Below, in pieces: positions 1 through 64,000 of a stretch of DNA of 64,000 bases. Position numbers and translations under genes: made by a program. Numbering within the stretch: position 1 is the stretch's first letter; every line of letters starts with the position of its first letter. The notes beneath the pieces are model-generated. The model was not told the DNA's origin. It saw nothing but the letters and a program-made list of their open reading frames with translations, and did not search any database. This stretch comes from Polynucleobacter sp. Latsch14-2 (GTDB taxonomy: Bacteria; Pseudomonadota; Gammaproteobacteria; Burkholderiales; Burkholderiaceae). The stretch is from positions 1 to 64,000 of the forward strand of contig NZ_JACVPL010000007.1 in NCBI RefSeq assembly GCF_018881925.1. The letters are read 5' to 3'.

Positions 1-74
1 GTTTTAAAACCACCCCTACCGGAGAGGTAATGCTCAATGACTACTAGCTTGAACTCTTTGCTGTATTTGGACAT
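1..74 (-). CDS. IS3-family transposase OrfA, N-terminus only (cut by window edge)
   Basis: The ATG is at 72-74 on the minus strand. The 24 readable codons begin MSKYSKEFKLVVIEHYLSG, which resembles the start of helix-turn-helix OrfA proteins of IS3-family elements. In that family OrfA binds the element ends, and the OrfB integrase is made as a fusion by frameshifting. Only the first part of the HTH region is visible, so it cannot be judged whether the gene is intact. Confidence 0.7.
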   Translation of the reverse strand, partial: MSKYSKEFKLVVIEHYLSGRGGFK

Positions 75-127
75 GAGACTGACCCTGTTGAGTTGGATTG
101 GGTGTCCAACTTTTGTGGGTCAGTTCA
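1..127 (-). mobile_element. Truncated left end of an IS3-family insertion sequence
   Basis: Read on the minus strand, the element begins at 127 with TGAACTGACCC, typical of the outer end of IS3-family (IS150/IS3-like) elements. It then runs about 50 bp to a transposase start codon. The rest of the element lies beyond the left window edge. It sits only 34 bp from the lexA stop codon. Between the terminal repeat and the transposase start lies a large imperfect dyad (80-97 and 105-122). The target duplication cannot be checked because the other end is missing. Confidence 0.75.
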
Positions 128-161
128 AACTGAGGTCTTTTTTATTGATGTTTGTAGCTAT

Positions 162-881
162 TTACAAGCCCTCAGCCCTGATCAGACCGACAGCTTGACC
201 TTCTACTGCAAAGTTGGCTTGTCGCTCATCAACCAAGATATTTTTAAAGTCGGGATTTTCGGCTTGCAATTCGATTACTAAGCCAGTTGAGGTTTTTTTC
301 TGGTTCCAACGTTTTACTGTTACCTCATCATCTAAGCGTGCGACCACGATATCGCCATTGCGCACTTCAGTAGTTTTTCTGACTGCCAAATAATCGCCAT
401 CCAAAATTCCCGCATCGCGCATACTCATGCCGACAACTTTGAGCAGATAATCTGCACCCTTGCTAAATAAGCTTGGATCAATGGGGACATGCTTTTCAAT
501 ATGCTCCACTGCCATGATGGGCGAACCTGCAGCAACGCGTCCAATGAGTGGAAGCGTGAGTTGTTGAAGTGCGCCAGAAGGGAGCGACATCTGACGGTAT
601 TTATTTGGGTTGTGCGATTGATTAAAGCGTTGTGGAATCCGAATGCCGCGCGAAGTTCCTGGCGTGAGTTCGATATACCCTTTTTTTGCGAGAGCGCGGA
701 GATGTTCTTCAGCGGCATTGGCAGATGCAAAGCCTAGTTGAGTGGCAATTTCTGCACGCGTTGGGGGAAGTCCACTCTCCCCAATGGCATTGGTAATTAA
801 ATCCAAAATCTCACTTTGACGTGCGGTGAGTTTTGGGAGGGCAGTTAGCTCCTCAATTAAATCGACTGTATTTATGTCCAT
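162..881 (-). CDS. lexA: LexA SOS repressor / autoprotease
   Basis: Transcriptional repressor of the SOS regulon that cleaves itself when RecA filaments form. The N-terminal winged helix includes [12 protein letters not shown] at about residues 18-29. The Ala-Gly cleavage site is at 118-119 (RVAAGSP). The catalytic Ser is 153 in GMSMRDAG and the Lys is 190 in VTVKRW. At 239 aa it is longer than E. coli LexA (202 aa). The excess is an N-terminal extension of about 15 residues and a longer linker around 85-110. The only upstream ATG lies one base from a candidate SOS box, leaving no room for a ribosome binding site. The true start is therefore uncertain or the mRNA is leaderless. It is divergent from the asparaginase gene. 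Confidence 0.95.
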
Positions 882-882
882 A

Positions 883-898
883 CTGGGATTGTATACAG
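883..898. promoter_or_regulatory. Candidate LexA operator (SOS box)
   Basis: On the minus strand the site reads CTGTATACAATCCCAG. This fits the CTGT-N8-ACAG SOS consensus except for one base in the right half-site. It lies between lexA and the divergent asparaginase gene, directly next to the lexA ATG, so autoregulation is the natural reading. Binding is inferred. Confidence 0.6.
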
Positions 899-943
899 CT
901 TTTTCGGTATTTCAAGAACTTTTCTGGCGGTAGATAATGGCTT

Positions 944-2020
944 ATGAGTTCTATTGACCTAAAAGCAACGCAATCTCCCCATATTTTGGTTTTGGGCACG
1001 GGCGGAACCATTGCCGGTCTGGCAAAGGAGCCTGTTGGTAAGCCTTTGGAGTATCAAGCTGGTCAGGTTGGTATCGAGGGTTTGTTGGAGCAAATTCAAG
1101 AGTTGATTCCAGGCAGCCTCAAACTGCTCTCTAAACAGCTTGCCAATATCAACAGCAAGGACCTGAGTGAGGCCCTGTTGACTCAGCTTGGGAGTGTTGT
1201 TAGGACTGCTCTAGAAGATTCGGCTGTGCAAGGGATTGTGATTACCCACGGCACGGACACCATTGAAGAGACTGGATTCTTTCTTCAAGCAACTTGCGGA
1301 AAGGCTGCTCAACAATTGGGCAAGAGGGTAGTCTTGACGGGCGCTATGCTGCCAAGCAATGCAAGTGGTGCTGATGGCCCAGATAATCTATTGGGCGCCA
1401 TTCGGTGGGCCTCCACCCCTCTAGAAAACTGCCCGGGAGGTATTTATGGCGTGTTTTCTGGCAAAGTTTGTATGGCGAGGGATCTTGCTAAGCGTCATGG
1501 CACCGCCTTAGGCGCCCCCTTAATGGATTCACCCTCCAGTCCAATTGGTTTGATTAATCCATCTTGGTTATCTGGTGTCAAGGCTGTTGAGTCAGCCTGG
1601 CATGAGGATTTGCCGATCCCTCAGGCAGCTCAATGGCCTTGGGTAGAGATTCTGACGAGTCATGCAGGTGCTCGCTCAGAAACAATTGATCATTGGTTAG
1701 CTAGTCAGGTTCAAGGCTTTGTAATAGCCGGCTCGGGGATGGGGGGAGTTCATGAGGCGTGGAAGATTCCCTTGGCTAAGGCCTTAACAATGGGCATTGC
1801 ACTCATCAGGACTAGCCGGACTGGAGCTGGCAGAACCCGCCCTGATATTCCAGAGAAGGATCTGGAGGGAAGTATGGCTGCGGGCGTACTTTCTGCACCT
1901 AGAGCTCGGATTGCGCTCCAATTGGCTATCTATGCGGCAAAACAGGCACACTTGGTTGGTAAACCCCTGACTTGGCAGGATTTTTTTGCTAGAATAGCGG
2001 ACTTACCTGAAATTCGGTAA
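944..2020 (+). CDS. L-asparaginase (asparaginase/glutaminase family)
   Basis: Hydrolyses L-asparagine to aspartate and ammonia. Both family signatures are present. GTGGTIAG at about residues 18-25 carries the nucleophilic Thr. HGTDTIEET at about 102-110 carries the second Thr and the Asp. The GAMLPSNASGADGPDN stretch with the Ser-Asp context is also typical. There is no clear signal peptide, so a cytoplasmic enzyme is likely. Its 358 aa is slightly long for the family. It is transcribed away from lexA across a 62-bp gap containing the SOS box; whether LexA affects it is unknown. A perfect 6-bp inverted repeat (CTTACC/GGTAAG, 2002-2021) overlaps its stop codon. Confidence 0.88.
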   Translation: MSSIDLKATQSPHILVLGTGGTIAGLAKEPVGKPLEYQAGQVGIEGLLEQIQELIPGSLKLLSKQLANINSKDLSEALLTQLGSVVRTALEDSAVQGIVITHGTDTIEETGFFLQATCGKAAQQLGKRVVLTGAMLPSNASGADGPDNLLGAIRWASTPLENCPGGIYGVFSGKVCMARDLAKRHGTALGAPLMDSPSSPIGLINPSWLSGVKAVESAWHEDLPIPQAAQWPWVEILTSHAGARSETIDHWLASQVQGFVIAGSGMGGVHEAWKIPLAKALTMGIALIRTSRTGAGRTRPDIPEKDLEGSMAAGVLSAPRARIALQLAIYAAKQAHLVGKPLTWQDFFARIADLPEIR

Positions 2021-2158
2021 GCGTTGTTAAATGAGTATTAAAAGTGTGTTGTAAGTTTTACCTACAATTTGTTACTACCTTGTCACACTGGCTCTAACTT
2101 TAAAAACCATCGAAAGTTAGCAAGACGCCCAGGTGACTTTATCCTTAAGGAGCGTTTG

Positions 2159-2533
2159 ATGCGTCATTATGAAATCGTCTTTATCGTCCATCCGGACCAA
2201 AGCGAGCAAGTTCCAGCGATGATTGATCGTTACAAAGCTACATTAGCAGCTGCGGGCGGCAAAGTTCATCGTATTGAAGATTGGGGTCGTCGTCAGATGG
2301 CTTACATGATCGACAAGCTTGCTAAAGCCCACTACGTTTGTATGAACATTGAGTGCGACCAGAAAACTCTGGAAGAGCTTGAGCATGCGTTCAAATTTAA
2401 CGATGCTGTTTTACGTCACCTCATCATTAAGACAAAGAAAGCCGAAACCGAGCCTTCGATCATGATGAAAGAAGTGCAACGTGAAGAAGCGCGCAAATCA
2501 GCTCAATCCGAAGCTCCTGTAGCAGCGGAATAA
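2159..2533 (+). CDS. rpsF: 30S ribosomal protein S6
   Basis: Small-subunit protein that binds the central domain of 16S rRNA together with S18. The start at 2159 gives the classic [14 protein letters not shown] beginning and has AAGGAG eight bases upstream. A reading frame extending to 2069 has no such support and is rejected. The product is 124 aa with a charged Ala/Glu-rich tail, normal for proteobacterial S6. It is the first gene of the rpsF-priB-rpsR-rplI-dnaB run. The 138-bp gap before it must hold the promoter, but I saw no convincing S6:S18 leader motif. Confidence 0.96.
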
Positions 2534-2592
2534 GTTAGAAATTTGAAGAGGAATACAGAGACTAGAAAACGTATCAGAGTGGCGGAACGGCG

Positions 2593-2886
2593 TTGAATCA
2601 TTTCACCCTAACTGCATGCTTGGTAGCTAAAGACGCGATTCGATTTACACCTGCAGGAATACCAGTGATGCATTGTCAGCTAGAACATAGCGGCGAGGTA
2701 AACGAGGTAGGAGTGGCAAGGAAAATTCAGATGAGTGTTGAAGCCATAGCGATTGGCCCGATTCAAAAGGGTCTTGAGCAAATGGATTTAGGGGCCAAGG
2801 CAGTGTTTGAAGGATTCTTGGCACCCAAGACCCTACGTAATCAAAGACTTGTTTTCCATATCACCCATATTCAATTGAAAAATTAA
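2593..2886 (+). CDS. priB: Primosomal replication protein N (PriB)
   Basis: Single-stranded DNA-binding OB-fold protein used for replication restart with PriA. The 97-residue length and the position between rpsF and rpsR are diagnostic in beta- and gammaproteobacteria. The pattern [21 protein letters not shown] followed by H-C-x-L-E-H-S fits PriB. Translation starts at TTG (2593) after a weak GGCGG; no in-frame ATG would keep the first OB strand. The 13-bp gap to rpsR suggests co-translation. Confidence 0.9.
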
Positions 2887-2899
2887 AGAGGAAATCATC

Positions 2900-3172
2900 A
2901 TGGCGTTTGGAAAGAAACCCGATTTCAAAAAGAAACCAGCTCAGAACCCATTGTTCAAGCGTAAGCGTTATTGCCGTTTCACCGTTGCTGGTGTTGAACA
3001 AATCGACTACAAAGATGTCGATACATTGAAGGATTTTGTTGGCGAAAACGCCAAAATTACTCCTGCTCGTTTGACAGGCACAAAAGCTAAGTATCAGCGT
3101 CAGTTAGACACCGCTATCAAGCGCGCTCGTTTCCTGGCTCTGTTGCCGTTCTCTGACCAACATAAGAAATAA
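2900..3172 (+). CDS. rpsR: 30S ribosomal protein S18
   Basis: Small-subunit protein, partner of S6 on 16S rRNA. It is 90 aa, with the S18 core [19 protein letters not shown] followed by the basic [20 protein letters not shown] region. It is preceded by AGAGGAAATC as ribosome binding site. It lies inside the S6 operon, 13 bp before rplI. Confidence 0.96.
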
Positions 3173-3185
3173 TTGGGAGCCCTCA

Positions 3186-3638
3186 ATGCAGATCATTCTT
3201 TTAGAAAAAGTAACAAACCTGGGCAACCTCGGCGACGTAGTACGCGTTAAAGACGGTTTTGCTCGTAATTTCTTAATCCCACAACGTAAAGCGCGTCGTG
3301 CAACTGAAGCAGCGATTGCTGATTTCGCACTCCGTCGTGCTGAGTTGGAAAAGTTAGCTGCTGAGAAATTAGCTGCTGCTGAAGCAGTAGGTACAAAGCT
3401 TAAAGATCTCGTTCTCGAAATCGGTCAAAAGGCTGGCGTTGATGGTCGTTTGTTTGGTTCCGTAACCAATCACGATGTTGCTGATGGCTTGAAGGCAAAA
3501 GGCTTTGCAATCGAAAAATCTTCAGTGCGTATGCCTACTGGCCCATTGAAAATGGTTGGTGATCACCCTGTAGCGGTTGCTGTTCATACCGATGTAGTGG
3601 TTGATATCACTATCCGTGTGGTTGGCGAGCAAGCGTAA
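3186..3638 (+). CDS. rplI: 50S ribosomal protein L9
   Basis: Large-subunit protein with two RNA-binding domains joined by a long helix. The N-domain signature [19 protein letters not shown] and the following [11 protein letters not shown] are both present. The central Ala/Glu/Lys-rich helix spans about residues 45-80. The 150-aa length is standard. It is followed after 24 bp by dnaB. Confidence 0.96.
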
Positions 3639-3662
3639 TTTTAAAGTCTGTACACTAGCCTC

Positions 3663-6158
3663 ATGGCTGAATCCCGCTCACGTTCCGTTATGCTCAATCC
3701 TGGCATGATGGGCTCTGGGGATTCAGTCGTGCAGGCTTTAAAAGTCCCACCACATTCTGTAGAAGCCGAGCAATCTTTGCTGGGCGGTCTACTGATCGAT
3801 AACACAGCTTGGGATCGCTTGGGTGGCGTCTTAACCGATAAAGATTTCTATCGCCCAGAACATGCTCTCATCTTTAAGGCGATTCAGCGTTTAATTAGCG
3901 ATAACCATCCAGCTGATGTCATTACTGTTCATGAGGCTGTTAAGTCAGAGCAGGGTGGTGATTTGGTAGGGATTGATTACCTTAATTCCTTAGCGCAAAA
4001 CACCCCCAGTGCAGCGAACATCAAAGGCTATACCGATATTGTTCGTGATCGCAGTATTTTGCGTCGCTTGATTGAAGTTTCTGACAATATTGTGAGCTCT
4101 GCATTTGTGCCTGAAGGTCGTTCGGTGAGAACACTTTTGGATGAAGCTGAAGCCCGTATTCTGCAAATCGGTGAAGACGGTAGTCGTAAGGCAGACTATC
4201 TTGAGATTGAACCGCTTTTAAGAACAGTAGTTGCTCGTATCGATGAGCTTTATAACCGCCAAGGTGGCAGTGACATTACGGGCATTGCTACCGGCTTTAT
4301 TGATTTGGATAAGCAGACTAGTGGCTTGCAAAAAGGCGACTTAGTGATTGTTGCTGGAAGGCCCTCGATGGGAAAAGCGCAACCGCTAGATGCAAAGATT
4401 AAAACCCTAGATGGCTGGAAGCTTATGGGGGAATTGCAGTATGGGGATCAACTTGCCTCTGTTGATGGTGAGCGCTCCATGGTTACGGGTATCTATCCTC
4501 AAGGCCTCAAGCAAATATACAAAGTCACTTTTTCAGATGGGCGTCAAGCCGAATGTTGCGATGAGCATTTATGGCAAGTGATGTATCGCGATTGGTCTGA
4601 GCCGCGCGTGATAAATACCGCTCGCCTAATTGAAATGTTGCAATGTGTTCGGTACAAAAATAGATTATGGATTGAGCCAGTCACTGGAGATTTTGGCTGC
4701 TCTGAAGATCTTCCTATTAATCCTTGGGTACTGGGCGCTCTTTTGGGGGATGGAACTTTAGCCTTGTCTCATGGGAGCGTGTCATTTTCCACTAACTCTC
4801 CTGAGTCGCTAGAGCGCATGAATGCGCTGGCAGGATATGAGATGGAATTGGTTCATGCTGGTGCATACGACTGGAGGCTAGTTTCAAAAGCCAGAGTTGC
4901 TGTTAATGGTCAAAGATCTGCAGTAAAAACTAATTACTTTAGGGCTGCATTGGATAGCTTAGGCGTATTGGGCTGCAGGAGTTTTGATAAATTTATTCCT
5001 TCGCAATACTTAGAGTCAGATAAGGCCTCTCGCTTAGCTTTATTTCAGGGCTTGATGGATACCGATGGATGGATTGAAAAATGGGGCTCTATTCGTTTTT
5101 GTTCTGTGAGCGAGCAATTAGCGAAAGATGTAGCATCTTTAGCGAGATCTCTGGGTGGATTTTGTTCGATCTCAACCAAGAAAACGAGCTATTCCTATAA
5201 AGGCGAGCTCAAGCAGGGTCGTTTGGCCTATATTTTAAATATGAGCTTTAAGGCAGGATTTCAAGCCTTTACCTTGCCACAAAAGAAAGAAAGACTCAGA
5301 ATGAGCTGGGATCGACAGCGCAGATTAACTTTCAAAAGCATTGAGCCCGTTCGAGTCGCCCAAGCTCAGTGCATATCCGTCAGTCATCCCGCTAGAACTT
5401 ACGTAACCAATGATTATGTAGTGACTCACAACACTGCGTTTGCCCTAAACATTGCCGAGAACGTTGCCCTAGCAGAAGGTTTGCCAGTCGTTATTTTCTC
5501 CATGGAGATGTCAGGCGAGCAATTGGCCGCGCGTTTATTGGGTTCAGTAGGGCGAGTTGACCAAGGTCGCATGCGTACTGGTAAATTGCAAGATGATGAG
5601 TGGCCACGTGTAACGGATGCTATAGCTAGGCTTAGCAATACCCAGATTTTAATTGATGAGACTGGCTCTTTATCAAGCATGGAGTTGCGTGGGCGCGCAC
5701 GCCGGATTGCCCGAAACTTTGGTGGAACACTCGGTCTTGTTGTGATCGACTATTTACAACTAATGAGTGGCTCGGGCTCTGAAAATCGCGCAACCGAGAT
5801 CTCTGAGATTTCACGTTCTTTAAAATCTCTCGCAAAAGAATTGCAATGTCCAGTAGTTGCTTTGTCACAGTTAAATCGTGGTCTAGAGCAGCGGCCTAAC
5901 AAACGTCCAATCATGTCTGACTTACGCGAGTCAGGAGCGATCGAACAAGACGCTGACTTGATTATGTTTATCTATCGCGATGAGGTGTATCACCCAGATA
6001 CCACCACTGATAAAGGTATGGCAGAGATCATCATTGGCAAACAACGTAACGGCCCGATTGGCACTGTGCGCTTAAGTTGGCAAGGGCCATATACCAAGTT
6101 TGATAACCTGGCGATGGGCTCGGTTGCTTACTCCTCAGGCGGTTACGAGCCCTTCTAG
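3663..6158 (+). CDS. dnaB: Replicative DNA helicase DnaB with an in-frame intein
   Basis: Hexameric helicase that unwinds the replication fork. The precursor is 831 aa. The two exteins (residues 1-238 and 591-831) add up to 479 aa, a normal DnaB size. The N-terminal DnaG-interaction domain starts near VPPHSVEAEQSLLGG. The RecA-like domain holds the P-loop GRPSMGK/T, Walker B LVVIDYLQLM, and LRESGAIEQDAD near the C-terminus. The intein sits exactly between the P-loop Lys (238) and Thr (591). No ATP-binding site exists until splicing, so splicing should be essential for viability. It ends directly against the convergent lipoprotein gene, with no spacer. Confidence 0.95.
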   Translation: MAESRSRSVMLNPGMMGSGDSVVQALKVPPHSVEAEQSLLGGLLIDNTAWDRLGGVLTDKDFYRPEHALIFKAIQRLISDNHPADVITVHEAVKSEQGGDLVGIDYLNSLAQNTPSAANIKGYTDIVRDRSILRRLIEVSDNIVSSAFVPEGRSVRTLLDEAEARILQIGEDGSRKADYLEIEPLLRTVVARIDELYNRQGGSDITGIATGFIDLDKQTSGLQKGDLVIVAGRPSMGKAQPLDAKIKTLDGWKLMGELQYGDQLASVDGERSMVTGIYPQGLKQIYKVTFSDGRQAECCDEHLWQVMYRDWSEPRVINTARLIEMLQCVRYKNRLWIEPVTGDFGCSEDLPINPWVLGALLGDGTLALSHGSVSFSTNSPESLERMNALAGYEMELVHAGAYDWRLVSKARVAVNGQRSAVKTNYFRAALDSLGVLGCRSFDKFIPSQYLESDKASRLALFQGLMDTDGWIEKWGSIRFCSVSEQLAKDVASLARSLGGFCSISTKKTSYSYKGELKQGRLAYILNMSFKAGFQAFTLPQKKERLRMSWDRQRRLTFKSIEPVRVAQAQCISVSHPARTYVTNDYVVTHNTAFALNIAENVALAEGLPVVIFSMEMSGEQLAARLLGSVGRVDQGRMRTGKLQDDEWPRVTDAIARLSNTQILIDETGSLSSMELRGRARRIARNFGGTLGLVVIDYLQLMSGSGSENRATEISEISRSLKSLAKELQCPVVALSQLNRGLEQRPNKRPIMSDLRESGAIEQDADLIMFIYRDEVYHPDTTTDKGMAEIIIGKQRNGPIGTVRLSWQGPYTKFDNLAMGSVAYSSGGYEPF
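4377..5432 (+). mobile_element. DnaB intein, class 3 type, with LAGLIDADG homing endonuclease
   Basis: Protein-splicing element of 352 residues inside dnaB. It starts with Ala (AQPLDAKIKTLDGW) where most inteins have Cys or Ser, and ends VVTHN before the extein Thr. The class 3 signature appears complete: Trp66 in block B (CDEHLW), Cys332 at the block F position (AQCISVSHPA) and Thr350 before the penultimate His. In class 3 inteins the block F Cys replaces the residue-1 nucleophile. The middle holds two LAGLIDADG motifs, VLGALLGDG (about 118-126) and LFQGLMDTDGW (about 222-232), both with the catalytic Asp. The endonuclease therefore looks functional. The class is assigned by eye from motif spacing. 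Confidence 0.88.
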
Positions 6159-6692
6159 TTAAGGGGGTGTTAGCCTTCTTGCCTCGGTAAATCTTGCCGC
6201 CCAGTATGGGCTATCAATTTGCTCTAAACGAACTGTGCCACCAGCGCTTGGGGCATGCACAAATCTTCCTTGACCTACATAGATTCCAGCATGAGAGTAT
6301 TTTTCGCCGGTAGTGTTAAAGAATACAAGGTCGCCTGGGGCAGGCGGCTGATTGTCAATTCCTCTGCCTTTGGCGCTCATTAACTGGATGGTGCGCGGCA
6401 GTTTAATATCAGCCGCTTTGTTATAGACGTAGACAATCAGCCCGCTGCAATCAAAACCACCTTTGGGGGTATTGCCACCATACACATAGGGCACACCTAC
6501 GAGACCAACTGCTGCAATAGAGATATCTTCTGTGCCGACACTCGTGTCTTGCTTGAACTGAACAAGCTTTGAGGAGGCCGATTTACTGCCAAATGTGCCG
6601 CAGCCCGATAGCGTCAATAGAGCGCAAATAAAAATGCCGCACCCTATTAGAGTGCGGCATGAGAGAGGTCTATCAGAGTGCGTCGGCTGCAT
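6159..6692 (-). CDS. NlpC/P60-family peptidoglycan hydrolase, lipoprotein
   Basis: Predicted outer-membrane-anchored cell-wall endopeptidase. From the ATG at 6692 it is 177 aa. It has a lipoprotein signal ending in LTLSGC, with lipidated Cys31. The NlpC/P60 domain shows catalytic Cys82 in GGFDCSGL, His134 in YSHAGIYV and His146 in FVHAP. A frame extending to 6743 would put basic and hydrophobic residues before the signal and is less likely. The first 20 bp overlap the end of phoH. A strong terminator-like hairpin lies inside codons 11-20, so expression from the phoH transcript should depend on read-through. It converges on dnaB. Confidence 0.85.
   Translation of the reverse strand: MQPTHSDRPLSCRTLIGCGIFICALLTLSGCGTFGSKSASSKLVQFKQDTSVGTEDISIAAVGLVGVPYVYGGNTPKGGFDCSGLIVYVYNKAADIKLPRTIQLMSAKGRGIDNQPPAPGDLVFFNTTGEKYSHAGIYVGQGRFVHAPSAGGTVRLEQIDSPYWAARFTEARRLTPP
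6626..6660 (-). terminator. Intrinsic terminator of phoH, lying inside the lipoprotein coding region
   Basis: A perfect 9-bp inverted repeat (GTGCGGCAT 6652-6660, ATGCCGCAC 6634-6642) with a 9-nt loop. In the minus direction it is followed by TTTTATTT. It begins 13 bp after the phoH stop codon. It also encodes part of the signal peptide of the next gene. Confidence 0.75.
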
Positions 6693-8340
6693 GATCCGCA
6701 AGACGTGAACGCTCGCCACGAGCAAGCGTGACATGACCACCATGACGCCAGCCCTTAAAGCGGTCGACTACATAAGTAAGGCCTGAAGAGCCTTCGGTTA
6801 AGTACGGCGTATCGATCTGGGCAATATTACCCAGGCAAACAATCTTGGTTCCTGGGCCTGCACGGGTTACCAAGGTTTTCATTTGTTTGGGGGTTAAGTT
6901 TTGCGCCTCATCAATGATTACAAATTTGCTGACAAAAGTTCTGCCACGCATGAAGTTCATGCTCTTCACCTTAATTCGTGAACGAATTAGCTCTTGTGTA
7001 GCAGCGCGACCCCATTCACCCGCATTATCTTCATTGCGATGCAGTACTTCAAGGTTATCGTCAAACGCACCCATCCAAGGCTGCATCTTTTCTTCCTCGG
7101 TGCCTGGTAAGAAACCAATATCTTCGCCAACGGGTACGGTAGCGCGGGTAATGATAATTTCGTTATAGCGCTTGCTGTCGAGGACTTGTTCTAAACCGGC
7201 AGCCAGTGCTAGCAAGGTTTTTCCTGTACCCGCCTGACCCAAGAGAGTTACAAAGTCTACATCTGGGTTCATCAGTAAATTCATGGCAAAGTTTTGTTCG
7301 CGATTACGCGCAGTCACACTCCAGACATTATTTTTCTGATGCGAGAAGTCTCTTAGTGTTTGCAGGAGGGCGGTCTTGCCATTGATTTCTCGAACTTGGG
7401 CATAGAAGGGGGTAGAGCCATCAGGATTTTCTTGATATACAAACTGATTTACCAGCATACTCGGTACGCTCGGTCCAGTAACGCGATAGAACATAGTGCC
7501 AGATTTGCTATCAGCCCAACTTTCCATTGCTTTGCCATGTTTAGGCCAAAAATCAGCCGGTAAAGTCATGACGCCTGAGTACATCAGGTCGCGATCTTCT
7601 AAAACCTGGTCATTGAAATAATCTTCCGCAGGCAAGCCCAGGGCGCGAGCCTTGATGCGCATGTTGATATCCTTGGATACCAGCACTACTTCTTGACCCT
7701 TGCGGGTCTTTTGCAGCTCGCTAACTACTGCCAGAATCATATTGTCGCCCTTGCCTTCGGGCAGACCTTCAGGGAGTGACTGAGTAGTCAGTTTGGTTTG
7801 GAAAAAGAGACGTCCCGATACATCTTGGTTGCCCAACTTGTTTAAGGGAATGCCTTCATCCAGCGAACCACTAGTACCGGCTACCAGTTGATCTAAGGAT
7901 CTACTAACAGTACGAGCATTACGTGCAACCTCAGTCATACCTTTTTTATGGTTGTCCAACTCTTCGAGTGTGGTCATTGGCAAAAACAGGTCGTGTTCAG
8001 AGAAGCGGAACAGAGAGCTTGGATCATGCATTAATACATTGGTATCAAGCACAAACAAACTTGGGGGGCCAGTGCGAATTACACGCTTTGGTTTTTCTGG
8101 GGTGCTGACGGATTTACCGTTATTGCGCTCAGGGCCAACATCTCGGTGATCTGCTTTAATTTTTTCCAGAGCCACTTCTGCAGCAGAGAGGTCTTCTTGG
8201 GCGCCGCTTGTCCAATCAGAGGCATGACTTTCCATAGCAACTGGTTTTGCTGGAGAAGGGCGTTTCTTTAAGTCAGGAGTATCTTTACGACCCAATTTCA
8301 CCTGATCAGCAATTTGAGTTGGGATGGGGGGTAGTGGCAT
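6673..8340 (-). CDS. phoH: PIN-PhoH fusion protein (PhoH-like ATPase with PIN RNase domain)
   Basis: A 555-aa cytoplasmic protein predicted to couple ATP hydrolysis to RNA cleavage or unwinding. The N-terminal 90 residues are charged and low-complexity. The PIN domain follows, starting FVLDTNVLMHD (about 96-106) and continuing to LVSKDINMRIKA (about 220). The PhoH ATPase has Walker A GQAGTGKT at 368-375 and Walker B FVIIDEAQ at about 470. The start is fixed by AGGAG 8 bases upstream of the ATG at 8340. It lies downstream of bcp, behind a hairpin that ends in a U-tract. The cellular substrate of such proteins is not established. Confidence 0.9.
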   Translation of the reverse strand: MPLPPIPTQIADQVKLGRKDTPDLKKRPSPAKPVAMESHASDWTSGAQEDLSAAEVALEKIKADHRDVGPERNNGKSVSTPEKPKRVIRTGPPSLFVLDTNVLMHDPSSLFRFSEHDLFLPMTTLEELDNHKKGMTEVARNARTVSRSLDQLVAGTSGSLDEGIPLNKLGNQDVSGRLFFQTKLTTQSLPEGLPEGKGDNMILAVVSELQKTRKGQEVVLVSKDINMRIKARALGLPAEDYFNDQVLEDRDLMYSGVMTLPADFWPKHGKAMESWADSKSGTMFYRVTGPSVPSMLVNQFVYQENPDGSTPFYAQVREINGKTALLQTLRDFSHQKNNVWSVTARNREQNFAMNLLMNPDVDFVTLLGQAGTGKTLLALAAGLEQVLDSKRYNEIIITRATVPVGEDIGFLPGTEEEKMQPWMGAFDDNLEVLHRNEDNAGEWGRAATQELIRSRIKVKSMNFMRGRTFVSKFVIIDEAQNLTPKQMKTLVTRAGPGTKIVCLGNIAQIDTPYLTEGSSGLTYVVDRFKGWRHGGHVTLARGERSRLADHAADAL

Positions 8341-8352
8341 GCAGATTCTCCT

Positions 8353-8388
8353 AAAAGAAAAAACCGTCAGGCAGAGCTTTGACGGTTT
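8353..8388 (-). terminator. Terminator/attenuator hairpin abutting the phoH ribosome binding site
   Basis: Perfect 9-bp arms AAACCGTCA (8361-8369) and TGACGGTTT (8380-8388). On the minus strand they are followed by TTTCTTTT and then directly AGGAG and the phoH ATG. It may end the upstream bcp transcript or a leader transcript. Its position makes an attenuation or anti-terminator mechanism plausible. Confidence 0.7.
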
Positions 8389-8518
8389 GTGATGAAACTG
8401 GACTTGAAGCGCTGATTGGTAAAACGAAGGGGGTTGCTGGCCGTGCCTGTTAGGTGCTCAGGCTGTTGATTCAAACGGATTGTTAGTCTTTCCCGTCGTT
8501 TACGGTGCATATGACTTT

Positions 8519-8546
8519 ACTTTACCCCAAATTTTGGGCTTTGCAA
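8519..8546 (-). promoter_or_regulatory. Candidate sigma70 promoter for a phoH leader
   Basis: On the minus strand TTGCAA (8546-8541), a 16-bp spacer and TAAAGT (8524-8519) resemble -35 and -10 boxes. The spacer contains a symmetric CCCAAA-N-TTTGGG dyad (8526-8538) that could be an operator. The predicted start near 8512 gives a leader of about 170 nt before phoH. About 125-160 nt of it precede or form the terminator hairpin. No gene lies in 8341-8572. Confidence 0.4.
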
Positions 8547-8572
8547 GCTCCCAATCAAAAATTATTAATAAA

Positions 8573-9040
8573 TTACTTTATGGCCTGGGCTGCTTGTAAT
8601 ACTTCTGTCACATGGCCAGGAACTTTCAGCCCGCGCCACTCTTTTGCCAGCTTTCCGGAAGAGTCAAAAAGAAAGGTGCTGCGCTCGACGCCACGAACTT
8701 GTTTGCCATACATATTCTTCATTTTCATAACACCAAAGAGTTGGCAAAGCTTCTCTTCCGTATCGGCCACCAATTCAAAGGGCAGATCCAGCTTGCTGCG
8801 GAAGTTATCGTGTGACTTAAGGCTATCGCGTGATACGCCCACTATCAAGGTGTTGGATTTAGTGAAGGCTTCAATATTGTCGCGGAATTCACCTGACTCA
8901 GCAGTGCATCCAGGGGTCATGTCTTTGGGGTAAAAATAAATGACTAATTTTTTTCCTTGCGCAGATGCGGGTGTAAATGTAAGACCTGAAGTAGCAGGGA
9001 TTGCACACTCGGGAATGGGTTGGCCAATAGCTACTGTCAT
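8573..9040 (-). CDS. bcp: Peroxiredoxin, BCP/PrxQ type
   Basis: Thiol peroxidase that reduces hydroperoxides. It is 155 aa with the thioredoxin-like fold. The peroxidatic Cys is 45 in the motif KDMTPGCTAESGEF. The Cys five residues later, found in E. coli BCP, is replaced by Gly50. The remaining Cys at 12 and 99 are not standard resolving positions. A one-Cys mechanism with an external thiol is therefore likely. It is transcribed toward phoH and separated from arnD by a 37-bp gap. Confidence 0.9.
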   Translation of the reverse strand: MTVAIGQPIPECAIPATSGLTFTPASAQGKKLVIYFYPKDMTPGCTAESGEFRDNIEAFTKSNTLIVGVSRDSLKSHDNFRSKLDLPFELVADTEEKLCQLFGVMKMKNMYGKQVRGVERSTFLFDSSGKLAKEWRGLKVPGHVTEVLQAAQAIK

Positions 9041-9077
9041 ATTAATCCTCTTGAAAAATAAAATGTCGCGGGTGCTT

Positions 9078-9995
9078 CTAATTACTTTGAATAATTAACT
9101 CGCCACTGCGGTTCGGAATTTCGCCCCAGCTAACGGGTAATACTGCTATTTTATCGAGTTGTTTGGTAATGTCCCAAGAATGGTGTAGCTCGCCCATGGT
9201 GACCAAGTCGTGGCCTTGGTTTAGCCAGCCAGCTAGCAATTGCTCAAATGCCGGAAGTAGTTTTTGACCTTCGAGCTCAGCATGGAGGGTAAAGACTTGA
9301 TCATTTGGGTTGCTTTGGGTTATTTCTAGTAGCTTTCTGACTGCTCCGAATTCATCGGCATCATTTATCCCAATCAACTCATCAAAGGTTGGGAGGGTGG
9401 TCGGGTATTGGACGTGTTTAGCTTTCCCGTGAGGGAGGGTTAAGCGGTAGGGCATAAGGTTCGGCTCCGCCCTGCCATCGGAGGAGTATTTCATGCCCCA
9501 TTGGTCCAGTTGCTCGAACGCCGCTTCATTCATTTGCCAGCCAGCTGCACCGTAAGTTGCCGGTACATGTCCAAAGATTTCAACAAAGCGATTCCAGCTC
9601 TTTTGCATTTGAGCCTTAGTCCACGCGGCATCTTTAGAACGGACTGCATCTTGCCAGGCCACATGATCCCAAGTGTGGATACCTACTTCATGACCGGCCT
9701 GATCAATAGCGCGCATTTCAGCAGCAGCCTTTTTACCAATATCGGGCCCAGGAAGTAGGACGCCATACAGCAGTGTTTTGATGCCGTAGTGTTCGACAAC
9801 GGAGGTGCGACTTACCTTCTTTAAAAATCCTGGGCGAAAGACACGCTTGAGAGCCCAGCCAGTATGATCAGGCCCAAGACTAAATAAGAAAGTGGCCTTT
9901 AGACCAAAGCGCTCCAGGGTGCGAGCTAGGTTCGGAACACCTTCTTTGGTGCCACGTAAGGTATCAACATCTACCTTGAGGGCGATCTTTGCCAT
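9078..9995 (-). CDS. arnD: ArnD: undecaprenyl-phosphate 4-formamido-L-arabinose deformylase
   Basis: Removes the formyl group from undecaprenyl-phosphate-L-Ara4FN on the way to lipid A modification. This is a NodB-type polysaccharide deacetylase of 305 aa. The metal-binding Asp lies in LKVDVDTLRGT near residue 9, and the zinc histidines lie in HEVGIHTWDH near 98-107. It is the last gene of the arn operon and starts 12 bp after the arnA decarboxylase gene. Confidence 0.9.
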   Translation of the reverse strand: MAKIALKVDVDTLRGTKEGVPNLARTLERFGLKATFLFSLGPDHTGWALKRVFRPGFLKKVSRTSVVEHYGIKTLLYGVLLPGPDIGKKAAAEMRAIDQAGHEVGIHTWDHVAWQDAVRSKDAAWTKAQMQKSWNRFVEIFGHVPATYGAAGWQMNEAAFEQLDQWGMKYSSDGRAEPNLMPYRLTLPHGKAKHVQYPTTLPTFDELIGINDADEFGAVRKLLEITQSNPNDQVFTLHAELEGQKLLPAFEQLLAGWLNQGHDLVTMGELHHSWDITKQLDKIAVLPVSWGEIPNRSGELIIQSN

Positions 9996-10007
9996 GGACC
10001 TTGGGAC

Positions 10008-11054
10008 TTATTCGTTGTCTACTAAGTGACGTGCTTTTTCGACGTCTTCACGGTAGGCCTCAAATATATTTTTTAGCGCATCAGTCATATTGGTTGTTGG
10101 CTTCCAGCCTAATTCATTCATCGTGTTATCGATAGCAGGAACGCGATTCTGAACGTCTTGATAGCCTTCACCATAGTACGCACCGGAGGTCGTTTCTTGA
10201 ATCTTGACTTCATTGGCAGTCTTTGCATACTCAGGAATGCTTGTGGCAATTTCTAGCATTTGTGTGGCAAGTTCGCGAACGGAATGATTATTTTTTGGGT
10301 TGCCGATGTTGTAGATTTTGCCGTTAGCAACACCATCTTTATTGTCGATAATTTTCATCAAGGCGTCGATGCCATCATCGATATAAGTAAAGGCGCGTTT
10401 TTGAGCTCCGCCATCGACAAGATTAATGGGCTCACCGCGAACGATGTGACCTAGGAATTGAGTTACTACGCGTGAGGAACCTTCTTTAGGTGTATAGATG
10501 CTGTCTAGGCCGGGTCCTATCCAATTAAATGGGCGGAATAGGGTGAAGCGCAGACCTTCCATTCCATAACCCCAGATCACGCGATCCATCAATTGCTTAG
10601 AGCAGGCATAGATCCAGCGTGGTTTGTTGATGGGGCCATAAACCATATTGGAAGCAGCTGGATCAAACTCACCGTCTTCGCACATTCCATAAACTTCAGA
10701 GGTGGATGGGAATACCAAATGCTTTTTATATTTCACAGCTGAGCGAACGATGGGAAGATTTGCTTCAAAGTCGAGCTCAAATACTTTTAATGGTTGCTGC
10801 ACATAAGTTGCCGGAGTGGCAATTGCTACTAAAGGGAGAATCACATCGCACTTGCGGATGTGATATTCCACCCATTCTTTATTGATGGTGATGTCACCTT
10901 CAAAGAAGTGCATGCGCGGATGTTCAATGAGATCTCCAAGGCGATCATTTTGCATATCCATGCCATAGACATCCCAGTCGGTTGTCTCCAGAATGCGCTT
11001 TGATAGGTGGTGGCCAATAAAGCCATTTACGCCAAGAATGAGTACTTTTTTCAT
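10008..11054 (-). CDS. arnA: ArnA C-domain as a separate gene: UDP-glucuronate decarboxylase
   Basis: Oxidatively decarboxylates UDP-glucuronic acid to UDP-4-keto-pentose. It is an NAD-dependent short-chain epimerase/dehydratase fold of 348 aa. The nucleotide-binding loop is GVNGFIGHHL at residues 8-17. The catalytic Tyr-x-x-x-Lys appears as YACSK in WIYACSKQLMDRV. In enterobacteria this domain is fused behind the formyltransferase; here it is a stand-alone protein. The formyltransferase gene precedes it after a 44-bp gap. Confidence 0.88.
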   Translation of the reverse strand: MKKVLILGVNGFIGHHLSKRILETTDWDVYGMDMQNDRLGDLIEHPRMHFFEGDITINKEWVEYHIRKCDVILPLVAIATPATYVQQPLKVFELDFEANLPIVRSAVKYKKHLVFPSTSEVYGMCEDGEFDPAASNMVYGPINKPRWIYACSKQLMDRVIWGYGMEGLRFTLFRPFNWIGPGLDSIYTPKEGSSRVVTQFLGHIVRGEPINLVDGGAQKRAFTYIDDGIDALMKIIDNKDGVANGKIYNIGNPKNNHSVRELATQMLEIATSIPEYAKTANEVKIQETTSGAYYGEGYQDVQNRVPAIDNTMNELGWKPTTNMTDALKNIFEAYREDVEKARHLVDNE

Positions 11055-11098
11055 CTTTACTGCCTCGTTTTAATCTAATAAGTTTGTTGCTGCATTTG

Positions 11099-11971
11099 TT
11101 ACTGATCTAAAGCAGGGAACCAATCCAGGATTTCAACTGCCTGATGGTCGCCACAAACGCCGAATACCCGATTATCAACCACTTGTATACCTGGCGCCCG
11201 AAGATCTAGGTTGGCTGGAAATGGTCCTTTTAGTGTGGTACGCGCCACAATCATCTTCTGACCTAAATTATCAGTAAAAGCCCCTGGATACGGGGGCGCT
11301 ACAGCCCGCACGAGATTGTGGACCTGTTTGGCGCTTTGCTCCCAATGAATGCATCCATCTGCTGGCTTGCGACCGCCAAAATAACTGCCCTGATCTATTC
11401 GATTTGGTTTTTTGGGAACCCGTCCTTGAATGAGCTCCGGTAATGCCTGCTGAATAACCTCAACCGCAGCTTCACTTACTTTGCCAAAGACATCCGTAGC
11501 GGTTTCATCAGGGCCAATTGAGACGGCAGATTGGCCAACGATATCTCCAGCATCAGGCTTGACTTCCATAATGTGCAAAGTGGCACCAGTTTCAATTTCT
11601 CCATGAAGGATCGCCCAATTGACTGGCGCTCGACCACGATATTTGGGTAGTAGAGAGCCATGCATATTTAGGGCGGCAATTTTGGCGCAAGCAATTAGCT
11701 CCGCTGGAATCATATGGCGATAGTAGAAAGAGAAAAGATAGTCTGGTGCTAGATTCTGAATTCTGGGAATAAGTCCCGTTAACTCTTGTGCCGAGGGAGT
11801 AAGGAAGGGAATGCGTTGATCTTCGCAGAGTTTGGCTACACTTCCAAACCACACATTTTCATTTGGATCGTCTAGATGAGTTAATACCAAATCAATCCGG
11901 ATGCCAGCGTTAATTAAGGCCTTTAAGCAATTGACGCCAACGTCATGATAGGCAAAGACGACTGCGTGCAA
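11099..11971 (-). CDS. ArnA N-domain as a separate gene: UDP-L-Ara4N formyltransferase
   Basis: Transfers a formyl group from 10-formyl-tetrahydrofolate to UDP-L-Ara4N. It is 290 aa. It shows the formyltransferase core AALNMHGSLLPKYRGRAP with the catalytic Asn and His, and the Asp in KPDAGDIVGQ. The C-terminal OB-like part holds VHNLVRAVAPPYPGAF. It abuts arnC, and the ArnA decarboxylase follows as its own gene. Together the two replace the bifunctional ArnA of E. coli. Confidence 0.86.
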   Translation of the reverse strand: MHAVVFAYHDVGVNCLKALINAGIRIDLVLTHLDDPNENVWFGSVAKLCEDQRIPFLTPSAQELTGLIPRIQNLAPDYLFSFYYRHMIPAELIACAKIAALNMHGSLLPKYRGRAPVNWAILHGEIETGATLHIMEVKPDAGDIVGQSAVSIGPDETATDVFGKVSEAAVEVIQQALPELIQGRVPKKPNRIDQGSYFGGRKPADGCIHWEQSAKQVHNLVRAVAPPYPGAFTDNLGQKMIVARTTLKGPFPANLDLRAPGIQVVDNRVFGVCGDHQAVEILDWFPALDQ

Positions 11972-12934
11972 TTATTTTTTCTCTAAAACAGTTTGTACAA
12001 CATAACGTGGACGTTGTCTTACTTGTTGATAGATTCGGCCAATATATTCGCCCAGTAAACCTAGACCAAAGAGCATTACACCAATTAAGAAGAAGGTAAG
12101 GGCGAAGAGTGTAAATACACCCTCCACCTCAGCGCCCAATACAAAGCGCCGTACAAGTAAGTAGATAAATAAACTACCTGCCGCTAAAGAGAGCAGCATC
12201 CCAAGCGCCGAGAAGATCTGCAGGGGCATTACCGAGAAACCAGTTACCAAGTCAAAATTCAGACGAATGAGCTGATACAGACTGTATTTAGATTCCCCGG
12301 CATAGCGCTCTTCGTGTTTAACGATAATTTCAGTGGGGTTTGCTGCAAAGGTATATGCCAGCGCCGGAATAAACGTATTGCTTTCATCACACTGGCGTAC
12401 TAGATCCACAATCCGACGACTATAGCCCCGCAACATGCAACCTTGATCGGTCATCGTAATGCGAGTGATGCTTTGGCGCAGATGATTCATCGCGCGTGAG
12501 GCAAATTTTCTAAACAAGCTGTCGCGACGATCTGCGCGAATAGTGCCGACATAATCATGACCTTTTAATAGCTCATTGGTCAGGGCATCAATTTCTTCGG
12601 GAGGATTTTGTAAGTCTGCATCCAAGGTGATGATGTATTCACCGCGAGCATACTCAAAGCCAGCCATGATGGCCATGTGTTGTCCAAAGTTGCTATGAAA
12701 TAACACTGCACGCGTGACATCGGGACGAAGTTCAACTTGTTTGGCCAGTATTCCGGCCGAGCGATCTTTGCTGCCATCATTAACAAAAACTACTTCGTAG
12801 TTAATGTTGTGCTTTGCGGATAGAGTGTCTAGCGCTGGGTAGAGGCGATCAAAGAGTGCCTGCAGGCCATCTTCCTCGTTGTAAACGGGGATAACAATAC
12901 TGAGCTTTGGGGCGGCATCTAAATTGGCTGTCAT
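11972..12934 (-). CDS. arnC: ArnC: undecaprenyl-phosphate Ara4FN transferase
   Basis: Family 2 glycosyltransferase that loads formylated aminoarabinose onto undecaprenyl phosphate at the inner membrane. The GT-A domain starts LSIVIPVYNEEDGL, with the metal-binding DADLQNPPEE. Two C-terminal membrane helices lie at about 225-300, and the LGEYIGRIYQQVRQRPRYVV ending is typical. I choose the ATG at 12934 (320 aa). A TTG start at 12964 would add ten residues without a better ribosome site. It sits between arnB and the formyltransferase gene. Confidence 0.9.
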   Translation of the reverse strand: MTANLDAAPKLSIVIPVYNEEDGLQALFDRLYPALDTLSAKHNINYEVVFVNDGSKDRSAGILAKQVELRPDVTRAVLFHSNFGQHMAIMAGFEYARGEYIITLDADLQNPPEEIDALTNELLKGHDYVGTIRADRRDSLFRKFASRAMNHLRQSITRITMTDQGCMLRGYSRRIVDLVRQCDESNTFIPALAYTFAANPTEIIVKHEERYAGESKYSLYQLIRLNFDLVTGFSVMPLQIFSALGMLLSLAAGSLFIYLLVRRFVLGAEVEGVFTLFALTFFLIGVMLFGLGLLGEYIGRIYQQVRQRPRYVVQTVLEKK

Positions 12935-12983
12935 GGTGCAATTTTGCCTGATCTTGGCAATCAAGCCTATTTATCGCAAGTGG

Positions 12984-14144
12984 CTAGTTTTTATGGTGTT
13001 TTTTCAGGATGCCGCATAGTCCTTGGGCAATTCGACTGGTATCCCCAGCTACCATCCCAGGAAATAAGGGGAGAGTCAAAATGGAGCGACCAATGCGCTC
13101 TGCAATTGGGGTGTCTGTCGTTTTATAGGCTAAATTTTTGTAAAGAGTAAAGCCCGTAATGGCTGGGTAATGAACGCCGGTCCCAATTCCCAGGTCTTTG
13201 AGTTCTGTCATCACTTGAGCCCGATCTACGGTAAGTTGATCCAGTGGCAGGATGACTTGAAACATATGCCAATTACTGTCCGTGAAATTTTCAGGAGGCA
13301 ATTCTAATTTGAGATCTCCGATGCCAGCGGATTTCATTTCAGCGCGGATGACGCTAAAGTACTCGCGCGCTAGATCAGTTCGTCGCGCTTGAAACGCGGG
13401 CAGTTGTTTGAGTTGATGTAGACCAATAACAGCGTTAACATCGGTTAAATTATCTTTGCCGCCAAGTAGATCTACATCCATCCCATCGATACCTTGACGC
13501 GTTAATCCTTGCAGACGAAATTTCTCTGCTACTTTTGCTTCATCTAGGGTATTAAAAACCAAGCAACCACCCTCAATGGTAGAGAGGTTTTTGTTTGCCT
13601 GAAAGCTGAAGCTCACGAGATCTCCAATGGCGCCAATCTTTTGATCTTTCCAACGAGAGCCAAAGGCTTGTGCAGCATCTTCAATCACGCGCAGATTGTA
13701 TTGCTTGGCTAGCGCATACAGTTGATCCATGTCCACAGGCAGCCCAGCTAGATAGACCGGCATGATAGCACGTGTTTTGGGGGTAATGGCAGCAGCAACT
13801 TTACTTAAATCGATGTTGCGAGTGATGGGATCAATGTCCACAAAAACAGGTTTTGCCCCAACGCCTAAAATCACATTGGAAGTAGCAACCCATGAGATGG
13901 GGGTGGTGATCACTTCATCACCTGCGCCGATACCCAGTACTTGCAGGGCAATTTTCATGGTGGCAGTGCCATTGGCAAAGCAGCGAACTGGTCTGCCACC
14001 AAAATATTCGCTTAATGTGGATTCAAATTCGGTGAGTTTTGGACCTGAAGTTACCCAACCGGAACGCAAGACTTCACTTACTGCATCAATTGTTTCTTGA
14101 TTGAAGCTTGGGCGGGTGAAGGGGATGAATGGCAGTTCTGACAT
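12984..14144 (-). CDS. arnB: ArnB: UDP-4-amino-4-deoxy-L-arabinose aminotransferase
   Basis: PLP enzyme that aminates UDP-4-keto-arabinose. It is 386 aa in the DegT/DnrJ/EryC1 family, starting FIPFTRPSFNQETI as in ArnB. The PLP-binding region EDAAQAFGS and the Schiff-base Lys in FQANKNLSTIEGG are both present. The ATG follows AAGGCTCCTT and lies 8 bp after arnT. Confidence 0.9.
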   Translation of the reverse strand: MSELPFIPFTRPSFNQETIDAVSEVLRSGWVTSGPKLTEFESTLSEYFGGRPVRCFANGTATMKIALQVLGIGAGDEVITTPISWVATSNVILGVGAKPVFVDIDPITRNIDLSKVAAAITPKTRAIMPVYLAGLPVDMDQLYALAKQYNLRVIEDAAQAFGSRWKDQKIGAIGDLVSFSFQANKNLSTIEGGCLVFNTLDEAKVAEKFRLQGLTRQGIDGMDVDLLGGKDNLTDVNAVIGLHQLKQLPAFQARRTDLAREYFSVIRAEMKSAGIGDLKLELPPENFTDSNWHMFQVILPLDQLTVDRAQVMTELKDLGIGTGVHYPAITGFTLYKNLAYKTTDTPIAERIGRSILTLPLFPGMVAGDTSRIAQGLCGILKKHHKN

Positions 14145-14152
14145 AAGGAGCC

Positions 14153-15850
14153 TTATGGTTTTGTGGGGTTTGCAAAATCTGGGTGTTTCACAATCACTCT
14201 ACGCGAATCTCTGCCAACCTCTTGCATTGGCAGCCCTTGTTTTTGCAGTTCAATGTATTGCTCGGGCACCATTAATGCATAAGCGGTGGAGTCTTCTTTC
14301 CAGCGAGTAATGAAAGCAGCTAGAGTTGCTAGCCATAGACCAGGCTCCTGATGAACGCCAAACTCTAGCTCATCCGGGGATTGGACCATGATCATGGTCC
14401 TACCTAAGTAGAAGGGCATTGTGTGGTCTAGGATATTGACCGAGTAGAAATTCACCTTCTCGGGAAGGTTTACTTTGACTCGCTCAGCTAAATCAACCCC
14501 AGAAACTGCGCGACCCAGAGTTTCGTGACCTGTGCCAGCGATAATGGCACAGAGGAAAAATCCCCCAGCAAAGCTAGCGATACTCAGTAGGCCATTGCGC
14601 TTGCTTTGCCATGCGGCTAGAAGACTAAAGATCATGAGCGCTATTAATGCTGCAACGACCCACTGAGTGTATTGCGCATAAGCCATGATTTCATCTGGTC
14701 TCGCCTGTCGGCCAATCTCAGACAGGAAGCCAAAGCCAACTGCACTCAAGATGGCAAAAGCAATGGCTTGCAATTTCCATGACACTCCAAGTGAATTAGA
14801 TTGACCAAGGAGTTGATCAAGCTTGATTCCAACCAGCATTGCCAATGCGGGAAAAATAGGAATGATGTAACCCGGCAACTTAGAGTGGGAGGCGCTAAAA
14901 AAGGCAAAGATTACAGCGGACCAGCATGCCAATAACCAGCTACTGGAGAAGTCACGACAATGAGTCCTCCAGGCTTTTCTGAATGCTCCAGATAACTGCA
15001 TGACCCAAGGCAGAAAACCGACAACTAGTAAAGGAATGAAATAGTAGACAGGTCCTGTTCTGCTGTGAGCATTCTGCGTAAAGCGTTGCAAATGTTCGTG
15101 TATGAAAAAGAATTCTAAGAATTCAGGATTGCGTTGAGCTACCAACAGAAACCATGGCGCCGTGATGACTAGGAAAAGGAGCATGCCGCTCACAATGTGC
15201 AGGCGTTTCCAAATCTTCCAGTCCCAGTTGGTAAAGGAATAAGCGATCAACACCATAGCGGGAATAGCCCCACCAATTAGACCTTTAGATAGGGTGGCGA
15301 GCGCCATGAAGGTCCAGCAAAGCCACATCCAATGACGAGTAGATGATTTGCTTTGCGAAGACTGCGCTAGCAATAGACTGCATAGTGCTGCTACTAAAAA
15401 TGCCGATAGGCCCATATCAAGAGAGTTCATGTGCCCACTGATAATCCACATGGGGCTAGATGCCAAGACGGCAGCTGATAAAAACCCTGCTCTTGAGCCA
15501 TAGAGTTTGGCGCTGGTAAGACCAACTGCAATGATAGTCAGGAAACCAGTCAGCGCAGTCCACAGCCTAGCTTGCCAATCGCCTATCCCAAAAGCTTTAA
15601 AGGCAAGTGCGGTAGCCCACACCTGCAGTGGTGGCTTCTCAAAATATTTATAGCCGTTATAGCGGGGCGTTACCCAGTCGCCCGTAACCAGCATTTCTCG
15701 CGCCATCTCTGCATAACGACCCTCATCCGAGGGGATTAAGTGTCGATAATTTAATGTACCAAACCACAGAAGCGCATAAATCAGAGCAAGCAGCAGAATT
15801 TTGCTGGGGCTTAAGAGATTCAGCCGTTTGGTTTGCTCTAATTCCATCAA
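14153..15850 (-). CDS. arnT: ArnT-like aminoarabinose transferase (GT-C glycosyltransferase)
   Basis: Integral-membrane enzyme that would transfer L-Ara4N from undecaprenyl phosphate to lipid A in the periplasm, giving resistance to cationic peptides. It is 565 aa. The first membrane helix (about 17-37) is followed by the periplasmic motif SDEGRYAEMAREML with catalytic acids, then YNGYKYFEKPPLQVW. About 11-12 helices follow, then a soluble C-terminal domain. It heads the arn cluster and its ATG overlaps the stop of the upstream Mth938-like gene. Substrate assignment rests on the neighbours. Confidence 0.87.
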   Translation of the reverse strand: MMELEQTKRLNLLSPSKILLLALIYALLWFGTLNYRHLIPSDEGRYAEMAREMLVTGDWVTPRYNGYKYFEKPPLQVWATALAFKAFGIGDWQARLWTALTGFLTIIAVGLTSAKLYGSRAGFLSAAVLASSPMWIISGHMNSLDMGLSAFLVAALCSLLLAQSSQSKSSTRHWMWLCWTFMALATLSKGLIGGAIPAMVLIAYSFTNWDWKIWKRLHIVSGMLLFLVITAPWFLLVAQRNPEFLEFFFIHEHLQRFTQNAHSRTGPVYYFIPLLVVGFLPWVMQLSGAFRKAWRTHCRDFSSSWLLACWSAVIFAFFSASHSKLPGYIIPIFPALAMLVGIKLDQLLGQSNSLGVSWKLQAIAFAILSAVGFGFLSEIGRQARPDEIMAYAQYTQWVVAALIALMIFSLLAAWQSKRNGLLSIASFAGGFFLCAIIAGTGHETLGRAVSGVDLAERVKVNLPEKVNFYSVNILDHTMPFYLGRTMIMVQSPDELEFGVHQEPGLWLATLAAFITRWKEDSTAYALMVPEQYIELQKQGLPMQEVGRDSRRVIVKHPDFANPTKP

Positions 15851-16230
15851 CTGGGTTCCACAATCAAAGCTAATAGAACTTGACGACCTTCGCCAACTAA
15901 GATGTTGTAGGTTCGACAGGCTGCTTGGGAATTCATGATTTCAAAGCCAATCTTGGCTGAAATGAGGGCTTTCATGAGCTCAGGCTTGGGAAAATGCTGT
16001 TTATTGCCGGTGCCGATAATGATTAATTCAGGCTGAAGCGTAACCATTTGCTCAAAATGACTGGTTTCCAGGTCTTTAAATGCCTTGATTGGCCATTCTG
16101 AGATAGCTCCAGCGGAGCTAATCAAGACGGCATGGCTATAGGGGATCTTGTTGATTTCGACATAGCCATCACCGTAGCCAGTGATCGTATTCGATCCGAA
16201 GTGGGGGTCAGATTGAAGCTTCACGTGCAC
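15847..16230 (-). CDS. Mth938-like (DUF498) domain protein
   Basis: Small soluble protein of 127 aa whose core PELIIIGTGNKQHFP matches the Mth938/NDUFAF3-like family. The family has an alpha/beta fold, and bacterial members have no established reaction. Its stop overlaps the arnT start by 4 bp, so it is probably the first gene of the arn transcript. A role in the pathway is unknown. It is divergent from the aminotransferase gene. Confidence 0.8.
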   Translation of the reverse strand: MHVKLQSDPHFGSNTITGYGDGYVEINKIPYSHAVLISSAGAISEWPIKAFKDLETSHFEQMVTLQPELIIIGTGNKQHFPKPELMKALISAKIGFEIMNSQAACRTYNILVGEGRQVLLALIVEPS

Positions 16231-16302
16231 TCTCTGTCATAATTATATTGATTATAGCCAGCTGTTTTTTCCTAGATTTCAAGAACTTACCTTTAATTTA
16301 TT

Positions 16303-17559
16303 GTGAAACCGATCCTAAAGTCCGAAAAACTCAATCACGTCTGTTATGACATTCGTGGGCCGGTGCTTGAGCTTGCTCAGCGCATGGAGGAAGAGGGTCA
16401 AAAAATCATCAAATTAAATATTGGGAATGTGGGGGTATTTGGCTTCGATCCGCCCGAAGAAATCCAGCGGGACATGATCCGTAATTTAAGCAATGCCTCA
16501 GCGTACTCTGATTCCAAGGGAATCTTTGCGGCACGTAAGGCCATCATGCAGTACTCCCAGGAAAAAGGCATCCAAGGTGTCACTTTGGATGATATCTATA
16601 CTGGCAATGGCGTTTCCGAGCTCATTGTGATGTCCATGAATGCATTGCTCAACAATGGCGATGAAGTGTTGGTTCCTGCTCCTGACTATCCTTTATGGAC
16701 GGCTGCTGTAAGTCTTTCAGGTGGCACCCCCGTGCATTACCTATGTGATGAATCAAAAGAGTGGGCGCCCGATTTAGTTGACTTGCGTAAAAAGATTACG
16801 TCTCGCACAAAAGCGATTGTGGTGATTAACCCCAATAATCCAACGGGCGCGATTTATTCCCAGGAAATATTGCTGGAGTTAACTAAGATTGCACGCGAAC
16901 ACGATTTAATTTTGTTTGCCGATGAGATTTACGACAAGATGTTGTATGACCAGGAGAGACATGTTTCTCTGGCGTCACTGTCTACCGATGTGGTTGTCAT
17001 CACGTTTAATGGTTTATCGAAAAACTACCGTTCCTGCGGCTATCGTGCTGGTTGGATGGTGGTGTCCGGCGATAAAGAAATGGTCCGCGACTACATTGAA
17101 GGGCTTAATATGCTCTCCTCTATGCGGCTGTGTGCAAATGTCCCAGGTCAGTACGCAATCCAAACTGCGCTTGGTGGATATCAAAGCATTAATGACCTTG
17201 TGAGTGAGGGTGGGCGTTTGGCTAAGCAGCGCGATCTTGCCTGGAAGCTCATTACAGATATTCCGGGTGTGACATGTGTCAAACCCAAATCTGCTTTGTA
17301 CCTCTTTCCAAAATTGGATCCAGAGATGTATCCGGTTGAGAATGACCAGCAATTTATTGCTGATTTCTTGAAGGAGGAAAAGGTATTACTCGTTCAGGGA
17401 TCTGGATTTAATTGGGCCAAGCCTGATCATTTCCGTGTAGTGTTCTTGCCCCATGAGGATGTGTTGAAGGAGGCAATTAGTCGCCTTGCACGTTTTCTGG
17501 AGCGCTATCGTCAAAAGTATGGCCGCAAGGCTTCTTCAACTGCAGCAAAGGCATCATGA
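16303..17559 (+). CDS. alaA: Alanine-type aminotransferase (AlaA-like, class I/II)
   Basis: PLP enzyme expected to interconvert pyruvate and alanine with glutamate. It is 418 aa and starts at GTG 16303. The class I fold motifs are VINPNNPTGAIYS (about 170-182), FADEIYDKMLYD and the Schiff-base Lys in FNGLSKNYRSCGYRAGWM. The sequence is close to the AlaA (YfbQ) subgroup that often precedes homoserine dehydrogenase in betaproteobacteria. Its stop overlaps the hom start (ATGA), indicating translational coupling. Confidence 0.87.
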   Translation: MKPILKSEKLNHVCYDIRGPVLELAQRMEEEGQKIIKLNIGNVGVFGFDPPEEIQRDMIRNLSNASAYSDSKGIFAARKAIMQYSQEKGIQGVTLDDIYTGNGVSELIVMSMNALLNNGDEVLVPAPDYPLWTAAVSLSGGTPVHYLCDESKEWAPDLVDLRKKITSRTKAIVVINPNNPTGAIYSQEILLELTKIAREHDLILFADEIYDKMLYDQERHVSLASLSTDVVVITFNGLSKNYRSCGYRAGWMVVSGDKEMVRDYIEGLNMLSSMRLCANVPGQYAIQTALGGYQSINDLVSEGGRLAKQRDLAWKLITDIPGVTCVKPKSALYLFPKLDPEMYPVENDQQFIADFLKEEKVLLVQGSGFNWAKPDHFRVVFLPHEDVLKEAISRLARFLERYRQKYGRKASSTAAKAS

Positions 17560-18866
17560 AACCGATTCAAGTAGGTCTATTAGGTATTGGCACTGTTGGT
17601 GGTGGTGTATTCACTGTTCTCGAGCGTAATCAAGATGAAATTCTGCGTCGCGCTGGTCGCGGCATTCGGATTCATACGGTTGCCGACCTCAATGTAGAAA
17701 AAGCCAAAGAGTTGGTCAAAGACCATGCGCTGGTTGTGAACGATGCTCGCGCTGTAATCAATAATCCTGAGATTGACATTGTTGTCGAGCTGATTGGTGG
17801 CTACGGCATTGCTAAAGACTTGGTGCTTGAGGCAATTGCTGCTGGCAAGCATGTGGTCACTGCTAACAAGGCGTTAATTGCAGTTCATGGCAATGAAATC
17901 TTTAAAGCTGCACATGAAAAAGGCGTAATGGTTGCGTTTGAAGCTGCCGTAGCTGGCGGTATTCCTATTATTAAAGCCTTGCGTGAAGGCTTGACAGCGA
18001 ATCGTATTGAGTGGATTGCCGGCATTATCAACGGCACAACTAATTTCATTTTGTCGGAGATGCGTGACAAAGGTTTGGACTTTGCTACCGTCTTAAAGGA
18101 AGCGCAACGCTTGGGTTACGCAGAAGCTGACCCCACTTTTGATATCGAAGGTGTTGATGCCGCTCATAAGGCAACCATCATGAGTGCAATTGCATTCGGT
18201 ATTCCTATGCAATTTGAAAAAGCGCACGTCGAGGGCATTACAAAATTAGATGCCATTGACATTAAATATGCCGAGCAGTTGGGCTATCGCATTAAATTAT
18301 TGGGTATCGCTAAAAAGACAACAACCGGTGTTGAATTGCGCGTTCACCCAACCTTAATTCCGACAAAACGCTTGATTGCAAACGTTGAAGGCGCTATGAA
18401 TGCGGTACAAGTCTTTGGTGACGCTGTTGGCACGACCCTCTATTACGGCAAAGGCGCAGGCTCTGAACCAACTGCTTCGGCGGTGATTGCAGACCTGGTC
18501 GACATTACTCGCTTACTGAGCGCTGATCCTAAAAACCGCGTTCCTTACTTAGCGTTCCAGCGTGATTCAGTGCGCGATACACCGGTACTGCCCATGGGCG
18601 AGATTACTACTAGTTATTACCTGCGGCTGAGGGTTGCTGATCAAGCTGGTGTGCTAGCTGATATCACCAAGATCTTGGCGGCACATGGCGTTTCAATTGA
18701 TGCACTTTTGCAAAAAGAGGCGGACGAGGGTGAGAGTCAGACTGATCTAGTTGCGCTTACCCATGAAACCAAAGAAAAGAATATGCTGGCGGCAATTGAA
18801 GAGATTCAGAATCTAAAAACAGTTGACGGTGAAGTGGTCAAGATCCGTTTAGAAAATCTTTCTTAA
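17556..18866 (+). CDS. hom: Homoserine dehydrogenase
   Basis: Reduces aspartate semialdehyde to homoserine in threonine and methionine synthesis. It is 436 aa. The Rossmann loop is GLLGIGTVGGGVF. The catalytic region is EAAVAGGIPIIKALREGL, followed by GIINGTTNFIL. A C-terminal ACT domain (LRLRVADQAGVLADITKIL, about residues 350-430) suggests feedback inhibition by threonine. It is cotranscribed with the aminotransferase and with thrC 6 bp downstream. Confidence 0.95.
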   Translation: MKPIQVGLLGIGTVGGGVFTVLERNQDEILRRAGRGIRIHTVADLNVEKAKELVKDHALVVNDARAVINNPEIDIVVELIGGYGIAKDLVLEAIAAGKHVVTANKALIAVHGNEIFKAAHEKGVMVAFEAAVAGGIPIIKALREGLTANRIEWIAGIINGTTNFILSEMRDKGLDFATVLKEAQRLGYAEADPTFDIEGVDAAHKATIMSAIAFGIPMQFEKAHVEGITKLDAIDIKYAEQLGYRIKLLGIAKKTTTGVELRVHPTLIPTKRLIANVEGAMNAVQVFGDAVGTTLYYGKGAGSEPTASAVIADLVDITRLLSADPKNRVPYLAFQRDSVRDTPVLPMGEITTSYYLRLRVADQAGVLADITKILAAHGVSIDALLQKEADEGESQTDLVALTHETKEKNMLAAIEEIQNLKTVDGEVVKIRLENLS

Positions 18867-18872
18867 TACACG

Positions 18873-20315
18873 ATGCGTTACCAATCGACACGCGGTAATA
18901 GCCCGCAACAATCTTTTCTAGAAATTCTGCTGGGCGGCTTAGCTCCAGATGGCGGCTTATATTTGCCTGTAGAGTACCCCACAGTAACAACTGCACAACT
19001 TGATTCTTGGCGCGGCTTGTCTTATGCCGATCTAGCCTATGAAGTTTTGAGTTTGTACTGTGATGACATTCCTGAAGATGATTTACGTACCTTGTTGCGT
19101 AAAACTTATACAGAGCAGGTCTACTGCAATGGCCGATCACAAGATAGCGCTAAAGACATTACGCCTCTACACTGGCTGGGTGAAGAGCACGGCACTCGCA
19201 TTGGTTTGCTAAGTCTTTCTAATGGGCCAACCTTGGCATTCAAAGATATGGCCATGCAGTTATTGGGCAATCTTTTTGAGTACGCATTAAAGCGCGCTGG
19301 TCAAAAGCTTAATATCTTGGGTGCCACATCTGGAGATACTGGTAGTGCTGCTGAATATGCGATGCGTGGCAAAGAGGGCGTGACAGTTTTCATGCTTTCT
19401 CCCCGCGGCAAGATGAGCTCCTTCCAGTCTGCGCAGATGTACTCTTTACAAGACCCCAATATTTTTAATTTAGCAGTTGCAGGCGTATTTGATGATTGTC
19501 AAGATATTGTGAAGGCGGTGAGTAATGATCACGCCTTTAAAGCAAATAACCATATTGGGACGGTCAACTCCATTAATTGGGGTCGCGTTGTTGCTCAAGT
19601 GGTGTATTACTTCCAAGGCTATCTCCTGGCCACTAAATCCAGTAGTGAAAAAGTATCTTTTACTGTGCCATCCGGTAACTTTGGCAATATCTGCGCTGGC
19701 CATATAGCGCGCATGATGGGTTTGCCAATTGCACATTTAGTGGCAGCCACGAATGAGAATGACGTCCTAGATGAGTTCTTTCGCACAGGGGTATATCGTG
19801 CTCGCAAGTCAGCTGAAACGCTCCATACCTCTAGTCCTTCAATGGATATCTCCAAGGCGAGTAACTTTGAGCGCTTTGTTTTTGATCTCCTCAGTCAGGA
19901 TGGCAAAGCGACTGCAGAGAAATTTAAGCAGGTTGATGAGGTTGGCGGCTTTGACATCTCTCACGAGCCCATCTTTAAAGAGATGGGTAAATATGGCTTT
20001 CAATCGGGTCGTAGCACTCACGAAAATCGCTTAGAAACTATTCGTAATGTTTATCAACAGTACGGAACGATGATCGATACGCATACTGCTGATGGCGTGA
20101 AGGTTGCCCGCGAGCATTTGCAGGCGGGTATTCCGATGATTGTGTTGGAAACGGCGTTACCAATTAAATTTGAAGAGACTATCGAGATCGCTCTTGGCCG
20201 TCCTGCTGAGTGCCCTCCTGCATTTAAAAACATCAAGTCTTTACCGCAGCGCGTTGAAAACATTGACGCTGATATTAATCAGGTTAAGAATTTCATTACG
20301 ACACATCTCAACTAG
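18873..20315 (+). CDS. thrC: Threonine synthase
   Basis: PLP enzyme converting O-phosphohomoserine to threonine. Its 480 aa fits the longer proteobacterial subgroup. The start MRYQSTRGNSPQQSF is canonical. The PLP Lys lies in GPTLAFKDMAMQ, and the phosphate-binding loop is LGATSGDTGSAAEYA. It completes a hom-thrC pair. moeA follows after 40 bp. Confidence 0.95.
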   Translation: MRYQSTRGNSPQQSFLEILLGGLAPDGGLYLPVEYPTVTTAQLDSWRGLSYADLAYEVLSLYCDDIPEDDLRTLLRKTYTEQVYCNGRSQDSAKDITPLHWLGEEHGTRIGLLSLSNGPTLAFKDMAMQLLGNLFEYALKRAGQKLNILGATSGDTGSAAEYAMRGKEGVTVFMLSPRGKMSSFQSAQMYSLQDPNIFNLAVAGVFDDCQDIVKAVSNDHAFKANNHIGTVNSINWGRVVAQVVYYFQGYLLATKSSSEKVSFTVPSGNFGNICAGHIARMMGLPIAHLVAATNENDVLDEFFRTGVYRARKSAETLHTSSPSMDISKASNFERFVFDLLSQDGKATAEKFKQVDEVGGFDISHEPIFKEMGKYGFQSGRSTHENRLETIRNVYQQYGTMIDTHTADGVKVAREHLQAGIPMIVLETALPIKFEETIEIALGRPAECPPAFKNIKSLPQRVENIDADINQVKNFITTHLN

Positions 20316-20355
20316 ATTTATAACCAATTCATCTAAAGTATTACTCCCTATTGCT

Positions 20356-21597
20356 ATGACTAAGCCACCAATGTTGACCGCTCAGCAGGCATTAGATCAT
20401 TTGCTCTCACATGCGCATGCCGTGAGTGAGTGGGAGATGGTCACTACGCAGGCTGCTCTTGGGCGAGTCTTGGCGGAGGATGTCAGCAGTCTGGTCGATG
20501 TGCCGCCACTCAATAACACTTCAATGGATGGTTATGCCGTGAGAACGGCTGATACCCAAGTTTTAGGAAGTATTCTTAAGATTGCACAACGTATTCCAGC
20601 AGGATCCGTTGGTACTCAACTCGAGCCGGGTACTGCGGCACGTATTTTTACTGGCGCCCCTATTCCTGCTGGCGCGGATGCGGTAGTGATGCAGGAAGAT
20701 TGCGCCATTCCTGAAGGCCAGGTCGAGGAAGTCCAAGTCAACACTATTCCAGTTGCTGGACAGTGGATTCGTCGTCAGGGCGAAGATCTGACGGCAGGCA
20801 AAACAGCATTAGTTGCGGGAACATTTCTGCGCCCACAAGAGTTAGGTGTTGCCGCTTCAGCAGGTTTAACGCATTTAAATGTCAAGCGCCGCGTTAGGGT
20901 GGCAGCGTTCTTTACGGGCGATGAATTGGCCTTGCCGGGCGAGTCTTTGAAACCCGGTGGCATTTACAACTCTAATCGCGATACTTTATTGGCATGTCTC
21001 AAATCTCTGGGGTGTGATGCTACTGATCTAGGTATCATTCCCGATCGCTTGGATGCAACTCGGGATGCCTTACGTCGCGCAAGCAAAGATCATGATCTGA
21101 TCATTACCTCAGGTGGTGTATCGGTTGGTGAAGAGGATCATATTAAGCCTGCCGTTACTGCAGAGGGGCGTTTAGATCTTTGGCAAATTGCTATTAAACC
21201 AGGGAAGCCATTGGCCTTTGGTGCAGTCCGTAAATCTGATGATCCTGCACAGGGCGAGGCCTGGTTCATGGGTCTGCCGGGCAATCCTGTATCGAGTTTC
21301 GTTACGTTCTTATTATTTGTAAGACCCTTCATTCTGAAGCTTCAGGGGCGAGAGATGATTGCCCCGCAGCCTTATCCTATGCGAGCTGATTTTGATTGGC
21401 TTAAGGCAGATCGCCGTAATGAATTCTTGCGTGTCAAAATCAATCCTCAGGGTGGTCTGGATTTGTTCCCTAATCAAAGCTCAGGCGTCCTCACCAGCGC
21501 TTCTTGGGGTGATGGCTTAGTAGATTGCCCTCCTGGAGTCACTTTTAAGACTGGCGATCTGGTCAAGTACATTCCATTTAGTGCACTTTTGAGTTAA
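20356..21597 (+). CDS. moeA: Molybdopterin molybdenumtransferase MoeA
   Basis: Inserts molybdate into adenylylated molybdopterin. It is 413 aa from the ATG at 20356 (MTKPPMLTAQQAL). A frame reaching back into thrC is a read-through artefact. MoeA signatures: NNTSMDGYAVR near residue 55, TGAPIPAGADAVVMQED, GIYNSNRDTL, and TSGGVSVGEEDHIK near 255. It is followed by moaD and moaE, which make the dithiolene of the same cofactor. Confidence 0.94.
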   Translation: MTKPPMLTAQQALDHLLSHAHAVSEWEMVTTQAALGRVLAEDVSSLVDVPPLNNTSMDGYAVRTADTQVLGSILKIAQRIPAGSVGTQLEPGTAARIFTGAPIPAGADAVVMQEDCAIPEGQVEEVQVNTIPVAGQWIRRQGEDLTAGKTALVAGTFLRPQELGVAASAGLTHLNVKRRVRVAAFFTGDELALPGESLKPGGIYNSNRDTLLACLKSLGCDATDLGIIPDRLDATRDALRRASKDHDLIITSGGVSVGEEDHIKPAVTAEGRLDLWQIAIKPGKPLAFGAVRKSDDPAQGEAWFMGLPGNPVSSFVTFLLFVRPFILKLQGREMIAPQPYPMRADFDWLKADRRNEFLRVKINPQGGLDLFPNQSSGVLTSASWGDGLVDCPPGVTFKTGDLVKYIPFSALLS

Positions 21598-21615
21598 TCG
21601 GATTACGATTCCCCC

Positions 21616-21873
21616 ATGAAAATCGAATTACGATTCTTTGCTTCCTTACGCGAGGCCCTTGGTATTTCCCAAGAGAGCATCACCACTCCTGTGGAAGTGA
21701 AAACGATTGCGGATCTACGCAGCCACCTTGCTCAACGAAGTGAGGTGTGGGCAAAAGTGTTAGGTAATAACCAAGTGATCCGCTGCGCCTTCAATCATCA
21801 TATGGTGGATAGCAACACTCTTCTGGAAGAGGGTGCTGAAGTAGCTTTCTTTCCCCCGGTGACTGGTGGATAG
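21616..21873 (+). CDS. moaD: Molybdopterin synthase sulfur carrier subunit MoaD
   Basis: Ubiquitin-like sulfur carrier of 85 aa that ends in the required Gly-Gly (FFPPVTGG), where the thiocarboxylate is formed. The start MKIELRFFASLREALG is typical. It sits between moeA and moaE; the stop codon lies one base before the moaE ATG. Confidence 0.94.
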   Translation: MKIELRFFASLREALGISQESITTPVEVKTIADLRSHLAQRSEVWAKVLGNNQVIRCAFNHHMVDSNTLLEEGAEVAFFPPVTGG

Positions 21874-21874
21874 G

Positions 21875-22336
21875 ATGGCCAATACCTTCATACGTGTTCA
21901 GGAAGCTGATTTTGATCTCACCACAGAGATTAAAAATCTTCGTAACGCTGATCCTCAAGTTGGCGCAGTAGTGAGTTTCTTGGGTACTGTGCGCGATATG
22001 AATGAGGGTAGCGAGGTTAAGGCAATGACACTAGAGCATTACCCGGGGATGACCGAGAAGGCCCTCCAAAACATCATGGATCAAGCCAGAGTCCGTTGGG
22101 ATATACGCAATTCATTGGTGATTCATCGGGTGGGAGCATTGCTGCCGGAAGATCAAATTGTTTTGGTTGCCGTCACAAGCGCGCATCGTGGTGAAGCTTT
22201 CTCAGCCTGCGAATTCATCATGGATTACCTCAAAAATGCTGCCCCATTCTGGAAAAAAGAAGAGACGGCAGAGGGTGGACGCTGGGTAGACGCCCGCGTG
22301 GCCGATGGGGCTGCAATGGCTCGCTGGAAGATATAA
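21875..22336 (+). CDS. moaE: Molybdopterin synthase catalytic subunit MoaE
   Basis: Transfers sulfur from MoaD onto precursor Z to form molybdopterin. It is 153 aa from the ATG at 21875. A GTG at 21866 inside moaD would add three residues and is less likely. Family motifs: FLGTVRDMN, LEHYPGMTEK, HRVGALLPEDQIVLVAV and YLKNAAPFWKKE with the active-site lysines. Confidence 0.94.
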   Translation: MANTFIRVQEADFDLTTEIKNLRNADPQVGAVVSFLGTVRDMNEGSEVKAMTLEHYPGMTEKALQNIMDQARVRWDIRNSLVIHRVGALLPEDQIVLVAVTSAHRGEAFSACEFIMDYLKNAAPFWKKEETAEGGRWVDARVADGAAMARWKI

Positions 22337-22407
22337 GTATTTATTGCCATGACTACAGTAGGTTAATTTTTCAGCATAGCTATAAGTTTTAAATATAAAA
22401 GTTATTT

Positions 22408-22445
22408 TCGATTCCCTTAGGTGAATAGCCTAACAGGGAATACGA
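22408..22445. promoter_or_regulatory. Long imperfect dyad before the MarR-like gene
   Basis: TCGATTCCCTTAGG (22408-22421) and CCTAACAGGGAATACGA (22429-22445) form an inverted repeat with two small bulges around a 7-nt centre, 7 bp before the ATG at 22453. It could be the operator of the winged-helix protein or a 5' hairpin. Confidence 0.5.
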
Positions 22446-22452
22446 TAAACGC

Positions 22453-22794
22453 ATGTCTGAATTAAGCTTTAAATACCTTCATTTCTCCAATTCTATTAGG
22501 AGAATTAATAAACGCTACAAGTTGACCGAATATAAACAGGTCATGGTGCTTGAGGCCGTTCTTTTTGCCCATTCAGAAAAAGTTTCCTTATCAATACTGG
22601 ATTTAATACTGCAAAACGAGATCGCCTCCCAAGCGACCCTCCATTCAATTACAAGGCAGTTAATGGATTTAAAGTTGATTAAGACTGAAGTTTCCAAGAC
22701 CGACGCAAGGCGCAAATATGTCTCGCCAACCAAATTGGGGATGTCTTGGTTAAATGACTGCTCAGAAGCCTTGGCTTCAGCGAGTCAAAAATGA
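22453..22794 (+). CDS. MarR-like winged-helix DNA-binding protein
   Basis: A 112-aa protein. Predicted helices and a recognition segment (ASQATLHSITRQLMDLKLI, about 56-74) precede a wing of the type KTDARRKYVSPTKLG. This layout is typical of small MarR-type regulators. No ligand-binding part is obvious. It overlaps the next gene by 4 bp (ATGA), so the two are translationally coupled. A strong dyad lies just upstream and may be its own operator. Confidence 0.7.
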   Translation: MSELSFKYLHFSNSIRRINKRYKLTEYKQVMVLEAVLFAHSEKVSLSILDLILQNEIASQATLHSITRQLMDLKLIKTEVSKTDARRKYVSPTKLGMSWLNDCSEALASASQK

Positions 22795-23129
22795 TGCGAT
22801 TGGTATTCAGGAGTAGCCTATTGATTGCATGCGTATTGTTATTCATGCCACTAGTAAGCTCTGCAGAAGCCCCAAAAGAGGATGCCATTCTTTGTTATAA
22901 AACGGCCATTAAAGAGCCATTAACCTTTTATGGCAACCCGCTAGATAGCTTCACGCTCTATGACAATAGTAAATGGAAGGTAAGTAGCGGTGGTACCTAT
23001 GAATTCATTCCTTTACGCTATCGTAAAGTACTGATTTGCCCTAGCGAGCAAATGCTCATCATAGACAAGAAGGTGTTGTTCGTTGAGAAACTTCAAGCTG
23101 CAAATTCAAAACCTTCGTCTTTGAATTAG
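22791..23129 (+). CDS. Small exported protein of unknown function
   Basis: A 112-aa protein. A clear Sec signal (basic MMRLVFR, hydrophobic segment to residue 21, cleavage likely at VSSA-EAP) is followed by about 87 mature residues with two Cys (about 34 and 82 of the precursor). I do not recognise a family. It is coupled to the MarR-like gene and ends overlapping the convergent GIY-YIG gene by 4 bp. Confidence 0.65.
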   Translation: MMRLVFRSSLLIACVLLFMPLVSSAEAPKEDAILCYKTAIKEPLTFYGNPLDSFTLYDNSKWKVSSGGTYEFIPLRYRKVLICPSEQMLIIDKKVLFVEKLQAANSKPSSLN

Positions 23130-23368
23130 CCTTTAAAAAAATCCAGCTTTTCAGATCGCGGAAGCTTCTTCAATCTAGCCTCGGCCCTGGAGGCTTCAGA
23201 TCGATCTGGGTGCGCTTGAGTTGCTAACAGGCTAACTGGTCTGCGCGATCTTGTATAGCGAGCACCTAGCCCCGAGTTGTGGGCTTCTAGACGATGTTCA
23301 AGGCGGTTGGTGATGCCAGCATAAAAGCTGCCATCGGAGCATTCAAGAAGGTATACAAGCCAAGTCAA
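23126..23368 (-). CDS. GIY-YIG nuclease-like protein (UPF0213/YhbQ type)
   Basis: An 80-aa single-domain protein with GIY-YIG elements: LVYLLECSDGSFYAGIT near the start, then R-x3-H-N and ARYTRSRRPVSLL, and a late Glu in SRAEARLKKL. Family members are thought to be DNA-repair-related nucleases. Its start lies 103 bp from clpB, in the opposite direction. Confidence 0.85.
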   Translation of the reverse strand: MTWLVYLLECSDGSFYAGITNRLEHRLEAHNSGLGARYTRSRRPVSLLATQAHPDRSEASRAEARLKKLPRSEKLDFFKG

Positions 23369-23405
23369 AGTAGGGGTAAATCCGTCTCAAAAAGGGTGAT
23401 AAAGC

Positions 23406-23433
23406 CTTGAAATTCGGCATATTGTCCTTATAT
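23406..23433 (+). promoter_or_regulatory. Candidate sigma32 heat-shock promoter for clpB
   Basis: CTTGAAA (23406-23412), a 13-bp spacer and CCTTATAT (23426-23433) resemble the sigma32 consensus CTTGAAA-N(11-16)-CCCCATNT. The site lies 38 bp before the clpB ATG, in a gene class that is normally heat-shock controlled. Confidence 0.6.
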
Positions 23434-23471
23434 TCTATAGGTAGATACACATAGAGTGGATAGGTACAAAA

Positions 23472-26075
23472 ATGAGAATAGATAAATTAACAACTAAGTT
23501 TCAAGAAGCGTTGAGTGAGGCTCAAAGCCTCGCCTTAGCTAAAGATAATCAATATATCGAGCCAGCCCATTTGCTGCTGGCTATGTTGCGTGATTCTGAT
23601 GCTGGCGCTAAGGGCCTCTTAACAAGAGCCGGGGTCAATGTTTCTGGCTTAGAAAAAGGCGTTGAAAAACTGATTAGCAACTTGCCTGAGGTGCAGGGCA
23701 CGAGTGGCGAAGTTCAGGTCGGGCGCGATTTAAGTAATTGGCTCAATTTATGTGAAAAAGAAGCCAATAAACGCAATGATCAATTTATCGCTGGTGAATT
23801 GTTCTTGCTCGTGGTTGCCGATGATAAGGGTGAGTTGGGTAAGCTTGCTCGTGAGAATGGATTAAATCGTAAATCATTAGAAGCGGCTATTGATTTAGTG
23901 CGCGGGGGAGAGTCGGTGAATAGCGCAGATGCAGAAGGGCAACGTGAGGCCTTAAAAAAATATACGATAGATTTAACCGAGCGTGCACGAATGGGTAAGC
24001 TCGATCCTGTCATTGGTCGTGATGATGAAATTCGTCGCACTATTCAAATTCTTCAGCGTCGTGGCAAAAACAATCCCGTACTTATTGGCGAGCCTGGTGT
24101 AGGTAAGACTGCGATTGTGGAGGGTTTGGCGCAGCGCATTGTGAATGGCGAAGTGCCTGAAACTTTAAAAAACAAGCGCGTCTTAGTTTTGGATATGGCT
24201 TTGCTATTGGCGGGTGCTAAGTATCGCGGTGAGTTTGAAGAGCGCTTGAAGGCTGTACTCAGTGATGTTGCTAAAGATGAAGGTCAAACCATAATCTTCA
24301 TCGATGAAATTCACACCATGGTTGGCGCCGGTAAGGGTGATGGCGCAATGGATGCGGGTAATATGCTCAAGCCTGCCTTGGCTCGGGGTGAACTGCATTG
24401 CATCGGCGCAACTACTTTAGATGAATATCGCAAGTACATCGAAAAAGATGCTGCCTTAGAGCGTCGCTTCCAAAAGGTGATGGTCGACGAGCCTACCGTA
24501 GAGGCAACCATTGCCATTTTGCGTGGTTTGCAGGAACGTTATGAGCTACACCATGGCATTGAAATTACGGATCCGGCGATTGTGGCAGCTGCAGAGTTAT
24601 CTCATCGCTATATTACCGATCGTTTCTTGCCAGACAAAGCAATCGACTTAATCGATGAAGCGGGCTCACGCATTCGGATGGAGATTGATTCCAAGCCGGA
24701 AGTGATGGATAAGTTGGAGCGTCGTTTAATTCAATTAAAAATTGAGCGTGAAGCCGTTAAGAAGGAGAAGGACGAAGCTTCGCAGAAACGTCTTGCTTTG
24801 ATTGAGGATGAAATCAAGCGCCTCGGCGCAGAGTACGCTGATTTAGAGGAAATCTGGAAGGCTGAAAAGGGCGCTGTTCTAGGTGCCGCCAATATTAAAG
24901 AGGAGATCGAGAAGATCAAGGCCGACATTGTTAAATTTCAGCGTGAGGGTAAGTTAGAAAAGGTGGCTGAGTTGCAATATGGCAAATTGCCTGAACTTGA
25001 AGCCAAGCTCAAATCTGCCGCTGCTGCTGAAGCAAAGGGCGCCAAAGATGGGGTTGTAAAGAATAAGCTTTTACGAACTCAGGTTGGCGCCGAAGAAATT
25101 GCTGAAGTGGTCTCGCGCGCCACAGGTATTCCGGTTTCCAAGATGATGCAGGGTGAGCGCGATAAATTGCTAAAGATGGAAGAGTTGCTCCATCAGCGTG
25201 TGGTTGGTCAAGAAGAGGCTATTCGTGCAGTCTCTGATGCTATCCGCCGTTCGCGTGCTGGCTTGGCTGAAGAGCATCGACCTTATGGATCATTCTTATT
25301 CCTTGGGCCTACAGGCGTTGGTAAAACGGAACTCTGTAAAGCGTTAGCCGGTTTCTTATTTGATAGCGAGGATCACTTAATTCGTATCGACATGAGTGAG
25401 TTCATGGAGAAACACAGTGTCGCCCGTTTAATCGGTGCGCCTCCAGGCTACGTTGGCTATGAAGAGGGTGGATACTTAACTGAAAAAGTACGCCGTCACC
25501 CCTATAGCGTGATCTTGTTTGATGAAATCGAGAAAGCGCACCCTGATGTATTTAATGTACTCTTGCAGGTATTGGATGATGGTCGCTTAACCGATGGTCA
25601 GGGTCGAACAGTTGACTTTAAAAACACTGTGATTGTCATGACCAGCAATATTGGATCGCAACTGATTCAATCGATGACCGGCAAAAAACAGGCAGAGGTG
25701 AAAGAGGCCGTATTTGGAGAACTAAAGAATCATTTCCGTCCGGAATTTTTAAACCGAATTGATGAGATTGTTGTGTTCCACGGCTTAGATAAGGGCAACA
25801 TTGCCAATATTGCGAAGATATTGCTTAAAAACTTGTCAGATCGGTTGGCTAAGGTTGATATGCAGCTTGAGGTAAGTGATGCCGCCTTAAATAAGATTGC
25901 TGAAGTTGGGTTTGATCCGGTGTTTGGCGCAAGACCTCTCAAACGAGCCATTCAGCAGCATATTGAGAACCCTGTATCCAAGATGATTTTGGAAGGCAAG
26001 TTCGGTCCCAAGGATGTAGTGCCGGTTGATGTAGATAAGAAAGGTGACTTTAGCTTTACTCGACAAGTACACTAG
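23472..26075 (+). CDS. clpB: ATP-dependent disaggregase ClpB
   Basis: Hexameric AAA+ chaperone that threads aggregated proteins together with DnaK. It is 867 aa. The N-domain starts [21 protein letters not shown]1 has Walker A GEPGVGKT (about 206-213) and Walker [12 protein letters not shown] coiled-coil M-domain (about 410-525) is present, which ClpA lacks. NBD2 has [14 protein letters not shown] and [16 protein letters not shown] heat-shock-type promoter precedes it. Confidence 0.96.
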
Positions 26076-26121
26076 CATCGAATAGCAAGCAGGAAAATTC
26101 CTGTGCCAGTAAACTCGGTAC

Positions 26122-27351
26122 ATGACTGATACGCTTAGTAGGCGTGCCAGTGATGTCCGGGTTATTGGTCTCATTAGCCTAGCGCACGGCAGCTCTCACT
26201 TCTTTCATCTAATTCTTCCTCCCATGTTCCCATGGTTGATGAAGGATTTCGCCTTTACCTACGCTGAGCTTGGTTTGCTCATGTCCATATTTTTTGTGGT
26301 GTCCTGCGTGGTGCAGGCTGCTTCGGGATTTTTAGTTGATCGAGTGGGGGCTCGCCCCGTTTTATTTTCTGGCGTTGGCCTATTGGTGCTTACAGCACTA
26401 CTGTATTCCCAAAGCAATGGATACCCTATGTTGGTTATCGCTGCCATCATTGCCGGGTGTGGAAATGGCATTTTCCATCCAGTAGATTACACCCTGATTA
26501 ACCATAAAATCTCCCCGCCTAATTTGCCTTACGCTTATTCATTGCATGGTGTTACAGGTTACTTGGGTTGGGCTTTAGCTCCTGCCTTCATGGTGGCCAT
26601 AGCAGAGCTTGCTGATTGGCGAATTGCTTTTTTGTCAGCAGCAGCCTTAGAGGCCATCGTCTTATTCGTTTTGTGGCTCAATAAAGATGAGTTATTCGAT
26701 GATGTTCAGAAACGCCACGCTACAACGCAGGCAAGTGCAGAGGCCTCTAACCCGGGCGGCCTTCCTGTAAGTGCTTTTGCATTTTTAAAGTTGCCTGCAG
26801 TTTGGTTTTGCTGGCTGTTCTTTTTCTTTAGTATGGCAGCGACATCGGGTTTGCAGTCTTTCTCCCCAAGCGCCTTATTTAAAATTTATGCCTTACCTGT
26901 CAGTACCGGTAGTTATTTTTTGACTTTAATGTCTTTAGGTAGTGTCTTTGGGGTTTTATTAGGTGGTTACATTGCTGCCCTTGTAAAAGCTTCTGAGAGG
27001 GTGGTCACTGCTTGCTTGTCTGTTGGCATGGCGATGAGCTTACTGATGGCTAGTGGCTGGATGCCAATCTACACCATAGTGGTCTTATTTATTGTGCTTG
27101 GTACCGGACTTGGCATAGCTGCGCCCTCACGTGACTTAATGATTCGGGCCGCAACACCCCTTGGGGTTTCGGGCAGGGTGTATGGAATTGTGTATTCCGG
27201 GATTGATTTAGGCGCCGCACTTGGACCGCTGATCTTTGGAATATTTATGGATGCGAATCTTCCAAAACTGCTCTTTATTGGAGTAGCGTTTTTTCAGTTG
27301 ATGATTATTTTTATGGCCTTTAGGGTCGCAAATAAAACAACGGGATCTTAA
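26122..27351 (+). CDS. MFS transporter, fosmidomycin-resistance-like
   Basis: Inner-membrane secondary transporter of 409 aa with about 12 predicted helices. Motifs typical of the Fsr-like branch are SLAHGSSHFFHLILPPMFPW at the start and GFLVDRVGARPVLFSG in loop 2-3. SRDLMIRAATPLGVSGRVYG lies in the second half. Substrate is not predictable; drug or small-solute export is usual. It lies between clpB and aceA and has its own 275-bp downstream gap. Confidence 0.82.
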   Translation: MTDTLSRRASDVRVIGLISLAHGSSHFFHLILPPMFPWLMKDFAFTYAELGLLMSIFFVVSCVVQAASGFLVDRVGARPVLFSGVGLLVLTALLYSQSNGYPMLVIAAIIAGCGNGIFHPVDYTLINHKISPPNLPYAYSLHGVTGYLGWALAPAFMVAIAELADWRIAFLSAAALEAIVLFVLWLNKDELFDDVQKRHATTQASAEASNPGGLPVSAFAFLKLPAVWFCWLFFFFSMAATSGLQSFSPSALFKIYALPVSTGSYFLTLMSLGSVFGVLLGGYIAALVKASERVVTACLSVGMAMSLLMASGWMPIYTIVVLFIVLGTGLGIAAPSRDLMIRAATPLGVSGRVYGIVYSGIDLGAALGPLIFGIFMDANLPKLLFIGVAFFQLMIIFMAFRVANKTTGS

Positions 27352-27626
27352 GGGTTTGGTATTTCTCTTATTTCACAATGTGGAAAGTCATTTTTCACCT
27401 TAAAATGCGCTGCAACAATTTACTAATGCTTTGATTTCAGGCAGTGAATATTCATTTTGTATTATGAAATTAATATCATAAGCATCTAATTTTAATAGAA
27501 TTAATTATTTGATTATTTTTCTTCTCTAGACTTGTTTGCTTGGCAGATTTCCCTAAACTCTTATATAAGACATAAGACTTAAATGTCTCAATTTAAGAAG
27601 TATTTGTTTAACTTAGGGAGAGAAGC
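27352..27626 (+). promoter_or_regulatory. Regulatory gap before aceA with ATAAGAC repeats
   Basis: AT-rich 275-bp gap without a gene. Near its end are a perfect palindrome TCTTATATAAGA (27559-27570) and a tandem direct repeat ATAAGAC-ATAAGAC (27565-27578). An AGACAT...ATGTCT inverted repeat overlaps the second copy. GGGAGAG about 6 bp before the ATG is the ribosome site. The repeats probably bind a regulator of acetate or TCA metabolism. Confidence 0.5.
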
Positions 27627-28925
27627 ATGACAGACCGCAAAGCAGAAATCGCAGCACTTCAAAAAGACTGGGACACTAATCCACGTTGGCACGGCATTAC
27701 CCGTGGCTACACCGCAGAAGATGTTGTGCGCTTGCGTGGCTCATTAAAGATTGAGCACACGCTAGCTAAGCACGGCGCTGAAAGACTTTGGAACTTAGTC
27801 AACAATGAGGCTTATGTAAATTGCTTAGGCGCTTTGACTGGCGGTCAGGCAATGCAGCAGGTTAAGGCTGGCGTTCAGGCAATTTATTTATCTGGCTGGC
27901 AAGTGGCTGCTGATGGGAACTCCTATGCGGCGATGTACCCAGACCAATCGCTCTATCCAGTGGACTCAGTACCTAAAATGGTCGAGCGCATTAATAACTC
28001 GTTTCAACGTGCTGATGAAATTCAAACTGCTAAAGGTATCCAGCGCGGAGATGCGGGTTTCATTGAATATTTTGCCCCCATCGTTGCTGATGCTGAAGCC
28101 GGTTTTGGTGGCGTATTGAATGCATTTGAATTAAGCAAGGCACTTATCAAGCAAGGTGCGGCTGGCGTTCACTTTGAAGATCAATTGTCCTCCGTTAAGA
28201 AGTGTGGGCATCTAGGTGGCAAGGTGTTACTGCCTACAGCTGAGTCTGTCCAAAAATTGATCTCAGCACGTTTGGCAGCGGATGTAATGGGTGTTTCAAC
28301 TATTATCTTGGCTCGCACCGATGCTGAAGCTGCTGACTTATTGACATCTGACTATGATGCTAACGATAAGCCATTTTTAACAGGTGAGCGGACCCCAGAA
28401 GGCTTCTATAAGACACGTAAGGGATTAGATCAGGCGATCTCCCGTGGCTTGGCATATGCAGCATATGCCGACATGGTTTGGTGTGAAACGGGTACTCCTG
28501 ATCTGGATTTTGCTCGTAAGTTCGCTGAAGCAATTCGTGCGAAGTTTCCAGGCAAGATGTTGGCGTATAACTGTTCGCCATCTTTTAACTGGAAGAAGAA
28601 CTTGGACGATGCCACGATTGCGAAGTTCCAACGTGAATTAGGAGCGATGGGTTACAAGTATCAATTTATTACTCTCGCGGGCATTCACTCTATGTGGTAC
28701 AACATGTTCGACCTAGCTCAAGATTACATGCAGCGTGGCATGACTGCTTATATCGAGAAAGTACAAGAGCCGGAGTTTGCTGCCCGTGATCGTGGATACA
28801 CTTTTGTTTCACATCAGCAAGAAGTTGGCACCGGTTATTTTGATGATGTCACTACCGTTATTCAGGGAGGCAAATCATCTGTAACTGCTTTGACAGGCTC
28901 TACCGAAGAAGAGCAGTTCCACTAA
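27627..28925 (+). CDS. aceA: Isocitrate lyase
   Basis: Glyoxylate-shunt enzyme splitting isocitrate into glyoxylate and succinate. It is 432 aa. The active-site signature [11 protein letters not shown] carries the catalytic Cys. The Mg-binding region is [15 protein letters not shown], and NCSPSFNW lies further on. It is preceded by a repeat-rich control region and followed by a clear terminator. It is a stand-alone transcription unit, so control at the upstream repeats is likely. Confidence 0.96.
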
Positions 28926-28969
28926 AAACATCCCAGTAGTGTGTTGATGCAGTAATACCAGTACTGCTG

Positions 28970-29013
28970 CGGCGCCTAAATTACCTCACAAGGGTGACTT
29001 AGGTGCCGTTTTC
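28970..29013 (+). terminator. Intrinsic terminator of aceA
   Basis: A 10-bp stem CGGCGCCTAA (28970-28979) / TTAGGTGCCG (28999-29008) with one G-U pair, followed by TTTTCG. It lies 45 bp after the aceA stop codon. Confidence 0.75.
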
Positions 29014-29028
29014 GTATACATTTATTAG

Positions 29029-29469
29029 ATGAAAAATTGTGTACTCTGTGCAGAGCATTTGAGGTCGGAAGAGGGTGAGCTCATTTGGCGTGGCGATGAT
29101 TGTCGCGTTATCTTAGTCAATGACCCAGATTTGCCTGGTTTTTGCAGGGTGATTTGGAATCGCCACATCGGCGAGATGTCCGAGCTCACATTTGGGGAGC
29201 GTGAAGTATTGATGTCACTAGTCTTGGTGGTTGAGGAGGCTGTGCGCCATATCATGCAGCCGGCAAAGGTAAATTTGGCTTCGCTGGGGAATCAAGTCCC
29301 CCATCTTCATTGGCATGTGATCCCCCGTTATCAAGATGATGCCTTTTTTCCTGGATCTGCATGGTCGGCAAAGGTGCGGGAGACTTCCGCCGTCATACTG
29401 CAGGCCCGTAAAGCCAAGGCCAGTGGTCTGCCTGCAGCAATTCGAGCCGCAATTTCACAATTGCATTAA
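29029..29469 (+). CDS. HIT-family nucleotide-binding protein
   Basis: A 146-aa protein with the histidine triad PHLHWHVIPR near residue 102 and a starting C-x2-C (CVLCAEH). HIT proteins hydrolyse or transfer nucleoside phosphates; the substrate here is unknown. It begins 21 bp after the aceA terminator. A perfect 7-bp inverted repeat (TTAGCAC-N5-GTGCTAA, 29471-29489) lies just after its stop codon. Confidence 0.88.
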   Translation: MKNCVLCAEHLRSEEGELIWRGDDCRVILVNDPDLPGFCRVIWNRHIGEMSELTFGEREVLMSLVLVVEEAVRHIMQPAKVNLASLGNQVPHLHWHVIPRYQDDAFFPGSAWSAKVRETSAVILQARKAKASGLPAAIRAAISQLH

Positions 29470-29534
29470 ATTAGCACTATTGGTGCTAAAAATTGGATTC
29501 GTAGCGCCCATAATAAAAATAGACGGAGACTTTT

Positions 29535-30206
29535 GTGATTCAAAAAATTATTCCTAGCGTTGCTGAGGCTTTGCGGGACATTGCTGATGGTTCAACCATC
29601 CTAATTTCTGGGTTTGGTGATGCTGGCTCGCCAGTCTTTTTGTTGGATGCTTTATATGAGCAGGGCGCCAAAGACTTAACTTTTGTCAGTAACAATGCTG
29701 GGAGTTCAGGGGTTGGAATTGCCAAATTAATTGGTGCTGGTCGTGTGAAAAAGATTTTATGTTCTTTCCCGCGTCAGCCTGAATCTGTTGCTTTTGACGA
29801 TCTCTATCGTGCTGGCAAAATTGAATTAGAGCTAGTTCCACAGGGAACCCTGGCAGAACGGATTCGCGCAGGTGGTGCTGGTATTGGCGGTTTTTTTACG
29901 CCCACTGGATTTGGTACCGAGTTGGCCAAGGGCAAAGAAGCGCGCGAGATCGATGGAGTTAATTACATTTTTGAGAAAGCTATTAAGGCTGACTATGCCT
30001 TAATTAAGGCGGATAAAGGTGATCGTTGGGGTAATTTGACTTATCACGGTACTGGACGAAGTTTTGGGCCGGTCATGGCAACTGCAGCCCGCTGTTCGAT
30101 TGCTCAAGTCAATGAGGTGGTTGAGTTAGGGTCTCTTCATCCGGAAATTATTGTGACCCCGGGAATTTTTGTAAAACGCGTTGTACAGGTAAAGGGGGCG
30201 TCATGA
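29535..30206 (+). CDS. CoA-transferase subunit A (3-oxoacid/3-oxoadipate type)
   Basis: Alpha subunit of a family I CoA-transferase, 223 aa from GTG 29535 with GGAG upstream. The glycine-rich loops ISGFGDAGSP, GGAGIGGFFTPTGFGT and DKGDRWGNLTYHGTGR match PcaI/ScoA-type subunits. It overlaps subunit B by 4 bp. The substrate acid is not determined; 3-oxoadipate, acetoacetate and similar acids are all possible. Confidence 0.87.
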   Translation: MIQKIIPSVAEALRDIADGSTILISGFGDAGSPVFLLDALYEQGAKDLTFVSNNAGSSGVGIAKLIGAGRVKKILCSFPRQPESVAFDDLYRAGKIELELVPQGTLAERIRAGGAGIGGFFTPTGFGTELAKGKEAREIDGVNYIFEKAIKADYALIKADKGDRWGNLTYHGTGRSFGPVMATAARCSIAQVNEVVELGSLHPEIIVTPGIFVKRVVQVKGAS

Positions 30207-30865
30207 TCGATCTTTCTAAAATTACAAGACGCTCTACCGCTGATATTGCCAGGCGGATTGTTCAGGATATTCCAGAAGGGGCTACGGTTAATTTAGGGAT
30301 TGGTCAGCCTATGGCTATTTCTAATTATCTGCCTAGCGATCGGGAGATATTGCTCCATAGTGAAAATGGTTTATTGGGTATGGGGCCATTGGCTACTGGT
30401 GACCAAATCGATCCGGAAATTGTGAATGCAGGAAAGCAGCCAGTCACTATGCTGCCTGGCGCCTCAATTTGCCATCATGCAGATTCCTTTGCGATGATCC
30501 GTGGCGGGCATTTAGATATTTGCGTTCTGGGAGCTTTTCAGGTCTCAGTTAAGGGCGATATTGCCAACTGGCGTACTGGCGATCCTAGGGCTATTCCTGC
30601 GGTAGGCGGCGCCATGGATTTAGCCTTGGGCGCAAAGAAGACCTTTGTGATGATGGAGCATCTCACGAAAGAAGGTCAATCTAAGCTTGTTCAGGAATGC
30701 ACCTATCCATTGACTGCTCTTGCTGCTGTTGGTTGTGTCTACACTGATTTGGCGACGATTGAGGTCACCCCCGAGGGCTTACTTGCAGTAGATTGGGTAG
30801 ATGGCTTAAGTTTTGACGAGTTGCAGGAAATTAGCGGTGTTCCATTGATCAATTCCCAAAAATGA
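30203..30865 (+). CDS. CoA-transferase subunit B (3-oxoacid/3-oxoadipate type)
   Basis: Beta subunit of the CoA-transferase, 220 aa. The catalytic Glu lies in LLHSENGLLGMGP, near residue 52, and forms the covalent CoA thioester. NLGIGQPMAISNYL matches PcaJ/ScoB-type subunits. It overlaps subunit A and the following Bug gene by 4 bp each, so the three are translated together. Confidence 0.88.
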   Translation: MIDLSKITRRSTADIARRIVQDIPEGATVNLGIGQPMAISNYLPSDREILLHSENGLLGMGPLATGDQIDPEIVNAGKQPVTMLPGASICHHADSFAMIRGGHLDICVLGAFQVSVKGDIANWRTGDPRAIPAVGGAMDLALGAKKTFVMMEHLTKEGQSKLVQECTYPLTALAAVGCVYTDLATIEVTPEGLLAVDWVDGLSFDELQEISGVPLINSQK

Positions 30866-31839
30866 AATTGCGCCTTCTGACCTCTCTTTTAGGTTTCGTT
30901 CTTTTGGCTGGTGGCATTACGCACGCCGCTGATTCTGCAAGTGTCTACCCTAATAAACCAATTCACCTCATTGTGGGATTTTCCCCTGGTGGCTCAGCTG
31001 ACACTGTCGGACGAGCTTTGGCAGAGGGTTTATCAACCCGTCTTGGACAGCCTGTGATTGTTGAGAATAAGGCGGGAGCTAACGGTAATATTGCTGCAGA
31101 GATGGTGGCACGTGCTGTGCCTGATGGATATACGATTTACTTTCCATCCATTGGTCATGCAGTAAATGCATCCCTTTATAAAAATTTACCTTACGATCCT
31201 GTAAAAGATTTCACGGCGATTGGTGGAGTGTTCTCGGCACCAAATATGTTGGTAGTGCCAATCAATTCGCCCTATAAATCGGTGGCGGATGTGATTAGTG
31301 CAGCCAAGGCGAATCCTGGAAAATTAACATTTGCCTCAAGTGGTAGCGGTACCTCGGTGCATCTCTCTGCTGAGTTATTTGAGAAGATGGCTAAAATTGA
31401 TATGATTCATATTCCTTATAAAGGAACTGGCAACGCTATGCCCGATGTTATTTCGGGTCAAGTTGATATGAGCTTTCCAAATCTACCTAGCGCAGTCCCC
31501 CAAGTAAAGGCGGGTAATTTGCGTGCTTTAGGCATTACAACTGCCAAACGCTCAGCTGCTGCCCCTGGTATACCCACTATTGCTGAGTCGGGTCTGCCTG
31601 GGTATGAAATGGCTACCTGGTATGGATTAGTTGCACCAGCAAACTTACCAGTCGCAATTCGTAATCGCCTAAACAAAGAATTACAAAGCATTTTGGCTGA
31701 TCCAAAATTTAAAGACAAATTAATTGCGCAGGGTGCCGATCCTATGCCCGGCACACCTGAGCAATTTTCTCAACTGATTAAAAGTGAAATCGAGCGCTGG
31801 AGAAAGCTGATTGCGCAATCACAAATTACGATTGAGTAG
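30862..31839 (+). CDS. Bug/TctC-family solute-binding protein
   Basis: Exported periplasmic binding protein of 325 aa. The signal peptide ends near THAADS. The family pattern is YPNKPIHLIVGFSPGGSADTVGR, with IPYKGTGNAMPDVISGQVDM in the middle. No TctA/TctB membrane subunits are nearby, so this is an orphan Bug protein, common in Burkholderiales. Coupling to the CoA-transferase suggests that it binds a related carboxylic acid. Confidence 0.87.
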   Translation: MKLRLLTSLLGFVLLAGGITHAADSASVYPNKPIHLIVGFSPGGSADTVGRALAEGLSTRLGQPVIVENKAGANGNIAAEMVARAVPDGYTIYFPSIGHAVNASLYKNLPYDPVKDFTAIGGVFSAPNMLVVPINSPYKSVADVISAAKANPGKLTFASSGSGTSVHLSAELFEKMAKIDMIHIPYKGTGNAMPDVISGQVDMSFPNLPSAVPQVKAGNLRALGITTAKRSAAAPGIPTIAESGLPGYEMATWYGLVAPANLPVAIRNRLNKELQSILADPKFKDKLIAQGADPMPGTPEQFSQLIKSEIERWRKLIAQSQITIE

Positions 31840-31840
31840 T

Positions 31841-32905
31841 TCAATCTAAGGCTAGCAATCCTTTTGCTAGGGCTGCACCTGTTTCTTTTGTGCCAAGGTG
31901 TCCACCAATATCTTTAGTCACCTCTTTAGATAGGATTAAAGAGGTGGCAACATCTGCAATTGCTTTCGCAGCCTGACCGAATTCAGATTTCCCAGATCGA
32001 TGTGAGTACCACTCTAACAACTGAGCCGCCGAAAGAATCAGCGAGTAAGGGTTGGCAATATTTTGGTTGGCAATATCCGGAGCCGAGCCATGTGCTGCTT
32101 GTGCCATTGCGTGATGAGTACCCGCATTCACCGATGCTGCCAGGCCAAGACTTCCAGATAGTTCAGCAGTCAAATCTGAGAGGATGTCCCCAAACATATT
32201 AGTTGTCACAATGACATCAAATTTTTGAGGGGCCCTGACAAGATGGGCGGCCATGGCATCAACGATAAAGTCATCGATAGATACTTCCGGAAACTCCTTG
32301 CCGACTTGATGACAGATGTCGATAAACATCCCATCGGCAATTTTCAAAACATTCGCTTTATGAACAATAGTGACATGCTTTTTTCTGGATTGTGCGAGTT
32401 CAAAGGCGGTGCGTGCAATCCGTTCGCAGCACTGACGGGTGATTCTGCGTAGAGAGATGGCAACATCGGGGGTGACTAGGATTTCACCATTGCCTTGTTC
32501 CATATTGCGATCAGCATAGAAACCTTCAGTGTTTTCACGAACTACGATTAAATCAAAATCACTAACCGGAGAGCGAAGCCCCTGATAAGTTTTAGCGGGT
32601 CTAATGTTGGCATAGAGGTCCAAGGATTTTCTAAAAAACTTAGATGGGTTTATCTCCCCCTTAGCCTCGTCTTTAAAGTCGTAAGTAGACATTGGCCCAA
32701 GAATGAGGCCGTCCACCTGTTTTACCTTGTTAAGCAATGCTTCGGTTACTGTTGCTCCGTGCATTTTCAGGCTGGCGTGACCAGCGATTTCATCTTCTAT
32801 TTGAAGCCCGAGCTTAAATTTGGTATTAACTGCTTGAAGTACTTCTTTAGTGGCGGCGGAAATTTCTGGCCCAATGCCGTCGCCAGCGATCATGATGATT
32901 TTCAT
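31841..32905 (-). CDS. Isocitrate/isopropylmalate dehydrogenase-family protein
   Basis: NAD(P)-dependent beta-decarboxylating dehydrogenase of 354 aa. It starts IMIAGDGIGPEISAAT. NIRPAKTYQG and VVRENTEGFYADRN lie in the substrate region. The metal-binding Asp residues lie in TTNMFGDILSDLTAELSGSL, followed by HGSAPDIANQNIANP. It is not clearly LeuB; a tartrate, malate or 3-substituted-malate substrate is possible. It lies between two Bug genes and probably acts in the same catabolic route. Confidence 0.82.
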   Translation of the reverse strand: MKIIMIAGDGIGPEISAATKEVLQAVNTKFKLGLQIEDEIAGHASLKMHGATVTEALLNKVKQVDGLILGPMSTYDFKDEAKGEINPSKFFRKSLDLYANIRPAKTYQGLRSPVSDFDLIVVRENTEGFYADRNMEQGNGEILVTPDVAISLRRITRQCCERIARTAFELAQSRKKHVTIVHKANVLKIADGMFIDICHQVGKEFPEVSIDDFIVDAMAAHLVRAPQKFDVIVTTNMFGDILSDLTAELSGSLGLAASVNAGTHHAMAQAAHGSAPDIANQNIANPYSLILSAAQLLEWYSHRSGKSEFGQAAKAIADVATSLILSKEVTKDIGGHLGTKETGAALAKGLLALD

Positions 32906-32929
32906 TGCTTACTTTCAGTAGGTATTGAA

Positions 32930-33904
32930 TTATTCAATTTTAAGATTGGCGCTCTTAACAACGCCCTGCCAAAGTTTGAGCTCGCTATTCAGTGCCTTTT
33001 GAAATTCAGCAGGGGAGAGCTTGTAGGATTGCGCACCTTCTTTAGCAAGCCTGGCTTTTAGGGGGTCTTTATTTGCGGCGTAGTTAATTTCTTCATTTAA
33101 CTTTTTAACAATAGCGGGTGGTGTGCCGGGTGGCGCAACAACACCCCACCATGTGCTGATGTTGAATCCTGGAATTCCGGACTCGCTTGCAGTTGGTATA
33201 TTAGGAAAGAGGGGAGAGCGTTTTTCACTGGTGATGGCTAAAACGTTGACTCGATCTGTTTCCACATAAGGCAGAATGGTGGGGATGGTGGCAAAAAATA
33301 CTTGTACCCTTCCCGCTAGAAGATCGATGGTGGCTGGCCCACTGCCTTTATAGGGGATATGAGTTAATTGAGCGCCAGTTTTCTGCTTAAACAGCTCTCC
33401 TGAAAGGTGATTAATGCTTCCCAATCCTGCCGAGCAGTAATTTAGATTTTCTTGAACTTGTGTGCTCAAATGAATTAATTCAGGCAAAGTTTTTACTGGG
33501 AGTGATTTATTGGTCACCACTAGTAGCGGACCTCTACCGATCATTGCTACCGGTGAGAAATCTTTTTCAATGTTGTATCCGGCATTTGGATCGGTTGCCG
33601 CATGCGTTACAAATGTTGAGGTAACAAATAAAAGGGTATACCCATCGGGTTCAGCTTTTGAGCCCATAGCGGCACCAATCGAGCCGCCGCCGCCGCCGCG
33701 GTTATCCACTATCACTGCTTGACCCAATCTTTCCGTTAGGGTCTTGGAGAGATCTCGTGCAATGCTATCCGTTCCTCCGCCAGGGGCGAATGGAACGATT
33801 AAGGTTATCGGTTTCTGGGGGAAGTTTGCCGCGTTAGTGGTGATACTAAATGCGGCAAACAAGCCGCTGAGAATCCATTGCGAGATAGAAAGAGGAGTTT
33901 TCAT
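32930..33904 (-). CDS. Bug/TctC-family solute-binding protein
   Basis: Exported binding protein. From the ATG at 33904 the sequence is MKTPLSISQWILSGLFAAF, a normal signal peptide cleaved near TTNA-ANF. A start at 33949 would put 15 extra polar residues in front and overlap the cupin gene. The family pattern FPQKPITLIVPFAPGGGTDSIAR is present. A run of five Gly (RGGGGGS) comes from a GCC/GCG-rich stretch at 33684-33701. It follows the cupin gene in the same direction, with the dehydrogenase gene next. Confidence 0.85.
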   Translation of the reverse strand: MKTPLSISQWILSGLFAAFSITTNAANFPQKPITLIVPFAPGGGTDSIARDLSKTLTERLGQAVIVDNRGGGGGSIGAAMGSKAEPDGYTLLFVTSTFVTHAATDPNAGYNIEKDFSPVAMIGRGPLLVVTNKSLPVKTLPELIHLSTQVQENLNYCSAGLGSINHLSGELFKQKTGAQLTHIPYKGSGPATIDLLAGRVQVFFATIPTILPYVETDRVNVLAITSEKRSPLFPNIPTASESGIPGFNISTWWGVVAPPGTPPAIVKKLNEEINYAANKDPLKARLAKEGAQSYKLSPAEFQKALNSELKLWQGVVKSANLKIE

Positions 33905-33926
33905 ATTTATTGATAGATGTCGACCA

Positions 33927-34481
33927 CTAAAGATCAAATTTTCCATCAATCAAGACAAACAGCATTTTGCAAGGTTTGCCAGAGCGGTTGCTCCAAGCAT
34001 GATTGGTTCCACGCTCAACTAGAAAATCACCCTGCTTCATCAACTTCTCCCCCTTTTCCAATACGATGTAAATCTCACCTTCTAGAACCAGCGCGTAGTC
34101 CACTGATTCAGTTCGATGCATAAAAGGGTGGCCACCTTTTTTAAAAGTTGATGCTTTTTCAGTACCCAATGCCCCAAAAGCAATTTGGGCATCAGACGCA
34201 CTTAAGTTTTGACTCCACTCACCTTCAGGACCAAATTCAACAACCCTCACTACAGTTCCGTTCTTTGGGGGGATGAGTTGGAGAGGGCGACTGGTGGTGT
34301 CTGGATTATTGTTAATTTTTGCAGGGGTTTCATCGGTATGCCAAAGATCAGTGAGGTAGTAACCCACTCTCTTGGGATTATCGTGAATTGAGGGTGCGAT
34401 ACCATCTTCCGTGAAAATAGATTGCCCCTCAGCATCATGCCCAGTAATGATTCTTCGAATTGCGCCTTTTTGATTTTCCAT
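33927..34481 (-). CDS. Cupin-domain protein
   Basis: A 184-aa protein. Its C-terminal half is a single cupin barrel: HPFMHRTESVDYALVLEGEIYIVL (motif 1) and GDFLVERGTNHAWSNRSGKP (motif 2, His retained). An N-terminal part of about 90 residues precedes it. Similar proteins sit beside aromatic-acid or dicarboxylate catabolic genes, but the reaction is unknown. It leads the minus-strand run cupin, Bug, dehydrogenase. Confidence 0.8.
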   Translation of the reverse strand: MENQKGAIRRIITGHDAEGQSIFTEDGIAPSIHDNPKRVGYYLTDLWHTDETPAKINNNPDTTSRPLQLIPPKNGTVVRVVEFGPEGEWSQNLSASDAQIAFGALGTEKASTFKKGGHPFMHRTESVDYALVLEGEIYIVLEKGEKLMKQGDFLVERGTNHAWSNRSGKPCKMLFVLIDGKFDL

Positions 34482-34518
34482 TTTTTATCTCCATACTGAT
34501 TTTAGTTCTGTTAAAGGA

Positions 34519-34950
34519 TTAGTTTAGCTGCTTGAGTGATTCGAGATATTTCTCTGGGTTTAGCGGGGAGCCTTCACGCTGCGCCTCCCACATGACTTGT
34601 CCTAAGCATTCCATGATGCGATGCTGAGCTTCATGTTCTGACCCTAGTGTTCTAGCAAGATTCTCAGCGATTGATTTGATTCCTGGCGGTTGATCGATGG
34701 CAATTTGCTCGCTAATGGATAAATGCATTGAGAGGTGTAAGAAGGGGTTGGTCGCGCCATCCTCAGGGGTATAGTGTCGAGACAGTGCACCTTCAGGGTC
34801 CTCAAGAAGGCTCTGATATTCAGGATGCTGCCCCATCCAGTCCCCCGCGATTGTCTCTAATGGCGTCAAAATTTGTCCTGTAGTTTTTTTCTCCCAGGTA
34901 TCACAAAAAAAACGACGTACATCTTCGCGAGTAGGATTAAATATCGCCAC
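34519..34950 (-). CDS. DUF1841 family protein
   Basis: A 143-aa protein of unknown function. The recognisable family start (FNPTREDVRRFFCDTWEK) is reached from GTG 34950, which has AAGGA eight bases upstream. A longer frame to 35073 lies wholly inside nth and is rejected. The motifs LTPLETIAGDWMGQHPEY and NPFLHLSMHLSISEQ are typical of the family. It overlaps the end of nth by 14 bp, so translation is probably coupled. Confidence 0.83.
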   Translation of the reverse strand: MAIFNPTREDVRRFFCDTWEKKTTGQILTPLETIAGDWMGQHPEYQSLLEDPEGALSRHYTPEDGATNPFLHLSMHLSISEQIAIDQPPGIKSIAENLARTLGSEHEAQHRIMECLGQVMWEAQREGSPLNPEKYLESLKQLN

Positions 34951-35593
34951 GAACTTTTCCTTTGCTTGTTTTTTGTTTGAAGCTACATAAGGGCTCCACA
35001 ATACATTGAGCACATGCGGGATTGCGAGCTTTGCAGGTATATCGGCCATGCAAGATAAGCCAATGGTGAGCATCCTGCAGAAATTCCTTTGGTACCCGTT
35101 TTAGTAATTGCTCCTCGACTTTGGCAACATCTTTGCCTGGGGCTAGTCCAGTACGATTCGAGACACGAAAGATATGAGTGTCTACGGCGATAGTGGGTTG
35201 TCCAAAAGCGGTATTGAGAATGACATTAGCTGTTTTTCTGCCAACACCGGGAAGTGCCTCTAGTGCCTCACGATTTTGCGGTACTTCACCATGATGCTTT
35301 TCTAGTAGGAGGCGGCAGGTTTCTTGAATATGCCTGCCCTTGGAGTTAAATAGACCAATATGTTGAATGTAGGGTTTGACACCTTCCTCACCCAAATCCA
35401 GTAATGCTTGCGGGGTATTGGCAATCTTAAAAAGCTTGCAAGTACCTTTATTGACTGAGACATCGGTTGCTTGGGCTGAGAGCAATACAGCAATGAGCAA
35501 TTCAAAGGGAGAGCTGTACTCTAGTTCAGTTTCTGGGTGGGGGTTGTTGGCTTTCAGTTGCTCAAAAAAAGCACGGCGCTGATCTAAATTCAT
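34937..35593 (-). CDS. nth: Endonuclease III (DNA glycosylase/AP lyase)
   Basis: Removes oxidised pyrimidines from DNA. It is 218 aa. The helix-hairpin-helix LPGVGRKTANVILN carries the catalytic Lys. The catalytic Asp is in FGQPTIAVDTHIFRV. A C-x6-C-x2-C-x5-C iron-sulfur cluster lies at the C-terminus (CKARNPACAQCIVEPLC). It overlaps the upstream ferredoxin gene (ATGA) and the downstream DUF1841 gene; the rnfB-nth pairing is common in proteobacteria. Confidence 0.95.
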   Translation of the reverse strand: MNLDQRRAFFEQLKANNPHPETELEYSSPFELLIAVLLSAQATDVSVNKGTCKLFKIANTPQALLDLGEEGVKPYIQHIGLFNSKGRHIQETCRLLLEKHHGEVPQNREALEALPGVGRKTANVILNTAFGQPTIAVDTHIFRVSNRTGLAPGKDVAKVEEQLLKRVPKEFLQDAHHWLILHGRYTCKARNPACAQCIVEPLCSFKQKTSKGKVRGDI

Positions 35594-36291
35594 AGCTGTG
35601 ATTTTGTTTTTGCTGCCCTTGCCATCGCCGCAGCAATGATGGCGCGCTTACGTTCTTGCTCTCTTTTTTCTTCATCGGAGGATGGAGATTCAGCATTAAT
35701 GGCCGCTAGCTTTGCAGTTGCCTTTTTGGCTAGGCGTGCGTCGTTATCTTGCCTTTCACGTTCAAGGCGGAGTTCTCTGGCATGATATCTATCATGCGCT
35801 TCATCGGCCAGCTCTTGTGACCACGCTTGCCAGCCAGTTTGATCATTGGTGACATCGATCATCGTGATGCAGTCTACTGGGCAAGGCGGGATGCAGAGGT
35901 CGCAACCAGTGCACCAATCCTGTAGAACAATATGCATTTGTTTTGATGCGCCAACAATGGCATCAACAGGGCAGGCCTGAATGCACAGAGTGCAGCCAAT
36001 GCATTTCTGCGGGTCAATTTTGGCCACAGGCCTTGGGCGCTCGATGCCACATTCTGGATCGATACTGGAATTTAGTGCAAAAGCATCTTGTGGGTAAATC
36101 GGCTCAAGCAGAGCACTGAGTCTGGCTATACCTTCAACTCCACCAGGTGGACAGCGATTAGGCTTGGCATCTCCGGCTGCAAGGGCTTGAGCATAGCCTC
36201 TGCAATCGGGGTAGCCGCATTTGGTGCATTGGGTTTGGGGAAGTTGATCTTCTAGGCGGTCGGTAAGTGTATGTGCCTGCATCAGCTTCAT
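35590..36291 (-). CDS. rsxB: RnfB/RsxB-like iron-sulfur protein (soluble)
   Basis: A 233-aa ferredoxin-like protein. The N-terminal 4Fe-4S region of the RnfB type is QTQCTKCGYPDCRGYAQAL with a later CPPGG. Two classical 4Fe-4S motifs follow: CIGCTLCIQACPVDA and CTGCDLCIPPCPVDC. It lacks the N-terminal membrane helix of true RnfB. A charged tail of about 80 residues (Lys/Glu/Arg/Ala-rich) follows. No other rnf genes are in the window. It may deliver electrons to an unknown partner or reset SoxR. Confidence 0.85.
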   Translation of the reverse strand: MKLMQAHTLTDRLEDQLPQTQCTKCGYPDCRGYAQALAAGDAKPNRCPPGGVEGIARLSALLEPIYPQDAFALNSSIDPECGIERPRPVAKIDPQKCIGCTLCIQACPVDAIVGASKQMHIVLQDWCTGCDLCIPPCPVDCITMIDVTNDQTGWQAWSQELADEAHDRYHARELRLERERQDNDARLAKKATAKLAAINAESPSSDEEKREQERKRAIIAAAMARAAKTKSQL

Positions 36292-36312
36292 GATATTACG
36301 GACCCCGAAAGA

Positions 36313-36337
36313 ATTAGAAGCCTCAAGGGCCTCTAAT
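36313..36337 (-). terminator. Weak terminator-like hairpin after phaZ
   Basis: ATTAGAAGCC (36313-36322) and GGCCTCTAAT (36328-36337) form a 10-bp stem with one mismatch, followed on the minus strand only by TCTTT. It lies between phaZ and the rsxB-like gene. Confidence 0.35.
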
Positions 36338-36346
36338 CATGAAGGA

Positions 36347-37636
36347 TTACTTAGCTCCCAATTTAGGAAGCCTGGCTTTAGTCTTGGGTTGGGCAGGTTG
36401 ATGTTCACGAATGAAGGACTTAATTTTTGGGTAGACCTTTTCCCGCCAGCGACGGCCTGAGAAGATGCCATAGTGGCCGGCACCAGCAACTTCGTAATGG
36501 TCTTTGTGCGCACTTGGAATGCCTGCACACAATTTATGGGCGGAGCGCGTTTGACCACTTCCAGAAATATCGTCTAGCTCACCCTCAACTGTGAGTAGGG
36601 CTGTTTTTTGGATATCTTGCGGCCTTACTAATTCACCGGAAACTTTCCATGTGCCATTTGGTAAGGCGAACTCTTGGAAGACTGTTTTGATGGTGTCAAG
36701 ATAGTACTGAGCGTCCATATCCAGCACAGCATTGTATTCATCATAGAAGCGGATATGTGATTCGGCATCTAGTTCGTCGCCACGCACTAGGTTCTGGAAG
36801 TAATCCCAGTGGGATTGCAAATGATTCTGTGGGTTCATTGCAATAAAGCCAGTGTGCTGTAGGAACCCAGGGTAGACCTTGCGCCCCGCGCCGGGATAGC
36901 TAGGCGGTACTTTATAAATCACGTGACTCTCAAACCACTCGTAGGATTTTTGGTCTGCCAAATTGTTTACAGCGGTGGGGGATTTGCGCGCATCGATTGG
37001 ACCGCCCATCATGATCATCGATGCAGGCGTTTCTTCGCCTGCAGATGCCATTAGAGAAATGGCACCTAAGGTGGGCACGGTTGGTTGACATACAGAAATG
37101 ACATGCAAATCTTTTGCACCAATGGCTCTGATGAATTCTTGAATGTAGTGAACATAGTCATCAAGACTAAAGCTACCATCTTCAGCAGGCACAATGCGGG
37201 CATCAATCCAGTCGGTAATGTATACCTTGTGATCTTGCAATAAGGTGCGCACGGTATCGCGTAATAGTGTGGAGTGGTGGCCGGAGAGCGGGGCAACCAC
37301 AAGTACCACCGGATCATCTTTTAACTTCTTGATGACTTCGACATCATCGGAAAAACGTTTGAAGCGAATTAATTTACAGAAGGGCTTAGCTAACGTAGTC
37401 ATTTCATGGATGGCGACTTCACGGCCATGGGCTTGTACGGAGCGAATGCCAAACTCAGGTTTCTTATAGTCTTTACCTAGGCGGTAGAGTAATTCGTAGC
37501 TGGCAGCTAAGCGCTCTGAGCCAGGCACCATTGAAGCGGGATTTGAGGCGTTGATAAAAGCCTCAGAAGCGGCGCGAGCCCATGAACTAACGGGTTGAAG
37601 TAAAGCTTTTTGAAACTCGTGCAATTGGTATAGCAT
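36347..37636 (-). CDS. phaZ: Intracellular polyhydroxyalkanoate depolymerase
   Basis: Degrades stored poly-3-hydroxybutyrate granules inside the cell. Its 429 aa matches the Ralstonia PhaZ1 type. The start MLYQLHEFQKALLQPVS is typical. The nucleophile is a Cys in HVISVCQPTVP, and a late His in VAGAGHYGIFSGRRWRE completes the site. It indicates that the organism stores PHB. It is a single-gene unit with a weak hairpin behind it. Confidence 0.92.
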   Translation of the reverse strand: MLYQLHEFQKALLQPVSSWARAASEAFINASNPASMVPGSERLAASYELLYRLGKDYKKPEFGIRSVQAHGREVAIHEMTTLAKPFCKLIRFKRFSDDVEVIKKLKDDPVVLVVAPLSGHHSTLLRDTVRTLLQDHKVYITDWIDARIVPAEDGSFSLDDYVHYIQEFIRAIGAKDLHVISVCQPTVPTLGAISLMASAGEETPASMIMMGGPIDARKSPTAVNNLADQKSYEWFESHVIYKVPPSYPGAGRKVYPGFLQHTGFIAMNPQNHLQSHWDYFQNLVRGDELDAESHIRFYDEYNAVLDMDAQYYLDTIKTVFQEFALPNGTWKVSGELVRPQDIQKTALLTVEGELDDISGSGQTRSAHKLCAGIPSAHKDHYEVAGAGHYGIFSGRRWREKVYPKIKSFIREHQPAQPKTKARLPKLGAK

Positions 37637-37664
37637 GGTGCCTCCAGTAAATCAGTGTAACCGC

Positions 37665-38867
37665 TTATGACGCTAGAACGCGGGCGATAGCTTTCGCTAC
37701 CTTATCAATATTTTTGGTATTGAGTGCAGCAACGCAAATACGTCCGGTAGAGAGGGCATAAATGCCATCTTCTTTTTGCAGGCGTTCAACTTGTTCGACA
37801 GTCAAGCCAGAGTAAGAAAACATTCCTCGTTGTGCTTCAATGAAAGCAAAGTCCTGCTTAGCACCTGCAGCAGCGAGTTTTTCAACCAGCGAATGACGCA
37901 TCAATTTGATGCGATCGCGCATTTGGGCTAGCTCATCTTCCCAGAGCTGTCTGAGTTCTGGTGAATTCAACACGGTGGCAGCAATTGCGGCGCCATGAGT
38001 AGGGGGGTTTGAGTAGTTGGTGCGAATCACGCGTTTTAATTGAGAAAGTACTCTAGTAGATTCATCTTTACTCTGTGTCACGATTGACAATGCGCCAACG
38101 CGCTCACCGTAGAGTGAGAAAGATTTTGAGAACGAGCTGGACACAAAGAAGGACAGGCCGGATTCAGAAAAGAGACGAACGGCAACACCATCTTGCTCAA
38201 TGCCAGAAGCAAAGCCCTGGTAAGCCATATCCAGGAAGGGAATAAATCCTTTTGCTTTACAGATCTCAATCACTTGACGCCATTGCTCTTCAGTAATATC
38301 CGCACCAGTCGGGTTGTGGCAGCAAGCGTGGAGTAGTACTGTGGTGTTCTTTGGAAAAGACTCCAAAGACTTCACCATGCCATCAAAATCAACGCCACGA
38401 GTTTTATCGTCGAAGTAGGTGTACTCGACAACATTAAAGCCGGCGGATTCAAAAATACCGCGGTGGTTTTCCCAAGTTGGGTTGCTAATAGCGCAAGGCG
38501 CATTGAGATCAAGGCGTTTGATAAAGTCGGCGCCAACGCGTAAGGCACCCGTGCCACCTAAACACTCAGCAGTAACAACGCGCCCATCTTTAATGAGTGC
38601 AGAGTCTGCGCCAAATAGCAGGTTTTGAACGGCGCTGTTATAGGGATTTGGGCCTTCGATTGGAATGTAGCTGCGAGGAGAATGTTTGGCAACAATACCC
38701 TCTTCCGCTTGAATGACCGCCTTCAATAGGGGTACTTTGCCTTCATCGGTGTAATAGACGCCCACACCCAAGTTCACTTTATCTGGACGTTGATCGGCAA
38801 CATAGGCTTCTGTGAGGCCAAAAATAGGGTCTTTGGGGGCTAATTGAACAGAGGAAAACAGTGTCAT
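37665..38867 (-). CDS. tyrB: Aromatic/aspartate aminotransferase
   Basis: PLP enzyme of 400 aa, class I alpha family. The start is LAPKDPIFGLTEAY. HACCHNPTGADITEEQW lies in the substrate-binding region. The Schiff-base Lys lies in SSSFSKSFSLYGERVGAL. It could act on aspartate as well as tyrosine and phenylalanine; betaproteobacterial members are usually annotated as aromatic aminotransferases. It is divergent from uvrB. Confidence 0.88.
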   Translation of the reverse strand: MTLFSSVQLAPKDPIFGLTEAYVADQRPDKVNLGVGVYYTDEGKVPLLKAVIQAEEGIVAKHSPRSYIPIEGPNPYNSAVQNLLFGADSALIKDGRVVTAECLGGTGALRVGADFIKRLDLNAPCAISNPTWENHRGIFESAGFNVVEYTYFDDKTRGVDFDGMVKSLESFPKNTTVLLHACCHNPTGADITEEQWRQVIEICKAKGFIPFLDMAYQGFASGIEQDGVAVRLFSESGLSFFVSSSFSKSFSLYGERVGALSIVTQSKDESTRVLSQLKRVIRTNYSNPPTHGAAIAATVLNSPELRQLWEDELAQMRDRIKLMRHSLVEKLAAAGAKQDFAFIEAQRGMFSYSGLTVEQVERLQKEDGIYALSTGRICVAALNTKNIDKVAKAIARVLAS

Positions 38868-39036
38868 TTGGGGGTCGTATACGATGGTTGAAGGGGTTTT
38901 TGGTGTTATTTATGCATAAATTCGGATTAATTTGGGGTAATTTCTGGGTTTTGAAGCCAAATTCCACTTTTTCCAAATAAAAACGGCAAAATCATTGTTT
39001 GTACAAAATTCGCTGTGAAGATGTCTCACAGGTGAA
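38868..39036. promoter_or_regulatory. Divergent tyrB-uvrB control region
   Basis: A 169-bp gap without a gene. It contains an inverted repeat CTGTGA-N7-TCACAG (39013-39031) ending 5 bp before the uvrB ATG. The half-sites resemble LexA or Crp half-sites, but the spacing fits neither. No clear -35/-10 pair was identified. Confidence 0.4.
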
Positions 39037-41190
39037 ATGATAGCTGAGATGCCCCCTAAGTCACCTAAAACTGCTCTAAAAACCCAAGCTGCCGACGCCT
39101 CAAAAACTCCGGTGGCTGACCCATTGGGCGAGTCAGGTCACGACCTAGATCCAGCAAAGTTTGTTTCTTTCCCGGATTCTCCATTTCAGCTCTACCAGCC
39201 ATTTCCGCCGGCTGGCGACCAGCCGGCCGCAATTGATGCCTTGGTAGCGGGAATTGGGGACGGTCTGACCTTCCAGACGCTTTTGGGGGTAACAGGCTCC
39301 GGGAAGACTTTCACGATGGCCAATGTGATCGCTAGAACAGGACGCCCAGCCATTATTTTTGCCCCAAATAAGACCTTGGCGGCGCAGCTTTATAGCGAGT
39401 TTCGGGAGTTTTTTCCTCGCAATGCGGTTGAGTACTTTGTTAGCTACTACGATTACTATCAGCCCGAGGCATATGTTCCCACGCGTGATTTGTTCATTGA
39501 AAAAGATTCATCGATTAATGAGCATATTGAGCAGATGCGTTTGTCTGCAACGAAGAGTTTGTTAGAGCGGCGTGACGTCATTATTGTTGCCACTGTATCT
39601 GCTATTTACGGCATTGGTAATCCTGGTGATTATCACAGCATGGTGATGACTTTGCGTCCTGGTGACAAGATGAGTCAGCGTGATATTTTGATGCGCTTGA
39701 TTGCTATGCAATACGATCGCAATGAAACCGATTTCAAGCGCGGTGTTTTTAGAGTGCGTGGTGACACGATTGATATTTTTCCAGCCGAACATAATGAATT
39801 GGCGGTTCGTGTAGAGTTATTTGATGATGTAGTTGAAAGTCTGCAATTTTTCGATCCCTTGACTGGAAAGATTCGCCAGAAAATCCCACGCTTTACTGTC
39901 TACCCAAGCTCTCACTATGTAACACCTCGTGAGACTGTTCTCAAGGCGATTGAGACTATTAAAACTGAACTACGCAGTCGTTTGGACGAGTTCATCAAAG
40001 ACGGCAAACTAGTTGAGGCGCAGCGTCTGGAACAGCGCACCCGATTTGATCTAGAGATGCTCAACGAGTTAGGATTCTGCAAGGGGATTGAGAATTACTC
40101 TCGCCATCTCTCTGGGGCTAAGCCCGGCGAGGCACCGCCAACTCTGGTGGACTATTTGCCAAACGATGCACTGATGTTTCTAGATGAAAGCCACGTCTTA
40201 ATTGGCCAATTGAATGCCATGTACAACGGTGATAAATCTCGCAAACATACCCTAGTGGAGTTTGGTTTTCGCTTGCCTTCTGCGATGGATAACCGACCAC
40301 TAAAATTTATTGAGTTTGAAACAAAGATGCGTCAAACAGTCTTTGTATCAGCGACACCTGCTGATTATGAAAATACACACACTGGTCAAGTGGTCGAGCA
40401 AGTTGCAAGACCAACCGGTTTAGTTGATCCTGAGATTGAAGTTCTGCCAGCTAGTTCACAGGTAGATGATCTGTTGGGTCAGATTCATGAGCGCGTCAAA
40501 GTGGGTGAACGTGTTTTAGTCACCGTGCTCACAAAGCGAATGGCGGAACAATTAACCGACTACTTATCAGATCACAATGTGAAGGTGCGTTATGTGCACT
40601 CCGATATTGATACGGTTGAACGTGTGGAGATTTTGCGAGATCTCCGCCTAGGAGTATTTGATGTGTTGGTCGGTATTAATTTATTGCGCGAAGGTTTAGA
40701 TATTCCAGAGGTTTCTTTGGTGGCGATATTAGATGCCGACAAAGAGGGCTTCTTGCGCTCTGAGCGCAGTTTGATTCAGACCATTGGGCGCGCTGCTCGC
40801 AATATCCGAGGTAAGGCTATTTTGTATGCTGATCGAGTAACTGACTCTATGAAGCGTGCGATGGGAGAGACTGAGCGCCGCAGAACAAAGCAAATTGCCT
40901 TCAATAAGCTGCACGGCATTGAGCCCAGGGGCGTTACTAAGAGGATCAAGGACATTATTGATGGCGTCTATGACGTCAATGAGAAGCGTTCAGAGATGCA
41001 GGTGGCTGAGGAGAGGGCGCGGTATGAGGATATGGGCGAAGGCGAGCTCTCAGGAGAAATCAAGCGTCTAGAGAAGCAAATGAACGCTGAGGCCAAAAAT
41101 TTAGAGTTTGAAAAGGCCGCCGCCACCCGAGACCGCCTCACAAAGGTCAAGGAAATGGCTTTTGGAGCACGATCCAGAGATGCCCTTTAG
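39037..41190 (+). CDS. uvrB: Excinuclease ABC subunit B
   Basis: Damage-recognition helicase of nucleotide excision repair. It is 717 aa. The N-terminal 40 residues are low-complexity. Walker A is [14 protein letters not shown], near residue 88. The beta-hairpin region is [12 protein letters not shown], followed by [11 protein letters not shown]. Helicase motifs are [20 protein letters not shown] and QTIGRAARN, and a C-terminal UVR domain (about 665-700) binds UvrC. Two near starts exist (39037, 39049). No canonical SOS box precedes it. Confidence 0.96.
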
Positions 41191-41228
41191 TTTTTTGGGA
41201 TAATTCTTGAGCGGATTGGTAGGGTATA

Positions 41229-41257
41229 TGGTATAGTTGACAGGAATAGTCGGGTAT
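41229..41257 (+). promoter_or_regulatory. isc promoter with type 1 IscR operator
   Basis: An extended -10 (TG-N-TATAGT, 41229-41237) overlaps a 25-bp site at 41233-41257. Its halves ATAGTTGAC and TAGTCGGGTAT match the type 1 IscR consensus. Binding of cluster-loaded IscR here would block RNA polymerase and repress the operon. Confidence 0.75.
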
Positions 41258-41307
41258 TACCCATTCGACTGTTAGCTGTCCATAACAATCCATTACCAAG
41301 GTGACAT

Positions 41308-41877
41308 ATGAGACTTACAACTAAAGGCCGTTTTGCTGTAACTGCAATGATCGATTTAGCCCTGCGTGAAACGCATGGCCCTGTAACCCTGGCTGGCATA
41401 AGCCAAAGACAAAAAATTTCACTCTCTTACCTAGAGCAGTTGTTTGGCAAATTACGCCGCTTCAATATCGTAGAGAGCACTCGCGGTCCTGGAGGTGGAT
41501 ATACCCTAGCGCGTAAATCTGATGAGATTAGCGTGGCTGACATCATTGTTGCCGTTGATGAACCATTGGATGCTACACAATGTGGCGGTAAGGGGAATTG
41601 TCACAGTGACGAAGAAAATCAAGGTCGTTGCATGACTCATGACCTATGGGCAAACCTCAACTCCAAAATGGTTGACTATTTAAGCTCTGTTTCTTTGCGC
41701 GACTTAGTGCAGCAGCAGGAAGGGCGCGGTATTGTGCTGCATGACTTGCGCCACAAAAAAATCAAAATTGAAGGTGTGAAGCCTGAGAAGGCTGCACCAG
41801 TAGTAGCGGTAAAAAAAGAGCTTGCACCTAAGCGACCCCTCGTGAACTCCGTTTTTAATCTAGCCCAGCAAAGCTAA
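41308..41877 (+). CDS. iscR: IscR iron-sulfur cluster regulator
   Basis: Rrf2-family winged-helix regulator, 189 aa, that represses the isc operon when loaded with a 2Fe-2S cluster. It starts MRLTTKGRFAVTAMIDLALR. The recognition helix region is ISLSYLEQLFGKLRR. The cluster cysteines are spaced C-x5-C-x9-C (CGGKGNC then NQGRC). In E. coli IscR the second gap is five residues, so four residues are inserted here. A matching operator lies upstream. It is the first gene of the isc operon. Confidence 0.94.
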   Translation: MRLTTKGRFAVTAMIDLALRETHGPVTLAGISQRQKISLSYLEQLFGKLRRFNIVESTRGPGGGYTLARKSDEISVADIIVAVDEPLDATQCGGKGNCHSDEENQGRCMTHDLWANLNSKMVDYLSSVSLRDLVQQQEGRGIVLHDLRHKKIKIEGVKPEKAAPVVAVKKELAPKRPLVNSVFNLAQQS

Positions 41878-41908
41878 ATGCTAGCGAGCTAATTTCTATA
41901 AGTAAATC

Positions 41909-43168
41909 ATGAACGCACCACAAGACATTCCAGCGCAAGCAATTCCCATGTTTAGTCCTAAACACTTTCCGGTATACATGGATTACTCGGCAACAACGCC
42001 GATTGACCCACGGGTTGTGGATAAGATGTTGCCTTATTTGCGTGAGCAGTTTGGTAACGCCGCCTCCCGCAGTCACGCTTATGGCTGGGCGGCTGAAGAG
42101 GCGGTTGAGTGGGCGCGTTCAGAAGTTGCTCAATTAGTTCATGCTGATCCAAGAGAGATCGTATGGACTAGTGGGGCCACAGAAAGTATTAACTTGGCCT
42201 TAAAAGGTGCCGCCCATTTCTATAAAGACAAGGGTAAGCACATCATTACTGTAAAGACTGAGCACAAGGCTACTTTAGATACCTGTCGCGAGCTAGAGCG
42301 CGAAGGCTACGAAGTAACTTACTTGGATGTATTGCCTAATGGCATGATCGACATTGAGCAGCTTGAAAAAGCCATGACGCCTGGCACCATCATTGTGTCA
42401 GTAATGTTTGTTAACAATGAGATTGGTGTTGTGCAAGACATTCCACGCATTGGTGATTTGTGCCGTTCACGCGGAGTGATTTTTCATGTGGATGCAGCGC
42501 AGGCTACCGGCAAGGTAGAAATTAATTTAGAAACGCTCAAAGTAGATCTCATGAGTTTTTCTGCTCATAAGACTTATGGTCCTAAGGGTATTGGTGCATT
42601 GTTTGTACGTCGCAAGCCACGTATTCGGATTGAGGCACAGATTCATGGTGGTGGACATGAGCGCGGTATGCGTTCAGGCACATTAGCCGTTCACCAAATT
42701 GTTGGCATGGGGGAGGCATTTCGTATTGCCCGCGTTGAGATGATCGAAGAGAATTCGCGTATTCGGACTTTGCGTGATCGTTTGCTGACAGGTTTAAAAG
42801 ATATCGAAGAGGTATATGTGAATGGTGATATGGATCACCGCGTTCCACATAACCTCAATATCAGTTTTAACTATGTTGAAGGTGAGTCGATGTTGATGGC
42901 CTTGAAAGACTTGGCGATTTCATCGGGTTCTGCTTGTACTTCGGCTTCGTTGGAGCCTTCTTATGTATTACGTGCCTTGGGTCGTAATGATGAACTAGCG
43001 CATAGCTCGATTCGCTTTACATTAGGACGCTTTACAACTGAAGAAGAAGTGGATTTCACAATCAAGCTCGTAAAAGAAAAGATTGCTAAGTTGCGTGAAC
43101 TTTCGCCATTATGGGAAATGTTTAAAGACGGAATTGATCTGAGTACGATTCAGTGGGCTGCACACTAA
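41909..43168 (+). CDS. iscS: Cysteine desulfurase IscS
   Basis: Provides sulfur from cysteine for iron-sulfur assembly. It is 419 aa. A short N-terminal extension of about 20 residues precedes [20 protein letters not shown]. The PLP Lys lies in [18 protein letters not shown]. The catalytic Cys lies in [20 protein letters not shown]. An internal ATG at 41948 could give a form 13 residues shorter. It is followed by iscU. Confidence 0.96.
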
Positions 43169-43199
43169 AAAAATATTGAAACGATAAAGAGAAAATATC

Positions 43200-43586
43200 A
43201 TGGCATATAGTGACAAAGTAATCGACCATTATGAAAATCCCCGCAACGTAGGTTCGTTTACCAAGGGAGATGACAACGTTGGCACTGGGATGGTGGGCGC
43301 GCCCGCATGCGGGGATGTTATGAAACTGCAAATTCGTGTCAATGATCAAGGCGTGATTGAGGATGCGAAATTTAAGACCTATGGTTGTGGTTCGGCAATT
43401 GCCTCCTCTTCTTTGGTAACCGAGTGGGTTAAGGGCAAAACCTTAGATCAAGCCTTAGAGATTAAGAACTCTCTGATTGCTGAAGAGTTGGCTTTACCAC
43501 CAGTAAAAATTCACTGCTCAATCTTGGCTGAAGATGCGATTAAGGCGGCGGTGGCAGATTACAAAGAAAAACATCCAGCGAAGTAA
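43200..43586 (+). CDS. iscU: Iron-sulfur scaffold protein IscU
   Basis: Assembles 2Fe-2S clusters. It is 128 aa. The ligand cysteines are in [24 protein letters not shown] and [11 protein letters not shown]. The HscA recognition motif LPPVK is at about residues 99-103. Start [19 protein letters not shown] is standard. iscA follows after 7 bp. Confidence 0.97.
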
Positions 43587-43593
43587 GCAAATC

Positions 43594-43917
43594 ATGGCAA
43601 TTACCTTAACCGACAAAGCAGCCCAGCACGTTCAACGCAATTTAGATAAGCGTGGCAAAGGCTGTGGCTTGCGCCTAGGTGTTCGTACCACGGGTTGTTC
43701 AGGCTTAGCCTATCAATTGGAATATGTTGATGAGGCCGCCCCTGAAGACACTCTATTTGAGTCCAATGGCATCAAAGTATTTGTGGATCCTAAGAGCTTG
43801 GCTTATCTGGACGGAACAGAATTAGATTTTGTGCGTGAGGGTTTGAACGAGGGATTTAAGTTTCAAAATCCAAACGTAAAAGATGAGTGTGGTTGTGGCG
43901 AATCCTTCCGCGTCTGA
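43594..43917 (+). CDS. iscA: Iron-sulfur assembly protein IscA
   Basis: A-type carrier of 107 aa. The start at 43594 gives [16 protein letters not shown]; a frame extending back into iscU is not used. The cluster cysteines are in [13 protein letters not shown] and in the C-terminal CGCGESFRV. Its 3' end overlaps the hscB start region by about 35 bp. Confidence 0.95.
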
Positions 43918-44422
43918 CGATTACTTCCGTTTCTTTGGTTTAGATCAGCAATTCCAAATTGATTTGCCTGCATTAGACCAGGTGTATCTAGCGATTCAAA
44001 AAGAAGTGCATCCTGATCGCCATGCTCGCGGGAGTGATGTCGAACAACGTCTTGCAATGCAGATGGCGACCTTCGCTAATACTGCATATCAAACGCTCAA
44101 GAATCCAATCCAGCGCGGTCTTTATCTCTGTCAGCTGCATGGTGTAGATGCTAAATTGGAAACTAATACTGCCATGCCAGCTGCTTTTTTAATGAAGCAA
44201 ATGGAGTGGCGTGAAAATCTTGATGAGCAATCCGAGGATCTTCCGGGGCTTGAAGTGCTGATGAGCGAGGTTGACCAAGCGAAGCGAGAGACTATCGCCG
44301 AGGTAGTTCAAGCTATTGATGGTGCCAAAAATTATATGCGAGCTGCTGAGTTATTGAGAGGCCTGCTTTTTATTGATAAGTTTGCTATTGAATTAGATGA
44401 TGCTATCTCGGATTTGGCATAG
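43883..44422 (+). CDS. hscB: Co-chaperone HscB (J-protein)
   Basis: Brings IscU to HscA. It is 179 aa. The J-domain runs from [16 protein letters not shown] to about residue 85, with the HPD motif in EVHPDRHA. The C-terminal helical IscU-binding domain follows. The ATG at 43883 lies inside iscA. In-frame GTG codons at 43889 and 43895 would also keep the J-domain, so the exact start is uncertain. Confidence 0.93.
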
Positions 44423-44439
44423 CTTTACACTGATTAACT

Positions 44440-46305
44440 ATGGCCTTATTACAAATCTCTGAACCTGGTAAATCTCTAGCCCCACATCAGCGACGGGTCG
44501 CTGTAGGCATTGATCTGGGAACTACCAATTCTTTAGTGGCAGTCGTCAGAGACGCGCTACCTAAAGTTTTGCCCGACTCACAGGGAAGGGAATTGCTTCC
44601 TTCCGTGGTGCGTTATTTGTCAAATGGTAGAACTCAAGCTGGTTTTGAGGCGCTAGAGAGTGTCGTTTTAGATCCTAAGAATACGATTGTCTCTGTAAAG
44701 CGTTTCATGGGGCGGGGCTTGCTGGATGTAGAGCATCTTGAAAGTGCCCCTTACGATTTTGTAGATGAGCCTGGCATGTTGAAGTTGCGAACAGTTGCTG
44801 GCGATAAAAGCCCGATTGAGGTCTCAGCAGAAATTTTGGCACGCTTACGTCAGTTGGCCGAAGACTCTGTTTCTGATGATATCGTTGGCGCAGTCATTAC
44901 CGTTCCCGCTTACTTCGATGATGCACAGCGTCAGGCAACTAAGGATGCGGCAAAGTTAGCTGGCATTGAAGTATTGCGTTTATTGAATGAGCCAACTGCG
45001 GCCGCGATTGCCTATGGTTTGGATAATGCCTCTGAGGGTATTTATGCTGTTTACGACTTAGGCGGTGGTACCTTTGATATTTCTATATTGCGAATGAGCA
45101 AAGGGGTATTCGAGGTTCTTTCCACAGGCGGCGATTCTGCTTTGGGTGGCGATGACTTTGATCATCGAGTGTATTGCTGGGTTATTGAGCAGGCCAAACT
45201 CCCGCCTTTGTCGGTGTATGACCATTCCACTCTCTTACAATCTTGCAGGCATGCCAAAGAATCACTGAGTCACAATCCTCTTGCGCGCGTTCATGTGACA
45301 CTTGCTGATGGCACAGTAGTGAATGTTGGCGTGAGTCAGGCTCAGTTCTTTGAGATTACGCAGAACTTGGTTAATAAGACATTGGTTGCTGTCAAAAAAG
45401 CACTGCGTGATGCCGGCCTTAAGGCTGATGAAGTTAAGGGTGTTGTGATGGTTGGCGGCGCAACGCGTATGCCCAATATACAGCGTGCAGTCGGTGAATT
45501 ATTTGGTACTAAGCCTTTAAATAATTTAAATCCTGATCAGGTGGTCGCCTTAGGCGCCGCGATGCAGGCCGACCTGCTAGCCGGCAATCAAAGCAAGGAT
45601 GATGAGTGGTTATTATTGGATGTCATTCCGCTATCCCTTGGCATTGAGACTATGGGTGGTTTAGTGGAAAAAATTATTCCGCGTAATACACCTATCCCTG
45701 TTGCGCGCGCTCAGGACTTCACAACCTTTAAAGATGGTCAGACTGCATTGGCAATTCAAGTGGTGCAGGGTGAGCGTGAGTTAGTGCAAGACTGTCGCTC
45801 TTTAGGGCGATTTGAATTACGTGGCATCCCTCCAATGGCTGCTGGTGCGGCACGGATACGAGTGACTTTTCAAGTAGATGCCGATGGGCTCTTATCAGTA
45901 AGCGCTACTGAGCAAGGCTCCGGCGTTCAAGCTTCGATTGATATCAAGCCTTCATATGGTTTAACTGATACTGAAATTACTCGCATGCTGCAAGATGGAT
46001 TTGCTTCTGCCAAAGAAGACTTGCTTTCCAGATCTCTGCGTGAAGAGCAAGTGAATGCGCAGCGTTTATTGGATGCTGTACAGACTGCATTGGATAGTGA
46101 TCGTGCATTACTGAATGCGGCAGAACAAGCTAGTATTGATCAAGAGATGAGCGCGCTGCAAAAAATTCTGAAAGAAGAGAAAGATAGCGCTGTAGTTCGG
46201 AAAGCGGTAGATAGAGCTGCAAAAGCTACTGATGAATTTGCTCAGATGCGCATGAATGCAAGCATTCAAAAAGCACTGGCTGGTAAGAATGTTGCAGAAA
46301 TATAA
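44440..46305 (+). CDS. hscA: Fe-S chaperone HscA (Hsp70)
   Basis: Specialised Hsp70 that drives cluster release from IscU. It is 621 aa. It shows the ATPase motifs [41 protein letters not shown] and [13 protein letters not shown]. The substrate-binding domain follows from about residue 385. It sits 17 bp after hscB and 29 bp before fdx. Confidence 0.95.
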
Positions 46306-46334
46306 GAAGTTTAAAAACCCCTAGAAACCAAGTC

Positions 46335-46673
46335 ATGACCCAAATCGTTGTTCTTCCTCATAGTGAATATTGCCCAGATGGTGCGGTGGTTGAAGTTGCT
46401 CCAGGCACCTCCATTTGTGAGGCTTTATTGGAGAATGACATTCCAATTGAGCATGCCTGCGATATGGTTTGCGCATGCACTACCTGTCATGTAATTATTA
46501 AAGAGGGGTTTAATAGCCTCAATCCTGCGGATGAAAATGAGGATGACATGCTCGATCGTGCTTGGGGCCTCAGCCCTCAGTCACGTTTGTCCTGTCAAGC
46601 CATTGTGTCTCGTGAAGATTTGGTTATTGAGATTCCGAAGTATTCGATTAACCATGCCAAAGAGAATCACTAA
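46335..46673 (+). CDS. fdx: ISC-type 2Fe-2S ferredoxin
   Basis: Electron donor for cluster assembly, 112 aa. Cluster ligands are in CDMVCACTTCHVII (C-x5-C-x2-C including the first Cys of HAC) and a distal Cys in SRLSCQAIV. It is the last isc gene here. No iscX follows; instead two terminator hairpins close the operon. Confidence 0.94.
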   Translation: MTQIVVLPHSEYCPDGAVVEVAPGTSICEALLENDIPIEHACDMVCACTTCHVIIKEGFNSLNPADENEDDMLDRAWGLSPQSRLSCQAIVSREDLVIEIPKYSINHAKENH

Positions 46674-46760
46674 AGCAGAACTCACTGTATGCATCAAATT
46701 GGTGCATTAGACACCTTAATCGCACATTTGTCATAAATTGCTGATGCGTACGGGATTAAT

Positions 46761-46782
46761 ATGAACTTGTTGTTCATTTTTT
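46761..46782 (+). terminator. First terminator after the isc operon
   Basis: A perfect 6-bp stem ATGAAC (46761-46766) / GTTCAT (46772-46777) with a 5-nt loop, followed by five T. It lies 88 bp after the fdx stop codon. Confidence 0.55.
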
Positions 46783-46808
46783 AGCTGTACCTCCATAGAT
46801 TTTCTTTA

Positions 46809-46834
46809 AGCCATCCTTCGGGGTGGCTTTTTTC
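46809..46834 (+). terminator. Second terminator after the isc operon
   Basis: An 8-bp stem AGCCATCC (46809-46816) / GGGTGGCT (46821-46828) with one wobble pair and a TTCG loop, followed by TTTTTC. It is the strongest terminator in this gap and insulates the isc operon from the ArsR-like gene. Confidence 0.75.
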
Positions 46835-46853
46835 TTGCTTATTTCCTAAATAA

Positions 46854-46883
46854 TATGTTAAATTACATAATGTTAATATACAT
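46854..46883. promoter_or_regulatory. Paired ATGT-N6-ACAT operators before the ArsR/BigR-like gene
   Basis: TATGT-TAAATT-ACATA (46854-46869) and ATGT-TAATAT-ACAT (46870-46883) are adjacent AT-rich dyads with the same half-site and 15-bp spacing. They lie 20-50 bp before the ATG at 46904. Such dyads are typical of autoregulated ArsR-family repressors. Confidence 0.55.
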
Positions 46884-46903
46884 AATAAATAGTAAATATA
46901 TAA

Positions 46904-47221
46904 ATGACATCAGCCGCTCAAAAACTTGACCTGAAGAAGATGCGCAACTCTGCAGACTCCGCCTGTAAGTTGATGAAGGCATTAACTCACCGAGATCGTT
47001 TGATGCTCTTGTGTGAAATAAGTCAAGGAGAGAAGTGCGTTGGAGAATTGGAAGAGATTTTGGATATTCATCAGCCAATGTTGTCTCAGCATTTAACTAG
47101 CTTGAGAACAGCAAAGCTAGTGAAGGCTCGCAGAGAGGGTAAGCAGATTTATTACTCGCTGTGGAGTGATTCAGCGATGGCGGTCATCGAGGTTTTGTAT
47201 CAGCAGTTCTGTAAGAAATAA
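46904..47221 (+). CDS. ArsR-family regulator, BigR/SqrR/YgaV-like
   Basis: A 105-aa winged-helix repressor. LMLLCEISQGEKCVGELEEIL carries two Cys (about 38 and 46), and HQPMLSQHLTSLRTAKLV is the recognition region. The wing REGKQIYYSL is characteristic of the BigR/SqrR subgroup, which senses sulfide or persulfide by disulfide formation. A further Cys lies at residue 103 (QQFCKK). It is followed by a DUF2892 protein and a CMD-family protein. The sulfide-sensing role is inferred from subgroup resemblance. Confidence 0.8.
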   Translation: MTSAAQKLDLKKMRNSADSACKLMKALTHRDRLMLLCEISQGEKCVGELEEILDIHQPMLSQHLTSLRTAKLVKARREGKQIYYSLWSDSAMAVIEVLYQQFCKK

Positions 47222-47235
47222 AAAAGGGGAATCAA

Positions 47236-47448
47236 ATGAAATGTAACGTTGGCGGTATCGATCGCGTGCTACGCATCGCTGTGGGTTTAGTGTTAGTTGG
47301 TTTGGCTGCAAGTAATGTCGTTGGCTTATGGGGATGGGTTGGTATTGTTCCCTTGGCAACAGGATTATTCAAGTTCTGCCCGCTGTACCCATTGCTTGGG
47401 ATTAATTCCTGTGGAACAGGTTGTGGTGGCGGCGGTTGCTGTAAATAA
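47236..47448 (+). CDS. DUF2892 small membrane protein with Cys-rich tail
   Basis: A 70-aa protein. It starts MKCNVGGIDRVLRIAVGLVL, typical of DUF2892 (YgaP-like) proteins, with two hydrophobic segments (about 13-30 and 31-48). A cysteine/glycine tail SCGTGCGGGGCCK follows. The domain is often linked to rhodanese or sulfide oxidation genes. The tail could bind metal or persulfide; this is an inference. Confidence 0.8.
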   Translation: MKCNVGGIDRVLRIAVGLVLVGLAASNVVGLWGWVGIVPLATGLFKFCPLYPLLGINSCGTGCGGGGCCK

Positions 47449-47470
47449 ACGCCTTAAAAGGGAAATGCAT

Positions 47471-47812
47471 ATGTCAAAAGATTACAAGCAAATCACCAAG
47501 GATATCTCTGGATCGCTGGCGAAATTAAGGGTTGAGGCGCCGGAAATGATGAAGGGATTTAGCGACTTGGCAGCAGCTGCAACAAAAGATGGCGCTTTGG
47601 ATAAGAAAACTAAGGAGCTCATTGCATTGGCGCTAGGCGTGGCAGCTCGATGTGATGGATGTCTTGGTTTTCATACTCAAGCCTTGTCTAAGTTAGGAGC
47701 AAGCAAACAAGAGGTGGTTGAAACCTTAGGCATGGCTACCTATATGGGCGGCGGACCATCACTCATGTATGCAGCCGATGCTCTCAGTGCATTTGAGCAA
47801 GCGCAAGCTTAG
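47471..47812 (+). CDS. Carboxymuconolactone decarboxylase/AhpD-family protein
   Basis: A 113-aa protein from ATG 47471 with AAGGG upstream; ATG 47465 is a close alternative. The redox motif CDGCLGFHTQAL (C-x2-C with downstream His) marks the AhpD-like peroxidase branch. It lies 22 bp after the DUF2892 gene and completes a three-gene module under the ArsR-like regulator. Detoxification of peroxides or sulfur species is a plausible role. Confidence 0.82.
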   Translation: MSKDYKQITKDISGSLAKLRVEAPEMMKGFSDLAAAATKDGALDKKTKELIALALGVAARCDGCLGFHTQALSKLGASKQEVVETLGMATYMGGGPSLMYAADALSAFEQAQA

Positions 47813-47850
47813 TTAGAGAATTCGCAGAAAAGAAAAGGGCTCGCGGTTGC

Positions 47851-48057
47851 CTAAGAAAAAGACTGCTCAAATTCATCGAGCTTGATGGCATTCATGAGAA
47901 ACAGAATTTGGCGCTGAAAGCTTTTGCGTTCGTCAATCTTGTCGTGTGGTAGACGATCGTGTTCACGCAGTAGGTTGGTGATAACGGGGTTGTAATGCTC
48001 TCTAGCTGGGGACACATCGATTCCTTGGTAAATATCTCGTAAGAGACAATGTACCAA
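47851..48057 (-). CDS. Possible small protein of unknown function
   Basis: A 68-residue frame starting at TTG 48057, reading about HCLLRDIYQGIDVSPAREH and ending FEQSFS. It is rich in charged residues and looks protein-like, but I recognise no family. No good ribosome site is seen. The frame is open further upstream, to 48093, without an ATG. It lies behind the reductase gene and two palindromes. Confidence 0.35.
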   Translation of the reverse strand: MVHCLLRDIYQGIDVSPAREHYNPVITNLLREHDRLPHDKIDERKSFQRQILFLMNAIKLDEFEQSFS

Positions 48058-48061
48058 GGGG

Positions 48062-48112
48062 TCTATATATCTACAAGAAATATATAGAGATATCTAAATT
48101 ACTTTTAGATAT
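48062..48112. repeat. Two adjacent AT-rich palindromes
   Basis: TCTATATAT (48062-48070) / ATATATAGA (48080-48088) and ATATCTAAA (48090-48098) / TTTAGATAT (48104-48112) are perfect 9-bp inverted repeats placed end to end. They fill the gap between the reductase gene and the small frame downstream. They lack a U-tract, so an operator role or mRNA 3' structure is more likely than termination. Confidence 0.5.
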
Positions 48113-48124
48113 ATAGATTTATTA

Positions 48125-48901
48125 TCACTTCTCAACAAAAGCACGTTCGTAGACGTAGTCACCTAGCTGACCAAGACTTGGAGAAACCTTAAAGCCTTTG
48201 GCATCGAGCATCTCGGAGGTTTCTTTGAGCATTGAGGGGCTGCCGCAGATCATGGCGCGATCGACTGCTGGATTCAAAGGGGGTAGGCCGATATCTTTGA
48301 ACAACTGACCTGATTCAATTGCAGTCGTTAGGCGGCCGGTATGTTTGAATGCTTCGCGAGTGACGGTTGGATAGTAGATTAATTTCTCGCGAATGATTTC
48401 GCCTAAGAATTCATCTTGTGTAAGTTCATTTTTAAGGTAGTCAGCATAAGCAAGCTCGCTCACCAAGCGGACGCCATGAATGAGTACGACTTTTTCAAAT
48501 TTGTCATACGTTTCTGGATCACGAATGATGCTCATGAATGGCGCAAGGCCTGTGCCGGTGCTAAACAGGTAAAGATGTTTTCCTGGGTTCAAGTCATCGA
48601 TCACCAATGTGCCCACAGACTTCTCGCTCACCAAGATGGGATCGCCAACCTGGATTTTTTGTAAGCGTGAGGTGAGTGGACCGTCTTGCACTTTAATGCT
48701 TAAGAACTCGAGGTGCTCTTCATAATTTGGGCTTGCAACGCTATACGCTCTGACAAGTGGTTTTCCTTCAACCTCTAGGCCAATCATCAAGAAGTGGCCG
48801 CTACGAAATCGTAAACCTTTATTTCTGGTGGTGGTAAAGCTAAACAGGGTGTCGTTCCAGTGGTGAACGGTAAGAACGGTTTCAGTCTGATATGCGGCCA
48901 T
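48125..48901 (-). CDS. fpr: Ferredoxin/flavodoxin-NADP reductase
   Basis: FAD enzyme of 258 aa that exchanges electrons between NADPH and ferredoxin or flavodoxin. FAD binding is RAYSVASPNYEEHLEFLS. The NADP region starts LYLFSTGTGLAPFMSIIRD, and MICGSPSMLKETSEML lies near the C-terminus, which ends in YVYERAFVEK. It is divergent from dsbB. Confidence 0.93.
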   Translation of the reverse strand: MAAYQTETVLTVHHWNDTLFSFTTTRNKGLRFRSGHFLMIGLEVEGKPLVRAYSVASPNYEEHLEFLSIKVQDGPLTSRLQKIQVGDPILVSEKSVGTLVIDDLNPGKHLYLFSTGTGLAPFMSIIRDPETYDKFEKVVLIHGVRLVSELAYADYLKNELTQDEFLGEIIREKLIYYPTVTREAFKHTGRLTTAIESGQLFKDIGLPPLNPAVDRAMICGSPSMLKETSEMLDAKGFKVSPSLGQLGDYVYERAFVEK

Positions 48902-49068
48902 AAATACGGATTAGTTAGAAGATAGCAAAACCTTAATTATCCCATTCTTGAGATGAAAAATTCGTAGGAATCCTGCAAAAATAGGACTCACTAGTGATAT
49001 AGGTCAGATTTTTGGTAATAAAGAAGCGATTTATATGCTGTGCACAGCCTATTAGCTATTATCTCTAT

Positions 49069-49548
49069 ATGAAAAGAAGTCAATACCAATTCCTGTCATT
49101 CATTTGCCTAGGTTTGGTTGCCTTTGCTGTCATTCTTCAGCAGGTGGGCTATCAAGGGGTGAGTTTTCTGCCATGCCCTTTATGCATTTTGCAAAGAGTG
49201 GGCTATTTGGGTATTGCGCTCGCTTGTTTGTTGGCTGGTGGCATTAGCCCCATGAGAAGGTTTTTTCATGGATTGGCAATTTTGGCTGCAGGTTATGGAG
49301 TGGCAGTAGCTGGCCACCATGTTTGGTTACTCTTTCACCCGGGAGAATCCTGTGGAGTTGACCCTCTAGAACTCTGGATTAATCAATTTCAGATAGTGCA
49401 GGGCTTGCCTTGGCTATTTAAGGCAGATGGGCTCTGCTCTGCTCAATTGCCAGCCATTTTAGGGTTGCAGGTGCCGGAGTGGTCCTTAGCGTGGTTTTCG
49501 GTATTCTTAATTGTGCTGATAGTGACTTTCTTCAGAAGGCCCCGTTAG
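49069..49548 (+). CDS. dsbB: Disulfide bond formation protein B
   Basis: Inner-membrane quinone reductase that reoxidises DsbA. It is 159 aa from ATG 49069 (MKRSQYQFLSF); a longer frame from 49012 adds a Cys-rich unlikely leader. Four membrane helices are visible. The first redox pair is in FLPCPLCILQRVGY, and the second is formed by Cys in GESCGVDP and GLCSAQ. Confidence 0.92.
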   Translation: MKRSQYQFLSFICLGLVAFAVILQQVGYQGVSFLPCPLCILQRVGYLGIALACLLAGGISPMRRFFHGLAILAAGYGVAVAGHHVWLLFHPGESCGVDPLELWINQFQIVQGLPWLFKADGLCSAQLPAILGLQVPEWSLAWFSVFLIVLIVTFFRRPR

Positions 49549-49863
49549 AACTTAATGTGCTGAACTTACAACAAGAACTTCGTTTGCTAGATGACGGCGT
49601 TCCTATAAGACCTGTTGATTATTTTTGCTTTAAGGGTGCTCGATGACCAAGAGGTCAGGGCAGTCAGCTAAAAGCATTGTGGTGATTCTTTCGGATACTA
49701 CTGAGCGTTTTTTAAGTTCAGCTTTATTTGAGAGCGTCTTTGATGAGAAAGGTTTGCATGCCTAACTGAGGTAAGGGCGCCAAATATACCGGCCTTACTC
49801 TATAAGAGGTATGTGCTATAACGGCATATACCAAGAGTAGCTTCGCCTAGGGGAAACATACTT
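49549..49863 (+). other. Gap with cysK remnant and hairpins before the Bug gene
   Basis: A 315-bp stretch without an intact gene. It contains a short cysK-like fragment and two hairpins. A GTAAGG/CCTTAC stem lies at about 49770-49798. A 9-bp stem GGTATGTGC (49808-49816) / GCATATACC (49824-49832) with one wobble pair lies 31 bp before the next ATG. Confidence 0.6.
49643..49765 (+). pseudogene. C-terminal remnant of a cysteine synthase (CysK-like)
   Basis: A 40-residue frame reading MTKRSGQSAKSIVVILSDTT then ERFLSSALFESVFDEKGLHA. This matches the C-terminal end of CysK, where E. coli has IVVILPSSGERYLSTALF. The rest of the enzyme, including the PLP site, is absent upstream. It is therefore a decayed fragment or rearrangement scar behind dsbB. 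Confidence 0.6.
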
Positions 49864-50862
49864 ATGTTCAGAGCATTGACTTGTAAATATTTGAGTATTG
49901 GCCTGTTGGTCAACATGATTTTTTTGAGCGCAGTTGATATTGCTTGTGCCCAGTCGATTACAAAACCCTATCCAAATCGTCAAATTACCCTATACGTTCC
50001 ATTTCCACCCGGGGGTGCAACCGATTTAATGGCGCGCACGATTGGACAGCGTATCTTGAAGAAATGGGGTCAAGGCGTTGTGATTGAGAACAAGCCAGGA
50101 GCAGGGGGTATGTTAGCTGCTGCGCAGGTAGCTAAAGCGTTGCCCGATGGCTATGCTTTATTTTTTGGATCATCAGCTCAGCTTTCGGTCAATCAAAGTA
50201 TTTACCCAAAAATGTCCTATGACGCGCAAAAAGATTTTGCGCCAATCATCCTGGTCGGCGGAGTGCCCAATATCTTAGTTGCCAACCCTAACGCACCATT
50301 TAAGAGTCTGGCTGAGTTAATTCAATATGCTCGCGCCAATCCTGGCATTCTCAGTTACGCCTCTCCCGGATCGGGTTCAACTGCCCATCTCACTGCCGAA
50401 CTATTCAAAACGCAATCAGGAATTAATATTGTTCATATTCCCTATAAAGGAGCGGCTGGGGGCGTTACCGATGTGATTGGTGGCCAGGTGCCATTAATGT
50501 TCGTCAGCATGCCATCGGTGATGGAGCATATTAAATCTGGCAAATTAATTGGCATTGCGGTGGCTGGTGCAAGTCGATCAAGTGTTCTGCCGGATGTTCC
50601 AACTTTTGCAGAAACTTTCCCTGGTTTTGAATCAACCAGCTGGTATGGGCTTGTTGCTCCAACTGGCACACCACCTTCGATTGTTGCACTACTGAATAAT
50701 GAAATTAATTTAATGCTGACGGATCCAGAAGTGAAAAAAATCTTTGAAGATCAAGGAATCCGTATTTATGGCGGAAGCCCCAGCCAGTTCTCGGCGCACA
50801 TTAAATCGGAAGCCACTAAATGGGCTAAGGTAGTTGAGAAAGCAAATGTAAAGGCAGATTAA
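49864..50862 (+). CDS. Bug/TctC-family solute-binding protein
   Basis: Exported binding protein of 332 aa. The signal peptide is cleaved near ACAQSITK. Family features: YPNRQITLYVPFPPGGATDLMAR, LSYASPGSGSTAHLTAELF and VHIPYKGAAGGVTDVIGGQV. No membrane permease lies nearby. It precedes a cupin and a ThDP enzyme, so its ligand may be the substrate or precursor of that enzyme. Confidence 0.86.
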   Translation: MFRALTCKYLSIGLLVNMIFLSAVDIACAQSITKPYPNRQITLYVPFPPGGATDLMARTIGQRILKKWGQGVVIENKPGAGGMLAAAQVAKALPDGYALFFGSSAQLSVNQSIYPKMSYDAQKDFAPIILVGGVPNILVANPNAPFKSLAELIQYARANPGILSYASPGSGSTAHLTAELFKTQSGINIVHIPYKGAAGGVTDVIGGQVPLMFVSMPSVMEHIKSGKLIGIAVAGASRSSVLPDVPTFAETFPGFESTSWYGLVAPTGTPPSIVALLNNEINLMLTDPEVKKIFEDQGIRIYGGSPSQFSAHIKSEATKWAKVVEKANVKAD

Positions 50863-50904
50863 ATTTAAAACCAAGAAATACTAAAAAAGAAAAGTAAAGC
50901 GGAG

Positions 50905-51306
50905 ATGACTACAACAAAAATAGTACGTGTATTTACAGGGCCTGACCAGAAATCCCATTTTGAAGATATTCATTTAGAAATGAGCGAGTTTCGACTCGGA
51001 TCACTTTTTTCATTGAAATCTCAGTTGGTTCCGGTTGAGGGAGTTGTATTTCGTGAAAACCCTCTGGAGGGTAATGAGGATTTTCATTGTCCGCCACGCA
51101 AACAATTCGTAATTACTCTTTTTGGCGCAGTTGAGATTTCAGTCGGCGATGGCTCTTCTCGTATTTTTGGACCGGGCGATATTTTGTTTGCTGAGGATCT
51201 GCAGGGTGAGGGGCATAAGGCACGCGAATTAATTGGGCCTAGAAAAAGCCTCATACTGCCAGTTGATAGTGGTTTTTCTATTTCAGATTGGAAGCAAGCG
51301 AAATGA
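50905..51306 (+). CDS. Cupin-like protein
   Basis: A 133-aa protein with a single beta-barrel pattern: FHCPPRKQFVITLFGAVEI, then DGSSRIFGPGDILFAED and a late GEGHKARE. Function is unknown. It overlaps the ThDP enzyme start by 4 bp (ATGA) and follows the Bug gene by 42 bp, so the three form one operon. Confidence 0.72.
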   Translation: MTTTKIVRVFTGPDQKSHFEDIHLEMSEFRLGSLFSLKSQLVPVEGVVFRENPLEGNEDFHCPPRKQFVITLFGAVEISVGDGSSRIFGPGDILFAEDLQGEGHKARELIGPRKSLILPVDSGFSISDWKQAK

Positions 51307-53030
51307 GTGATCAGCAAATTAATCCGGCGCTATTAGCCCCTGGACTGAAGTTTTCTGGAACTGTTGCGCATTTGGTTGCAGAATGTTTACAGCGTCATGG
51401 AGTCGAGTACTTATTTGGACAGAGCCTACCATCGATGCTTCATTTGGCTTGTGAACAGATGGGCTTAAAGCAAGTTGCCTATCGCTCTGAGAATGCGGGC
51501 GGTTATATGGCCGATGGATATGCCCGTATTTCTAATTTTCCTGGAATTGTGACGGCTCAAAATGGTCCTGCCGCAACTTTATTAGTTGCACCTTTGGCCG
51601 AGGCTTTAAAGGCCTCAGTTCCGCTAATTGCCTTAGTGCAGGATGTGAACCGGTCAGAGACGGATCGCAACGCTTTTCAGGAATTTGATCACATTGCGCT
51701 TTTTTCGTCTTGCACAAAGTGGGCGCGTCGTGTCACGGAGGCAAGTCGCGTTGAGGATTACATTGACCAGGCTTTTGTTGCAGCATGTTCGGGTGTGCCC
51801 GGTCCTGTGGCATTAATGTTGCCAGCGGACTTGCTTTTAGAGCTGGCGCCCAAATCAAAACGTTTGAATACTCTGGGTTATTTCCCGTTAGATCGAACAG
51901 TTCCAGTCAGAAGTGAATTAAAAATTGCCGCTGATGTTTTAGCAAAAGCCAAAAATCCTTTGATTATTGTGGGTGGAGGCATTCATTTATCGGGTGCGCA
52001 AGATGCGCTGGCTCAGTTGCAAGAACAAATTAACTTGCCTGTTGCAACAACGGTGATGGGGAAAGGGGCCGTTGATGAGCAACATCCGCTATCTGTTGGT
52101 GTCATCGGTTATTTCATGGGGCCTAATGGAAATGCCCATTTTCAGAAAGATTTGGTTTCAAAGGCTGACGTCATAGTATTGATTGGCACCCGCACAAATC
52201 AAAATGGCACAGACTCTTGGAAGCTTTATCCTCCTACGGCTAAATATATTCACATTGATTTCAATGGGAATGAGGTGGGCAGGAATTATGAGGCAACGCG
52301 TTTAGTTGGCGATGCACGTGAAACTATTTTGGCCTTGACTGAGGAATTGCTGGTTTTGGATCTTGGTGAGCGTAAGGCTGCACGTTCGGCGTTGGAGAAA
52401 AAAATTCATGCAGGCCGAAATGCTTATTTAGAGCAATCGAAATCTATTCGTGAGTCCAATTTAGTTCCCATTCGTCCCGAGCGCGTGATGGATGAGTTAA
52501 ACCAAGTATTAACGCAAAATAGTATCGTCGTGTCGGATGCGAGTTACGCCTCTGTATGGACGGCTAACTATCTCACATCGCTGGTGGCGGGTATGCGGTT
52601 TTTGGCCCCCCGTGGCTTAGCTGGAATTGGGTGGGGTTTTCCAATGGCATTGGGTGCCAAGGTAGCCAAGCCTGCAGCTGATGTCTATTGCGTTGTTGGT
52701 GATGGAGGGTTTGCACACGTTTGGTCCGAGCAGGAAACGGCCGTCCGAATGGGGCTTAAGGTTGTCCTGATTGTTCTGAATAATGGCATCCTTGGATTTC
52801 AAAAGCATGCTGAAAACATTAAGTATGGACTACATACCAGTGCGGTTCATTTTGCTCCTGTAGATCATGCTGCTATTGCTCGGGCATGTGGATGTCAGGG
52901 GATTACCGTGACGAAACCTGAGGAGCTGGCACCCGCTTTAGAACTTGCTAAAGCTTCTAAGACGACGACTGTCATTGATGTTATTTGCGACGAGAATGCT
53001 TTCCCGCCCCTCTCTTTGTATCACCCCTAA
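51303..53030 (+). CDS. Thiamine diphosphate-dependent enzyme, acetolactate-synthase-like
   Basis: A 575-aa enzyme from ATG 51303, of the ALS/POX/benzoylformate decarboxylase superfamily. The catalytic Glu is in AYRSENAGGYMADGYARI. A central nucleotide-type domain lies at about 205-345. The ThDP motif starts GDGGFAHVWSEQETA and ends LIVLNNG. No IlvN-type small subunit is near, so it is probably not biosynthetic AHAS. A decarboxylase or lyase for a 2-keto acid is likely. Confidence 0.82.
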   Translation: MSDQQINPALLAPGLKFSGTVAHLVAECLQRHGVEYLFGQSLPSMLHLACEQMGLKQVAYRSENAGGYMADGYARISNFPGIVTAQNGPAATLLVAPLAEALKASVPLIALVQDVNRSETDRNAFQEFDHIALFSSCTKWARRVTEASRVEDYIDQAFVAACSGVPGPVALMLPADLLLELAPKSKRLNTLGYFPLDRTVPVRSELKIAADVLAKAKNPLIIVGGGIHLSGAQDALAQLQEQINLPVATTVMGKGAVDEQHPLSVGVIGYFMGPNGNAHFQKDLVSKADVIVLIGTRTNQNGTDSWKLYPPTAKYIHIDFNGNEVGRNYEATRLVGDARETILALTEELLVLDLGERKAARSALEKKIHAGRNAYLEQSKSIRESNLVPIRPERVMDELNQVLTQNSIVVSDASYASVWTANYLTSLVAGMRFLAPRGLAGIGWGFPMALGAKVAKPAADVYCVVGDGGFAHVWSEQETAVRMGLKVVLIVLNNGILGFQKHAENIKYGLHTSAVHFAPVDHAAIARACGCQGITVTKPEELAPALELAKASKTTTVIDVICDENAFPPLSLYHP

Positions 53031-53043
53031 GCGCCCCGAATGA

Positions 53044-53077
53044 AAAAGCCACCGATATTGGTATATGGGTGGCTTTT
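53044..53077. terminator. Bidirectional terminator between the ThDP gene and lysS
   Basis: AAAAGCCACC (53044-53053) and GGTGGCTTTT (53068-53077) form a perfect 10-bp stem with A- and T-tracts on both sides, between convergent genes. Confidence 0.8.
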
Positions 53078-53111
53078 GTTCTGATGACTACCTAATTTCT
53101 GTAAGCGAGAC

Positions 53112-54656
53112 TTAATCTTCTTCGCGGCGCAGATGTGGAAACAGAATCACATCACGAATATTGGGTGCATCAGTCAGCAGCATCACTAAACGATCAATAC
53201 CAATACCGCAACCACCGGTTGGAGGCATGCCATACTCAAGTGCGCGAATAAAGTCATGATCGAAGTACATCGCTTCTTCGTCACCAGCCTCTTTCTGCTC
53301 TACTTGTTTGCGGAAACGATTAGCTTGATCCTCGGCATCATTTAATTCCGAGAAGCCGTTAGCAATTTCACGTCCGGTAATGAAGAGTTCAAAACGCTCA
53401 GTAATGCCTGGGCGTGTATCAGATTCACGGGCGAGGGGGCTGACTTCAATTGGGTAATCAATGATGTAAGTTGGCTCCCAAAGATGTTCTTCAGCAACCA
53501 ATTCAAACAGTGCTAATTGCAAGGCGCCAATGCCAGCGTTCTTCAGGGTTGGGCTATCCGGATTCTCCCCACCTTTTTTCAATTCGGCGCGAATAAAATC
53601 AGCATCCTCTAATTGAGCTGCTTCGTAAGTCTTATTCGATTGTGGTCCGTACTTCAGGATGGCTTCGGTAATACTGAGGCGATGGAATGGCTTGCTAAGG
53701 TCGAGATCACGACCCTGATGGGTTAATACTGCAGTACCTTGCGCATCGATTGCCGCTGCACGTATCATCCCTTCAGTAAAGTCCATCAACCAGCGGTAAT
53801 CCGTATACGCCGCATAGAATTCCATCATGGTGAACTCTGGATTATGGCGCGGGCTTACACCTTCGTTACGGAAGTTGCGGTTAATTTCAAACACACGCTC
53901 AAAACCACCAACTACTAAGCGCTTGAGGTAAAGCTCTGGAGCGATACGCAAGAACATTTGCATATCCAAAGCATTGTGGTGGGTGATGAAAGGTTTGGCA
54001 GTGGCTCCACCAGGAATAGGGTGCAGCATCGGTGTTTCGACTTCCATGAAGTCGGCATTCAACATATGGCGACGCAAGGAGGCGATGGCATTGCTACGTG
54101 CCTTAAAGGTGTTGCGACTTTCTGGGTTAACAATTAAATCTACATAACGCTGGCGATACTTGGTCTCGAGATCCGAAAGGCCGTGGAACTTATCTGGTAG
54201 AGGGCGCAATGACTTGCTGAGTAAGCGTAAATTGCTGCATTCAACCGAGAGCTCGCCTTTATTGGTCTTAAAAAGATGACCCTCAGCGGCAATGAAGTCA
54301 CCCATATCCCAGTGTTTAAATGCTCCATGAGTATCGGCGCCACTAATCTCATCGTTAATGTAGAACTGAATCTGCCCGCTACGATCTTGGATGGTTGCAA
54401 AGCTGGCTTTACCCATGACGCGCTTGAGTACCATACGCCCTGCGACTTTTACGTGAATTTTCTTGGCAGCTAATTCTTCTTTGGTAAGGCCATCATAGTG
54501 ATTGTGTAGGTCAGCTGCTAAATGGGTAGGCACAAAATCATTGGGGAAGGCAACGCCATCTGTGCGCAGTTTTGCCAACTTTTCACGACGCTCTGCAATG
54601 ATGTGATTCTCATCAACTGCTTCAGTAGCTGGGGTAGGGGTAGTCTTATCGTTCAT
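53112..54656 (-). CDS. lysS: Lysyl-tRNA synthetase, class II
   Basis: Charges tRNA-Lys. It is 514 aa. The N-terminal OB-fold anticodon domain runs about 60-180. Motif 2 is [20 protein letters not shown], and motif 3 lies in [15 protein letters not shown] near the C-terminus. It follows prfB at 29 bp, the usual prfB-lysS pair. Confidence 0.96.
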
Positions 54657-54685
54657 ATGTTTGGAATTGGCAGTAATGGGGGGGG

Positions 54686-55790
54686 TTAGACGCCTTGCTT
54701 TAGGCTGGCTTCAATAAATGCGTCAAGATCACCGTCCAATACTTTTTGAGTATTGGAGATCTCAACGTTGGTGCGTAGGTCTTTGATGCGGCTTTGATCT
54801 AAAACATAAGAGCGGATCTGGTGACCCCAGCCCACATCTGTTTTGCTGGCCTCCAACTTATCCTGCTCCACTCGGCGTTTTTGCATTTCATGCTCATACA
54901 AACGGGACTTGAGCATGGTCATGGCTTCGGCGCGGTTGCGGTGCTGGCTACGGTCGTTTTGACACTGCACCACAATACCGGTTGGTAAATGGGTTAGGCG
55001 AACGGCGGAGTCAGTTTTATTGATATGCTGGCCACCAGCGCCAGAAGCGCGATAGGTATCTGTTCGAATATCTGCAGGATTGACATCAATCTCAATCGAG
55101 TCATCAATCTCTGGATAAACATAGATGCTGGCAAAAGAAGTATGGCGACCATTTGAAGAATCAAATGGAGACTTGCGCACCAAGCGGTGAACACCAGTTT
55201 CAGAGCGAAGATGACCATAGGCATATTCTCCATCCACTTTAATCGTGGCGCTCTTGATGCCTGCTACATCACCATCCGACTCTTCGAGAATTTCTGTTTT
55301 ATAGCCCTTGCGTTCACAGTACTTTAAATATTGGCGATAAAGCATGCTGGCCCAATCGCAAGCTTCGGTGCCACCCGCACCAGCCTGAATATCGATAAAG
55401 CAGTTGCATGAATCCATTTCGTTATGAAACATTCGACGAAATTCAAGATCGCCAATGATCTTGCTATAGCCTTCAACATCTTTTTCGATTGCGGCAATAG
55501 TTTCAAAATCACTTTCTTCTTTCGCCATATCGAACAGTTCGAGGGCGCTAGTGATGTTGGTATTTAAATCGGTGAGGGTCGATACCACGCCATCGAGCAA
55601 TTTTTTCTCTTTGCCGAGCGCTTGGGCCTTCTTTTGATCATCCCAAATAGTGGGATCTTCAAGAATAGAGTTAACTTCAGTAAGGCGTCGTGACTTTACT
55701 TCGAAGTCAAAGATACCCCCGAAGCGCATGCTCACGGGTGAGCAGGTCAGAGAGGGTATTTGAAATTGTGTTTAGTTGTTCAGCTTCCAT
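54686..55790 (-). CDS. prfB: Peptide chain release factor 2, with programmed +1 frameshift
   Basis: Recognises UGA and UAA stop codons. Translation starts at ATG 55790 and reads 27 codons to an in-frame TGA at 55707-55709. A +1 shift at CTT-TGA-C then continues into the main frame from Asp (55708), giving 367 aa in total. The shift site has the expected upstream GGGGG Shine-Dalgarno-like run, CGGGGGTATCTTTGAC. The GGQ loop ([16 protein letters not shown]) and the SPF codon-recognition motif ([11 protein letters not shown]) are present. Low RF2 raises shifting, so the gene autoregulates. Confidence 0.96.
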
Positions 55791-55825
55791 CCCCTAATTA
55801 TAAGGGGGTTATTACTCCGGAGTCC

Positions 55826-57571
55826 CTAGCTCTCGTCATGCGCTTCAATCATGAGCTGGACCCTAGCTCGCCCTTGGTAGCGGTCAGTCACCAAGCGATA
55901 TGCCAGTTTGGCTGTTTCTGGCAGGGTCTGGGTGTGGTTAAACCAAACGCCAGTAAATGGTTTGCTATTGAGCGAACCTTCCCCTAGAGGTCGCAATTGC
56001 AGGCGAAGATGTTTATCTTTCATCAGACTTTGTTGGGAGATCTCAAACTGGCCATAAAAGATGGGTTGAGGAAAGCCTTGCCCCCAGATTTCTTCAGCAA
56101 GAAGGTCGCCGATTTCAGGGGTGAATTCAGATAGGGCAAGGGGGCCATCATGAATGTGGCGGCGCTCCAATAACTCATCATTTAATAATTCGCTAGCGAC
56201 TTGCTGGAATAGGGTATCAAAGCGATCAAAATCTACTTTACGTATCGTCAGGCCAGCAGCCATTGCATGACCACCAAACTTTAAGATAAGCCCTGGCTCG
56301 CGCTTGGAAACCAAGTCCAAGGCATCTCGTAAATGAAATCCCGCTAGAGACCTGCCTGAGCCCCTGAGTTCTTCGCCAGTAGCTCCTTCGCCTGGCGCAA
56401 ACACAATTGCAGGTCGATTAAAGCGTTCTTTTAATCTTGAGGCAACGATCCCGACCACCCCTTGATGCCACCCTGGATTCCAAAGACAGATACTGGTACG
56501 GTCAGTCATCACTCCAGCTAATTGGTCTTCAGCTAGATGAGCCAGAGCCGCTTCTTGCATCCCAGATTCAATCACCCGACGTTCGCGGTTAATGCGATCA
56601 AGCTCTTGAGCAAGTTCAAGCGCTTGATCAGTGTTGTCGCTTAGCAGTAATCGAATACCGAGAGTCATATCGGCAAGTCGACCGGCTGCATTAAGTCGGG
56701 GGCCAATCGCAAAACCGAGATCAAAGGTATTGGCACTGCGAGGATCACGTCCCGCCGCCTGAAATAGCGCGCCAATACCTGCTTGGCAAATGCCCGCACG
56801 AATGCGCTTCAGACCATTAAAAACCAGAATACGATTATTGCGATCAAGTTGAGCAACATCAGCAACTGTGCCTAACGCAACTAAATCTAAAAGATGTTCA
56901 ATCTTCGGTTGAGTCTCGTTTGTAAACTTACCGCGCTTACGCAGTTCAGCGCGAAGGGCGACTAATAAGTAAAACATCACACCTACACCCGCTAGTGCTT
57001 TGCTGGGAAAATGACATCCTGGTTGATTGGGGTTCACAATCGCACAGGCTTTAGGTAAGCGGTCGCCTGGTAGGTGATGATCAGTAACAATGACCTCCAT
57101 GCCAAGTTCACGAGCGCGTTTTACTCCAGCTTCGCTGGCGATACCGTTATCAACGGTAATGAGGTATTTGGGTTTTGGGTTTTGCTGGGCGGCCAATTCA
57201 ACTACCTCTGGAGTCAAGCCATAACCCATAGTAAAGCGATTGGGGACCAAAAACTGGATAGGCGTCTCAGGCTCACTCAGCATTTTTAAGCCACGAACAG
57301 CTACTGCACAAGCAGTTGCGCCGTCGCAGTCATAGTCGGCAACCACCAGCATCGACTCTTTTCTCTCTAAGATATCTGCCAGAAGACTTGCAGTGCTTAA
57401 GCAGTTTTTAAGATCCGCGGGTGATAAAAGTTTTTTAAGATCAAGCGACAGCTCATCAGGCGATTGGACGCCGCGTGCCGCAAAGAGTCTAGCGAGTAAC
57501 GGATGAAGACCACTTTGCGCTAACCAAGCACTTGTTCTTTCGGAGGCGGGACGTTGAGAAAATGGATTCAT
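55826..57571 (-). CDS. recJ: Single-stranded-DNA exonuclease RecJ
   Basis: 5'-3' exonuclease of recombination and mismatch repair. It is 581 aa. DHH-family motifs: VVADYDCDGATACAVAV (about 77-93), LITVDNGIASE, VTDHHLPGD and GPRLNAAGRLADM. The DHHA1 domain with FGGHAMAAGLTI is near 425. It overlaps the upstream rpfE-like gene by 4 bp. Confidence 0.95.
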   Translation of the reverse strand: MNPFSQRPASERTSAWLAQSGLHPLLARLFAARGVQSPDELSLDLKKLLSPADLKNCLSTASLLADILERKESMLVVADYDCDGATACAVAVRGLKMLSEPETPIQFLVPNRFTMGYGLTPEVVELAAQQNPKPKYLITVDNGIASEAGVKRARELGMEVIVTDHHLPGDRLPKACAIVNPNQPGCHFPSKALAGVGVMFYLLVALRAELRKRGKFTNETQPKIEHLLDLVALGTVADVAQLDRNNRILVFNGLKRIRAGICQAGIGALFQAAGRDPRSANTFDLGFAIGPRLNAAGRLADMTLGIRLLLSDNTDQALELAQELDRINRERRVIESGMQEAALAHLAEDQLAGVMTDRTSICLWNPGWHQGVVGIVASRLKERFNRPAIVFAPGEGATGEELRGSGRSLAGFHLRDALDLVSKREPGLILKFGGHAMAAGLTIRKVDFDRFDTLFQQVASELLNDELLERRHIHDGPLALSEFTPEIGDLLAEEIWGQGFPQPIFYGQFEISQQSLMKDKHLRLQLRPLGEGSLNSKPFTGVWFNHTQTLPETAKLAYRLVTDRYQGRARVQLMIEAHDES

Positions 57572-58533
57572 GATTGGGTGAGCTCTTTCCAGCTTAACTC
57601 TTCTGCTTTACGCCAAAACAATAAAGATTTTTTCTGAAGATCCTTGGCTTTAAAAGTGCGTTCACGAGTTTCACCCTTGGGGAAGTCGATGATCATAATT
57701 TCATCAAGTGCTTTATCAATCAATGCTTGCTTTAGTTTTGGCCAAATAGATTCAGGTTGATTGAACCAAGCAAAACCATTAACAAAATCAGAGGCGTTAC
57801 ATAAGTTGAGTTCTTGTAGATGTGGAGTTCCCAGAAATTTTGAGAGCCCAGCTAAGAGTGGATGCTCCCCATAGATGGTCTTTGCTTGTTTTAATGGTGC
57901 GGGCGTATGGACATCATTGAGTTTGCCAATACCACTGATCCAAATGGAATTTATCATGGGTGCCCCTCGTTGCTCACGGATCTCGTTGACTGGATCAATG
58001 TGCCAAAGCATTTGGATTTCATTCTGCAATTTTCGCCAGTTTCTTGCTACTCCTTCTGCATGCGTATCGCGTGGCATCCACCAATCAATATTGCGTCCAT
58101 GCGCCTGGTCAATGCTATGACTTGCAAGACTGGCAAATGTGCCGGCAGCGATAAACCAATTGAGCACACCCTGAAACAGAATTGGATTTTGAAAATCTTC
58201 TTCAATCAGTGGAAGGGCAGCTTCCAATAATTTTCCTGACTCCTCGCTGCTGAGTTCAACTTGGTTGTGACTCATCAAGACCAGATGGTCGCGGGTAGCA
58301 TGGAGGTGGACTGGTTGCAAGCAGGCAAGGATTTCATCTGGATTAACGGTCAGATTGGTTTGACCTAAAAGTAGTATGGGTGCCGCAGGGACCTTTTCCC
58401 CAAGCAGGAAGCGCTCATGAGGCAAGCCATTTTGAGGGGTGTTTTTAATGGGGTGATCGCCCTCAGGCTCAGCCGCATCGTCTCCAGGGAGCATGAGGGT
58501 AAAGCGTTTGGCGGAAGTCATATTTGTGGTCAT
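57568..58533 (-). CDS. RpfE-like protein of unknown biochemical role
   Basis: A 321-aa protein from ATG 58533, where AAGGGA stands directly before the start; starts at 58554 and 58521 are also possible. It resembles the proteins annotated as RpfE-type regulators or phosphoglycerate-mutase-like in betaproteobacteria. Those sit next to recJ, as rpfE does in the Xanthomonas rpf cluster. Visible stretches include DWWMPRDTHAEGVARNWRKL and MINSIWISGIGKL. No signal peptide or membrane helix. No biochemical function can be assigned from sequence. Confidence 0.68.
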   Translation of the reverse strand: MTTNMTSAKRFTLMLPGDDAAEPEGDHPIKNTPQNGLPHERFLLGEKVPAAPILLLGQTNLTVNPDEILACLQPVHLHATRDHLVLMSHNQVELSSEESGKLLEAALPLIEEDFQNPILFQGVLNWFIAAGTFASLASHSIDQAHGRNIDWWMPRDTHAEGVARNWRKLQNEIQMLWHIDPVNEIREQRGAPMINSIWISGIGKLNDVHTPAPLKQAKTIYGEHPLLAGLSKFLGTPHLQELNLCNASDFVNGFAWFNQPESIWPKLKQALIDKALDEIMIIDFPKGETRERTFKAKDLQKKSLLFWRKAEELSWKELTQS

Positions 58534-58611
58534 TCCCTTGATTTTATGTGGCAATTCCTTATTTCACTCGATATTCCATCAGTCGCCTGCCAGATTCACT
58601 AAACTGTGGCT

Positions 58612-59874
58612 ATGTTAAGACTTCCTATTGAGTTAGAAATTGGCCTGCGCTATACACGATCAAAGCGTCGCAAGACGGTTGGTAGGCGTGATGGCTTTCT
58701 TTCCTTTATCTCTGGTATTTCGACTGCAGGGATTGCTCTTGGGGTAGCCGCTTTGATTGTCGTGCTCTCTGTGATGAATGGTTTTCAGAAGGAGGTGCGC
58801 GATCGGATGCTTTCAGTGCTATCCCATGTTGAAATTACCGCTCCAGATGGGCTGGTTGATTGGGAGCCGCTGGCCCTCAAAGTTGCAGTGCAGCCGCACG
58901 TTGTAGGGGTTGCACCAATGGTGAGCTCTCAAGGGTTATTGAGTCGAGAGAGTGTCATGCGTGGTGTAGCCATTAGAGGAGTCTCACCAGAGGAAGAGGG
59001 TAAGGTATCTGCTCTACCAAAGCAATTTGTTGCCGGCAGCATTAATGATTTAAAGCCAGGTGGCTTTGGGGTTGCCCTTGGTGCGCAGCTTGCCTCTATG
59101 GTGGGGGCGCATGTAGGCGATCGTATCAATATGATCGTGCCAGAAAGTGATTTGACTCCAGCAGGTGCGATGCCCAGAATGCGCACCCTTCAAGTGGTTG
59201 GCATTGTGGATAGTGGTCACTATGAGTACGACAGTTCTTTGGCTATCATGCACTGGAAAGATGCAGCCGCTTTATTGCGCTTGCATGAGCCCTCAGGCCT
59301 ACGTGTGAAAGTAGACGACATGCAGCGCGCCCCCGAGGTATCTGCTGAGTTAGCTCAAATTGTGCCTCAGGCCTTATGGGTGACTGACTGGTCAAAATCA
59401 AACCGCAACTGGTTTGCCGCCGTGCAAACCGAAAAGAAAATGATGTTCATTATTCTCACTTTGATTATTGCTGTTGCTGCATTTAACTTAGTCTCAACCT
59501 TAGTGATGACTGTGAATGAAAAACAGGCAGACATTGCCATTTTAAGAACCATGGGTGCAAGCCCTGGATTGATTCAGAGGATTTTTTTGGTCCAAGGTTT
59601 GGCAATTGGCTTATTGGGTTCATTAGCTGGAGTTGCTCTTGGCTTGCTCATTGCGCTCAATATTGATGTGATTGTTCCGGCGATCGAGGCCATTTTTCGT
59701 GTGCGCTTTTTGCCACGCGATGTTTACTTTATTAGCGAACTTCCATCGGATGTGAGGTTTGCAGACGTTCTTACTGTTGGGTTGATGGCATTTGGACTTT
59801 CCGTTTTAGCTACCCTATATCCAAGTCGCCGCGCTGCTAAGGTCCAACCTGCGGAGGCTCTGCGTTATGAGTGA
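58612..59874 (+). CDS. lolC: Lipoprotein-releasing ABC transporter permease (LolC/LolE)
   Basis: Inner-membrane subunit that hands outer-membrane lipoproteins to LolA. It is 420 aa from ATG 58612; a GTG at 58606 would add two residues. Features: cytoplasmic start [15 protein letters not shown], helix 1 at about 28-50, and a large periplasmic domain. The FtsX domain then has three helices (about 275-410) and ends [18 protein letters not shown]. It overlaps lolD by 8 bp. Confidence 0.93.
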
Positions 59875-60574
59875 GTTTATGAAGCAGGCGAATAGTTTGG
59901 TGCTGAGTGCAAAGGATTTGGCTAAAACCTATGGTCATGGTTTGTCTGCAGTAGAAGTTCTCAAGGGTATTAACCTCGATGTTGCTCCATCGGAGAAGGT
60001 TGCCATTATTGGTTCATCTGGTTCAGGCAAAAGCACTTTGCTGCATCTCTTGGGCGGCTTGGATATACCAAGTGCTGGCTCAGTTGTTTTGGCTGGACTC
60101 AATCTGAATAACTTACCGGTTGCTAAATTAGACCAATTGCGCAATCAAAGTTTGGGTTTTATCTACCAATTTCATCATCTCTTAGACGAATTTAGTGCGC
60201 AAGAGAATGTGGCTTTGCCTTTGCGTATTCGTGGACTGAGTTATGAAGAGTCTATGGATAGGGCAAGCAAGATTCTGAAATCGGTTGGTTTAGCTGCTAG
60301 AGAACTACACACTCCTGGAGAGTTGTCTGGGGGCGAGCGTCAACGCGTTGCTGTAGCTCGAGCTTTGGTGGGTAATCCTGCTTGCGTTCTGGCGGACGAG
60401 CCAACGGGCAATCTCGATACAGAGACAGCTGACAGTGTGTTTGATTTAATGTTAGACGTAGCACGTGAACAGGGCACAGCCTTCGTAATCGTGACCCATG
60501 ATCCTATTCGCGCCAAACGTTGCGATCGTATTTTGCACTTAGAGCGCGGAATATTAAAGAACGTGGCTGCGTGA
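59867..60574 (+). CDS. lolD: Lipoprotein-releasing ABC transporter ATPase LolD
   Basis: ATP-binding subunit of the Lol transporter, 235 aa. Walker [19 protein letters not shown], signature [15 protein letters not shown] and Walker [12 protein letters not shown] are all intact. Its stop (TGA) overlaps the GTG start of tatD. Confidence 0.95.
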
Positions 60575-61422
60575 GTCTGTGTCAATCTTGGGTTGATACC
60601 CATTGCCATCTAGACGCACCTGAGTTTGAGAAAAACCTTTCCCAAGTGATTAATGCTGCAGCCCAGAATGGCGTTAAGGCAATTTTGCTGCCAACAGTGA
60701 AGGCTTCTGATTGCGACCATGTTAGAGCGCTTGCCTCCGAGTATGCTGAGAAAATTCCAGGTTTCGTTTATACGCTCGGTATTCATCCCCTGTATATCAA
60801 CCAGGCGCAAGAATCTGACATCACTACTTTGAAGCATCAAATAGAAGAATCTTTCGTTGATCCTCGCTTTGTTGGTATTGGCGAGATTGGTTTGGATTAC
60901 TTTGTTGAAGGTCTAGATCCGCGGCAGCAGGAATGGTTCTTTAATGCACAACTGGACCTAGCGGAGCAATATCAATTGCCGGTCGTCTTGCATGTACGTC
61001 GTTCCCAGGACGCTATTTTGAAGGCGTTACGCTCTAGAAAAATTCCCGGTGGAATAGCCCATGCATTTAATGGTAGCTTTCAGCAGGCAGAGCAATTTAT
61101 TGGGCTTGGGTTTAAGTTGGGATTTGGAGGCGCTGCTACATTCGAGCGCGCTTTGCAGATTCGTCGACTGTTAAAAGAATTACCCCTAGATAGCATTGTT
61201 ACTGAAACAGATGCGCCCGATATCCCCCCTGCATGGTTGCGTGAAGAGGGTATTGGTTTTAATGAGCCGGCATTCTTGCCTCGTATTGCTGCTGTATTAG
61301 CAGAGGTTCGCGGCGTCAGTAGTGATGAGTTTGCTATTGCTGTGTGGCGTAATGCCATGCATGTCTTACCCCGTTGGTCAGCATTACTAGCTGGTAATGC
61401 AAATCTCCACTTAACCTCCTAA
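60571..61422 (+). CDS. tatD: TatD-family metal-dependent hydrolase
   Basis: A 283-aa amidohydrolase-fold DNase-like enzyme. The start is GTG 60571, sharing bases with the lolD stop; a longer frame inside lolD is not used. Metal ligands: WVDTHCHLD near residue 9, [26 protein letters not shown] and ETDAPD. The comEC start follows 4 bp later, so the run is lolC-lolD-tatD-comEC. Confidence 0.92.
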
Positions 61423-61426
61423 GGTC

Positions 61427-62260
61427 TTGCGTTTAGCAATTGCGGCGTTTATCGCCGGGGGTTCGTTTCTGCTATTTTTACCCACAGTGCCTGACTATTG
61501 GTTGTCTGCAGCTATTTTTACGGTGGCCATTGCCCTACTCGGACTGCGCTTCTTTTCAAAGGCTACCAGCTCCCAGCATATATTCATCATCTTGCTTTGT
61601 GTGGCACTTGGTTTTGCTTGGAATGCAAAGTATGCAGACCACAGGTTGAAAAATATTCTCTCGCAAGAGTTGGAGGGACGGGAGTTGAGTATTGAAGGTC
61701 GAGTAGCTGCCTTGCCTCAAAGTAATTCAGCTGGGGCTAAGTTTGCCTTTGAGATTGAACATGTCTTATTAGGTGGTGATAGGATCGAGCAATTCCCCGA
61801 GAGAATTTATTTAAGCTGGCAGCCCGCTTGGAGAGATGCGCAAAAGATTCCGGAGGTGATTCCCGGACAACGTTGGGAGTTCAAGGTAAAACTAAAGCGT
61901 CCTTATGGCGCGCTCAATCCCTACGCTTTTGATTTCGAGCGCTGGTCCTTTCATCAAAACTTTGGTGCTAGTGGATCAGTTCGTTCAGGTGAGCTACTAC
62001 TTGACAGAGATATTGGCTTCATCGATTTTGAATTAGCTGTAGAGTATCAACGTTGGAAGTTGAGGAAAAAGATTCAGCGATTACTTCCAGAAGATGCAGC
62101 TTATAGCGGCGTGATTGTTGCCCTTGTAATGGGCGATCAAAATGCGATAAACCAAGATGATTGGCGAGTATTTAATGCCACTGGCATTGGGCATCTCATT
62201 TCAGTTAGGTATAAAATTTACCTATCATTAGAGGGAAACAGATATGCCAGTTGCCTATAG
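61427..62260 (+). pseudogene. comEC: comEC, N-terminal fragment truncated by a mobile element
   Basis: ComEC forms the inner-membrane DNA-uptake channel and normally has about 750-800 residues. Here only about 259 remain. They comprise several N-terminal membrane segments, the OB-like domain with PYGALNPYAFDFERW, and the start of the competence core INQDDWRVFNATGIGHLIS. The sequence then departs from the expected HLIS-[IV]-SGLHV into VRYKIYLSLEGNRYASCL and a stop. The start is TTG 61427 with TAAGGT before it. Channel function must be lost unless the element excises. Confidence 0.88.
62200..62224. other. Candidate attachment-site junction (attL) in comEC
   Basis: comEC-like sequence runs to about 62205-62209 (CTCATTTCAGTT) and then stops matching. 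Directly at the change lies a dyad TAGGTA-N7-TACCTA (62206-62211 and 62219-62224). Half-site dyads at the crossover are typical of serine recombinase sites. The exact core dinucleotide needs the other end. Confidence 0.6.
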
Positions 62261-63767
62261 TTACGCCCGCTTTAGCTCAGATAAGCAGAAGGATGGGGAT
62301 AGCCTCCGTCGCCAGCGTGATCTAGCTCTCCAGTTCATTGAACGTAATCCAGAGCTAGAGCTTGATCTGGACACCACGCTAAACCTTACTGATGAGGGTC
62401 TTAGTGCTTATAAGGGTGTTGCCCAGACTAAGGGCGCACTAGGTGCATTCATACGATTGGTGGAAGATAAGCAAATAGCATCTGGATCTTACCTGCTGGT
62501 TGAGGCCCTAGACAGGTTGAGCAGGCAGACGCCACGTCAAGCCTTTAACCAACTTAATACCCTAGTAGATTCTGGGATTGTTGTGGTTACGCTAACTGAC
62601 AACAAGATATACACCCGTGAGATATTGGACAGTGACCACGGAATGTCTTTGATCTTTGCCATCATGCTCATGGCTAGGGCACACGAAGAGTCTGTCACAA
62701 AAGGTCAGCGTATCAAAGCGGCATGGAGTAATAAGTTCGCCAAGATTAAAGATGGTGTGCAACTCACAGCTCGTGTACCTTTCTGGATCAATAAAGAGGA
62801 TAAAAGCAAGTCAATTCCTGATAAGGTTGCCATCGTTAAGGAAATCTTTGAGATGAGCGCTAAAGGTATTGGAGCGATGCGTATTGCGCAAGATTTAAAC
62901 GCTAATAAAAGACCAACCCCAAGCAAGCAATCCAAGAAGTGGGCGATTTCCAGCGTTAAGAAGGTGCTGGCGTCCGAGGCTGTATTGGGTACGTTGGTTA
63001 CGTCAGATGGAGGTAAACATGAAAAGTATTACCCTGCAATCATTGGTCAAAGACTTTGGAGTAAATCAAGAATTACTAGTCAGAGCTCTAAGACGGCTAG
63101 AAGTACGGTTGACGTTCATCCCTTGAGTGGGCTGATGTTCTGTAAGAGCTGTGGAGCAACAGCACAGCGTAGCGGTAAGACAGGAAGGGTGAGGCAGGAC
63201 GGCACGAAGAACAGCTGGAAAACATTAGTCTGTGCAAAATCCGTATCACACGCATCTAAATGCGAGTACCGATCCATTTCTTACGACAAGATACTACACT
63301 CAGTAATTATTGGGCTCGATCAGATGGCGGAATTTAGCCCGCAAGATGAGATCGGTAAACAGATACACACAAAAAGAAGTAGGGTGGAACAGTTACAGGA
63401 TTTGATTGATCTTGTTACTGCGCCTACAGATGGCAGACCCGTTAAGGTGACAGCAACAGCTAAAGCTAATTTATCAAAAATGTTTGTTGAATTAGATGGC
63501 TTGCGAAAAGAAATTGATGAACTAGTTGAGATTCGTAGGCCAATGAACCAAAGGTTAATAGAGGGTGCTAGAAAAGCTATCCTAAAGGGCGAAGTCAATA
63601 ATGCGCTAATGAGACAGGCAATTAAACGTAGTGAGATTGACTTTAAGAAAGCGCTATTAGATATTTATGGACACGATGGCAGCGCTATATCGGGGTTAGT
63701 TCTTAAAGACAGTGAGCAGCGTGAGAAGGATGAGGCAAAACGAGCTTATACATCGGTAAGGCGGTAA
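62244..63767 (+). CDS. Large serine recombinase (integrase)
   Basis: A 507-aa site-specific recombinase. The catalytic domain begins YSYARFSSDKQKDGDSLRRQ, with the nucleophilic Ser around residue 11, and has EALDRLSRQTPRQ. A recombinase DNA-binding domain runs about 165-270. A zinc ribbon (LMFCKSCGATA, then LVCAKS and KCEYR) lies at about 290-350, followed by a long helical, probably coiled-coil region. GAGGG before ATG 62244 is the ribosome site. It overlaps the comEC fragment by 17 bp and lies immediately inside the junction, as integrases usually do. Confidence 0.92.
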   Translation: MPVAYSYARFSSDKQKDGDSLRRQRDLALQFIERNPELELDLDTTLNLTDEGLSAYKGVAQTKGALGAFIRLVEDKQIASGSYLLVEALDRLSRQTPRQAFNQLNTLVDSGIVVVTLTDNKIYTREILDSDHGMSLIFAIMLMARAHEESVTKGQRIKAAWSNKFAKIKDGVQLTARVPFWINKEDKSKSIPDKVAIVKEIFEMSAKGIGAMRIAQDLNANKRPTPSKQSKKWAISSVKKVLASEAVLGTLVTSDGGKHEKYYPAIIGQRLWSKSRITSQSSKTARSTVDVHPLSGLMFCKSCGATAQRSGKTGRVRQDGTKNSWKTLVCAKSVSHASKCEYRSISYDKILHSVIIGLDQMAEFSPQDEIGKQIHTKRSRVEQLQDLIDLVTAPTDGRPVKVTATAKANLSKMFVELDGLRKEIDELVEIRRPMNQRLIEGARKAILKGEVNNALMRQAIKRSEIDFKKALLDIYGHDGSAISGLVLKDSEQREKDEAKRAYTSVRR

Positions 63768-64000
63768 ATGATTATTTCTTATTTTTTCGAGGGCAGATTT
63801 TCTCTGCAACTTACATAAGTATGCGTATGGTGTGAATTCCTCAATAAATACGTACTATTAGCTGTAACCTAAGAATTTGTGTTTAAAAGTGAATTATTTA
63901 GGGCGGGAACCGCGTTTTTGTTGTATTAGTATGTATGAGCGGTATTTTTTAATCAAGCTAAACCACTTTGGCCAGAAGTTGAAAGAAATACCTAAAAGCA
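63768..64000. other. AT-rich interior of the mobile element, no gene visible
   Basis: A 233-bp AT-rich stretch after the recombinase. It holds a short stem GCGG-GAA-CCGC at about 63904-63914 followed by GTTTTTG, which may be a terminator. I see no convincing reading frame before the window end. The element continues to the right. Confidence 0.5.

Follow-up and report, generated by a model that had tools for sequence, protein, structure and literature searches.

A lineage of Polynucleobacter serine recombinases that probably targets a conserved segment of comEC

A lineage of large serine recombinases in Polynucleobacter very probably recombines a palindromic attP with an attB inside comEC across a TC dinucleotide, splitting the gene and presumably blocking transformation in a way that would be reversible in frame. 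ComEC is the DNA-uptake channel and is needed for natural transformation. What emerges is a serine-integrase attachment site, mapped from its junctions, in a highly conserved comEC segment of a freshwater genus, with apparently recurrent insertion, and a natural system for testing if escape from removal by transformation is what draws mobile elements to competence genes. The window, i.e., the whole 64,000-nucleotide stretch analysed here, covers contig C48 (positions 1-64,000) of a genome labelled G000; the contig runs on to 108,890 bases. The relevant features are:

60520..61422, forward strand: tatD-family DNase gene (PF01026, E 5e-63, residues 25-282), host context directly 5′ of comEC
61427..62202, forward strand: 5′ part of comEC (DUF4131 part and the very start of the Competence domain), through the crossover dinucleotide; from PF13567 and tblastn
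62201..62202, forward strand: putative 2-bp crossover core TC, the first two bases of codon Ser263, at attL; from junction alignment and wobble counts
62203..62230, forward strand: right arm of the former attP, i.e., the left end of the element, an imperfect inverted repeat of the other end
62203..64000, forward strand: left part of the integrated element, which continues to C48:70725
62244..63767, forward strand: integrase of the element, a 507-aa large serine recombinase whose gene starts 41 bp behind the core
C48:70724-70725, outside the window: second copy of the core TC, at attR; from junction alignment
Beyond the window, after the integrase: primase-helicase, small proteins, an Adhesin_E-like protein, a DUF3427/NOV_C protein, then the comEC 3′ half

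A profile search matched PF13567 to residues 25-190 of the open reading frame at 61427-62260 (E 1e-33), and its similarity to uncut Polynucleobacter ComEC ends at residue 263-264 (tblastn, residues 1-264), the last 58 bases of the frame (62203-62260) belonging to the element rather than to comEC. The start at 61427 is a TTG predicted by the ORF caller, and the upstream tatD frame, which begins at the first possible start codon, probably overruns its true start. The first-pass annotation had proposed that comEC is cut by an integrated mobile element, and this is borne out, with a serine recombinase gene adjoining the point where the ComEC match stops. It placed the end of the fragment within one codon of the crossover position derived here, but gave the letters as GTGIGHLIS where the sequence reads ATGIGHLIS. 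The rest of comEC, which it expected to the right of the element and outside the window, is indeed located 8.5 kb rightward on the same contig (C48:70709-72418), open for 571 codons from C48:70709 and 75% identical to residues 258-828 of uncut ComEC. The break thus comes behind Ile262, leaving a C-terminal part of about 570 codons apart from the N-terminal one. It also runs through the Competence domain, whose first 22 profile positions are severed from the remainder: the single PF03772 match in this genome falls on the 3′ half and spans profile positions 23-264. A missing 3′ half or a full second comEC had been named as grounds for abandoning the proposal; the contig holds the former, and a PF03772 profile search of the genome (99.98% complete) found none of the latter.

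The gene next to the cut encodes a protein with the domain set and size of a large serine recombinase, i.e., Resolvase catalytic, Recombinase and zinc-ribbon domains in ~500 aa (PF00239, 4e-16; PF07508, 1.5e-14; PF13408, 2e-7; all above cut-offs), and it matches PHROG 95, an integrase family (5e-67). Its frame is full length, with all residues that are invariant among seven relatives kept. In 7/7 loci the integrase gene starts 39-42 bp behind the comEC cut and in the same direction.

We searched all 186 Polynucleobacter genomes for this integrase and inspected comEC fragments closely in 30 of them, namely 15 whose PF03772 matches were odd or double and 15 drawn from the 25 that lack such a match (G054, which has two, lay outside this set). 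Integrase matches occurred in 10/186 genomes, eight of them at 55% identity or more. The weak matches in G139 (E 4e-6) and G168 (2e-4), in whose loci no comEC was found, were left out of the count. The annotation had suggested looking in other Polynucleobacter genomes for the same insertion point: comEC is cut at the same codon in at least 8/186, the integrase adjoining the cut in seven, and given the 30 genomes inspected for fragments this number is a lower bound. In G000, G080, G094, G106, G151, G176 and G180, the 5′ part of comEC ends at residue 263-266 and the integrase follows directly. Thus, seven of the eight close integrase relatives sit directly behind one codon, in line with the suggestion that this conserved stretch is the integrase's natural target.

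The eighth close relative is a truncated integrase in G050 (L084 9390-11620; 94% identical to the G080 integrase over 335 aa), a genome in which no comEC match was found. It stands behind ATCTC/AATT (the slash marking the junction), and its left end, the only end located, closely resembles that of the comEC elements, pointing to an apparent use of a secondary site. The open reading frames on its two sides look, by eye, like the pieces of a single DUF849-like gene. The integrase family comprises a recombinase set with a putative core, a protein-coding attB and one apparent use of another site.

In the eighth cut genome, G111, the same codon is cut and the right end of the element is the same, yet a different sequence follows the left cut; no integrase match was found in this genome, in which the middle of the element is unassembled. 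At the end of its contig C3 (L086 5237-9015), other genes, including one for an SBF-family transporter and possibly forming an arsenic cluster, replace the integrase behind the cut. G111 may perhaps carry a locked-in element.

Both element ends lie on one contig in four genomes, where the element measures 5.2-15.1 kb. This rules out an assembly break, and it makes an assembly or binning artefact next to inconceivable: although in some metagenome-assembled members the element runs to the end of a contig (in the metagenome assemblies G151, G176 and G180, the right end is on another contig or was not found), G080 and G094 are single-contig genomes, G106 is an isolate, and the identical junction recurs in separate genomes. 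A simple transposon is likewise ruled out by the one fixed site, the serine integrase and ends that share only a short core region.

Several comparisons speak to whether these insertions descend from one event. Integrase identity between G180 and G176 is 98% (526 aa), whereas the comEC N-halves of these two genomes are 37% identical (251 aa), this strongest contrast resting on two metagenome assemblies. G000 and G180 share 88% identity in the primase and 97% in a fragment of the NOV_C protein, against 50% in the comEC C-halves. Similar elements in such divergent comEC genes would not be expected from inheritance of one insertion, and insertion looks recurrent and site-specific.

Outside the genus, a survey of 398 genomes of the family gave 31 integrase matches, four of them in Polynucleobacter and the other 27 at 46% identity or less. 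In 26 of the non-genus integrase loci, covered to no more than about 1500 bases on from the match, a tblastn search (E 0.01) using two ComEC proteins of Polynucleobacter found no comEC. A pattern-seeded scan of genome contigs returned four integrase relatives, all in genomes already counted. Among viral contigs, the pattern-seeded search yielded no confirmed relative of integrase, ComEC or primase, nor was the 22-base attR pattern matched. Of 50,697 phage records, the integrase has matches in 91 and the primase in 11, none reaching 60% identity.

The junctions allow the crossover to be placed because the wobble bases switch between attL and attR. At attL, codon Ser263 is TCA in 6/8 cut loci versus 2/30 uncut ones (p 0.00025), while Ile262 varies (ATT, ATC, ATA) as it does among uncut genes. 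At attR, Leu261 is TTA in 5/6 versus 1/30 uncut loci (p 0.00009) and Ile262 is ATC in 6/6 versus 10/30 (p 0.004), with the wobble base of Ser263 being variable; since the compared rows are related, all these p values are guides only. From this switch we infer that crossover occurs on the TC of codon 263, within ATGIGHLI/SISGLHV. In the window's element, the arm at 62203..62230 agrees with the other arm, taken as reverse complement, at 18 of 28 positions, a figure that 3/5000 shuffles reach. Across 5/5 elements (the arms of G180 being taken from two contigs) the inverted-repeat match covers 16-19/28 positions, with 0-3/5000 shuffles reaching it in each case. A simple site of this kind, a 2-bp core between palindromic arms, is what would be expected of a serine-integrase attP.

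In the mechanism that we propose, the recombinases would recognise an attB of ~50 bp inside comEC, in the stretch encoding ATGIGHLISISGLHVTM, and recombine the palindromic attP with it across the TC; the junctions are observed, the reaction is deduced from them. The target peptide is invariant in 30/30 uncut loci (the 30 best-scoring PF03772 matches in the genus, among them L023, which is shortened by a contig end). By nucleotide sequence, the 48-bp site ranks in about the top 10% of comEC windows and is not the most conserved one. Such a conserved target would give the element a site in many hosts. With the uptake channel no longer made whole, natural transformation would be off, as follows from the established role of ComEC, and its silencing may in turn shield the element from replacement by homologous element-free DNA.

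Excision, presumably with a directionality factor, would regenerate comEC in frame. Joining the flanks in silico gives an open frame of 828-830 codons, reading ...GIGHLISISGLHV..., in 4/4 loci with both sides on one contig. No directionality factor was identified. In principle, the arrangement would then resemble phage control of comK in Listeria, where excision restores competence.

The interrupted C halves show no decay. Between G094 and G106, both interrupted, dN/dS is 0.08 for the C half and 0.14 for the N half, as compared to a median of 0.07 (range 0.04-0.17; 32/60 sampled pairs with finite dS) for uncut genes, a control that covers the C half only. Either the insertions are recent, then, or comEC is regularly restored, and the data fit both. 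A dprA gene is present in 7/8 cut genomes, the exception being G180, in which no match was found.

Lack of decay might also be read as ComEC working as two proteins, with the C half starting at the element's TTG just before HLISISG. An in-frame TTG does stand directly before His260 at 6/6 attR junctions, and the C halves show no decay; the cut nevertheless separates the first 22 positions of the Competence profile from the rest (the genome's own match begins at 23), and we regard this reading as very unlikely. An improbable alternative, if less so, is that of a dead remnant, a one-off insertion that permanently inactivated comEC in the strain of the window. Its attL reads AGTT where the other elements have AATT, a changed base beside the core that makes the G000 copy only putatively mobile, and in G111 comEC is still cut though the genome lacks an integrase match. 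A remnant would, however, sit poorly with an integrase of full length that keeps its invariant residues, with two open comEC halves and with relatives in distant hosts.

More weight attaches to the possibility that comEC is a neutral harbour, used for its conserved motif and dispensable in some Polynucleobacter, so that the transformation block brings the element nothing; we consider this quite conceivable, although we lean against it. The Competence domain (PF03772) is found in 161/186 genomes of the genus (131/144 good ones) and goes without a match in 25 (13/144 good ones), some of which are incomplete assemblies and which include G151, one of the cut genomes, and G050. In addition, frame breaks or stops have broken up comEC in G031, G034, G036, G037 and G051 without the element. 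Given such breakage and absence, loss of transformation is possibly tolerated in the genus without benefit to the element. A sister element with the same backbone sits in an amino-acid permease gene (by reading of the protein), so competence genes are not the lineage's only targets. Against a neutral harbour, the domain is kept in those 161 genomes with uncut C-half dN/dS around 0.07, elements in competence genes are described as recurring across several lineages (PMC4774983), and the targets of serine recombinases are reported as enriched for competence genes (PMC10083194).

For the favoured reading, integration that would block transformation and could be reversed in frame, one could further envisage a switch coupled to competence, in which the comEC promoter drives the integrase and the onset of competence leads to exit of the element and restoration of the channel. 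Because the gap of 39-42 bp holds an attP arm and the ribosome-binding region, transcription of the integrase mainly from the comEC promoter is possible. A promoter-like site across the junction (62188-62217) and a terminator-like stem (62171-62191) count against such a switch, both near the level of shuffles, as are the overall counts of the promoter and terminator scans. We judge the coupled switch unlikely.

As to its cargo, the window's element measures 8523 bp from core to core and encodes a primase-helicase of 694 aa (PriCT_2 and AAA_25). No structural protein was recognised among its eight further open reading frames left once overlaps were removed (>=60 aa; 8/8 scanned with Pfam, 5/8 with PHROG). 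Small, with integrase and replication genes and no recognised structural gene, it has the make-up of a satellite; no TerS was recognised in it as a sign of packaging or helper exploitation, and we therefore call it satellite-like only. The G094 element carries a TerS-like protein (PHROG 309, 4e-8) with homologs in G106 and in contig C40 of G000. PADLOC, run on 7/8 further proteins of the window's element, indicated no clear defence system, the best matches being HmaA-type (2e-5, the DUF3427/NOV_C protein) and PDC-S02 (5e-4, a 95-aa protein).

Gene content varies between elements. That of G094 encodes an Mrr-type nuclease (PF04471), that of G106 RNase T/BRCT and DnaJ proteins, and that of G151 a D5-type primase and an ABC transporter; protein scans recognised no primase in the G080 element. 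Primases are 95-96% identical among the elements of G094, G106 and G000:C40. Across the 186 genomes, primases at least 50% identical to that of G094 occur only in G000 (two), G094, G106 and G180, and any primase match, mostly weak, in 35. The related element on C40 of G000 (about 53-60 kb, locus L085), inserted in the permease gene mentioned above, has a primase and a TerS-like protein 93-96% identical to their G094 counterparts, and a divergent integrase (about 46% identical). Judging from these sequences, exchange of the integrase on a common backbone may redirect an element. Beyond the att arm, more than 100 bp of the right end, including a G+C-rich stretch, look alike in G000, G106 and G111 despite different content:

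L087 110-290; L003 10550-10725; the right end of the G106 element in L079: shared right-end stretch

Integration of serine-recombinase elements into comEC is already known. Phi1207.3 is described as such an element, integrated at one dinucleotide inside streptococcal comEC (celB), given as GA (PMC4260502); the opposite strand reads TC. Import of DNA is reported to fail in cells whose comEC carries Tn1207.1 (PMC8321556). Despite sharing a serine recombinase in comEC, phi1207.3 is a 52-kb prophage of streptococci with three serine recombinases, whereas the Polynucleobacter elements measure 5-15 kb and reside in a betaproteobacterium. The Polynucleobacter site also differs from the streptococcal one. 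In the record of the related phi29854, comEC sequence stops at ...LLVTHAEV, and residue 618 of our ComEC is the last that it matches. The streptococcal cut thus lies about 350 codons downstream of the one described here, ruling out that the two sites are the same.

Other relatives in kind are more distant. The Variovorax prophage VAI-C_pp_2, whose integration site is listed as ComEC/Rec2 (PMC9658991), shares a betaproteobacterial host and the comEC target, but is entered at 42 kb, with another att sequence and an integrase of the tyrosine type. Elements in comK, comYC, comM and comFA, i.e., in other genes and with other integrases, are described as recurrent and as removing or lowering transformation, within a conflict model (PMC4774983, PMC11472951); a macrolide-resistance cassette is the only insertion for which the available portions of these two papers give comEC as the target. 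PICI-type satellites, as defined in PMC13376191, resemble the present elements in small size, integrase, primase-helicase and, in the sister elements, a TerS-like protein, and differ from the window's element in its serine integrase within a host coding gene and its lack of a recognised TerS. Among the open-licence papers listed by literature searches, none names this comEC site in its title or abstract opening, and an earlier report is possible.

Five gut phage records of Ca. Heliusvirales (L123-L127: PV036436, PV036418, PV036442, PV036435 and PV036424) carry a comEC 3′ part at the end of the record. In the three that were checked by a motif scan, no comEC 5′ part was seen at the opposite end. 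The comEC parts begin at the TGLH/TGVH of the motif that is cut in Polynucleobacter, no more than about 10 bases from the core there, a proximity that would fit a possible convergent targeting by the two groups of elements. Each record encodes three serine recombinases, and four share CAGACGGG at this position, where L123 has AAACAGG.
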